64,000 nucleotides of DNA, from positions 29,895,871 through 29,959,870 of the forward strand of contig NC_092676.1 in NCBI RefSeq assembly GCF_964355755.1, given 5' to 3'. The notes beneath the pieces were generated by a model. The model was not told the origin of the DNA. It searched no databases and was given only the letters and a program-made list of their open reading frames with translations. The DNA comes from Antedon mediterranea (Eukaryota > Echinodermata > Crinoidea > Comatulida > Antedonidae). Both the position numbers and the translations under genes were made by a program. Shown here piece after piece: positions 1 to 64,000 of the stretch (position 1 is the stretch's first letter; each line of letters opens with the position of its first letter).

Positions 1-960
1 GGTATACAGTAGGCCTATATGTTCTGTAGTTTAAGTTGTTTTATTTTCAATGTTGATGAATACGCGACCAAGTAAAAATTTTGTTGGTTTGTATGGAAAA
101 ATGAGTTTGTGGATAGTATTAATAACTATCCAAGATTTGATCAACGACGACCTGGGAACTGGTGACGCCATGTTAATTCATTGTGCGCATGCAAAGACAT
201 TGAGATGTGCTTACTTGCCTGTGCAGTTGCTTCACAAAGTTTTGACGGAGTATAACATGTACAGAGGTGATGATCAACAAAACAATTGGATATGTCTAAA
301 GCTCTGTCTACACTATCAAATTAGTTTGACAAAAAAAGTTGATGTGCCCAAATATCCTGTCCATTTTTTGTCATATCAAGTTTGATAGTGTAGACAGGCT
401 TTAGGTTGTCCAAATAGAAAGCTCCCTCTATGTTGAAAATTATTCAAATAATGTAATTATGTAGAAACAATTATTAATGCTTTTTGAAGTTTTTTAACAA
501 AGTTCGTGAGTGTATGCATAGTGAACGATGTCAATATTGTATAGATTTTCTGTTAATAATATATTGCTGCTGAGTTTATAAGTTAATAATTGTAGGAATA
601 TTTGTATGTTTGGGCGGCATTTGTAAATAAACTAACGATGTTCTATATTTCTGATATTTTATTGTATTTTTCTTTTATTAACAGTGAATATTTACAAAGG
701 ATAACTGACGGAATATGCGTTATCTTTCGCGTTTGAAACGCAATACTATTGGTTCAAACGTATTGGTTTATTACGTTGTAAAACGCAACGTAATAAAGTT
801 TGCCCTTCCAATATAATTGTGTTGCGCCTACGTGAATCAAACCTGCAATGTTTGCAGCACAGTTGCGTCGTCAGTTCCCACTTGTGATTATGCAATACAA
901 CACTTTGCCTCAATACGTCGCTGCGTTGCGTTCTAGTGAGAACCACGCTTTAAATAAGGT
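1..960. other. Non-coding left edge
   Basis: I see no gene in this stretch. Short open frames exist on both strands, but none has splice partners or a recognisable domain. A small palindromic MITE lies at 299-402. The rest is AT-rich DNA with CGCAAC-rich words around 690-950. The end of the class C receptor gene begins at 961 on the minus strand, so this region is its downstream flank. Confidence 0.6.
299..402. mobile_element. MITE, ACACTATCAAAC family, copy 1
   Basis: The two ends are near-perfect inverted copies: the left starts GCTCTGTCTACACTATCAAA and the right ends TTTGATAGTGTAGACAGGC. The whole element is about 100 bp and could fold into one hairpin. The same ends recur at 11416-11671, 21247-21352, 22076-22156, 38007-38075, 51693-51799 and, as a single end, at 53141-53160. 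It has no coding capacity, so it would be a non-autonomous DNA element. Confidence 0.8.
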
Positions 961-3900
961 TCACGTACTGCTCTCTCCCGACGCCGTGCTTAATGATCGT
1001 CGTTGTCTTTGTAAATACATAGAATTAACCAAGGTTCGCGTCGACGTTCCGGTCGGTAAACGCAATCTGGTATCTATGGGTGCTGTATCGTCTACTAATG
1101 GCTTAACATATCGTATAGCATAAATCTTAATTACAAATATACAAATTAAAACAACCCAGCAATTTAATATAAGCGCACTGGCTATGTATATACATTTCGT
1201 AAAAAGTTCTTTTTCATCAGTTACAAAATACGGTGGAAGAAACGCCAGCAGTATGACGACTGTAGTGAAAGAACAGAAACTTAAAAATCTAGATTCGTAA
1301 TAGTTATCGGGAAGGCGACGAGCCTTAAACACAGACGCACAGCAAACAAGGATGAAGACGAAATTGTAGGCTAGACTGGTGATCACTTCGTTTATTTGGA
1401 TGTTACACGCAAGCTCGATTCTTGGTGAGTCTCCCAAGACTTTGCGAGGAAGTACGTCTGGTGGATACAACAGCAACCAAACACTGGATATTATAACCTG
1501 GAAATAAATATTACAAAATTTCAGAATTAGTTGGTTAGATCAGGGAGTTGTAATTACAACTCCCTGGGTAGATCATTAATTGAAGGTTTGCATGGCGAAA
1601 TCAATATGTTAATATAAAGTTTGCGGTACAGCCCTACATCTTGTTCTGCAAAGAACTGCTAAAGTTCCTCGACGTTTCGATTGTGCTCTAGAGCAACAGC
1701 GATCTACAGTACATCACCAGATCATTGAGTGACATTAATTATAACACGAAAGTGTAACTTCTTTTATTATTGAAATTTCAGGAAAAGGGTTCTTGTTTAT
1801 TAATATTTCTTATCCATGCAAAACATAAATAATTGGTTTAATACCTGTATAGAAACAACAATCAGTAAGATTCCAAGTTGTTTCGGTCGTTGGATTAGTT
1901 TTGGATTTTCTGTTGAATCTGTAGCAAATGCAACCGAAAATATTTTCTGAAGTCTAATACTCTTTAGAGCCATTGATGAATACATTAGGCAGCCTCCGAT
2001 GGCGGGTAGAAGCCTTGCCGCCGCACAAACAGTCTCACTGGGTTTAACAGCAAACGTTATTGTAGCTACCAACACTATTGTCTCACCAAATAAAATGAGA
2101 TAATTTAGAAGGGGCTCAGAAGTTTGAAGAATCTGCTCCTTTCGGTAGAAAATGAAGAATATGAGTACGATTAAAATGCCTACAAGTCCGATCGATGCCG
2201 TTATAAGAATCAGAGAACCAAGATGGCTTCCCCAACTGACATAAACTTCCTCCAGTACAAGACATTCCATATGCGTGTTGTCAGGACCAGTTGACCCGTT
2301 ACATTTCCAGCATTCCTTGTCATTATCAGGATCTACAATTGTGTCGTCAATACATGCTTTACATTCCCAACAACATCTCACTCTTTCGTAAATCAATACA
2401 GTTTGAAATCCGGCTGGACATGTCTCACTACATTGGGATTGTGGGATCGACCCGTTTATCGATGATTTCACCGACCAAGTAATGTCATCATTAAAATCAG
2501 AGAAGCCGTCTGTAGTAGTCCATGTTCCCACAGGGTAAGCGCGTAACTTCCCAACTACGGCATCACGTTGGAAATAACTCATCCTGTAACGCCCCTGGAT
2601 GTCTCCGTGTGAATCGAACTCTATGCGCCCGTTAACAAGACTGTCAAAAGATGTTCTTCGTAATTCTTCCAGCAAGATGTCACCTGGCACCTGTTGCATT
2701 ATTTCAACACATTTGTTGTTGGTCGGTTTAGTATCGTGACAAAGTGAGCTTTGTATGCTGTGCAGTGCGTAAGCGAACGCGTATACGCTATCCATCACTA
2801 AGGTATCGTGTGAATCAGTGTCGTCCTCATCAATGCATGACGTCATTGAGCAATTTTTTTCGTAATACTCAGAAAACCAAGGATTGTTTGACGTTAATGG
2901 AGTAGTTGAGATAAACGATAAATCGAAAGCCCGTAATCGTTCTGAATACGGTACCATCGTGAACGATCCTTCTGCTGCAGCTTCGTGTTCTACAATGCCT
3001 TTAACTCCAGCATTCCCAATGGCGTCACTTGCGATCCATATAAAAACACCAGTGGCATTGAGACGCTCTACAGCATCAAATACAGCGTTGGCCGTTTCTA
3101 AGTCTAAGAACAATACCACCGCCACTGCACCTCTGTCTAAGAGTATTTGTACTATCTGCTTCATGTTACTATCAACTGATACAGCTTCTTCGACTGCTAA
3201 ACATATTTGATCTGCTGATTGTTTCTGGAACTCGCTGTAGCCATTGCGCCCGTAACTGTCATCAGAGTACAGAATAGAGACGTATGTCCAGTTGAAGTGG
3301 AGAACCAGATCAATCATGGCAGTCACCTACGAAAAATCAAATATTAAGGCAAAATTAAAACAAACACTAACGAGTGTAGAATGTTTCCATTTATAAAGAT
3401 TTGTTTCAACTAAGACGCAGCGCAAGGACGACGTAAGCGCAAGGATGACGTAAGCGCAAGGATGACGTAAGCGCAAGGCACAAGCACAATTAATTAAAGT
3501 GTACAAAATATTGAAAGAAGAGCAAATAAAATGTGTAATATGTAAAGTATAATTATACGCGCTAAAATCGACTTACCTGGAATCTATCAGGCGGTACAGT
3601 CCTAAGAAAATACTCATACTTAATCTTGTCGCTAAGTTCATCACTGGTTGACAGGTAGCTAATCTGAGGAACGTTGAATAGACCCAAAGTGGTGGCTGCC
3701 TGAATACTGCTACTACTCCTCTGAGCACCAATCACACCAGAAATATTACGGAATTGTGTACAATCTGTTGGTGGTGGAGCTATACAACTCCCAACACATG
3801 TCTCTTGTTCGTTTACATGTTCCTGATCTAGCACAAAGTTAACACTTTCCCCCAAAGCTACCGCATCATAGTAACATGTATCTCTGATATCAAATCCTAG

Positions 3901-4167
3901 TTTTATTCCAGGTAACATTTTTAAGTCTTTGTTTATTTTATCAACAGCGTACACTAATGCCTCGACTCGTTTGATGTATGGAACGGCTAAAATGCCTTCA
4001 CATTCACCACTCGTCTCGTTGTATTCATGAACTGGCATCAACGCCCCAAGAATCAAGTCACCGTCTACAAAATATCTATCTGTTGAAGATGATCTTGCCA
4101 AGCAGAAGAGAAGCACCAAGTTGAAAACGTTCATCAACATATATTTAGGCATGGAAGATTGAAACAT
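961..4167 (-). CDS. Class C GPCR, metabotropic glutamate receptor-like
   Basis: Three exons read on the minus strand, 4167-3577, 3326-1845 and 1497-961, join in phase 0 to give about 869 residues, the usual mGluR length. In order: signal peptide (about 1-28), a Venus-flytrap ligand domain (about 30-495), a nine-cysteine NCD3G linker (about 499-555) and seven membrane segments from about 566. Residues equivalent to the glutamate-binding set of mGluR1 are visible: R67 (KRVEA), T174 (YLSTS), D194 (VPPD), Y225 (DSYG) and D301 (WIASD). The position matching K409 appears to be Q411. Exon 3 carries FKARRLPDN and the TM6-TM7 block. In this family ligand binding in the extracellular lobes drives G-protein signalling at the plasma membrane. 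The ligand here is uncertain because of the K-to-Q change. Alternative in-frame starts lie at residues 7 and 10. Confidence 0.9.
3420..3480. repeat. 17-bp tandem repeat with CRE-like words
   Basis: About 3.5 units of GCGCAAGGATGACGTAA lie in the first intron of the class C receptor. Each unit contains TGACGTAA, which resembles an ATF/CREB half-palindrome, so the array is a cluster of possible sites. Function is not shown. Confidence 0.75.
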
Positions 4168-5489
4168 GGCGGATACGTTTAATTACCAAATGTGAAGTCT
4201 ATGTTGTATTTTTAAGTAACTGATCTGGAGGAGACAGCATAATTAATGAAAATAGTTATCTTGTTGACACAATCATCGATAGTCTATTATTAGGTCAGTT
4301 AATTAATAATTAAACATTCGACATTCTGTTGAGCATATGACAAATTCTCATCAGCTGTCAATCCAGTCCTCATACCATTGAGTTCCTGTATACAATAACA
4401 AAGTATAGTATATAAATGAATAAGTCGAATATTTTATATATTTTTATGGCCGACTTCTGTCGTAAACGACAATGTCAATTAGTCTTACATTCATTTGAAT
4501 GATGACTAAAAAGCCAGGACTGTTTAAATCAGTTTGGCTGGTCCCAACATTGACCAAGGGCTTCTCTCGTCTCCAGTTCCCACATTAACCAGGAGAGGCA
4601 TAGGCCAATGCGTCTGAGGCAGATACTAGTCGAATAACGGTTTAAATATTACAAAGCCTCGCAAACAGTATATTAAGCCTACTGGTGTGTCCCAACTTAC
4701 AAACTTTAAACCCCTTTAAACAATTTGGAACAAACCTGTCTACTAAAACTATAATAGAGGCATCAAACCTTTACAGTTGCAACCGTTTTACCTTTTCATT
4801 TAGGCCGTTGGAAATTGATTTAAAGTGAAGATACTGATAGACCTAGCTAGACAAGAACGAACTTTGTTTTGCGATTGGTGTTATATGGATGTGGGCATAT
4901 AGAATGTTAACACTCAAAGTCCAGTAGATATATTGAGTGAGTAAACTTTGCTTTATTCTATATTACCTAAGTCTATTTAAATAATCTAAATCAGACTGAT
5001 AACAAATTGATAACGTTTGTAATTACTTAATGATCATTATCGGTAGATTCGGAAACATTTGATGACAGATTAACCCTTAACCCATTGAATAACAAAATAA
5101 ATAATTAAATAAAATATAGTTATTGAATAATAGTTTTTCAAAATTGTTATGTCTAATAGTTTACAACTACGACGCTCTGTACAATTTGAAACCGAAGTCT
5201 CCTATGTAATATTTATCTATATAAATGTATGAAATATATTTTCCTTGTTTATCTTCAAAGAATGAACATTTTGAAAGGAAAGGGAAAAGGTTTGTCCATG
5301 GAGGTATAACATTTATTTGATTACACGGCCTCTGTTATGGTGCCGTTCGAAATAACAGTGACAAAGATTTCGTGGTTGGTTGAACATTATGGGTATGTCT
5401 GTTTTGTTATTCAAGGTTTTTGGACATTGAAAACTTAATTCATTAGATTTTCAGATTAGTACTGTAGTAGACACTGGTGAGAAACGAAC
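4168..5489. other. Intergenic region between divergent receptor and reductase A genes
   Basis: The class C receptor (minus) and SDR gene A (plus) are divergent, so this 1.3 kb holds both promoters. I see no further gene, no clear TATA box at a fixed distance, and no transposon with readable ends. A loose hairpin-like stretch with CCATGGAGG and CCTCTGTTATGG is at about 5298-5341. Confidence 0.55.
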
Positions 5490-8682
<3,193 letters not shown>

Positions 8683-9600
8683 TTTTTTTTAATAGAGAGA
8701 AAATAAATAATTGTAATGGATCATTTGTTTAATTAACTTACACATTTTTCGAAGTAGGCCTACAATAACAATATAATTAACACCCGTGAAAGATATGAGA
8801 GGCGTAGTAACACCACCGGCGAATTGATTTCATAGGCCTTTTGTATTGGACTGGACTAATAATTAATAATATTTAATATCAATTGTTTAAAGCTAAGGTA
8901 CAGGCATGAATTTTAAATATAATATTTGGTTAATTGTACATAAATCAAATATTTGTAACAGAAATCAAGATGAAAAAACATAAATTTCCCGTAATATGGT
9001 CAAATACAAAATTTGGCAAAATTCTTCCATAAAAACCATGATAATTTTTTTTCAGTAGTTAGTTAGTTAACCTAATGTAATAACATGTCTGGTGACTCCC
9101 TAGACGGTGAAAAAAGATGGTGGATATACAGTGGATATTTTTGCTATAGCATGAAAATAAAAATCTGAAGTTGAATAAAAATATCAGAAATGTAATATTT
9201 AAGTTATATTACCTATATTTAGTCATCTGATAACATTTTTTACCATACCGTTTATTTTTCATAGCTTTTTAAAACGCCTCTCTATTTACAAAATTTGTGT
9301 ACAAAAGAATAGAGATTTTACTGTGTAATTTGAACTATCCCCCCACTGATTAGAAAGTGCTTATTTTCAACAAGCTTGTGTAACCCAAATAAACTCCCAA
9401 AAATTATGAAACATAGGGGAAACTATAGATCGATAATTATTGGAATGTATGATCAATAGAAATTTTTTGCCCGCACCTGGCCTTTAATCTACTACATGAT
9501 TTAGTTTTTCTTATTCAATCCACGATAGGCGGTCTATTTGTAGAGGTATTTTATACTAATTATGTTTTATTATTTTTGATTACACTAACGTTATGTTTAA

Positions 9601-10155
9601 AGATGTATTGTCCCTTTGACTAATTCCAAAAAAATAAAAAATAATAGATTTCGAAAAAAGGTGGGTCATTTTGAAGTATCATAATAGTTATTAGGCCTAA
9701 CTATCACCAAAACATTTTCGGGAAAAAAAAAATTTAACTGAAATACAGACGTTTTTTTGTTTAAAAAATAACTTTGACTTCCAGTCAAAGTTTTCAATCA
9801 AAACATATCCCATAATGAAACGCGCTTGTTTGGCTACTCTGTATGCATAATCATAAAACTTCCTCTCATGATCTGTGTAAAAATACCTTCTTAACCGTGA
9901 CGAGTTGTAAACAATCCTAATTTAGCATATGCATAATGCGTACTCATGGTTTGAAATCTTTGTTTACTTTCGCTCGTAACGATTTTCCAGATGAAATGTA
10001 ATCAAACTAATTTACCTGTTAATTACGTAAACTTGTTGTTTTTGGCTCAAATTTTCGACTTAAAGTGAATAACTTTAATATTACTTTGATATGGCCACTT
10101 TAAATTTAGAATATTTTGACCTTCATTTTTTTGTGTTTCAAGGGACAATACATCT
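9601..10155. mobile_element. MITE with perfect 15-bp inverted ends and TTAA flanks
   Basis: The left end AGATGTATTGTCCCT and the right end AGGGACAATACATCT are exact reverse complements. Both are bounded by TTAA (9597-9600 and 10156-10159), which fits the TTAA target preference of the piggyBac and Kolobok superfamilies. Related copies: 50499-50804 and a one-ended remnant at 32536. It has no transposase, so it is non-autonomous. Confidence 0.85.
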
Positions 10156-10222
10156 TTAATTTTGATATGAAAATGCAAAATAAAACTCAATAATAAATTT
10201 GTGAATGCGTTTATTTATTGCG

Positions 10223-10255
10223 CTTGAAACGAGAAACGATTTTTACCTGACGCGT
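10223..10255 (+). promoter_or_regulatory. Conserved upstream block of SDR copy B
   Basis: TTGAAACGAGAAACGA followed by CTGACGCG lies about 160 bp before the start codon. A matching block (TTGAAACGAGAAACAA then TTGACGCA) lies at 12993-13022, about 150 bp before copy C. Similar position and sequence in two paralogues suggest a retained promoter element, though a recent duplication could also explain it. Confidence 0.4.
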
Positions 10256-10385
10256 TTTTAGCCGTGATGACGTTCACTGTTGATTACTTCATATAGAAAC
10301 GTACACGTGTTGGACGTACCTGGGAAAACCTTCTGCAGAAAAGGTGGCTGGACAATCAAAACATATCAATTAATTTACAACTAAA

Positions 10386-12650
10386 ATGTCAATCTCTACG
10401 CCATTGTCACTTTTAGGAAAGGTTGCGATTATAACAGGTATGGTATCAAATATTAATTATACTAAATAGGCTATGAATATTAGTAGATGAGTAATTTAAA
10501 GCCTAGGCTAGGCCTTGCCCTTGTCAGCTAGAGACTAGAGAGGCTAGGCTAGCTCTCTCGTCTAGGTAGGTCCAGGCCTATATATATATATATATATATA
10601 TATAAGCCTAGCAAGTAGATAAGTCACTTATTTAGGCGATGTGGATCAGCTTGGATGGGCTGTAGGCCTAGCCTTGTAGGAGTAGGCATACTGTGTAACT
10701 AGTCTAGCAGGTTAGTTAACCCTGTTAATAAATTCATTTATTACAGGTGCAAGCTCAGGAATTGGCGCAGCGACAAGTGTTCTGTTCGCGAAGCTTGGCG
10801 CCAAGTTAGTTTTAAGTGGCCGACCAGAAGATAACTTTGAAGAAACTGATAAAAATTGCAAACAACATGGCGCTGAGGTATTGTAAAAGGGAATCCAATC
10901 TTTTTCAATTTTTGGTAATAGCTCCATTAAATAAATTCATGCTGGCAGCAGAGGGTTGTAAAATATTATTATTTTATAACTCCCTGCTGCAGGTTCAAAG
11001 TCATAAAATATATTTGAAATATGTCAATTACATGTTACACTTACAGCCTTTGATTGTACCTGGTGACGTAACTAAAGAAGCTGATAACGTGGCATTGATA
11101 GAGAAGGCAGTTGAACACTTTGGAAAACTTGACATATTGGTATGTAAAAACTCTTGTAACCAATGCCATGTTCATTACCTCATCTTCAACATTTTTTTAA
11201 ATATCAAGTTTATCATTTGTATTGCAGATAAACAACGCTGGAATATTGTTATTGGGAACTATAGAAACGACTAGCTTACAAGATTTTGATCATGTAATGA
11301 ATACAAATGCCAGGTAAGGCAGGAGAAAATGTTGAAGGGAGATGTGTTTTGCTTGAATAATATGGTAAGAGTGAGAAAGAAGGGAGGAGGGCCTGGTTGT
11401 TAAGTTGCTTGTACATCTCTGACTACACTATCAAACTAGTTTGACAAAAAGTGTGATGTGCTTAAATATGGTAGTGATACGACATTATCAATATCACTGC
11501 TTTAGGCAGTATAAGTAGCATGGAGGATTACTCTGCTAAGCGCTGTCTAGACTATCAAACTATATTGACAAAAAAATGTGCCCATATATGGACATGATGA
11601 TGTTATATCACTACCATATTTGGGCACATCACACTTTTTTGTCAAACTAGTTTGATAGTGTAGACAGAGCTTAAGAAGGCATTTTTTCAGTTTATTGCGA
11701 GAATGGCACAGGATCCATGACAATAAATTATTATATTACTGATAAATGTTGATAAATTTAAATTTGTTGTATTCCAGATCTGTATTTCATTTGACATCAC
11801 TTGCAGTACCTCACCTAATTAAAACCAAAGGAAACATTGTGAATGTGTCCAGTGTCAACAGTATAAGATCGGTAAGGTCAAATGAACATTAATGTAATTT
11901 ATAAATGTTTAATCTGTCCAAAAAAAAACTTCAGATAAATACATAATTGTTTTTTTGATAGTTTCCAGGTGTGCTTGCTTACGGGTCATCCAAGAGTGTT
12001 ATAGACCAGGTGACACGTTGTGTAGCTCTTGGTAAAAATACCTTTTAAATTATTTTTGTAATTATTATTATTCATATAAGTAATCTTCAATTATTATTTG
12101 GTAATTTCAATTTTTTTTTTCAGAAATGGCATCAAATAAGATACGAGTGAATTCTGTCAAGTAAGTATTTAATTGTATTTAAATTTTTTTTTTTTTGGTT
12201 CAGTATAGTATTTAACATCAGGGAAAAGTTAAAACTTGGCTGTTTATTGTTTGATTTTATTTGTGTTATTTTTTCTCTTGTTTCAGCCCTGGAGTGATTA
12301 TAACAAATATTCAAAGAACTGCTGGATTTACTGAAGAACAATATGCTGCTGTGAGTATAAAAATACTTCTTTTTTCTCAACATCATTAATTCAAGTCAAT
12401 ATACTACTGTATTACAACAACTACAGTGTTATTGTGCACTATATCTAATAGTACATAACAAATACACTAACATTTTAAATTCTTTCCATAGTACCTTGAA
12501 AAAAGTAAAACAACTCATGCACTGGGTCGAGCTGGTGAAGCAGACGAAGTGGCTAACGCTATTGCATTCTTAGCGTCGGATGCAGCGTCGTTTATTACTG
12601 GTGTCAATCTTCCTGTAGATGGTGGTAGACATGTTATGTGCCCACGATAA
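10386..12650 (+). CDS. Short-chain dehydrogenase/reductase, tandem copy B
   Basis: Nine exons: 10386-10437, 10747-10877, 11047-11139, 11228-11313, 11778-11871, 11962-12031, 12124-12160, 12287-12350 and 12492-12650. They give 261 residues with [12 protein letters not shown] and the active-site motif YGSSK (Y159, K163). Exon lengths match copies A and C except for single-codon differences in exons 1, 4 and 9. It is the same family as copy A: an NAD(P)H-dependent oxidoreductase of unknown substrate, probably cytosolic. The loop after the second strand is more acidic ([10 protein letters not shown]) than in A or C; this region often governs NADP versus NAD choice, so cofactor use may differ. A possible polyadenylation signal is at 12856-12861. 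Confidence 0.92.
10579..10604. repeat. (TA)n microsatellite
   Basis: A pure TA dinucleotide run of about 13 units lies in intron 1 of SDR copy B. Confidence 0.95.
11416..11671. mobile_element. Compound ACACTATCAAAC MITE in SDR B intron 4
   Basis: A complete hairpin-like element spans about 11540-11671, starting GCTGTCTAGACTATCAAAC and ending GTTTGATAGTGTAGACAGAG. It abuts a second, incomplete copy at 11416-11539 in the same orientation. The two probably represent one MITE inserted beside or into another. Confidence 0.7.
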
Positions 12651-13144
12651 AAAGAACAAAAATATATATTTTAGTTATCCACAGGGTATATTTGTAAAGA
12701 TCAATAATATTATATACAGATACTAGTGTGTGTATATTTAAACGAAAAACTTTCTCATAATAATAATATTTATTATTAATAATATAATTCTGTGGCCAAA
12801 ATTATAACATTTGTGATCTGGAAATGAAGTATAAAAAAGTTATTTGCATGCCATCAATAAAAAATTTGTATAAAATACAAAATTGAATATTTTCTTTCTT
12901 TATAATAATTGGTGATGTGGTACTTGTTGGAAACGTGTGGTACATTTGAAACTACTGTATAAGAACAATTTTAGTTGACGCATTTTTCTTAGTTTGAAAC
13001 GAGAAACAAATTTAGTTGACGCATAGTATGATCTTTCGCTCGATCGCCTGCCGTTCTTTTTTAAAGAAGGACGGACGCACACACCTGGATTTCAGCCAAA
13101 ATAAAACTTGAAATTCACATAAATTTTTAATAACAGTTTGTAAG
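12651..13144. other. Spacer between SDR copies B and C
   Basis: The 3' flank of copy B and the promoter of copy C. The only notable element is the repeated upstream block at 12993-13022 described for copy B. No other gene is visible. Confidence 0.6.
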
Positions 13145-20287
<7,143 letters not shown>

Positions 20288-20556
20288 AAATGAACACTTA
20301 GTAAAATATATTGAAGTTTTTAAAATCATGCTACAGATGGATTCATTATAAATGATGGTATTTATAAAATTAGACATGATGTGCCCATATACAGTATATA
20401 TAAAATTAGACATGATCTGCACATTTAAATGGAATGCTTTATTCTGGTATTTGATCAGTAATGTAATTTATCAATTAACAACAACATAAACAATTATTCA
20501 AAAATATATTCTTTGCAATCCTTTACAGTTACTTTACTTAGTTGATTAGCACTAAG

Positions 20557-23500
20557 TTATGAGTTTGTGGGGAATGCTAAGCTATGAATGTGCTCTAAAT
20601 TGGTCAGTTGTGAAAACACAACCTCTTTAGTTTCGATCTTGACCGATACGATGACCTGCGCTACCGAGTCTGCGACCTTCAGGACATAATAGAGGACGCC
20701 ATTCACTTGATCCATGTTGATTACATTGCCGCCGTAATAGTGAGAAAAAATTCCTAAAAAGAAAGTAATAAAAAGAGATTCAATCTTGGTTGCCAAGCAA
20801 CTGTGTTTCCTCGGTGTTAAATTATCTTTACAATACAATTTCGCAATTTTTGACGTTGAAAACCATCATCTTAATAATCATCTTACCTGCAGGAGCGATA
20901 TCCATTAATTTAGTTATTTTCCCAGTTTCTGAATTTATTTCAACTAGACTCCATGCAGACAAATCTTCACTAAATAAGCCTGGTGAAAAGGCTAGCAACT
21001 GGCCTATAAAAACAAAATAAGAACGTCAATGATTCCTTGTGCCAAGTTTGTTGCATGCATCTTGTATAGAGAGAATATAAAACATATCTTGTAATGCAAC
21101 AAGGGACTAATGAAAATTAATAATATTTACCCGTTTTCTCATAAACTTGAAATCCAGTTAAAGTAAATTGGCTGACATCAAGGTCAACTATTCTATCCAG
21201 GTGCCTGTTAAATAACAAAAAAACATGATGCTTTACTTATTTCTTTAAAGCGTGGCATACACTATCAAACTTTATGTGACAACAAAATGTGATGTGCCTG
21301 CCCATATATGGACATGTAGATGTCATAACACTACCTAGTTTGATAATGCTTAAGTCTAATATCACAAGATACAGTACTTATGGACATGTAGATGTCTTAA
21401 CACTACCTAGTTTGATAATGCTTAAGTCTAATATCACAAGATACAGTACTTATGGACATGTAGATGTCATAACACTACCTAGTTTGATATGCTTAAGTCT
21501 AATATCACAAGATACAGTACTTATGGACATGTAGATGTCATAACACTACCTAGTTTGATAATGCTTAAGTCTAATATCACAAGATACAGTACTTATTTCT
21601 CAAGTTTCTTTTTGAGTTAGCAATACACAATATATCTCAAACGTCATGAAAGTTACTTATTTTACAAAGAGTCTATCGTATTAAATCAATGTACACATTT
21701 ACTATTGGTAAAGCATGTGCTTAAAACATTTGTGGTGTAAGTCCTTACTTACAGGGTAGTGAAATTGTAGCAGTAAATCTTGGAAGGCATTTTCACTGGT
21801 TCGTTCTCATGTAGCATTAGTACATAGTACATCTGGTGTGTTAAGTCCGATACTGCCCATTGTAAGTTTAAGTACTCATTCTCAGGTGCTGACTGGTAAT
21901 CACTGTATACATTACCCATATACGAAATACGTCCAAAGTTTAATGTAAAGTTACCTAAGGAAGAATGTTTTTGTTTATTTCTTGCTTTAATGGAAACAAT
22001 AATGCATCTAGTTCTGTATTGTTTAAAATCATGGAATAGTAAAGTAATTTCACGCATCAAATTACTTTTATTTTCTTAAGCATTGTCTACACTATCAAAC
22101 TTGATGTGCCCATATTTGGGCACATCACACAAGTTTGATAGTATAGATAGAGCTTTAAAATGTATCTAGAAGGCTTGTTTTTTTAAATTGTTTGTCTGTC
22201 AACTCTCCCATCACCGGACATTCTTGTGCTGGTTTTCCAGAAATATGTTTTTAGAGAGAAAGTTTGGGATCATTTGTTCCCCTAGAAAATTCTGGTTTTA
22301 GGAGAGTTTCCTGTTTTTACAGAGTCTAGTGAGAAAGAAATCATAAAAAAGACAACTCTCCCATCACCAGGCACTCTTGGTTTTCCAGAAATATTTTTTT
22401 TTTAGAGAAAGTTTGGTTTCATTTGGTCCTCTAGAAAACTTATTAGAAGAATTTCCTGTTTTCACAGAGTCTAGTATTGAAAAAGTTTTATAAACAACAT
22501 GAATTTATAAATGGGTTGCCTCTATTCACTTACCAGGGGATGTATCCACTTCTACTTGCTGTAATGTAAGAAAGTCTGTTCTCTTGTATGGTGTCAATGC
22601 AACAAACGCTTGTGGCTTTGATGTCTGCAGCTCGTACTCCCCAGCAATTACCTTAGCATACAAGTCGATCCATAAGATCTTGTTGGCACGATCTTCTAGA
22701 CCCCCATTTCGATGCTCAAGAAAGAAGGCATATGGAATCTCTGGTGAATATGCCACGATGCCATCCATAAGATACTTGTAACTCTGAACCCTGGGAAGTT
22801 TTTAAATAAATATCTGACAACAGTAATACTTAAGCATTGCTTACTCTTTCAATTTAAGTACAGTTACTTACTTCGGTGAAGTTGTTGCATATTGAAGTCC
22901 CGATCCAAAACCAAAATAAAATGATTCTAGTTTCTCGGTCAATCCAGTCATCTGATCAACAGACGCCATTGCACTCCCTTTCTGTGAAAATTTCTGCCAT
23001 GAAAAACCATATAAAGGCTTGCTGAAATTCTGTCCTGATAGACGACGCTTTTCTCTGGACTTCAAATGCAGTTGATGAGCTTCTTTGAGAGGTTTTACGT
23101 TTCCTTCTTGTGGGAATTCTACGTTGCTTGGGTTAGCTTCAGTGGCTTTGGTTATCTTGATGTCAGAACACTGGTAGAAGGGATGTTCACCAGTTTTGTG
23201 ACTTATGTAACGGAGTCTAAGAACGCAGTGAGAGCAGTCTATGTTGGGAATCATCTAGAGAACAATTATACATTCATGTTTAAATGGTACACATTTTTGG
23301 TGTGATTGATGTATTTAATTTCTTACTAGTATTAAGAGCTGCACTTACAATTGAAATGGTGTACAAACAAGAAAATGTTACACATTCAAATACCCATCAT
23401 TCATTTAAATAGTACATTTCTTGGTATGTTGTACTTAATTGTTTTACTGGTATGTATTTAAGAACTGCACTTACAATTGGAATGGTGTAGTTGCGTTGGT

Positions 23501-24617
23501 GGTACTGGGCATACTCATTAACATCACCTATGATGGCTACTGTGTGGAAGTCATTCATGTCTGTTGCCATTGCATAAGATATATCCATGTATCCTGAAAA
23601 AAATGAAAAACAAATTATTGAAAAAATCTCATTTTTATTATTGATTTAAAAAATTTAATTCAGATATTTAAAAAATTCAAAATACCTGGAAATCCAGTCT
23701 CGTAATGATTTAAATTCTGTTGAAATTTAAAAAAGATTGTACTGCCTCCAACATAAGATACTTTGGGATCTGCTGCTGCTATTCCACCACATGGAGCCGT
23801 ATGTCGGGTGCATGTCTGGCTACCAGGCTAAATTTAATAACAAATACATTTTAATAATGATATTTAGTAAATTGTAAATAATATATTTATATTATAATTT
23901 ATACATACTTACACTGATGAAGGGCTAGTGTTGCCCAAAAGCTCTGCTAACTTTTCTTGCTGTTTTACTTTATCGTTTTGATTTAGCTTTTCGCTTTTTT
24001 TGTATCTCTATTGAGATCCAGCCTTTTGCCTTTGGATTTATATAATTTATACAGTAAATATAAATTTTATAAGCTACTATCAGATCAATCAAGTGATTTT
24101 TAGATTGGATGGATATGGAATTATGGTTAATATGAATAATAATTACACACACTTTGTTTTTGTTATATAATTTACAATGAACCGATTAATACAGTAAATC
24201 CGAAAATTAACATATAGGGCCTTAAAATTGTAAAATATTATGCAGATTTTATTTTTTATTTTATTCAGTTTACAACCAACAGCGATGAAACAACCGCCAC
24301 TAACAGGTTATAATAACAGAATTTAATTTTTTTTTAAAAAGGTTGAATAAAATGTATTATTATTATTTATACATGTTATAGAATTCATAAGCTAAGCTAA
24401 TCCTATCCTTGTAAAGGTTTATCATATGCATAATACAATACGTGAAAACTATAACGCGTGAAGTGTCTTGTGACGGCGGGGTACTTACCGTTGATATATC
24501 GAATGTACCTCTTTGCCGTGGGTAGATGATACAAACATGGCCTTTGATGATGCCGCTATGCTGTACAACAGCAAACAACACCAATATCAAACTTAACTGT
24601 TTCATATCTGTCAACAC
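20557..24617 (-). CDS. Secreted protein: LPMO/BIM1-like N-domain plus C-terminal repeat domain
   Basis: Nine exons on the minus strand: 24617-24489, 23827-23686, 23593-23475, 23254-22872, 22790-22534, 21954-21753, 21204-21131, 21003-20887 and 20753-20557. All junctions keep frame and give about 539 residues. A signal peptide ends near residue 26 (SGIIKG), so the mature chain would begin HVCIIYPRQRG. A first-residue His, then CTRHTAPCGG, NLNHYE and the CSHCVLRLRY...FYQCSDI block, resembles copper-histidine-brace families (LPMO, X325/BIM1-like). This assignment is inference. After a basic stretch (REKRRL, a furin-type site) comes a C-terminal half of beta-rich repeats with several Asp/Gly turns, possibly a propeller. 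I do not recognise the full protein and know no assigned reaction. The gene lies tail-to-tail with SDR copy C. Confidence 0.8.
21308..21595. repeat. 72-bp minisatellite born from a MITE
   Basis: Four units of 71-72 bp starting ATGGACATGTAGATGTCATA and containing CTAGTTTGATAATGCTTAAG. The first unit overlaps the right half of an ACACTATCAAAC MITE that starts at about 21247. The array is therefore an amplification of MITE sequence plus flank. It sits in intron 6 of the secreted-protein gene. Confidence 0.85.
22076..22156. mobile_element. MITE, ACACTATCAAAC family, short copy
   Basis: An 80-bp hairpin: TTGTCTACACTATCAAACTT opposite AAGTTTGATAGTATAGATAG, with GTGCCCATATTTGGGCAC at the centre. 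It lies in intron 5 of the secreted-protein gene. Confidence 0.85.
22198..22475. repeat. Tandem duplication, ~155 bp
   Basis: Two diverged copies, at about 22198-22330 and 22354-22475, both containing CAACTCTCCCATCACC, TTTTCCAGAAATAT and CACAGAGTCTAGT or close forms. A distant reversed relative (GGAACTCTCCTAAAACCAGA) is at about 47533 in the PPIL4 gene, so the unit is an interspersed repeat of unknown type. Confidence 0.6.
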
Positions 24618-25197
24618 CCAGTCATATAATTGAAATGTAATATATTATATGTATTTTCTTGATGTATAAACTACAAAATCAAGTCCTGTTTTGCAGGATT
24701 CCTCACCTGTGCACGATTTGGTTATTGCACAAAAACAAACACCGTCACATGACAAGATCCAGGTACTGGTTAAAGAGGGCGTTGTTCATGTTTGTCGCCC
24801 CCTAAAGTGTTAGTACTTATGGCGCAGTCTATGCTGCTGCGCTTTCGTTGTACGTGTACACGCTTTCGTTGTACGTGTACACTGTAAAAAGCCTATTAAT
24901 TGAACACCATACGATAATTTAACAAATTAATTTACTTTATTGAACGAAAAATGTTTATACAGATTTTTTTAAATATTTTTCAAACTTGATTTGTGCGATT
25001 AGCTACAAAACATTAATTATCCATGACAATTTTTTTTTCAACAATTTTTTTTTCCTAAACAATACATTTTTTGTGCCAAAAAGTATAATCAAATACTGAA
25101 GAAGAAAGAAATAGTTTTTAACTTTAAATTTTGTAGCCTTATACTAGGCCTATAGATTTAATATGATTTCTGGCCGTCACGTTTTCATACTTAAGAT
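24618..25197. other. Spacer between secreted-protein and forkhead genes
   Basis: Contains the promoter of the minus-strand secreted-protein gene and the 3' flank of the forkhead gene. A 22-bp direct repeat (CGCTTTCGTTGTACGTGTACA, twice in a row) is at about 24839-24882. No gene is seen. Confidence 0.6.
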
Positions 25198-27359
25198 TCA
25201 TATCGGTTTAGGAGGCCTAGGTGGTCTGGCAGGTCCATAAACTGGATTGCTTATTATGTAAATTTGTCTTCCTGCTGCATCTAAAAGAAAACATCGATAA
25301 CATTGTGTTTGGTTGGTCGGTCGGTCGGTAAACACTAACTTGAGCACGCGACTGCAGCCATGTATATGGCCTTGTTTTATTTTATTTTAAAAACCCAACC
25401 AACAGCCACCCAGAATTCGATATTATATGTACTTAACGTGCATATTAAGAATTCTCTTGGATCCCAACGTAGGGTAAAAAATCTGACTAAGTTATTTTAA
25501 TACTGTTTTTGTAAATGCATTCAAGTTTTTTTTAAAAGAAGCAATGTTGTTTACTCACCAGAAGAATACAGGTCAACTGGTCGGATCCTTCCATCTTTTC
25601 CATATTCGAATAGACAGTTTTTGTTTATTGCGTAACCTACACCTTTATGTCGATAATCTGGATCCGCCGATGTCAAACCAGTGGTTGGGGGATGGAACGC
25701 CTGAGGAGTAGTGCAGTGTGGGCTTAGTTTGGGACCAATGTGAGAATAATTGATTGGAGAACTTGTTGAACTCTGAGCTGTGGCCGAACTTGAAAGGACA
25801 GTTTTTCGTTTCTTTGTGCTTAGATCATGGGCAGCTGTTGTGCTTAGATCATGGGCACCTGTCGTGCTTAGATCAAGTGGTTCCTCGTCATTTGATGGTC
25901 GTTTTTGTCCGTGCTGCTGTGAGCTGCTGAAATTGTAATAATGCATTGGATATGGTGTTCTGGTCATTACGGGTATCGGTAGCGGTTGTGTAGTAGGCCT
26001 ACTTCCGGCGGGCATCATGGGAACATGAGAGGGATACGACGTGTGGGTGTAAATATTATGTCTGCTTACTGGAAGAGGCGTCTTCGGTTGTCTACAAAAC
26101 CTTTGTACAATGTGTTGGTTGGCAAAGATTGGAGGATACAGTGAAGATTGCGGATGAGGTACGTTTCCAACTACTTGGTTTTTCCGATTTGCCAAAGGTG
26201 TCGGCAGGGGAATTATGTCTGGTGTATTATAGTGGGAGTACGCAACTGGTTTGTAAATATCTTGTACAGCTTGTGACAGTGCGAAAGGAGATGGTAGATG
26301 GCTCACTGGACTACCATTGTTTCCAAACTCTTGGCTTAGGCCTACTGGAATTGGTATCTGCTGTATTGGCGAATCATCAACGCTTTGAGGAATTGTGTCG
26401 GATGACGTCACTCTGTGGTTGAACTGTACTTGGTAAGTATCTTGACTAACGTCTCCAGATTGTCTGTTTATACATTGGTTTACTGGAGTTGTCATTTCTG
26501 GGTTGACAGTTTTGCCGCCAACAGCACTGGACAAAGCGACAGGAAACGGTTTACAGGGAGAGTCCTCGACGATTTGGAGTGGACTCTCTGGGCTGGCCAC
26601 TCTTTGTGGTGAATGTTGTAATGGCGACTCTGCAGTGCGATCTTCTGTATCATTTTGGAAGGACGCGACTGTACATGGTGTCTGTCCTCTCCTTACGGAA
26701 TAATTACTATCACCACCATCACTCACTGCAAGATCTCTGTTATTGTATTCCAGTTTCTTTTGGAAAGCCATCAGCTGCTGAGGAAATGAACTATCAACAG
26801 TTTCAATAACTTCTCGTAAATATATCTGATAGCGTATACGTAATTCAATGGTGTTCTTCTCGGTATTGTCAAAATGTTTACCATCGAAATTCAGAACCCA
26901 AAAGTTATCCTTTCCATGTGGTTTATCTGGCCGACGTAGGATCTTTTTGAAACAATCATTGCAGCTCAAGTTATGCCGAACACTGTTCTTCCAACCGGTG
27001 TATTCACCTCGAAGAAAATAGAAAGCGTTCGACATAAAATCAATGATATCTTTAAAGGTCATCATGATTTTTGGGTTTAAGTCAATTGACAAAATTATCA
27101 TCTCGATGTATGAAAATGGAGAGTTGAAATATCGCATTGTGTCAGACTTTCGCTGTTTTTTGTTTAATGTTAACGGTATGGCCGGTGACATGTATGTATC
27201 GGTTGGGTCAGAGGTCATGTCATCCGGTTCTAGTTTGACATAGACGTTGTCCGAGCTGCTATTCTCACATTTTTCCAATTTAACAGATTGAAGAGGTTGA
27301 TCGCAGACAGTTGAATCCGGAGAGGTTACCGCGCTTAATTCTTTCCTTACGCCAGACAT
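25198..27359 (-). CDS. Divergent forkhead (Fox) transcription factor
   Basis: Exon 1 is 27359-25559 and exon 2 is 25280-25198; the junction keeps frame and gives 627 residues. The forkhead domain is at about 79-170, with SPFSYIEMI, GWKNSVRHNLSCNDCF (recognition helix) and RRPDKPHGKDNFW. Several positions depart from ordinary Fox proteins, so I cannot place it in a subfamily. Two VKLE motifs (about 26-29 and 41-44) fit the SUMO consensus. PLDLS at 494-498 fits the CtBP co-repressor motif and is followed by two 8-residue repeats (AHDLSTT type) and a basic KKRK. The rest is low-complexity, Pro/Ser/Gln rich. A role as a nuclear DNA-binding repressor is inferred from these motifs. A transposon with 9-bp target duplications lies 263 bp upstream of the start codon. 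Confidence 0.9.
25816..25877. repeat. 24-bp in-frame coding repeat in the Fox gene
   Basis: GTGCTTAGATCATGGGCA occurs twice, 24 bp apart, and a third partial copy follows. On the coding strand it encodes the repeated DLSTT/AHDLST stretch next to the PLDLS motif. Confidence 0.85.
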
Positions 27360-29024
27360 GTTTGCTCCACCAATAGATAGTATTGCTTGCTTATTTTATT
27401 TTTATCTGAAAATGGTAAGACAGTTATAAGATCTTATGTTAAAAACAGGTAAGTTAAAAACCATCAGTAGTGCATCAACCGTAACCTCCCCAACCCCTAA
27501 TATCCACCAACACGGTGCCATATCAGTTTTATATTACGATATCAAACAAGTGGGGCTCAAAACTACTGTTTTTAACACGTGAACAACAAATTAAAAGAAG
27601 CGAGGACAATTGTATAATTATTCGCCGTGGCTAAAGATACGGTACCGTATTCTAACTTCTGTTTACTAAAGGTACGGTAAAATTGCATTACGTCATAGCC
27701 AACCAATGGGGTGCTGGTACGTGTGTGACGTCATAGTATAAGGACTTTGGATTTTTTTTCATATCGTGTCTCTGTTGTTTTGTGTAGAGAATTCCTATCG
27801 GCGGCGCCAGGCTGCGTGGGTGTGTGTGCGCTGCAGATGAGGGTTTTATTTTTATTCCAAATGGCCTATTTATGCCTATATTTTTTATTAAACTTTGTTT
27901 ACAATGGTGACCATAAACAACAAGCAAATGCAGACAATAAAGGGGCCCTCAAATACTATGATTTTGACAGTAGCCCCAGGCTAACGAGTCACAGAAATCA
28001 GCGCACACATGCAGCTGGCCCCAGCCTGGCATCGCTTTCCCTACACAAACAAACTCATATACTGTAATGAGGTTATAGTAGGCGTAGTAGGCCTAGCCTA
28101 GGCCTCTTTTGAAACGGTTTTCTGTATTCTAGAATTAAAATCAACATGTTTTGGCTTTTCAATAATAATAACAGACGTAGGCTACATTTAGTTTTTGTCA
28201 CACACGACGGCGATAATAGCGATAAATAAAGCATAAAGAAAAAATGCGGTTGATCACTGTTTTCGCGATATGAAAAAAATCCACAAAGTCCTTATACGAT
28301 GACGTCACACACGTCCCAGCACCCCATTGGCTGGTTATGACGTAATGCAATTTTACCGTACCTTTAGTAAACAGAAGTTAGAATACGGTACCGTATCTTT
28401 AGCCACGGCGATAATTATTTTATGCGACTATTTTAATGACGGCATCCATACCTGGGCAAAGTACAATTTGTTACTAAAGCAGTGACTTGCAGCTCAATTA
28501 ATTGTGCGATATATGCCTAATAATTGCAACAGTAAAAGCTAGCACTAGATATGGTAACACTTGTGTGTGTATATATATATATATTTGACACAGTACAATA
28601 TAACAAATTAATTGCTGCTACAAGTAATTACCTATTAAGCCTACCTATATACGGAACATCAAACAGATCGGTTTGCTGGCTATCGTAATAATGACTGTTT
28701 ACGTTTGGTATCAATGGTTTAAAAGCAGACGACAGATATGCTGATTTGAATACATGTGATTTAGTCTAGTATGGTATGCTAATTAGCATATTTAGTTTAT
28801 GTTAACCAACATAATGAAACGTACAGATACCAATCGGGAATTTAAAGTGACGTAGTAATGAATTAAGTTATTTACCGTACTTACTGTTATAATCTTATTT
28901 ATTTAAATCTAAATTTAGTGTACTTAAGTCAATGTGAATAATAATATCAAAATTGTAGCATTATATTTGCGTATGCCTATAATTATATTATTAGTAATTA
29001 ATATTGTAAATATTTTAATTAATT
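27360..29024. other. Upstream region of the Fox gene
   Basis: Contains the Fox promoter, the inverted-repeat transposon at 27623-28410 and the 3' flank of the oxidoreductase fusion gene. A GTGTGTGTATATATATATAT microsatellite is at about 28563-28586. No other coding exon is supported. Confidence 0.6.
27623..28410. mobile_element. Inverted-repeat element with 9-bp TSD (Mutator-like MITE)
   Basis: Terminal inverted repeats of about 135 bp begin CGCCGTGGCTAAAGATACGG and end with the reverse complement. The flanks are the 9-bp direct repeat ATAATTATT (27614-27622 and 28411-28419). Long TIRs plus a 9-bp duplication fit the Mutator superfamily. The 788-bp element has no transposase, so it is non-autonomous. 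The TIRs carry TGACGTCA-type words (TGACGTCATAG, GATGACGTCACAC) and lie in the Fox promoter region. Confidence 0.85.
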
Positions 29025-32000
29025 CTAAAGTTCAATATGTCTTTTCATGTCAAAATACTGATTGTTGTTTTCGAATTGAATGCCAACATTCTCGGCAAAT
29101 TTCTTATCACTGTCACTGAAGTCATCAGGTCGACCAGCCGCATCGCCGACATAAACAGCGTTTTCTTTGTCGATTGTCTTGAATTGGTTTAAAGTACAGC
29201 TATAATAATCCCACATGCCCGTATCAGGTTTTCTATACTTGTTCTTAGTCGTGGCTGCTAACACGAACATTGGTACATCAAGGTCTGACGTGATCTTTTC
29301 CACTTTAGCCATCCACTCATCTTTATCTTGAGCACCAGATTCGATGCCGTTCTGGTTGCTCATAATCACATTATTAATGTTGTGATAGAGGTTGTCTTGT
29401 ATGATTGATTTGACATTTGGAGATGTGAAAACCCAGTCGTGTTCATTTTGAGGATATGGTTTACCACTTTTTGTCTTGATAATAGTGCCATCCAGGTCGA
29501 ATGAAGCCACCTGTTCATTTGAGTGAACTCCTTTTGTTTCATAATACAACAGTCCATCTGAACGTTCAATCCACCATCCTGATTGGTCACTGAGAGGCGG
29601 GAATTGTCTAGCAGTTCGGATACCAGACATCTGATAAACATCTTCAACCAAGTACGAAGCTACGCCATACCATTCGTCAGCAGAATTTGAAATCATCGAA
29701 CCAGTTCTAAAGAAGGCGGAAGAAACACCCGACTCTCTGGAGACAACTTTTTTTGTTGAGATGTAGTCGGTTACTGGCAAATTAAGTTCTGGTTCTTTAT
29801 AGATTAGTTCTCTTGCTGTGTCGTCAACGTAATTTAGAATAGAAACAAACTCAGGTTGACAGTTCAAAGTGAATCGGTTAGTTGAGCCAGGTTGCCTGCC
29901 GTTATCGCCGTTCCATTTACCGACCTTACTCCACAAGTCGTCTGGTGAAGCTTGTTTAAAGGACTGGCACCACACCATGTATACATACGGTGACGGTTCA
30001 TGTTTAGGTGTAGGTTCATTTGATGGAAGAGTTGCTTCTTTTCTGTTGAAAGAAGGATAGTCTTGGATACCACAGCCGTCAACAATTAAACCAAGTGTCG
30101 ATTTAGCTGCACTGTCGGCAATTTCACGTTCATCGAGGGCTTCACTGCAAATGAGAGAAAGTTTGATTATAATCGCTGATGTACCCTTTCCTGTCGGTAG
30201 CCAAATTACTTCAACCGTAGCCTTCATACACTTTGTGACAGACAACGCCAGTTCTTTTATAGCATCTTTAGGGGACATTGGTATGTTCTCATTAACCGAG
30301 ATTGATAATTCATTTCTTACTAGTAAATTTACGTGCTTAAGATGTTGGTAAATAAGCATGTGAGTAAGTTTCTCTGACATTGCGTAGAGCGTCGCCGCTG
30401 GGTTACCGTCGGTCTGAGTTGCAAATGCAGACGCGTCACACACCCTCAGGTTGGTAACGCCTCTTACTTGAAGAAACTCGTCTAAACACTCCGGCATTTT
30501 GCATGTTCCTACTGGATGCAAGGCTGAAACAAGCATACCTCTCATCCAAGCGTTTAGTTCGTCATCGGTGTCTACATCGAGCCCCGGTGCCACCTCATCC
30601 AACACCAAATCACGTAAACTTTTATGAACATTTTCCCCAAAAAACATGTTTCGAAGTATTCGAATTTGATCTCGAACTAACCGAGATACCTTTTCAAATG
30701 CGGGCGTTGTGTCGTCATTGAGAGTGTAGTTCCAGCCATACTCGAGACTAGGTTTGTCAAAGATGTTTGGTGTAGTAGCATTGAGTGAACCTCGATACTC
30801 CGGCCATTGGTCAATTATACGAATCGTACCTTCGTTTGAACCATCGTCGTTGTCGTCATTAACCGCCTGTGGAAATTCCCCCTCGTATAGATATTCTGTT
30901 TGCTCCGAATGAGAAGAGTCAGAGGTACATAGTGGGCCAACTTCGTCAAAAAGCTTCGAGTTGCCCATCACATACAGTTGTACGTCACTCATTTCCTCTG
31001 GTACACGAGTATTATTCGATCTGTAGTGGATAATCCAAGAAAACGGTCCATTAATGCTATCAAGATCCGCTGTTTTATAGATTTCTCCATCGATATTAAT
31101 TTCTGGTGCTTGAAAGTCGTTTGAATCGGATCTTAGTTTAAGGACATATGGTACCGAAATATGATCCCATAGATGTTGGCCTACATGTTCGTTGTCGGCA
31201 ACCTCTTCCACTCCAATTCTTCTTAGGAGATCCCTGGGCCCTACACCACTTACTTGCAATAAGTGTGGTGTATCAAACGAACCACCACTCACAATCACCT
31301 CTTTACTAGCACGTCGGGTACGGATTTTGTTCGATACTACGTCCAAGTATGCGACGCCAATTGCTTTACCGTTTTCAAACATAATTTTCGTTACAGTAGC
31401 AGATGTGTGGAGGTAGGGTTTATTTTGTTGATCCTTATAATAACCAGTGTAGCTGCTTCCACGACCAGTCTTCGAGGCCCGATTTTGTCTAGCTTCATCT
31501 GTAGGGACTTTGTTGTCCAGACGTAATTTGTACTGTTGGAAAACACTGCAGCTGACTCTGTTGTTCTCGGGACCATTGTAGTCTGCTGCGTATCCTTTCC
31601 ATGGTTTTGTTGTATCCTCACACAAGTATTGCATTTCAAACGGGAATTTTCTAAATGCTTCTTTGATTTGACTGTTGAGTTGCATTGGACCACCTTTACC
31701 ATGCCATTGTTCACACATGTCGCCAGTTATACCCGTTACTTCTTCTGAATCATAGTGACAGTAATGATCTTCTATCTTCTTGTAGTACTTCGAAAATTGG
31801 TCGTGTTTCCAGCCGTCTGGCCATAAGTTCAAAACCGCTGGACTTGCACGTCTAGCAATAGCGCCATATACGCGGGATGTTCCACCGCGTCCTCGAAATC
31901 GAGGGATATAGATGTGTCGGGCGTCTTTTTTCTTGTTGTAAGGCTTAGCATTCGGGTACGACTGCACGTTTGTACCTAAAGCTGGTTGTGTTAGCCAGAA

Positions 32001-32498
32001 TGGATCGTGAGGTGAGGTGAATTTGTAAGAATTGGTATACCATTCATCCATTCCACTTTCTTCTGGTCCTCGTTCAAAGACGCATATCTTCCAGTGAGGT
32101 ATTTCTGCCAACCGACCAGCTACAGCTAGACCTGCTGTGCCAGCACCGACAATTATAAAATCACACGAATCGTTGTCACTGAGATGCTCATCACCATAAC
32201 TATGGGTAGAAAACAACAAAATAATTGTAATTTGAATGTAATGCAATCAAGCTTTAATTCCAAGGAATGTTCATAAGCGCATTCAAATAAGTGTTTGAAT
32301 TAATCGAAAGTGGTGAGTGAATGTTCGACAAAGAGAAACTTTAAAAAGCGGATAGCAATGATTTGTTGAACATGTCGAGAAACAATTCAGGGGTTATATG
32401 GACATGGAAAATAATAAAGTACATTAATTACTGCATTCAACTTACGTAATTGCTATAAACACCAAGCCGATGAGGATGGGATGATACTTCCACATCAT
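29025..32498 (-). CDS. GMC FAD oxidoreductase fused to PNK3P 3'-phosphatase domain
   Basis: Exon 1 (32498-32446) encodes a signal peptide, MMWKYHPILIGLVFIAIT; exon 2 (32199-29025) is one open frame of 3175 bp. Together they give 1075 residues. Residues about 30-635 are a GMC oxidoreductase: FAD motif VGAGTAGL, signature VSGGSFDTPHLLQVSGVGP, and the catalytic pair H579 (HPVGTCKM) and N617 (GNPAAT). Residues about 636-915 are unassigned. Residues about 915-1070 match the HAD-type polynucleotide kinase 3'-phosphatase (PNK3P): FDLDGTIIKTKSGK, MSNQNG, YRKPDTGMWD and VGDAAGRP are all kept. The kinase half is absent. The chain ends HIEL, a KDEL-like ER-retention form known from carboxylesterases. 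GMC enzymes oxidise alcohols or sugars with FAD; PNK3P removes 3' phosphates from nucleic acid ends. What the fusion does is unknown. An upstream in-frame TTG in exon 2 is not the start. Confidence 0.9.
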
Positions 32499-32535
32499 TG
32501 TTGGCACTACCCTATAAGGTAAATGAAACCATTAA

Positions 32536-32800
32536 ATATGTATTGTCCCCAAAAAAACATAAAAAATGAAGATTATTGAAATAGACTTTGAATACATGAG
32601 TAGGCCATTTCGCAGTTTTTATAAAGTTATTCACTTCTGTAGACATTTAAAAAATAATGTTTTCATTTATAAAAAAAACATTGGACTATTTTTTACTTTA
32701 ATTTACAGTTATTTAAGGTAAACATGTTTTTTCGATCCATTTTTTGGTCAATGTGAATAACTATATTATAATGGTATATTCAACAAAAACATTCTGAGGG
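32536..32800. mobile_element. Truncated TTAA MITE
   Basis: Begins TTAA then ATATGTATTGTCCCC and continues with sequence related to the reverse strand of the 9601-10155 element (for example AAAGTTATTCACTT). No right-hand end is found, so it is truncated or diverged. Confidence 0.55.
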
Positions 32801-33279
32801 TTAGGCCTCAATCAAACGTTCGGAGATGTTGGAGATGACAAAATAAATGTCTTTTAGATCACCTACTAAACTGCAGTTTTGTTTCAACAGTTGAGGCCCT
32901 AATTCCAACTAAGTAGACGAAGTAAGACACTTTTTGTGTTGTTGTTGCGGTGGATAATTAAGGTTGTAACAAAGAGTAGGCCTACAATTTATATCAGGAA
33001 GAGTTTTTCAGAATTCCCGGATTAATAATAATAATAACCAGACAATTTGATACGGCTCGGCCGAATAAGCGTCTATTGAGATCGTATCATTCATGCAAAC
33101 CATAAAGGAAACAAGGTAGATTTTAAGATAATTAAACACGCCTGCTGAGATCATTTAGGCATCCGGTTTGTATGTTTAATCATGAAGAAATATTATTTCT
33201 CCATGGTTTAATAAAGAATTTAAATCATCAACAACTTATGTATGTACGGATAGAAATCCGGTATTCGTTAAAATAATAA

Positions 33280-33618
33280 GCAATTTTCTATAGTTCGCGT
33301 CAGTGACCGCTTTTATGTTTTTCTTGTAACAGGCACCATTTACTTATTTTGTTTTGTGCTATTCTTAGTAAAATATATAAAAATACTGAATTTCGTACTT
33401 GTACCTTTTATGGTAAATTTCTTCCATCGATTCCATGTACTCAAATGTAAAAAGCAATTTTCTATAGTCATTATTCGCGTCAGTGACTGTTTTTATGTTT
33501 TCCTGGTAACAGGCGTCGTTTATTTTGTTTTTATTATTATTTTATTACTCTACTATGAATTTCATACTTATATACCTAAAATGGTAAATTACCTCACGAC
33601 ATCCATGTACTCAAATGC
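33280..33618. repeat. Two ~170-bp direct repeats
   Basis: Copies at about 33280-33448 and 33450-33618 share AGCAATTTTCTATAG, CGCGTCAGTGAC, GTAACAGGC and ATCCATGTACTCAAATG or close forms. A third, partial copy of the end is at about 33890-33910. A second pair (GAGCCGCACTAAA) is at 33800-33855 and 33962-34017. The element type is unknown. Confidence 0.65.
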
Positions 33619-35035
33619 ACACAAATTAACGTAGGGCTGCTGTATATTTCTATCATGTTTATCTTTACGTTAAACCATCAATACGTACGTATAGCAACCA
33701 CTAAAATCTAGTCATTGTCAGATGAAGTCGAAACGTCGCACACGTACGTATTCATGAATGGTTTATACACCGAGATTAAAACATTTTTCGAAAACCTTTA
33801 TTTCGTTGGGTGGTTTGGAGAACAGCCATATGGTCTACCGAGCCGCACTAAAACCTAGCTAAATTTCGTATACCTCACGAAATTCCTTCCATTCATGTAC
33901 TCAAATGTTTAAAAATACCGTACGAAAGACTGCTGGACGGAAAAAGTAAAAAACTAACTATATTTCGTTCGACGGGTTCTGGAGAACAGTCGTGGTCTAC
34001 TGAGCCGCACTAAATCTTAAGCCATTTAATTATAATTATATAATTGCTACATAAAATATGACTTAATAACATAACACCTACTTTAACAGCAAATCGAAGA
34101 TTCTGTTATATTTACTTGGTTGACACTTTGCGCTAAACTAACTTTGTACCAATGTATAATTTTAATAAACACGGATTTTAGTCGCTTTGTCGACTCCGGT
34201 AGAGTTGTCAGGGAAAGTCGGCAGCAACACCCGAGTTGTCTCAACACTTCCACTGATCACATTCAACTGCGAGTTCTCGTTGCTTTGGAAATAATAACAT
34301 GGTGGGCGTGTCTAAGTGTTAACTTACGTGGAAGGCATACAGCCTATAGGCCCTAGTGTGTTAATATATTTTTCTTTATTATTAAGTATTTGACCCGTAT
34401 TTGACCCCGTCCTATTTCCAATTGATAGGCCTACACAGAAAAACGGTCGCTTAACTCAACACCATGATGTCCGTGCACAATACACGATAGACTAGTTGAT
34501 TAATTTACTTAGTTAATTGTTACTACTACAATCCCTACATCTCCCTACATAAAATCGTTTATTATTCTTTGATAAAATAATTAACCATATCAGCTTTACT
34601 ACATACCTAAAGAATACGGTTCCGTGAGTAAATTGCAGTAAACGCCCGGCTCATACCAGCCCGTTGCAATAAGACAAACAAACTAAACGGTAAGAATAAT
34701 TGTTCAACAAGTTATATGCGATCGCAGCCGTCACACTGGAATGATATGCAAATTTGACAAAAATGCTGATTTTAATTTGTGATTTCAACACACGTGGCAG
34801 ACGTACCTGACTCCTAACAATATCGATACCGTGTAAAATATTAATTTTAAATTTTAACAATTAACTCACCAAGTTAATGGACTTTGTATAGTCATTATCG
34901 ATGAAATCTATAAAATTGTAGGTTATTTTTTGACTTTTTGCCCTTTAGAATCGAATAAGCCTACTTGAAAGTTTATCAGAATCTTTTAGGATGATTCAGT
35001 TCAGACGGGATAGAATAGGAATATTCTTTTAGTTA

Positions 35036-35130
35036 GTTCAAGTTAAAATTAAAATACACAGTAAATGAAATTTGCCTTCCAAGGTTCAAATTACAATAAA
35101 AATAACAACAGTTCAAAACATACAATACTA
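35036..35130. repeat. Interspersed repeat, copy also in PPIL4 intron
   Basis: TGAAATTTGCCTTCCAAGGTT resembles TTGAAATTTGTATTCCAAGG at about 46166 in PPIL4 intron 6, and flanking bases are also alike. Possibly a retroposon tail. Confidence 0.45.
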
Positions 35131-35444
35131 TACAATGGATAAGATAATATATAAGAAAATATGCTATGTATAAAACATTATGAACAGTATAAATATTAAA
35201 ATACTATTATAAAGAATAAAATTTATTTATTGAGTTAATAGACCATAATTGGAATTTTTAGCTTTTATAAATATAATATTACAAAATATATAGGCCTATA
35301 CAAAATATCTATCTTTTTACTAATATTAAGTCAAATCTCCGTCTCGAACCCAGACTAATTTCTTCCATGTAAAAACCAACCATATATGATGATTTACTAC
35401 TACAGTCTCAAGGGGGTAATTTGTAAACAAACACCATGTGCGAT

Positions 35445-35526
35445 TTTCGCGCAATTTTTCAGACAACCCGGCTAGATCGCGAGTTATGATTGGACAATGT
35501 TTTCATTTGTCAATTCAACAGCCAAT
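35445..35526 (+). promoter_or_regulatory. MSH2 promoter: E2F-like site and two CCAAT boxes
   Basis: TTTCGCGC at 35445-35452 fits the E2F consensus. An inverted CCAAT box (ATTGG) is at 35489-35493 and a direct CCAAT at 35522-35526, all 115-200 bp before the MSH2 start codon. E2F control of MSH2 is known in mammals; here it is inferred from motif and position. No TATA box is evident. Confidence 0.45.
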
Positions 35527-35642
35527 CATATGTGTCGTTGTCTACACTATCGGATGCCAGTAGAGGAGTTTAGTAACAAGGTCCTGCTGCTGAAAAGTCG
35601 TTTTGTATAAATTTGTAAATAAAGTTTATTTTAAAGCTGAAA

Positions 35643-38600
35643 ATGGCGGTTCAACCAAATCAACAGTTAACGTTGGGTTCGTTCAATTCGCTATTAACAT
35701 TATAAAACTAGTCGTTAGTTATTTTTGCACCCAAAAGCTAGAGTAGGACTAGGCCTAGCCTACTAGTTAGGCCCTAGAGCCTAGCCTAGCTAGGCCACTA
35801 GACTACGTAGGTTGTTAGTGTTATGATGAGGTTGCTTCAGAGGAGCACACAGTGACAGGTAGCTGTCACTGTGTGCTGTGTGCTTGGTAATTTCGAGATA
35901 TTTTAGGATTGTGAGGCCTTTGCTTTGGTAATGTTATTTTGTTCAGTATTCATTACTGAATAAGGCCGCCTAGGCCTATATAGTATATAATATTCACTGA
36001 TATTTTATTAAAAATAAATTTATTCATTCATTCATGATGTTATTTTATTTTGACATTTTTAGATGGAGTTCAGGAAAGTGGCTTGTTGTCCTTTCTTCAT
36101 TCAATGCCGGAGGTGGGAAATTTTAATTTTTTTATTAACGTCTATCCAAATTACAATTTTTACAACTAGGCTACTAAGCTACTAATACTAACTATAACAC
36201 ATATTCTGAGATATGATTATAAAGTAAAATATTTTTTTTATACATTTCAGAAACCAGATACAACTTTTAGATTCTTTGACCGCACAGTAAGTACATTTAT
36301 TTCGTCAATTTGGTAATTAGTCTTCTTCATGTTGTCCATAATATTTATAAACAGAATGTCCTTTATTGTTGTGAACCGCATCAAATTATTAGTAACTATT
36401 CTATTCTTCATCATCCTGCCGTTTCTGTCATTTACGTTTGAAATCTTTTCATGTTCTCATGTTTTCATCCATAGGAATACTACACTGTTCATGGGAATGA
36501 TGCGGTATTTGCAGCGAAAGAAGTCTTCAAGACGTCAGGAGTTATTAAATATCTAGGATCTGGTATGGAGCATCTCCCTATGTTTACATTTTGATTAATG
36601 TCAAATATTTTATAAAATCTGTAATAGAAAATTGCTAAACAATGTGTAGAGTTATGCACTTGTCAATTGTATGACCTGCTATCCAACCCATGGGAGAGGT
36701 GCGTCATTTGTCTGTCATACCTTATCAATATGACGCACCCATGCGTAAAAAAAAAGTTACTTACCTTTAGGTGAGCATGACGCACCAATTTTGACATACT
36801 GTGACCATGTTATGGTGGGTGGTAAAGTGATGGACATTGTTTTTTGATTTGACATACCAAGTACAATACCATCAAGTTTTTTGACACACCCCTGAGTCAA
36901 TTATTATTTGAAAATGTCGCATCCATGACGCACATCTCCTGGGGGTCGTATGCATTATTTGTAACAAGTATTTCAGTACTCCTCACACTTATAAATAGAA
37001 CATTTATTGTAAATGAAAATCAAAATTTATAAGAAGAAAAAAACTTTTTTAAACAGGAGAAAGAAAGTTGGCATATGTGGTGTTAAGCAAAATGAACTTT
37101 GAATCCTTTGTGAAACATCTTCTACTGGTTCGGCAATATCGAGTTGAAGTTTATCAAAACAAGGCGACTGGAAAAGGCAATGACTGGGTGTTGGAATTTA
37201 AGGTATTGTCATGTCATGTAACCTATAATGGATCATCCATACAGTTCAAATGTAGCTTATAAACTGTAATTTTATATACATAATTTATTGACATTTTATT
37301 TATTGAATGTAACTGTTTTGTAACAACTTGCAGGGGTCGCCTGGCAACCTGACTCAATTTGAAGAGCTGCTATTTGGCAACAGTGATATGTCGACATCAC
37401 CAGGTGTAGTAGCAATTAAAATCGGAGGTCAAAGGGTACTGGGCGTTGGTTATGCAGATGCAACACTGCGAGAGATTGGCATCTGCGAGTTCCCAGATAA
37501 TGACCAGTTTTCTAACCTTGAGGTATGGTGTCCTGAAAAACAAGAAATATGTAAAAATATTCTGATGTTCAAATCAAGGTCTGTTATGTTACATAACTCA
37601 ATAGTCTATGGTATTGTACAACAAGATCATTTATTCCAATTTGTTTTCTTAATTTAGGCACTTTTGGTACAATTAAGCCCAAAAGAATGTTTATTAGAAA
37701 GTGTAAGCGGAGAAACTAACCCTGAAGCAGCTAAACTAAAACAGGTTATTATGAGAAGTAATATACTAGTTACCGAGCGGAAACGAACTGAGTTCAGTAC
37801 CAAAGATATTGTACAGGACTTAAACAGACTGCTTAAAAGTAAAGGTGATGAACAGATCAACAGTGCTGCCATGGGTAATTGTTATTACTTATTATGTACA
37901 GATCTTAATAGGCGTGTTCAAAATGTCATGATGACGTTTTGAACACGCCTGTTAAGGGAACACTTTCCCATAAAACTAACAAGTACCAATATATATTTTA
38001 ACACTAAAGCCCTGTCTACACTATCAAACTTTATGTGACCAAAAAAAATAGTTTGATAGTGTAGACAGAGCTTAAATCAGCCCACTTTCAGGGACACCCC
38101 TAATAAGGGGAAACTTTGTCGATTCCTCAAAGTGACACATCGCCTCTCATTCCATAATTATCAAATTCAAGAAAAAAAATTTTTTTTTTCAGTTGAAATG
38201 GAGCACAAACATGCAATGTCATCATTAGCAGCCTTAATTAAATACCTAGAGGTAAGTCTGTCCACACATGCACACATTTTCAAACCGAAACAAAGCAAGC
38301 TATTACCACCAATAGCCTCATACTGGAATGTTGCACTTGCAATTCCCAAATTCAAGAAATTTTAAAACATTCGTATGACAATAATTGTTATTATTTTTCT
38401 TTGCCAATGTAGTTTCTTGGTGATGAAACAAACTTTGGACAATTTAAGCTTCAGACATTTGACCTGAGTCAGTACTTAAAGCTTGATGCTGCTGCAGTAC
38501 GAGCACTTAACCTGTTTCCATCTCCAACTGATGGTTTGTACAACTGTTATTTATTTTTTGACTAGACTGTTTTGAGATGATCTACAGTAGCTCCCCTGAC

Positions 38601-41600
38601 TCCTTACTGTTTCTGTATCTGAGCAGTGCCGGTAGATCTTGTGAGCAGTTGGAGTAGCCCCTATGATAAACCAGTCAAATTATTTATACTCTAATTATGT
38701 TAAAAAATCTATTGTTCTACCGATTTACACATATTACTTTTTTGTTTCTTTTCTTAATCTCTTTTTTTTTATGTTTAAGGTAATCGAACAACAAGCTTAT
38801 TGGGCTTGTTAAATGAATGCAAAACAGCGCAAGGTCAAAGGTTACTGTGTCAATGGGTCAAACAGCCTTTATTGGACAAGGCTAAAATTGGTGAGAACAA
38901 CGTTTCTTTAATTTTATAATCAATAAATACATTTGACTAAGCATTTATGAAGCCGTCTACATAAATCTCAATTTGGATGGCTATAAGTATTGCTTAGTGT
39001 CGTATCCATCCTCACTTCTTTTTTTTTTTATCTCTACAATGATTTCTTAGATTAAGCATTTTGCTATGGATATATTATTATTATATCTTGATATATGAAA
39101 TAAAAAGATGAATGAATGTTGGATATGTATGAAATAAAATAAAAATAACTCTATTTTAATAATAATTCTGTTATTTAATTTACTTCATTATTTTATATTT
39201 AGAAGAGAGACTAGACATCGTTGAAATGTTCTTTGACGATTCAGAACTGCGACAAACAATTCAAGAACAACTCAAAAGAATTCCAGATTTTCAACGTCTT
39301 GCAAAAAAATTTCAACGAAAGAAAGCCACACTGCAAGATTGTTACCAAGTGTACCAGGGTGTGGAGTATATGCCTATTGTGATGGAAAGTCTAGAGACAT
39401 CAGAGGTCAAATGTAAACCATTGCTGCTGGACCTGTTTTGTAATCCATTGAAGGTAAGAACGCCATGCCAGCCTTATTGTAGAGAGGTTTAAATTTGCAA
39501 CGACCAAACTATGTCATGATTAAAAATGTTTATCTGGTTTTAAATATCCATAAGTTAGTAGTTCTTTTTGAAAAAAACACAAATTAGCGAAACTAGACTT
39601 AAACTATGTCACGTTAATTCATTGTCCATTTGCGGGGATATTGAGATGTGTGTCCTCACTCCTCACCAAGGTTCAGACGCCCACCAACAACACATCGATT
39701 GACCTGACTTTGAAAGCTCCATATTCTCATAGCCCTTGGTTCAATTTAAACTATGTACAGATGTTTTGTATACAATACAGTCATTTAATATAAACACATT
39801 TAATACTTTATTTCTAGGAAATTTTAATGGATTTTGATAAATATCAACAAATGATTGAATCGACCCTTGACCTTGATCAAGTACAGAACCACGAGTTTAT
39901 GATAAAGCCAGGATTTGATGAGAATTTACAAAGTAAGTACAGTAGATTGGATTCCTCTCTGCATATATCTTCTTTTGTTTCTAAACTATTAAATAACTGG
40001 TATGGTTTCTTTTATCAGGTCTCAGAGAAAATATGGATAAATTGGAGGACAAAATGAAAGTTGTTTTGAACAAGGCAGCAAGGGACCTCGGCCTAGAACC
40101 CAGTAAAACAATAAAGTTGGAAAGTAACTCACAGTTGGGGTATTATTTCAGAGTAACTAGAAAGGTGATCTATATATAAGTATATATCTCATTACTGTAT
40201 CTATAATTTGTCCAGTTTCAGAGGCAAATTCTATAATACAATGTCACATATCTATCACATGTGATGCCCGTATCATTGCCATAAGCCTTACCTTAACCAC
40301 TATGACACAAATGTTACCACTGCCAAGATACAGTTAGGCTAACAGAGAATCAAGTGATAAATATACATATGACTTTTTTTTTGTGTGTCCAAAATTAAAA
40401 TTAACATATTTATTGCAAAAAAAATATAAGACTGCAAGATATTTATAATCCACAGGATGAAAAATGTTTGAGGAACAATAAGAATTTCTCAACGATTGAC
40501 ACAAACAAAAATGGCGTACGATTTACAAATAGTAAGCTGAGAGAGTACAATGATGAGTACATGACAGCGAAAGATGACTACAACGAAACACAGAGGGCGG
40601 TAGTAGCTGAAGTGATTGATATTGCAAGTAAGAATAGTCTGTTTTAATTAAGTTTGTACATTTGGTATTTTTAATACTCTACCTCATTCTCAATAATTTG
40701 TTCATTAAAATTTTTAAAAATTGTTTCTTTTTTAGGCGGTTATGTTGAACCATTTTTGCAGTTAAACTCAATTGCAGCCCAGGTCGATGCTCTTGTGAGG
40801 TACAGTAACCATTCTCATATATACATAAGAAATACAGTGAAACTAAAAAAGGAAATTCTGATTGGAATGATAATTTATGGCACATGTGGCAAAGGAATAC
40901 CAATAGTAAATGAATCACTGTCCTCTTAGATAAATGAAAACTTTGTTTATTATATAGTATTGCACAGGTTTCAGCAAACGCACCAATTCCGTACATTCGA
41001 CCAAAGATTAATTCGGTCGGTGAAGGCGGCATCAGATTGGTTCAAGCTCGTCATCCTTGCATGGAGGTTCAAGACGATATTGCCTTCATTCCCAATGACA
41101 TCACTTTTGAAAGAAGGGATAAAATGTTTCATATCATTACCGGTCCAAATATGGGTGGTAAATCAACATTTATTAGACAGGTAAGATTTTGATTTTCTTT
41201 ACACAGAACATGATCAATACATATGCAGCAGCATTATTAGGAGTTGACACCTTAGTGGTTACATCACAGGTCTATTTATTAGTCAAAGAGCATTCGTTTA
41301 TAAGTATAGGCAGACCTGGAAAATTCTCGCAACAAGCTGATTTTTTAAGGAAAGGTTCAGAACTATGGTTGCAATATCATACTAAAAGTCCTGAAAAATT
41401 ATCCTTGGCTCTCCAAGAAATATATTTATATATATTATACATTACATTAGTTAAGTGAATGAACGCGAGTCCAGGAAAGTGAGTGACCTGCTACACATAC
41501 AAAATGATAAATAAATATATAAAAAAAAGAAGATTTTTTTTAATGTTTGCTAGCCTATAAAATAATTGAAGATTGACAAAATACATCAAAGACAAAATCA

Positions 41601-43749
41601 ATTTTTCAAATCAAAGATCTTAAATCTTGTTGTTTTCACAGATTGGTGTAATTGTTCATATGGCACAGATTGGTTGTTTTGTGCCATGTCAGGAGGCAGA
41701 CATCACCATCGTAGACTCCATCTTGGCTCGTGTTGGAGCTGGTGACAGCCAGCTGAAGGGAATATCAACATTTATGGCAGAAATGCTGGAGACTGCATCT
41801 ATACTTAAGGTAAAATTTGCTTTTGCAAAGTAATGTTTTTTTAGTAAATAATTCCAATAATGTTGTATTTTTGTATTGACAATAATTATAACAATTTATA
41901 ATTTTTTCAGTCAGCCACCGAAAATTCTCTTGTAATAATTGATGAATTGGGTCGTGGTACGTCAACCTATGATGGCTTTGGTCTTGCCTGGGCCATTTCA
42001 GAGTAAGTTCTTAAAACCTTTTTAAACCTAGTATAGTAATATAACTAGTAATACTCTTAATCCTTTTGAAAAAATGGTCCTTATCAAGCACTGACCAGCA
42101 ACTCACAAAAATGTGTACCCTAGTTAAATAATGATTTTCAAGATGATTTTATAGGTAATGCCTAGCATCTACTCAAAAATTATTATTTTTGGTTTGGAAA
42201 CAGACAATAGTAATTCAGTGGTATTTAATAATCATAAAAAGGATCATTATTCAGCAGGCATATATTTCACATTTTTATTTTTCAAATTAGATACATTGCG
42301 ACAAAGATTAGGGGATTTTGTGTGTTTGCTACGCATTTCCACGAGCTGACCGCTTTAGCTGATACTGTGACGTCTGTCAGCAACTTACACGTGACAGCTC
42401 TTACTACCAAGGATACTTTCACGTTGTTATACAAAGTGAAACCAGGTGAGTAAACTTTGATTATCCTCTGGTTCCATAAGCGATCCAGTATCATTCTTAA
42501 AGAATCTTTCACACCTGTTCCGGCACGGTTTCTGTCCGTCAAATCCAATTGAACATAACTGTTTCGTTTTAACAAGGTCATGCGCATGTTCGCATGGAGC
42601 ATCGTGAAAACGAAACATTGATGTTCGATTCGCCGGACAGAAACCGTGCTGGAACAGGTGTGAAAGACCCTTAAAGGTTGCAATCTTGTTCACAAGACAA
42701 CATATACACAAGATTCTCTACATAAACACAGTCTTATTACAAGTCTTTGAGAGTGGAGTTGTAAATTGTAATTAGAAAAAATCCTGACATATGACAGAAC
42801 TTGAACCCATGACCCTTGGATTAGTAGCCAAGCACTATAACCACCAAGCCACAACTCCAACCCGAAGTGCCCTTCAAATCACTGTTTCCTCATCACCTCC
42901 TTCTAATGTTCATCTTCTCCTTGACATATGGCTATGATAACTTTAGAGAAATTTCTTATCCACCAGTAATCCAATTTATTCTTTTTACAAAATGCTAGTT
43001 TCATGATTTTCAATTCGCCAGAACTTTTACTTTTAACTGCACAATTATTTGAATTCTCCTTATTTGTTAAGGCGTTTGTGATCAAAGTTTTGGTATACAT
43101 GTGGCAGAATTGGCACATTTTCCAGAGAAGGTGATCGATTTTGCCAAAAAGAAGGCAGCAGAGCTTGAAGACTACCAGTCAACACCAGCTGGTGGAATGG
43201 AAGGTGATGATGAACCAGCTGCCAAGAAAAGAAGGCTCACCAAAAAGGTCCCATAATTCAGTTGTTTTATGATGATGTTGTGAATTCAAACCAATTTGAA
43301 ACATTTAATAGTTTAATGGCATAAAATTTATATAGCGCAAAATACAAATAGTCTCTATGCGCTGTTTAGCACAAGTGTGAAAATAAAAATGTTGATGTAA
43401 AATAAACCACGAAATAGCCCATGAAAACCGAATAAATTGACCAAGACAACAGAAAAAAGTCCGAAAACAGAATCTCACATCACCACACTGTTTCACTAAC
43501 TTGAATAAAGTATGGTATAAGTTCTAAATGGTATTTTTTTTATTTTTCTTAAATGTATTTTATCGAAATCATTTTTTTTTTCTTATTCAGGATGGTGAAG
43601 AGATAATCAAGGAATTTTTAGAAAAAGTGAAAGCAATTTCAATGGAGAATATGTCATTAGAAGAAGCTGTGGCAGAAGTCAATCAACTAAAAGAAGAAGT
43701 TAAAAAGAAGAATAACTCATATATTACAGAAATACTCGCACAAATCTGA
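35643..43749 (+). CDS. MSH2: DNA mismatch repair protein MSH2
   Basis: Twenty-one exons, from 35643-35676 to 43591-43749, join in frame to about 923 residues (human 934). MSH2 pairs with MSH6 or MSH3 in the nucleus to bind mismatches or small loops and start repair through its ATPase. The N-terminus MAVQPNQQL matches vertebrate MSH2. The connector, lever and clamp regions follow in order. The ATPase shows Walker [10 protein letters not shown] (end of exon 16, about 41147-41173), [18 protein letters not shown] (exon 17), Walker B/signature [14 protein letters not shown] (exon 18) and [12 protein letters not shown] (exon 19). The C-terminal helix region ends [12 protein letters not shown]. Other exons include 37057-37202, 37334-37522, 37658-37874, 39203-39453, 40456-40627, 40958-41180, 41642-41809, 41911-42002, 42291-42445 and 43072-43247. 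The last intron has a weak donor (AAG/GTCCCA). A polyadenylation signal is at 43911-43916. Confidence 0.97.
36670..36952. mobile_element. Imperfect inverted-repeat element in MSH2 intron 4
   Basis: The left arm contains CCCATGGGAGAGGTGCGTCAT and the right arm ATGACGCACATCTCCTGGGG, its imperfect reverse complement. Several extra GACGCAC words lie between. About 280 bp, non-coding, probably a MITE. Confidence 0.55.
38007..38075. mobile_element. MITE, ACACTATCAAAC family, minimal copy in MSH2 intron 7
   Basis: A 69-bp hairpin from AAGCCCTGTCTACACTATCA to GATAGTGTAGACAGAGCTT. It is the shortest complete copy and shows the family core ends clearly. Confidence 0.85.
42455..42870 (-). repeat. tRNA-derived SINE, interrupted by a TTAA MITE
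   Basis: On the minus strand the head (about 42865) reads GGAGTTGTGGCTTGGTGG, with a B box GGGTTCAAGTTC, then a tRNA-unrelated body to about 42675 and, past a 170-bp insert, the tail TCGCTTATGG. The same SINE is at 54617-56050, where the tail is uninterrupted at this point. Located in MSH2 intron 19. Confidence 0.8.
42501..42670. mobile_element. TTAA-flanked MITE inside the SINE
   Basis: Inverted ends of about 38 bp: TCTTTCACACCTGTTCCGGC at left and the reverse complement at right (GGAACAGGTGTGAAAGACCC). The flanks are TTAA on both sides (42497-42500, 42671-42674). The uninterrupted SINE at 56 kb has one TTAA at the same spot. Ends in CCC/TTAA fit a piggyBac-type element. Confidence 0.88.
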
Positions 43750-44177
43750 ACTTTATTTTGTTTACCTGTAATTTTTGTTAGCGTACTATGGATACATTCG
43801 GTACTTGAAATACTGTCTCTTTTTTTTTATACACTGCTTACTGTATTATCAAAAGAATTACAGTATAGCAATATTGTATGTAGCGATTAAAAATCGCATT
43901 TATATTTAAAAATAAAATTTAAAAAAAATTGCCTTGCTGGTTTTGAGAACTTTGTGAACCTACGTCATTAGTGTCTCTTCATCATCATAATCCCTCTTCA
44001 TCATCATAATCCCAATCAAAATTTCACGAATAGCCTTTCGCGTACAGACGTGCTGTAGCTGAAAAGTCAACCATGCATGAAAAACATCGTTATTTCAACA
44101 ACGACGCGCGATCGTCAAAATTTCAAAACAAAATTATTATTTTCTTAGTAGTATATTAATATCAGAAAAGTAGATTC
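43750..44177. other. Short MSH2-PPIL4 spacer
   Basis: MSH2 3' flank with AATAAA at 43911-43916, a repeated CCTCTTCATCATCATAATC (twice, about 43975-44012) and the PPIL4 promoter, which has no TATA box. The genes are in the same direction and 428 bp apart. Confidence 0.65.
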
Positions 44178-47100
44178 ATGGCCGTTCTACTTGAAACAAC
44201 ACTTGGTGATATAGTGATTGATCTTTATCCCAAAGAAAGACCCAGGTGTAAGTATTTATTACGAACGATGTTTGCTAGGCTAGCTAGGTACAGAGAGGAA
44301 GAGACAGGAAAAAAGGTTTAGAGCAGACGATCTTTACCATGCGGACGATCGGGCCCAAAAAACCGTTCATAGTAATCTACGCCCGGTAGTGCCCGGTAGC
44401 CTTGCATGATATTTAAAGTAGATCTTATTAACAATTATTAGTGGTAAAGTTAACTAATATATATTTCTTTCCGGAAACAATTTAAAATCAGTTAAAATAT
44501 ACTTTTCATTCAAACGCTACAAATCATCACTTTTTATCACAGAGGGCGGTCTTCTGTTTCGGATTAAACTTACTATTTTGACAGTTTTTCACATTAAAAA
44601 CGTATTTTCAAAAAACGTACTAAAACGTAATAAATTTCAAATTAGCATTAAATATAATTTTAGAATATACTTGAGACAATTTTATATCTATTCTTAATTA
44701 TCATATCAGGTGTAGAATGACCCGCAAAAAATTGCATCAATAAAATCTAGGCCTACCTAGGCAATTTAAATGATCGTAAAAAATAATAACTATTTTTGTT
44801 TTGTTTTAGGTTGTTTAAACTTTCTGAAACTCTGCAAACTCAAGTACTATAACTTTTGTTTATTTCATTCTGTACAGGTAAGTCATTCAAAACTTTTACA
44901 GATTAATTTATTGTCCAATTCCTCGGTGTTCTGTGTCTTATTCTGTTTTTATTTATTTCTATTTTTATTTATGTTAGCGTAATTTCATCGCTCAAACTGG
45001 TGACCCAAGTGGATCTGGAAATGGCGGAGAGTCTGTATTTAGGTAGGTTAACACTCTATCCACAATTTATTTGTTAATGTAAAGAATTGGAATTTAAAAA
45101 ACATAATTTTATAATTGGTTTATATTTTATTGCAGGCAGCTGTATGGGGATCAAGCCCGTTATTTTGAAATGGAATCAACGCCACGCATCAAACATAAAA
45201 AACTGGGAGCAGTTTCTATGGTAAACAATGGAGCTAACATGCATGGTTCTCAGGTAGCCCTAGACTTTTAGAGTTATACTACTTTTTAATTTTTTTATTT
45301 CATTTCCACAAACACAATCAATAGGCCACCAGTTGTGGCGAAAATACAGAAATGAGGTTCTCAAATTTGAACATTGTTCAAATAACAAATATTATAAAGA
45401 TCAATTAATTAATACTGTAATAATAATAAAGAAAATTATAATTATATAAGTGTGAGATTAATTGAATAAGTTCACATATACATTCGAACCACTTGATACT
45501 TTAATCTATTAGATTAAGTTTCAATATAATTTACTGTATTTGGATCTATGCTTAACAATCTATGTTTTTGTCTTAGTTTTTTATTACGTTGTCTGAGAAC
45601 GTTGATAGCTTGGATGGCATGCATACTGTGTTTGGAGAGGTATCAGAAGGCTTTGATATCATTACTAAACTCAGTGAGTCTTTCACAGACAAGGAGAATC
45701 GTCCTTATCAAGACATCAGGTATGGCTTAGCTAAATCAATTATTCTTCATCTAATCAGACTTTTAACAACCATTGAGCCCTAGAATTACAAGGTTACCTC
45801 AAATGCAAGTCTCTTCCAGCTATTGACAAACATAATGCAGTGGCATCATTCATCATTAACAATATTTAAATTATTGTAATATTTTATTTTGTTTTCTTTA
45901 GAATTAATCATACTGTGGTTTTAGATGACCCATTTGATGACCCTGATGGATTGACCTTTCCGGATCGGTCACCTGAGCCGACGAAAGAACAATTAGACGT
46001 ATGAAATTCACTTTGTAAACTAAACTGTCCAATCATCAATATAAGCTACGTTTCTATAAACTTGTATTATATTGTATAATGTACTACTGTAGAAAATATA
46101 AAAGAAATTAAATAATAATATGGATAAAGTTCAAAGTTCAAATTTATTGTGAAATACATAGTAATTGAAATTTGTATTCCAAGGTTAAAAAACAAGAGGT
46201 TATATTCATTCAAGAAACAAAACAATATTAAGATATATAAATTAAGATAATATAAAAGGTGAATACTAATGCTTTACATTTTTCTTGTATATAGAGTGGT
46301 CGAATAGCAGCTGATGAGGAAGTTGATAAAGACAAAGGCAAAACAGAAGAGGAATTGAAAGAAGAGTTGGAATCTAAAGAATCAAAAGCCAATGCACACA
46401 TTTTAGAAATGGTTTGAATCCATTTTTGTATTATGAATCACTATTACTATATACCTTCAAGTATAGTCTCAACCTTAAGTATAATCCTACCATAATTTAG
46501 AAAAAATTCAGACACAAAACTTTAGTAACCCATGGGTAATGCAATCCAAGTATAATCCCACCCACATTTTTTGCCAAATTTCGTACCCAGAGGACTAGTC
46601 AAATCAAATATTCTTTATTCATCAAACATAAAAATATACAACAATATATGAATACATAATATAAAGATGAAAAGGAAACACACAAAAACTCAAAAGGGCT
46701 TGATAAGTTGTGTCCCCCTATACTTGTTTTTTTTTCACATTTTACTTGTATTAAGTACATTCTTATGATCTGCTCTGCACATTCATTCTTTTAATGTATT
46801 TTTCAGGTAGGAGACATACCAGACGCTGATATTAAACCACCAGAGAATGTGCTCTTTGTTTGTAAATTAAATCCAGTGACAACTTCAGATGATTTGCAAA
46901 TTATATTTTCCAGATTTGGACAAATTAACAGGTAAATCATTTTGCACATTTGCCAGATGTATGTAAACATTAAGCATTGTGTTTAAAAACAAAACTCTGT
47001 GAATTTTAAATCAAATTTGTTTTTTTTTTTATTTGTACAATTTTCTGTTTTAGTATGTTTTCTCGAAGGGAGGTGCATAAATTTGAATAGATTTTTTCGT

Positions 47101-49527
47101 TAATGAATGAATCAGCCTGCTTGTATTCATGACATAACTATATTTCATTTAATCATGGCCAAACCATGGAGCTATAAAAATATAGCTCCATGGTCAAACA
47201 CAGTAAAATATAGCACATGGTTTGAAATTATTTTTGTTTTTTTTCAAAGTTACAGTAGTAGTACTAATTGCTTTGTTAATGATGTATGTACAGTAATTTT
47301 TAGTTTACCTTGCTATAAATAAGTGGAAAAATAAAATGTCTTTACCTTTCTCAGCTGTGAAGTAATCAAGGACATGAAAACAGAAGAATCTTTGCAATAT
47401 GCATTCATAGAATTTGAAAGGGTAAGAACTAGACATTAGTAAAAATATATTAGTTTAAGTTCTATTTTAATTGTCATTTCAGTCTGGAGTCTAAATAAAA
47501 TACAATTGACTTTTCCAGACTCTCTGACAAACGGAACTCTCCTAAAACCAGACTTTCCATGAGGTGTAAAAGTTCCAAAATTCTGTTTTATAATTAAAAA
47601 CACATTAAAAATTCAGACATTTAGATCAGCCCAAGACTGTCAGCTATTTTGCTTCTTATCATTTTCTTAGGTAGAGGATTGTGAGCAAGCATACTTCAAG
47701 ATGGATAATGTGCTGATAGATGACAGGCGAATACATGTTGATTTTAGTCAGTCAGTTGCCAAATTGAACCAGAAACAAAAATGTAAGCTTGTTGAAATAC
47801 CTTAGTTTGGAATAAATTTAGCAATTAAGGCCAACTCGGACAGCGTCGTACGACGAGTCATATCGTCAGGAGAAAAGTAAACATGTTTAAAGTTCTCCCG
47901 ACGACCTAAAAACTATGGCTATCTCAAGACGACTTATCTCGTCAGAATTCAACACAGACAGCACTGACAAGCCTTTCAATCTACCACTAAATATGGGTGT
48001 TTTTTTTTTGTGTTTTTTGCAGCTCAATAACTGATCTTTTTCTTTGCAGTTGTTGGAAGTTTTCCAAGTTCTTCAAAAGATAAACCAAAGCCCAGACATG
48101 AAGAAGACAGACAACCAAAGGTGAGTGTGTACTTACTAAATGGTTTGTGATGCGTGGAACGAGAGTGGAATACATTCAGAGATTAATGCTGTCAACACAA
48201 GATAACAGTAAATGAAAAACCGTAGCTTGTCCCACGTAGAATCTGAATCTATCCTCGGTAGAAACCGCCTGTCCCCTCCAAGTTTTGTGTAAATGGTCAT
48301 AAGGAATTATATAGATTCTATATATATTGGTCGTATTGGTCGTATTCGCGGTAATCTTAACAAGAAAACAGCTGAATTGATTGTACACTCATTTGTCACT
48401 TCTAAAATTGACATTGGTAATGCCTTGTTGTTTGGCATACTAAAATCTCAAATACAACGTTTGCAGCGCTTGCAAAATATGGCAGCTAGAATTGTAACTT
48501 GTACAAAATCAAACGCTCACATAACTCCTGTCCTGATGGATTTGCATTGGTTGCCTGTTCAACAACGTATTAAGTACAAACTTGCGTTGTTTGTATTCAA
48601 GATCCTAAATGACAGTGCTCCTGCTTATTTATCTGACCTTGTGGTTCGTTACGAATCATCCCGCAGAGGCCTACGATCATTGTCACAAAACCTTCTTCAA
48701 GAGCGTAGAGCGAAAAATCAGTGGGGTCAGAGATCTTTTTACGTTGCGGCCGCAAGTGTATGGAACAGCTTACCAGCAACAGTTAAATGCTCAACTAGTC
48801 TAAACAGTTTCAAGATCAACCTAAAGACGTCGCTATTCGCTGATGTTCTCGCACATTGTTAATGCACAAAGCGCCATGAGCGCCACATGGGTGGATGATA
48901 CCGGCGCTATATAAGTTTTCATTTATTATTATTATATTATATTTTTATTAATGTTACTATTCGTCTGTGTAAATTGGCCTGACAGCTGCTCTTGATTCTT
49001 ACCAGTACTTGATTACAATTCATTCAACCATTATTTTTGTTGTGATTTTACAGATTTCGTTGAGAAAACACGAATTAAGTGAATCCGACTCATCATCTTC
49101 ATCAGATGATGATAAACGCTTGAAAAGGAGACATAAGAAAGATAGAAAAGATAAACATAAGAAAAAGACGAAAAATGAAAACAGGGATTCTAAAAAGGAA
49201 AGAAGTCCTGATGATTATCAATACAGAAAAGAGAGGGATAGAAAACAGCAAAGAAGAAGGAGTAGGATTCGCAGTATGGATTATGAGAGAGGCCCTAGAC
49301 ACAGAAGCAGAGAAAAAGACCACGTCAAGTCAAGAAGAGACCGGAGTCGTGACCGTGAGACAAAAAGAGATCGAAGTAGGAGTCGTGATCGAAATTCAAA
49401 AAGAGATCGAAGCAGGAGTCATGACCGCAAGACAAAAAGAGACAGGAGTAGGAGTCGTGACCGCAAGACAAAAAGAGACCGGAGTAGGAGTCGTGACCGG
49501 CACATCAGATATCGTGATCGAAGGTGA
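44178..49527 (+). CDS. PPIL4: Peptidyl-prolyl isomerase-like 4 (cyclophilin-RRM)
   Basis: Twelve exons: 44178-44247, 44810-44877, 44978-45042, 45136-45253, 45577-45719, 45902-45998, 46295-46411, 46807-46931, 47355-47421, 47671-47782, 48050-48120 and 49054-49527. They give 508 residues (human 492). A cyclophilin domain (about 1-165; starts [18 protein letters not shown]) is followed by an RNA-recognition motif (about 240-320; RNP2 LFVCKL, RNP1 LQYAFIEF) and an Arg/Ser/Asp-rich tail. PPIL4 is a nuclear, splicing-linked protein with possible prolyl isomerase activity. The cyclophilin part has [20 protein letters not shown]. The tail carries four near-identical 36-bp units ([12 protein letters not shown] type), an expansion relative to the rest of the tail. 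Intron 11 holds a LINE fragment. A polyadenylation signal is near 49771. Confidence 0.96.
46125..46260. repeat. Interspersed repeat in PPIL4 intron 6
   Basis: Related to 35036-35130: the shared core is GAAATTTGTATTCCAAGGTT or close. A similar AT-rich tail (TTCTTTATTCATCAAACATA) occurs at about 46608. The type is not assigned. Confidence 0.4.
47163..47194. repeat. Small hairpin ACCATGGAGCTATA / TATAGCTCCATGGT
   Basis: Perfect 14-bp arms around a four-base AAAA loop, in PPIL4 intron 8. Belongs with the hairpins at 18722 and 58836. Confidence 0.9.
48293..48945 (+). mobile_element. CR1/L2-type LINE 3' fragment in PPIL4 intron 11
   Basis: An open frame of 189 residues without stops carries the reverse-transcriptase C-terminal block: [51 protein letters not shown] and [10 protein letters not shown]. 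The 3' end GGCGCTATATAAG followed by ATTATTATTA is typical of CR1/L2 elements. It is 5' truncated, and the intact frame suggests recent insertion. Confidence 0.88.
49375..49500. repeat. 36-bp coding repeat in the PPIL4 RS tail
   Basis: Units like AGTAGGAGTCGTGACCGCAA plus GACAAAAAGAGA repeat every 36 bp, about 3.5 times, encoding 12-residue RS/RD blocks in frame. Confidence 0.85.
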
Positions 49528-50268
49528 TGTACTGGCAATTATAGATTAAGAGGGGAGGGGAATACAATCTAAGATTGTAATGCTATTTTTTATTTAATTA
49601 TAGAATGACAAGGCTACAAAAAAACATCAAAATTAAATCATATTTATTTATTTTTATTTTTCTAATTGATAAAAAAATACACTACTAAAATTAAACACAG
49701 TACAGTACTTCCTTCCTGTTGAAGGAATTGCAATTGTAATCACGAGATGATTACTTATATTTATAATGCAAATAAAATAAATTTACTGTTATCCATTTAC
49801 CCTGAGAGTTATCGGTCCCATAGTCTAGGTTCTAAGACCGAAATCTATCAGTCCCCATATCACACCATATAAATTGATGGATATCGGAAATAAAAGTTGG
49901 TTAGATGCGGTCGGTATAAACCTAAATATATCCATAACATGGATGAAATATAGGTTGTAACTTAGAAATTAGTGACGTACCCTGTACCTTTATAAAAATA
50001 AATAACTGCTTAATAAAAAATATTTACAAGAATTTTAGCACTGAAATTCTTTTAAAAAAAACAGCTATTAACAAGGCTTGCTACTACTGTCCAAATAAAC
50101 TAATACAGTATAAAATACTGAATGACAATACGTGAAAATATGTAAAATTATTTTTAATTCTCAAGGATTTTTTAAATAATTGATTTCCTGTAACAACTCT
50201 AACTGTCTAGCCACTTTTATATGAAATAAACACAATAACCCCTAGCCCCTTTTATATGAAATAAATTA
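49528..50268. other. Tail-to-tail spacer between PPIL4 and UST
   Basis: Contains the 3' ends of both genes, with AATAAA near 49771 for PPIL4. It is AT-rich, with no gene and no element with readable ends. Confidence 0.6.
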
Positions 50269-53200
50269 CTATTTGGTCGTTCCAATACCAAGTTGACTTT
50301 TTAATTGTTCGAAGCGTTCCTTGATAAAATGGTAAAATTCATATTCTAATGACATCTGCTGCATGAGTACAGCGTGCACCTCTGGAGACGGAGACTCTTT
50401 GTAATTTGTCATCGTTGATGAACGATTACGTGAATATGTGTTACCTAAATTTGAAAATGGATCATTGTTATAAATGTGTATTCAAAATATATACTTAAAG
50501 ATATGTCTCCCTGGAAAGTTTTTTCTTTTTTTCAAATTTTTTTTTAATATGCTCTATAATAGTTGTTCACTTTCACCAAAAATTGGATGAAAAAAAAGTT
50601 CCTGTATTTTCCTGAAAAACTGTAATTTAAAGCAAAAAATGGTCAAATTGGCTGCCAGCCAACAGGTTCTTAATGATTCATTTTAATACATTGTTTTCCT
50701 TTTTTTCTACGGAGATGATTAACTTTATTAAAACTACAAAATAACCTATTCAAAATCTGATTTTATTAATCGTCATTTTTCATGTTTTGTGGGACAATAC
50801 ACCTTTATAGTGAAACAAAGTTCTTACCTGGAGCCCTCATGTAATCAACAGCACCTGCAAAAAAACGAGGCAGCATTTTTTCTAAGACTGCAAATGTGTT
50901 TTCTAATTCATCTAGAATTCCCACAACTATAAAGTCACGTTCAACATTTTTCTTGGCAATTTCTAGGGGTGTTCTGTCTTGAAATCTTAATTTAAAAAAA
51001 AAATACATTCAGATGTTTTAAAATGGTACATTATACAAACTGTAAATAGAACACACTATGTCATTGGCAGTAGCAAATATACTGTACCCACTCCAGGGCA
51101 CAAACTCTTTCTCTTATGATACTAAATTTACTATATATATATATATGTTCATTTATATATTTTATTGGTCCTTTTTCTTTCCTTCTTTTGTTATTTCTCA
51201 TTTTTCGTATTTGTATCGTTCCCAGTTTTTAAATGTTGAGGGCCTCATGCATAACAGCCTCGGCTGTTTTGAGTCACCCTCATTAAACGAAGTTTAACAA
51301 AAATAAAAATTTGTGAAATATTCTTAAATATGTGTAATTTATATGAAGGTATTATTTTATTTAACACATTACCTGCATTGTGGACTTTGACCACAGAAAA
51401 ATGGTATTATATATTGAAGCTTGTTACGAGAACATTCGAATTTCTTTCTCAGAACACATTCATTTATAGTCTGAAAACAAGATAAAAATCATTTCATCTT
51501 ACAGTGTGATTAGGCACTTAAAACTATTTCTATAACTAAAGTTTAGAGGGTTTTAATAGCGATCAAAATTAAATACAGTTTGAACAGGGAGATTTAATTT
51601 AATTTATGAATTATCAAAATACTAAAGTATTCAATATAAAGCATAGTATAAATTATTTATTTCAATACATTGTACAATCCCTTCCCTGTACTAAAGCTCT
51701 GTCCACACTATCAAACGAAATATGATGTGCCCATATATGGACATGATGTTCCCATATCACTACCATATTTTTTTCTAGTTTGATAGTGTAGATAGATCTG
51801 TAGTGTACACCTTGCATTCTTTACTGTCTTTATGACAAAAAGCAATGACAAGGTACATAATGGCCACCCCACTGTTTACATTCTGAATGTAGCATTAAAA
51901 TGCAAGTACAGCAACAAGCAATTGTTTACATTCTGAATGTAGCATTAAAATGCAAGTACAGCAACAAGCAATTGTTTACATTCTGAATGTAGCATTAAAA
52001 TGCAAGTACAGCAACAAGCAATTGTTTACATTCTGAATGTAGCATTAAAATGCAAGTACAGCAACAAGCAATTGTTTACATTCTGAATGTAGCATTAAAA
52101 TGCAAGTACAGCAACAAGCAATTGTTTACATTCTGAATGTAGCATTAAAATGCAAGTACAGCAACAAGCAATTGTTTACATTCTGAATGTAGCATTAAAA
52201 TGCAAGTACAGCAACAAGCAATTGTTTACATTCTGAATGTAGCATTAAAATGCAAGTACAGCAACAAGCAATTGTTTACATTCTGAATGTAGCATTAAAA
52301 TGCAAGTACAGCAACAAGCAATTGTTTACGCCGTTTGTTTCATTACCTGGTATTTTTCTTCTTCTGTACCCTTAAATGGACGGGTACTCTTATCGTTCTT
52401 GCCGTCACCAAATCGCCTAAAGTAATATTGTGATGTAAATCTTTCAATAGGGTCACGAACTATGTTGATATATTTCACATATGAAGAGCTGAATCTATCG
52501 AAAAAAAGGGTTAAGAAAATTTAAATAAAATGTATTTGGATCTAGCGCCATAAGCAGATTCAGATTTGAATCAAATAACATTCAAACTTCTGTATCTTCC
52601 ATTTGATATATTCCAATTTGTTTAACAAAACAGCATCATCTTTTATTCCCATCAAAAGGAACAAATGAAGTGAATGCAGCTTCAGCAAATTTTAAAAACA
52701 CAAATTTCATTTACTTAGTTTACATTAAGTATTATTAATTGGCATTGGAAGAATACTTACTTGGTAAAATCAATGTAATGCAAATGTCGCTGAAATAAGA
52801 ATGGTGGGTCTACCTTCAAAAGAACACTCACAAGCAGATTCTAAAAATAAATAAACAATTTCATTTTTGTCGGATGCCAGTGTGTATTATAATTTAACTT
52901 GTGGAAAAGTTTCATCGGATTTTAATAAAATATAAAAAGGGTTCAGCAACTCTTTGTTTCATTTTAATACCAATTTTGTTACCATTATCTAACAGGTAGA
53001 CACTGAGCTTGCCTTGCCAAGATAGTAAAAGTCCTGTGATCTTATGTCTGGTCGCAACAAATACCAACAGTACTGTACATAATCTCTGCGGTGCACGGTG
53101 GCTGTTAAGGGGCTTGGCACTGATATCGCAGTCACATAAAGTTTGATAGTGTGGACAACAGGCGCGGATTTAGGCGGGGGCTAAACAGGCTTCAGAATAC

Positions 53201-56200
53201 AAACCTATTTAGCGCCCCCTAATGTCTAACGCTGGATCTGCCCCTGGACAAGGCTTCAGAATACAAACCTATTTAGCGCCCCCTAATGTCTAACGCTGGA
53301 TCTGTCCCTGGACAAGGCTTCAGAATACAAACCTATTTAGCCCCCCTAATCTCTAACGCTGGATCTTCCCCTGGACAAGGCTTCAGAATACAAACCTATT
53401 TAGCCCCCCTAATCTCTAACGCTGGATCTGCCCCTGGACAAGGCTTCCGAATACAAACCTTCTTTTCCTCTGATGTACGGGTTTGGTTATAAATAACCGA
53501 GTTGATCATGTTGTATTTGTTAACCTTGGCTAAATGTTTGAAAACGTCCAACACTGACCGACTTCCACATTTACCAACACGATTAAAAATAATACGTTGA
53601 GCCTGAAAGGTGATAAAATATTAAGGAATATGTTACAGTAAGTGTAGTGATGTTACATTACTTAATTCACTCAAACTTAGCAACTTTTGGTATTAATTAT
53701 AGATAGTATAGAATCCAGTATAACCACAATGTAAGTAGATAACTTAGTTTTCTATCTTGTTAATGATTTTACTTTTTGATTTAATAGAGTTGTTTTGATA
53801 TTTGTGTTTCTGTTAATGTTTTATCTTTGTACGAGACAAGCACAATTATTTCCACTTGTTCTGTGCACGAAATAAATTGTAGAAATATCTGGTAGAACAT
53901 TTGTTTTGTTGTCACAAGCACTTTACGTATAACCCTTTCAAATCGTCTAGCAAAACATCTCAGGAGTTTACACACCATGGCCGCAACACTCTGGTATAAT
54001 TATGCTAGATAGCATAATATTGACCCATCTGCCATCTAGCATTTATGCTAGACATAATTTTAGAAAATCTGGCATAATTTTGTGCTGCCACCTAGCATAA
54101 TTTAATTTCAAATGCTGGCCACACTGATTACACCTGCATTTTGTATGGGGTGCACTCAGGTGTAAGTAAACTCCAGCGTTTCCCTAGGCATGTGACAGGG
54201 TATTTATTAGTTATAACATTATTTTATTCTAACTTTTTAAAAGTAAAACCAATAATTGAAAACAGATAACAATATCATAACAGCATCCTCACCGTTGTAT
54301 CTTCCCAGTTGCCATATAAGGGTAATTTTTCAACTCCTTCCTTAGTTTCGTTCCAGTCGTATAACCATTTCTTTTTTCCAACAATTACTTTATCTGGTTT
54401 ACTTAGTATAGTGTTTACTGGTGGTTCAACAACCTTTTTATTTTCATTTACAACGTTTCCAACTACTTCTGTTGACTTGTTTTGTGAAACTTTGTTAGTT
54501 TCTTCAAAAACATTCTTTCCTTCATCTTGAAAACCCATAATTTTTCGCTCTGAAAAAAAAATAATCTTCATTCGTTGAAAAATAAAATTCAGTAAATAGA
54601 GTACATTATTAGTAGATGGAGTGGAGTTGTAGCTTGGTGGTTATGATGCTTGGTTACCATTTCAAGGTCCTGGGTTCAAGTCCTGTCATGTGTCAGGATT
54701 TTTTATAATGACAAATTAAAACTCTACTTCCAAAGACTACGAAAGCCCATTAATGCCATTTTAAGTATATGTTTTTCGAACGTAATCCGTTATAACGAAT
54801 TAGTAATTCGTTTGAACGGATTAATAATTCGTTTGAACGGATTAATAATCTGTTAATTACTAATTTGTTTAAACGGATTACTAATTTGTTCAAACGGATT
54901 ACTAATCCGTTCAAACGAATTACTAATTTGTTTAAACGGATTACTAATTCGTTCAAACGAATTACTAATTTGTTTAAACGGATTACTAATTCGTTCAAAC
55001 GAATTACTAATTTGTTTAAACGGATTAGTAATCCGTTCAAACGAATTACTAATTCATTCAAACGAATTAGTAATCCGTTTAAACGAATTAATAATTTGTT
55101 TAAACAAATTAATAATTTGTTTAAACGGATTATTAATCTGTTTGAACAAATTAGTAATTCGTTTGAACGAATTAGTAATCCGTTTAAACAAATTATTAAT
55201 TTGTTTAAACAAATTAATAATTTGTTCAAACGGATTACTAATTCGTTAGAACGAATTAGTAATTCGTTTGAACAAATTAGTAATCCGTTTAAACAAATTA
55301 CTAATCCGTTTGTAACGGATTCCTAATTCGTTTTAACAGATTATTAATCTGTTTAAACAAATTAGTAATTCGTTTGAACAGATTAGTAATCCGTTCAAAC
55401 GAATTACAACATATTCTTTAAATGGCACTTGTTGTATATGTTGCAATTGGTTTGAACGGATTACTAATTCGTTTGAACAGATTACTAATCCGTTCAAACG
55501 AATTACTAATTCGTTCAAACAGATTAGTAATCCGTTTAAACAAATTATTAATTTGTTTAAACAAATTATTAATTTGTTTAAACGGATTACTAATTCGTTT
55601 GAACGAATTAGTAATCCGTTTAAACAAATTAGTAATCCGTTTAAACAAATTAGTAATCCGTTTAAACAAATTAGTAATTCGTTTGAACGAATTAGTAATT
55701 CGTTTGAACAAATTAGTAATCCGTTTAAACAAATTAGTAATTCGTTGGAACGGATTAGTAATCCGTTTAAACGAATTACAACATATACTTTAAATGGCAC
55801 TTGTTGTATATGTTGCAATTCGTTTGAACGGATTACTAATTCGTTTGAACAGATTATTAATCCGTTCAAACGAATTACTAATTCGTTATAACGGATTACG
55901 TTCGAAAAACATATACTTAAAATGGCATTAATGGGCTTTCGTAAAAGACTTGTTATAAGACTTTGTTTATGTAGAGCATCTTATGTATATGTTTGTCTTG
56001 TGAACGGGATTGCTGCCTTTAAGGATAGTGAATGAATTCGCTTATGGTTATCCTTGGCAATTTGCCAAAATATTCTTTACAATTGTCACCTCTACCATAC
56101 AAATTATTTTTTGCTTTGTCGTCTTCATGCTTCACTACACGCAACGAACCATCTATTTGATTGTTTGACCGACCCGGGTATACATTATTACATAACACAG

Positions 56201-56484
56201 TTATTTGCTCACAACAAAACCACGTTTTAAAGTTCCTGCTTAAATGTTATTTACTTACCTTCTATATGTTTCCAATATTCCTTCCACTCTAGTTTCGGTT
56301 TTCTTGATGTAATCGGTTTTTTCTTAGGCCCAACTTTGTGTTTGCCGGCGATGGACAGTACTCCGCTTGCTGATGATGTACCTTCGCCATAAGATAAGCT
56401 CCCATTACTGCCAACATATACATAGCAGATTATTAGAACACCAGTAATCAGAAATAAAGTTATCAATATTTTTTTGTTTGCCAT
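50269..56484 (-). CDS. UST: Uronyl 2-O-sulfotransferase
   Basis: Eight exons on the minus strand: 56484-56259, 54549-54293, 53602-53459, 52840-52761, 52494-52347, 51470-51373, 50985-50828 and 50444-50269. They give 428 residues. A type II membrane anchor is at about 5-25 after a very short cytoplasmic tail, as in Golgi sulfotransferases. The PAPS 5'-phosphosulfate loop is NRVGKCGSRS (K172). The probable catalytic pair is RHLH (H228/H230). The 3'-phosphate site is IVRDPIERF (R249), and a disulphide block is IPFFCGQSPQC. UST moves sulfate from PAPS to the 2-OH of uronic acid in chondroitin/dermatan sulfate. NRVGKCGSR and FFCGQSPQC favour UST over HS2ST. The exon 3 donor (AAG/GTTTGTATT) lies at the edge of a 63-bp minisatellite. 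Intron 1 holds a SINE split by a satellite-filled foldback element. Confidence 0.94.
50499..50804. mobile_element. TTAA MITE filling UST intron 7
   Basis: Left TTAA then AGATATGTCTCCC; right GGGACAATACACCT then TTAT. Ends and inner sequence match the 9601-10155 element. It makes up most of the 383-bp intron. Confidence 0.75.
51100..51310 (+). mobile_element. Probable LINE 3' tail in UST intron 6
   Basis: Ends TGAGTCACCCTCATTAAACG then AAGTTTAACAAAAATAAAAA, resembling the 3' end of animal CR1-like non-LTR elements. No coding part remains. Confidence 0.45.
51693..51799. mobile_element. MITE, ACACTATCAAAC family, in UST intron 5
   Basis: AAAGCTCTGTCCACACTATC at left, TTTGATAGTGTAGATAGATC at right, with the family interior GATGTGCCCATATATGGACA. 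Complete copy. Confidence 0.85.
51873..52322. repeat. Perfect 50-bp minisatellite, nine units
   Basis: The unit starts TGTTTACATTCTGAATGTAG and ends CAGCAACAAGCAAT. Nine consecutive units show no base differences that I can find. It ends 25 bp from the 3' border of UST exon 5, inside intron 5. TACATTCTGAATGTA is a short palindrome in each unit. Confidence 0.95.
53188..53458. repeat. 63-64-bp minisatellite at the UST exon 3 donor
   Basis: About 4.3 units start GGCTTCAGAATACAAACCTA and include CTAACGCTGGATCTGCCCC, spaced 64, 64, 63 and 63 bp. In the gene direction each unit contains AG/GTTTGTATTC, the same donor sequence that ends exon 3. A solitary ACACTATCAAAC MITE end (TTTGATAGTGTGGAC) is at 53141-53160. 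Confidence 0.9.
54617..56050 (+). repeat. tRNA-derived SINE split by a foldback element
   Basis: The head 54617-54737 has GTAGCTTGGTGGTTATGATG (A-box region) and GGGTTCAAGTCCTG (B box). The body resumes at 55944 (AAAGACTTGTTATAAGACTT) and runs to GAATTCGCTTATGG at about 56046. The uninterrupted equivalent in MSH2 intron 19 shows the two halves belong together. Confidence 0.85.
54738..55943. mobile_element. Foldback element filled with a 21-bp palindromic satellite
   Basis: Inverted ends of about 45 bp: TACGAAAGCCCATTAATGCC at left and its reverse complement at right, with the 6-bp target duplication AAAGAC (54732-54737, 55944-55949). The interior is a degenerate 21-bp repeat (AATTACTAATTCGTTCAAACG and variants) reading both ways, broken by two copies of an ACAACATAT...GGCACTTGTTGTATATG block at about 55408 and 55782. 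The long open frames here are by-products of the 21-bp period. No transposase. Confidence 0.88.
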
Positions 56485-57482
56485 TTTAACTTAAAAGTCC
56501 GTCCATATAAATGTTAGATAATACTGGCCGACATGGAACTAGTTTTACAGTTTTATAAATGTTGACACGTCATAATATACAGCACAGGAAGACATGACAC
56601 CCTTCTAAGCTGGTGCTCAAGCCGTGATTTTAAGTACGCTCAAGTCTGGCCCTCGCTCGCTCGCTCACCAACAAAAGACTTCACAATTCCAACTTGTAAC
56701 AGGTTGTGACTACAACGTCTTTCTACATATCGCCCTCTATAGTTTTGGACAAATCAAAGGCTGGAAGAAGCAGACGAACCTATTTAAATCACAGTTAATT
56801 AATCATAATTTAATCATGCAATTTTGTTTTGAATGATAACATATATTGAAGTATATATTTTTTAAACCAACATTTTAATTGTTATTGTATGAAAAAATAT
56901 ATGAAGAAAACCAATTTATCATGATATCAACAATATACATGATGACATTTTAACCAATTAATCATTGTTCTTTCAAAAATCTAAGTAATTACTTTGCAGT
57001 AATGAGAACGATTAGACTGCCCCTGGGGTTAAAATAAGCGTTATTTTGTCGAGATTTATAATTACTAATAATTACGTGGAGATGTCAACAAAGAGTTGAG
57101 TTGATTGACTAAAGGATGCTGGTGAATGATATTCACTTTTATCTACGAAATCACTAAACAGAAGGTGTGTGGTGTTGACAGTCTTATCGGTAAAACGATT
57201 TATTCGATTTTACAAGTCAACCATTTGGATTCTTGTCTTTAAAAAAGTAAATCCTATCCGGCGTGTTTTTCTCCATCTGAAAGATCGTCCATCAACTTGT
57301 CGTACCAAACAGTTCTTACGACGTCACAATGCACAACGCTTCATCGATTTTACAAGTCAACTGTTTGAATTTTTGTGTTTAAAAAAGTAAATCGTATCCG
57401 GCGTGGTTTTCTCCATCTGCAAGGAGGACCGTCCATCAACTTTTTTTGTGGTACCATATTAATTTAATCTAACGGTTAGATT
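56485..57482. other. Spacer between UST and the class A GPCR
   Basis: Divergent promoters of UST (minus) and the GPCR (plus). A direct repeat of about 100 bp lies at 57204-57300 and 57344-57453, both copies starting TCGATTTTACAAGTCAAC and ending CGTCCATCAACTT. The second copy ends about 30 bp before the GPCR start codon. No other gene is seen. Confidence 0.6.
57204..57453. repeat. ~100-bp direct repeat upstream of the GPCR
   Basis: Two copies 140 bp apart share AAAAAAGTAAATC, TATCCGGCGTG and TTTTCTCCATCTG. They lie in the presumed GPCR promoter or 5' UTR. Confidence 0.85.
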
Positions 57483-58403
57483 ATGAATGATTCAGTAGAA
57501 GAACAAGTAGACACAACGATGTTACTAGCGTCTAGATGGATTATATCCATAACTGGAATCGTCGCAAATTCTTTGGTCATCTTTGTATTTGTCTACAATA
57601 AATCATTTAAGAAGTCGCTTTCGTTAAAATTACTTCTACATCAAACTGTGATTGATTTGATTGGATGTGTAATGTTTTTAATATTCTACAACTATGTTAT
57701 TTATGCCGATAATGACAAGCCAACATTATTATGCAAATTTCGTTCATTGTTTTGGTACATGACTGTGGCGTCTTCGTACAACTTGGTAGTCTTGACCGTC
57801 GAACGGTATATTGCTGTTATTCATCCGTTATTCTACCGAATGAAGTCATCAAGCGGGAATAAACTAATCATATACACTCTTCCTTTACTTATTCCACATA
57901 TACCCGGTTTTCTGGCCGGAATTCGTATATTTGACATAATGGAGTATGATAACGGCGTATGCTATCTGAAAGATGAACACCCTATTTTTACAGGCGTTTA
58001 TCAGCTTATCTTCAATGCACTTTTTCCTATTAGCGTTATGTCCTATTGTTACGGCTGTATTCTGTGGAAGTTAAGCCAACGGTCTATAGTAGGAAGTTCT
58101 ACTCCTCAACAGCCGGGCGCGCCAGGTTCCAACCTTAATGCGCATGCGCCGTGTTTTAAAACAAACCTGATATTAACACTCATGCAGTCGTCTGTCGTTT
58201 TTCTGGTAACAATCACGCCGAATTGTGTCTTTATTTTTGTGTATTGTCTGTGCACGTGTTTCGAGTATAACTCTGTTTTGCATAGAGTAACAGAATTATT
58301 AATAGCGTCTAATTTAACCATTAATCCGTTTATATATTGTATAACTTTAAAAGAATTTCAGCGCGGTATTTTGAAAATTAGAAATGCCGTCGTGAATTTG
58401 TAG
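57483..58403 (+). CDS. Class A (rhodopsin-like) GPCR, orphan
   Basis: A single exon of 306 residues; an in-frame TAG lies two codons before the ATG, so the start is well bounded. Seven hydrophobic segments are visible. TM1 has GIVANSLVI, TM2 has the conserved Asp (HQTVIDLIG), TM3 starts after a Cys (LLCKF) and ends in ERYIAVIHP (an ERY form of DRY), and TM7 has NLTINPFIYC (NPxxY). A Cys for the TM3 disulphide is in loop 2 (GVCYL). NDS near the N-terminus is a glycosylation sequon. TM6 has TPN instead of the usual CWxP. The C-tail is short, with no clear palmitoylation Cys. Such single-exon receptors are numerous in echinoderms and hemichordates; a peptide or amine ligand is possible but not assignable. 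Confidence 0.92.
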   Translation: MNDSVEEQVDTTMLLASRWIISITGIVANSLVIFVFVYNKSFKKSLSLKLLLHQTVIDLIGCVMFLIFYNYVIYADNDKPTLLCKFRSLFWYMTVASSYNLVVLTVERYIAVIHPLFYRMKSSSGNKLIIYTLPLLIPHIPGFLAGIRIFDIMEYDNGVCYLKDEHPIFTGVYQLIFNALFPISVMSYCYGCILWKLSQRSIVGSSTPQQPGAPGSNLNAHAPCFKTNLILTLMQSSVVFLVTITPNCVFIFVYCLCTCFEYNSVLHRVTELLIASNLTINPFIYCITLKEFQRGILKIRNAVVNL

Positions 58404-58835
58404 TGTGTGTGTACCCCAAACATGGTTTATTCATCTGAATTGGGTGTTTTGTAGTGGTATTACACTATTTTCTTGTTCATAGGCCTATTTTCATTATTTA
58501 TTCGTAACAAAACAACTGAAATTGAGGAGACCAGGGTCAACCTAGAACTTAATCACTGTAGCTGAGCCGGTTGACCTATGCAACTGAACAAACCAATTGG
58601 AATTATTTAAAAAATGGCCTATAAAAATGATTTTTTTTATAGATATTCAGTCTGTTTGTTAAAAATACATTTCTAAGAACATTGTGTTTATGGATGATTT
58701 TAATTAGAATGTTTAATTAAGATTGCAGTTTATGGCAAACAATCATCTTTATCTGATAAGTATTATTATCCGCGCACCCACGGACGAGACTCTGGATTTA
58801 TTATCTGGATTATTAATAGACTGATGTTCAATAAG

Positions 58836-58878
58836 CATGGAGGTATAAAATTAGAAAATCTAATTTTATACCTCTATG
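58836..58878. repeat. Small hairpin CATGGAGGTATAAAATTAG / reverse complement
   Basis: 19-bp arms with one mismatch around a five-base AAAAT loop. It resembles the hairpins at 18722 and 47163 in having a CCAT(A/G)GAG-type stem base. Confidence 0.9.
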
Positions 58879-59541
58879 GTAAAAGGAAGGAAATAAATGA
58901 TGATGTTCGAAACTGTAGAGATTTGTTTTAATTTTTGTTTCACCCAAATAAATGTAAAATGGCGGGAAAAAGTGCTCAAGAAGTCATATTAGATTTGATC
59001 GCATAGTGTTGAGTCAATGGATATTACTACCGTTATAATAAACGCCGGTGTAAGATTTAAATGTGTCCGGTGTTTGAAAGTGTCCACTGGACAATTTTCA
59101 GCATTGAATAGTGTAATACCAGCTGTTGAAAATGGCTGCAACCACCCGGGCAGCTTTCATCGATAAAAAAGTAGGGACATCGACATCATATTAACCCCGT
59201 AAAAACTAGGGCACTGGAAGGTCACCAACTCCCGTTAGGGTAATTATAATTCCTTAGAATACCAACTTGAATCGCAAAATATCAAGTCGATTGAAATAAA
59301 TATTACTATTATTATATCTGGAGACATATAGTCTAATCAAATTAAATTGTTTGTTTTTGATTGAGTATATACAACCTGTTGTCAATTTGAAGTAAATCTG
59401 ATAACTTGAAAAAATATATAGCCTACCGGTACTGTATTATTATTTCTAGGGAATGAATATCACTAAATCATATAGGCATAGGGCCTACCTATTTTCGTTC
59501 TCTCGAAATATTATTTCATTGGAATTCGAATTACTAATTCG

Positions 59542-59585
59542 CGAGAGAACGAAATAATTTCCCTCGAAATTATTTCGTTCTCTCG
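59542..59585. repeat. Perfect 19-bp hairpin CGAGAGAACGAAATAATTT
   Basis: Two exact 19-bp inverted arms with a six-base loop CCCTCG. Further CGTTCTCTCGAAAT-like words on either side (59495-59710) suggest a larger palindromic cluster. Confidence 0.9.
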
Positions 59586-60080
59586 ATCATTCCTTGTCTC
59601 GAAGTAGTAATTCATTTTTTATATTGTTCAGTTCTTGAAATCTTATTTTGTTCTCCCTAAATATATTTGTTCCCTCAAAATATTTTTCAGTTCTCAAAAT
59701 ATTATTTTGTAATATTCATAATACTGTTACTAATTTAATAATATTAACTGATAACAAAAGTGCTTTAAACAAGTAAGTTCGTCATTGTTAAAGTGAGTTC
59801 TTTTTCATTATATTTTTTTTCACAGATGCCTGATTTTTGGTTTTATTTAATAAAACATTGAATTGGTTAGTCACAATATTTTTTTGTTTCGAGATTTTAC
59901 ATTATTTATTTATTTATCTAAAATACATTTGAAAAATATTGTTGATGCATATTACCAAAAAATATTTATTTTTTTATATTTTATATGGCAAAATAAACAC
60001 CTTAATTGCGCATCATAATTATTCGTTCACTCAAGGGTATTTCGGTTTTTTGTATTTTTCGAATAATCTCTAAAAAAAAA

Positions 60081-60390
60081 ACGTCCACCTCTCCTAAGGG
60101 ACCACTTCTCATAAACGACCACCTTTCGCAAATTACCACCTCTATTGAGGTGGTCACTTACGGGAGGTGTAGTCGGTAAAAGAAGTGGTCGTCTACGAGC
60201 GGTGGTAGTTTATGAAAGCAGTCCGTTATGAGAGGTGGTTACCCCTTCAGGAGGTTGTCCATTGTGAGAAGCGGTCCTTTAACAGAGGTAGTCCCTTTTA
60301 AATATTAAAGGTGGTCGCTAACAAGGGTGGTTGCTTACGATCAGAGTGCTAAGTTTTGAAAGCCGATCACTTACGAGAGGTGGATAGACT
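60081..60390. repeat. Degenerate ~20-bp GAGGTGGTC repeat
   Basis: Many variants of GAGAGGTGGTC(G/A)CTTACGA, with the first part in the opposite orientation (CCACCTCTCCTAAGGGACCA), forming an inverted repeat about a centre near 60145. Confidence 0.8.
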
Positions 60391-60820
60391 GACGGCAAGT
60401 AGAGAAATACATTTGCACATGATTTAGACATTTAGGTTTGTAAAATATATAATATTTTATTAGCTGGCGATATTAACTACATTAGCTGTGAGGCAATTTT
60501 CGTTACTACATTACCTGTTGAGTTGTACATGAGTATAATGTTGATTTTTATTTGATAAATAAGCTGTTGGTGTTTCTACATCATTAGCTAGTTCTAGGTT
60601 TTATTATATGGGTGGATTTGACTTTTCTACACTAGCAGTTTTGAACAGAGCCTACTGTGTTTAAATGGAATGCTACAAGTTGTATTATTTTTTTTTATTT
60701 ATCGTTTTGTGTACTAAAGTGGCAGCATAATCAGTATTTATTTTTACCAGATGTCCAACAAGGGTAATGTCCCAATTGGTAATTGCCACAATTGTCAGGT
60801 CAACCTCAAAACAGCGGCTC

Positions 60821-63569
60821 TCGGGACGCGATTTTTTTTTCCGTACGAGAGTTCCTCCATCGGTGAGTCGGGTTGGTGAACATCAGTCCAAAATACGCAG
60901 AATTTTTTCCAAAATACGTCAAGTTGAGGGCGCTATACTAATCCAAAATACGCGAGTCTTTCCAAAATACGTCAACTTGAGGGCGCTATTCATTTTCCAA
61001 AATACGCAAATTGTCCAAAATACGTCAAATTGAGGGCGCTATTCATTTCCAAAATACGCGATTTGTCCAAAATACGTCAATTTGCAATTTGGGACCGCTA
61101 GTAATTTTCCAAAATACGTCAACTTGAGGGCGGCAAACTTTTTTCCAAAATACGAGAGCCTTTCCAAATGTATCATATTGAAAGTGTAAGGTAGAATTAC
61201 AGTTTAATGTATTAAAAAAAAGTTTCTTAGAGTAAAAAACAAACAAGTACATTTTAGTTATAAATGAAAGTATTGGAAGGCAGAATTTTTTGTAAATAAA
61301 ATGTCATAGAGTAGCCAATTATTATTTTTCAATGTAATCATTTATTACTGAATAAAAACAAATATGTGCCAACATCAGTCAATAGACAGTGCCTATAATA
61401 TACATTAATAATGTCTGAACGATGTACGATTGCATTGCCAGACGTAGCTAGTTTAAATGAGGCATAAACCGGCTACAAAAGCAGCATGTACGTATAGTAT
61501 TTAAGCATAGTCATGGGCATGTGTTATATATTTGGTGATCTACAAAATCGATATTTTTCCCGAGCTCGACAGACCAACATCGCTTTCAATTTAATGTACA
61601 GTACTTATGGTCAAATAAGTTACCTAATCTGAAATCTAACATAATAGTTATTTCATATAATATATAATAATAATAAAAAGCATATGGTATTGTAATTAAA
61701 ATAATATCAATAATTGGTTAGAAGAAGTAAAGTAATTATTTAAATCGCGTATTTTGGAAAATGAATAGCGCTCTCAAGTTGACGTATTTTGGAAAATTAC
61801 AAGCGGTTCCAAATTGACGTATTTTGGACAAATCGCGTATTTTGGAAAATGACTAGCGCCCTCAACTTTACGTATTTTGGACAATTCGCGTATTTTGGAA
61901 AATGAATAGCGCCCTCAAGTCGACGTATTTTGGAAAGACTCGCGTATTTTGGATTAGTATAGCGCCCTCAACTTTACGTATTTTGGAAAAAATTCTGCGT
62001 ATTTTGGACTGAATTTCACCAACCCTATTGCCATCGGTTCGTTTCGGACTCAATCGACTCTCTTCGGTATTCGGTAAAGTCAGCTCACTGATGCGTGACA
62101 ATATAATACAATTTACATTTACAAACCGCGAGCTAATACTTTCACACAGGCTCTCTAATAGTAAAATGAATCTACACTAATACGAGTTTTGATGACATTA
62201 ATTAATAAATACTAGGCCTACTTAGTAATTACATTAAGAACCCAATAGCATATTGAAGATATTTAGGTCTACGACCCAATAATAGGTCGTATCAGATATT
62301 ATTTGTTGAAGTTGAACGACCTTTTGTCACGAACGAAAGGCTCTTTTCTTATCGTTTATGGTATTGTAGCTAGCCCATGGCTAGCCTAGCCAAGCTTGTG
62401 TAAGCCTATGCAAGGTATTACTTTTGAATTTAAAATGATTATGTACAGTAGGAATTCCTATGCACAGTGTATGTTTTTTATACCTTTTAAAATAATATTA
62501 TTAAATTAATATTTATATTGTAAGGTAATGGAAATTTTACGTTAAAGGTGTACGTATTAATTATCCCCAATCTTGAAAAATAAAGATTTCAGACTTTTAA
62601 TATAGGCAATTTTGGAGTTTTAATTAAGTTATAGGCCTACAACTAATATTATTGTTTATTATGTGTATATGTAATTTGGAAAATCATAAAAAATACATGC
62701 AAAGTAAAAAACATTCAATTACGGTACTGACACGACTGCAATAGTACAAATACATTTAATAATACTGCAACACATTTTCCAGGAAGCTTTAATAATTATA
62801 TGTGATACTATCATCTTGTCATGAAGATCGGTTTCTGTATTCCATATTCTTGATTTTATTTTTTTTATTATGGTTTCTGAAATAAATTTTTAAAAAAAAT
62901 TGTTCATTTTAATTCAAAATTTCCACCGGCCAAGATATCAATAATTATAAATTAACACAATATTAAACGCTTTATAAGCAAGCATGTGTTTTTCTATACA
63001 TTACAACTTACAAGAATACAATTACTACTAGGCCTATATGTATACAATTTTTCAAATGTTACACTTAAAAACCTGAAGAAAATTGTAATTTTCTTGATAA
63101 AAACATCTGTATTTCTAACCTACTACTTCATTTTATTAAAATAAAAAATAGTACTGTAGATGGAAATGTACTACATTGAAGCACACGCACGTAGGGCTAG
63201 TTAGGCTAGCTAGGCCTTGCTTGTGACGACCAACAAAGTGCTGCTGCTGTGTGTGTGTTACTGTTTGTGAATCTGATGGTACATACATTGGTTTGTGGCT
63301 GCCTATACAGTATTATATTATTAAAATTCTAGGCCTATTATTATTATTACAATGACGTTCAGTACTACTACTAATATTTATTATTATATATACAGTGAGT
63401 ATAGTATTAGGCCTAAATTATGTATAAATCTGTCACTCGTGCAAAAAAACTGCTCACGTTTTGTCTTGTCACGCATCAGTGAGCATCGGTGACTTACCGA
63501 AGAGTCGATTGAGTCCGAAACGAACCGATGGAGGAACTCTCGTACGGAAAAAAAAATCGCTCTCGGGAC
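60821..63569. mobile_element. Large inverted-repeat transposon, CGGGACGCGATTTT family
   Basis: The left end reads TCGGGACGCGA, a T run, then CCGTACGAGAGTTCCTCCAT. The right end, 63470-63569, is the reverse complement through GAGTCCGAAACGAACCGATG and ends TCTCGGGACC. The right arm is intact; the left arm is cut in two by the nested element 60865-62030 and resumes at 62031. The family also has a copy at 16964-17922. No transposase gene was seen, so it appears non-autonomous. Confidence 0.82.
60865..62030. mobile_element. Nested foldback element with 8-bp TSD
   Basis: Inserted in the left arm of the larger element and flanked by the exact 8-bp direct repeat CCATCGGT (60857-60864 and 62031-62038). 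The right arm of the host element has this octamer once, giving the empty site. The ends are imperfect inverted repeats (GAGTCGGGTTGGTGAA at left; TTCACCAACCCTATTG at right). Both arms hold ~55-bp tandem units (TCCAAAATACGTCAACTTGA, GGGCGCTATTCATT). An 8-bp duplication fits hAT or TU-type elements. Confidence 0.9.
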
Positions 63570-63594
63570 CGGGAGAGTTGTATGATTTGTTTTT

Positions 63595-63675
63595 ATTATT
63601 TTTTTTTTTAATGCGCCTTGAGCACTCTGTGGTATGTGTGCTATAAAAATCCTGTTATTATTATTTGTTATTCTT
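63595..63675 (+). mobile_element. CR1/L2-like LINE 3' tail
   Basis: AATGCGCCTTGAGCACTCTG, then GTGCTATAAAAATCC and a TTATTATTATTTG tail, comparable to the 3' end of the LINE at 48945. Only the tail remains. Confidence 0.5.
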
Positions 63676-63680
63676 ACAGT

Positions 63681-64000
63681 AAAGTGATCTTTAATTGGAA
63701 GAGGACCAGTACAATTACTTGTTTTTAATCACATGATTATAAACTATTTATTCCTCTTGTCTGTGCTCGTACAAAATAATAAAACGGTCGCTAATTGGAA
63801 GTGTATTAAAGTAAAGTGATCTTTAATTGGAAGAGGACCAGTACAATTACTTGTTTTTTATCACATGATTATAAACTATTTATTCCTCTTGTCTGTACTC
63901 ATACAAAATAATAAAACGGTCGCTAAATGGAAGTGTTTAAATTGAAGTGATCTTTAATTGGAAGAGGACCAGTACAATTACTTGTTTTTTATCACATGAT
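63681..64000. repeat. 131-132-bp tandem repeat running off the window
   Basis: Units start AAGTGATCTTTAATTGGAAG at about 63682, 63814 and 63945; each has ACCAGTACAATTACTTG and AAAACGGTCGCTAA. Two full units and part of a third are visible, with few differences. The array continues past the right edge. Confidence 0.9.

What the first reader, a model, noticed from the sequence alone, without database searches (positions are those of the whole stretch)
29025..32498. GMC oxidoreductase fused to a PNK3P DNA 3'-phosphatase domain
One uninterrupted 3175-bp exon encodes both a complete FAD-dependent GMC oxidoreductase and, about 280 residues later, a PNK3P domain with every HAD motif kept (FDLDGT, SNQ, YRKP, VGDAAGRP). 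No internal intron or stop separates them, so this is not a mis-joined gene model. I know of no described protein joining these activities. In known PNKP the phosphatase partners a kinase and FHA domain for nuclear DNA repair; here both are absent. The fusion suggests either a repurposed phosphatase or an enzyme coupling oxidation to phosphate removal.
Basis: partly seen in the sequence, partly recalled or inferred. Interest (0 to 1): 0.87.

Follow-up and report, generated by a model that had tools for sequence, protein, structure and literature searches.

The report
Oxidase–phosphatase fusion enzyme of the ER
A feather-star gene really does make one protein joining an alcohol-oxidising enzyme, a ligand-cradle-like domain and a phosphatase related to a DNA-repair enzyme; close relatives occur in a brittle star, a mussel, a soft coral and a protist, and it carries signals that should keep it inside the cell's secretory system, so it probably processes a phosphorylated small molecule and not DNA.

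Summary
A two-exon minus-strand gene (29025–32498; Antedon mediterranea by its identical public protein) encodes 1075 aa; one 3175-bp exon carries GMC oxidoreductase, a conserved middle and a PNK3P phosphatase. It is not a model error: 12 further proteins share the layout, including Anneissia, Amphiura, Mytilus and Dendronephthya, and the protist Diplonema has the same domain order at 44% GMC identity. (1) The middle holds an SRPBCC/START-like helix-grip domain (AF2 pLDDT 86). (2) The protein looks ER-luminal: hydrophobic leaders in 18 of 18 kin with a readable leader, and KDEL-type C-termini (HIEL here) in 10 of 13 fusions and 6 of 12 unfused kin; Diplonema lacks the tail. (3) The PNK3P keeps its HAD catalytic residues but its net charge is negative (median −5, against +2 to +6 in ordinary PNKP domains) and predicted DNA-contact basic residues are lost. 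Separate PNKP-type loci exist in the same genome. Best reading: a repurposed phosphatase in an ER-luminal enzyme that dephosphorylates and oxidises a hydrophobic phospho-alcohol. Fusion and conservation are shown; ER targeting is strongly indicated; substrate and reaction order are inference. Our searches of the held library found no paper on this architecture.

The parts
32446..32498 (-). exon 1: 17 codons plus 2 bases, hydrophobic signal-peptide-like leader (MMWKYHPILIGLVFIAI..)
   Evidence: GTAAGT donor follows; joined reading agrees with P0002
32200..32445 (-). intron 1, the only intron in the coding sequence
   Evidence: GT..AG ends; joined reading agrees with P0002
29025..32199 (-). exon 2, 3175 bp, no stop inside, ends with the stop codon
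30378..32162 (-). GMC oxidoreductase (GMC_oxred_N and GMC_oxred_C); conserved His579 and Asn617 (role recalled)
30093..30341 (-). middle domain D1, strand-helix-strand-strand-helix, fold not assigned
29625..29987 (-). middle domain D2, SRPBCC/START-like helix-grip fold
   Evidence: profile match to the C-terminal domain of P0156 and to P0148
29052..29513 (-). PNK3P HAD phosphatase domain
29484..29501 (-). FDLDGT, HAD motif 1 with the nucleophile Asp
29028..29039 (-). C-terminal HIEL, a KDEL-type ER-retention tetrapeptide
   Evidence: HIEL of human CES1 described as an ER-retention tail (PMC2266714, passages)

Best explanation
This is an ER-luminal multidomain enzyme. A signal peptide takes it into the secretory pathway and a KDEL-type tail returns it to the ER. 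Its SRPBCC-like domain cradles a hydrophobic ligand, its PNK3P domain, taken out of nucleic-acid repair, hydrolyses a phosphate monoester of that ligand, and its GMC flavodomain oxidises an alcohol of the same ligand (most simply the hydroxyl just freed) to a carbonyl. Shown: one gene, one conserved chain, active-site residues in place. Strongly indicated: ER lumen, helix-grip fold, a substrate other than DNA. Inferred only: that the ligand is hydrophobic, that both sites share a substrate, and the order phosphatase then oxidase.
Against: The PNK3P domain scores 157 bits against the NCBIfam DNA 3'-phosphatase cut-off of 108, and the Arg at human R259 is kept in 17 of 19 (position 1007). Three of 13 fusions (P0005–P0007), Diplonema P0148, P0156 and 6 of 12 GMC-only kin lack an ER tail. 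HIEL does not fit the strict KDEL-type pattern that I used; only 4 of 35 family rows do. A second paper searched for HIEL, HTEL, HNEL, KTEL and KVEL does not mention them. The PNK3P domain itself has fewer Cys in the family (mean 1.3) than elsewhere (2.1). The animal D2 reaches no Pfam SRPBCC model. GMC kin without phosphatase exist, so the oxidase does not need it. No substrate, localisation or activity data.
Confidence: 0.5

Rival explanations
1. ER-luminal enzyme that acts on phosphorylated sugars or glycans of secretory proteins; the helix-grip domain is structural or binds protein, not lipid.
For: GMC relatives of solved structure include glucose oxidase and pyranose dehydrogenase; N-glycan sequons, one of them in 11 of 13 fusions, and many conserved Cys in the chain.
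Against: A helix-grip domain between the two catalytic domains suits a small hydrophobic ligand better; PYL receptors and norcoclaurine synthase among the fold matches bind small organic ligands (matches; ligands: row titles and recall).
Confidence: 0.22
2. It remains a nucleic-acid 3'-phosphatase, working on DNA or RNA in an unusual place such as extracellular DNA, with the GMC domain supplying an unrelated activity.
For: Full PNK3P profile match and DNA-3'-Pase cut-off passed; a PNKP phosphatase/kinase structure, 3zvl, matches this part at E 4e-27; catalytic residues and R259 kept.
Against: Negative net charge, loss of R224 and K226, short loop without the Lys/Arg run of animal PNKPs; secretory and ER-retention signals; separate PNKP-type loci.
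Confidence: 0.12
3. The phosphatase is a passenger or scaffold kept for folding or regulation, with little activity; the oxidase is the enzyme that matters.
For: GMC-only kin are known; P0156, P0158 and P0012 lack Asp1037 and P0022 lacks the nucleophile Asp; P0012 also has a positive net charge.
Against: The 12 other fusions keep 56–77% identity in PNK3P, and 12 of the 13 fusions keep Asp919, Asp921 and Asp1037.
Confidence: 0.13
4. Gene-model or assembly artefact joining two genes.
For: None found.
Against: Single open exon and the same layout in other species.
Confidence: 0.01

Closest known systems
Polynucleotide kinase 3'-phosphatase (PNKP), PNK3P domain PF08645
   Same: Same domain over its whole length and same HAD motifs
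   Different: No FHA or kinase domain; secretory/ER signals; negative net charge; R224 and K226 replaced; outside the group that holds the 24 named animal PNKPs of the tree
GMC oxidoreductases (choline dehydrogenase, insect glucose dehydrogenase, ecdysone oxidase)
   Same: FAD-binding and C-terminal GMC domains, His and Asn of the active site (role recalled)
   Different: Own clade of 29 of 43 rows apart from an Antedon choline-dehydrogenase-like protein and insect, fungal, tunicate and bacterial rows (SH-aLRT 100, quick tree); C-terminal SRPBCC-like and phosphatase domains
SRPBCC / START-like helix-grip proteins (PYL receptors, Bet v 1, polyketide cyclase-like)
   Same: Predicted fold of D2; P0156 and P0158 carry PF10604
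   Different: The animal D2 reaches no Pfam SRPBCC model; embedded in an enzyme chain
HAD farnesyl-diphosphate phosphatase followed by farnesol oxidation in juvenile-hormone synthesis (Aedes; PMC3734299, abstract and outline seen)
   Same: Works-like analogue: a HAD phosphatase frees an alcohol that is then oxidised
   Different: Separate steps by separate proteins, NagD-type HAD (abstract); compartment and oxidase differ (recalled)

Membership tests
PNK3P (PF08645) | profile match above the gathering score over the domain | tested here: met
   160 bits against 22, positions 1–161 of 161
PNK3P (PF08645) | HAD catalytic residues | tested here: met
   all present in Antedon; family counts
PNKP DNA-repair enzyme | phosphatase joined to kinase | tested here: not met
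   no kinase or FHA family among the 12 Pfam matches; TIGR01663 135 bits against 503
PNKP DNA-repair enzyme | basic nucleic-acid-binding surface | tested here: not met
   net charge −9 over shared columns in Antedon; R224 and K226 replaced; by sequence only, no surface was computed
PNKP DNA-repair enzyme | DNA 3'-phosphatase domain by NCBIfam TIGR01664 | tested here: met
   157 bits against 108
PNKP DNA-repair enzyme | 3'-phosphatase activity on DNA | not testable with these tools
   needs an assay
GMC oxidoreductase | GMC_oxred_N and GMC_oxred_C above gathering | tested here: met
   72.4/23 and 67.8/24.6 bits
GMC oxidoreductase | active-site His and His/Asn pair | tested here: met
   His579 and Asn617 invariant in 13 of 13; the role is recalled
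SRPBCC superfamily | helix-grip fold | tested here: met
   model pLDDT 86.2; Foldseek and VIA matches; a prediction, not a solved structure
SRPBCC superfamily | Pfam profile match | tested here: not met
   no SRPBCC family among the 20 found over 17 members of A2; met for P0156 and P0158
ER-luminal residents | N-terminal signal peptide | tested here: met
   hydropathy only, 18 of 18 rows with a leader; no dedicated predictor was available
ER-luminal residents | KDEL-type C-terminus | tested here: met
   HIEL here; 10 of 13 fusions; not met in P0005–P0007 and Diplonema
ER-luminal residents | observed localisation | not testable with these tools
   needs microscopy

The most novel reading that the evidence does not exclude
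An undescribed, patchily distributed eukaryotic enzyme family in which a DNA-repair-type phosphatase was moved into the ER lumen and fused, through a ligand-cradling domain, to a flavin oxidase, forming a one-chain channel from phospho-alcohol to aldehyde, perhaps for terpenoid, steroid or polyketide-like marine metabolites. The trio may be older than animals or may have spread between eukaryotes by gene transfer, since Diplonema has it too.
Probability: 0.3. Interest if true: 0.82.

Novelty: new variant of a known kind. Interest (0 to 1): 0.66.

Why it matters
PNK3P is normally read as a mark of nucleic-acid repair, and the NCBIfam model names this domain a DNA 3'-phosphatase. A family that keeps the catalytic residues but appears to sit in the ER, with reversed charge, beside a flavin oxidase and a ligand-cradling domain, gives a testable case of a repair-type enzyme recruited to metabolism, and a concrete candidate for an unrecognised two-step reaction in crinoids, brittle stars, mussels and soft corals.

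Tried and rejected
Artefact: rejected by the conserved layout. Linker with other partners: of the 120 listed of 229 hits with the linker+PNK3P piece, only P0021–P0023 cover the linker (100, 88 and 62% of the query) and these look like pieces of the same kind of fusion; the other listed rows cover 34–49%. Prokaryotic source: a scan of genome contigs with the linker alignment gave 23 pattern matches, none confirmed. Viral source: a scan of viral contigs with A1 gave 13 pattern matches, none confirmed. Both scans rest on two short peptide patterns each, so they are weak negatives.

Origin of the phosphatase: I put 70 of 142 PNK3P domains in a tree. The 13 fusions P0002–P0014 (5 from named animals, 8 unnamed) are one clade (100/100), outside the starred group of 29 rows that holds the named animal PNKPs; Diplonema and the reordered pair fall elsewhere. 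Holding fusions together is not rejected: the 13 with Diplonema p-AU 0.58 (held tree 5.5 log units better), the 13 with the reordered pair 0.34, all 16 0.49. One or several fusion events stay open. In the GMC tree (43 rows that I chose, quick, SH-aLRT only, P0141 labelled fused though its gene call stops inside D2; P0011, P0149 and P0159 left out) fused, unfused, reordered and outgroup labels need 4 changes, the least possible being 3. Some unfused rows could be truncated gene calls.

The full-length AF2 model is poor (mean pLDDT 45.8), so the placing of the domains and whether the PNK3P site is open could not be judged. D1: no fold claimed; the search rows barely covered it, and the D1 profile gave no good match in Diplonema or P0156. 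One weak Pfam match in the linker (PF24533, 20.5 bits against 27) is below its cut-off and was set aside. Biomineralisation link: considered because the named animal hosts calcify (recalled), not tested, dropped. Neighbouring genes give no functional hint. Literature: GMC oxidoreductase with PNK3P, 0 papers; PNK3P with fusion and oxidoreductase, 0; SRPBCC with GMC oxidoreductase and fusion, 0; marine hosts with GMC oxidoreductase, nothing that I recognised as relevant in the 20 listed of 35 (listing only); Diplonema papillatum with GMC oxidoreductase, one paper on fungal peroxidases (listing only). Searches were seen as listings, from which PMC2266714, PMC7746193, PMC8276033 (passages asked for) and PMC3734299 (abstract and outline) were opened. 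The taxa of the rows marked ena, lgn or jgi are mostly not named and stay unknown. In the rows listed by the three homology searches I saw no full-layout fusion from a named sea urchin, starfish, sea cucumber or stony coral (lists capped at 120 in 15 and 20, and in 20 only the 7999 candidates sharing most words were scored); their genomes were not searched directly.

Full report
What is there. On the minus strand of the window, exon 1 (32446–32498) and exon 2 (29025–32199, 3175 bp) encode 1075 aa, matching a public 'uncharacterized protein' of Antedon mediterranea, P0002. In the window's assembly the window lies on contig C7, and a search with the protein finds one full match, this gene. Pfam finds GMC_oxred_N, GMC_oxred_C and PNK3P. 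NCBIfam's DNA-3'-Pase domain model is passed (157 against 108 bits), the whole PNKP model is not (135 against 503).

It is a family. A search with the last 434 residues found 19 proteins; 13 of these (P0002–P0014) have GMC and PNK3P in one chain and align through the middle. Named hosts are Antedon and Anneissia (crinoids), Amphiura (brittle star), Mytilus (mussel) and Dendronephthya (soft coral); the other 8 are unnamed. A GMC-only search (192 hits, 120 listed) added P0148 from the protist Diplonema papillatum, with GMC, a D2 match and PNK3P in the same order but no D1 match; GMC-only kin (P0142–P0147, P0150–P0155); and P0156 and P0158, where PNK3P follows GMC directly and a Polyketide_cyc2 domain comes after it, with a D2-like domain at the end of P0156. 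Identity of the 12 other fusions to Antedon is 62–80% in GMC, 30–66% in D1, 49–77% in D2 and 56–77% in PNK3P.

Where it works. Of 32 family rows, 18 have at least 22 residues before the FAD motif, and all 18 have a hydrophobic leader; the other 14 begin too late to tell. Among 91 other GMC proteins 39 have such a leader and 21 of these are hydrophobic. The C-termini of the 13 fusions are HIEL, HSEL, RQEL, HIEL, HSEL, HNEL, HAEL, HTEL, HDDL and KVEL, with three lacking such a tail. Counting 35 family rows, fragments included, 17 fit [KRHQ]x[DE]L, against 4 of 214 others (those four are true KDEL or RDEL in other GMC proteins). Six of 12 GMC-only kin have such tails (KAEL, KVEL, RDEL, KTEL, KSEL, KEEL); Diplonema and P0156 do not. 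Human CES1 HIEL and CES2 HTEL are described as ER-retention tails (PMC2266714, passages seen). Eighteen Cys columns fit a secretory protein, though the PNK3P part itself is not rich in Cys. I take ER lumen as likely but not shown.

What the phosphatase does. In 19 family rows Asp919 is kept in 18, Asp921, Asn966 and Lys1008 in 19, Asp1037 in 16; by the sequences the exceptions are P0022 (nucleophile) and P0012, P0156 and P0158 (Asp1037). Net charge over shared columns is −9 in Antedon, median −4 in the family (−5 over whole domains), against +2 in 29 short-loop and +3 in 90 long-loop PNKP domains (+2 and +6 over whole domains), with 3 of 122 not classed; P0012 is an outlier at +5. Basic residues at human R224 and K226 occur in 1 and 3 of 19 against 75 and 78 of 122; the human numbers were placed through the TNQ motif of a mammalian PNKP, P0118, using the T217, N218 and Q219 of PMC7746193 (passages), which lists R224 and K226 as predicted DNA contacts, not measured ones. 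The Arg at R259 is kept in 17 of 19 (position 1007), which speaks for an unchanged phosphate pocket. The same assembly has two other PNKP-type loci, C8:27741008–27745499 (38–70% to a fish PNKP) and C6:6453120–6455282 (30–48%) (C6), and a choline-dehydrogenase-like frame on C11.

History. PNK3P tree of 70 domains: the 13 fusions are one clade at 100/100, outside the group with the named animal PNKPs. Their short loop after GDAAG is shared with 29 of the 120 other domains in which a loop could be read. The place of Diplonema and the reordered rows is not settled; one clade is not rejected. GMC tree: the family is one clade apart from 14 outgroup rows (SH-aLRT 100). The shared D2 in the fusions, Diplonema and P0156 favours one origin of the trio followed by loss and reordering, but transfer between eukaryotes is not excluded.

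Mechanism. The likely reading is a one-chain ER enzyme that binds a hydrophobic phospho-alcohol, removes the phosphate and oxidises an alcohol to a carbonyl. A works-like analogue is juvenile-hormone synthesis, where a HAD phosphatase makes farnesol that is then oxidised (PMC3734299, abstract and outline). That the two sites share a substrate is inference from the fusion itself and from the helix-grip domain between them.

Verdict. What is new is the architecture, its conservation over echinoderms, a mollusc, a cnidarian and a protist, and its probable compartment. All assigned domains are known kinds, so I rate it a new variant of a known kind.

Noticed in passing
window 1803-4182, minus strand: Class C GPCR gene pieces (ANF_receptor, NCD3G, 7tm_3) in two large open frames.
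   Followed up: no
window 25554-27395, minus strand: Open frame of 614 codons with a forkhead domain; which Fox class was not tested.
   Followed up: no
window 57480-58403, plus strand: Rhodopsin-type GPCR in one open frame of 307 codons.
   Followed up: no
window 51873-52329: 9.1 copies of a 50-bp unit at 100% match, so a very young or homogenised tandem array.
   Followed up: no
window 54782-55899: 21-bp tandem array of a near-palindromic unit (GTAATTCGTTTAAACGAATTA), overlapping a repetitive open frame on the minus strand at 55333-55980.
   Followed up: no
G000 contig C6:6453120-6455282: A second PNKP-type locus besides the one on C8, 30-48% identical to a fish PNKP; possibly a diverged paralogue.
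   Followed up: partly
P0012 (unnamed source): This fusion has GNAAG in place of GDAAG and a positively charged PNK3P, unlike the others; possibly a decaying phosphatase.
   Followed up: no
P0189, P0194, P0204, P0216: Other GMC oxidoreductases that end in KDEL or RDEL: ER retention may have arisen more than once among GMC enzymes.
   Followed up: no
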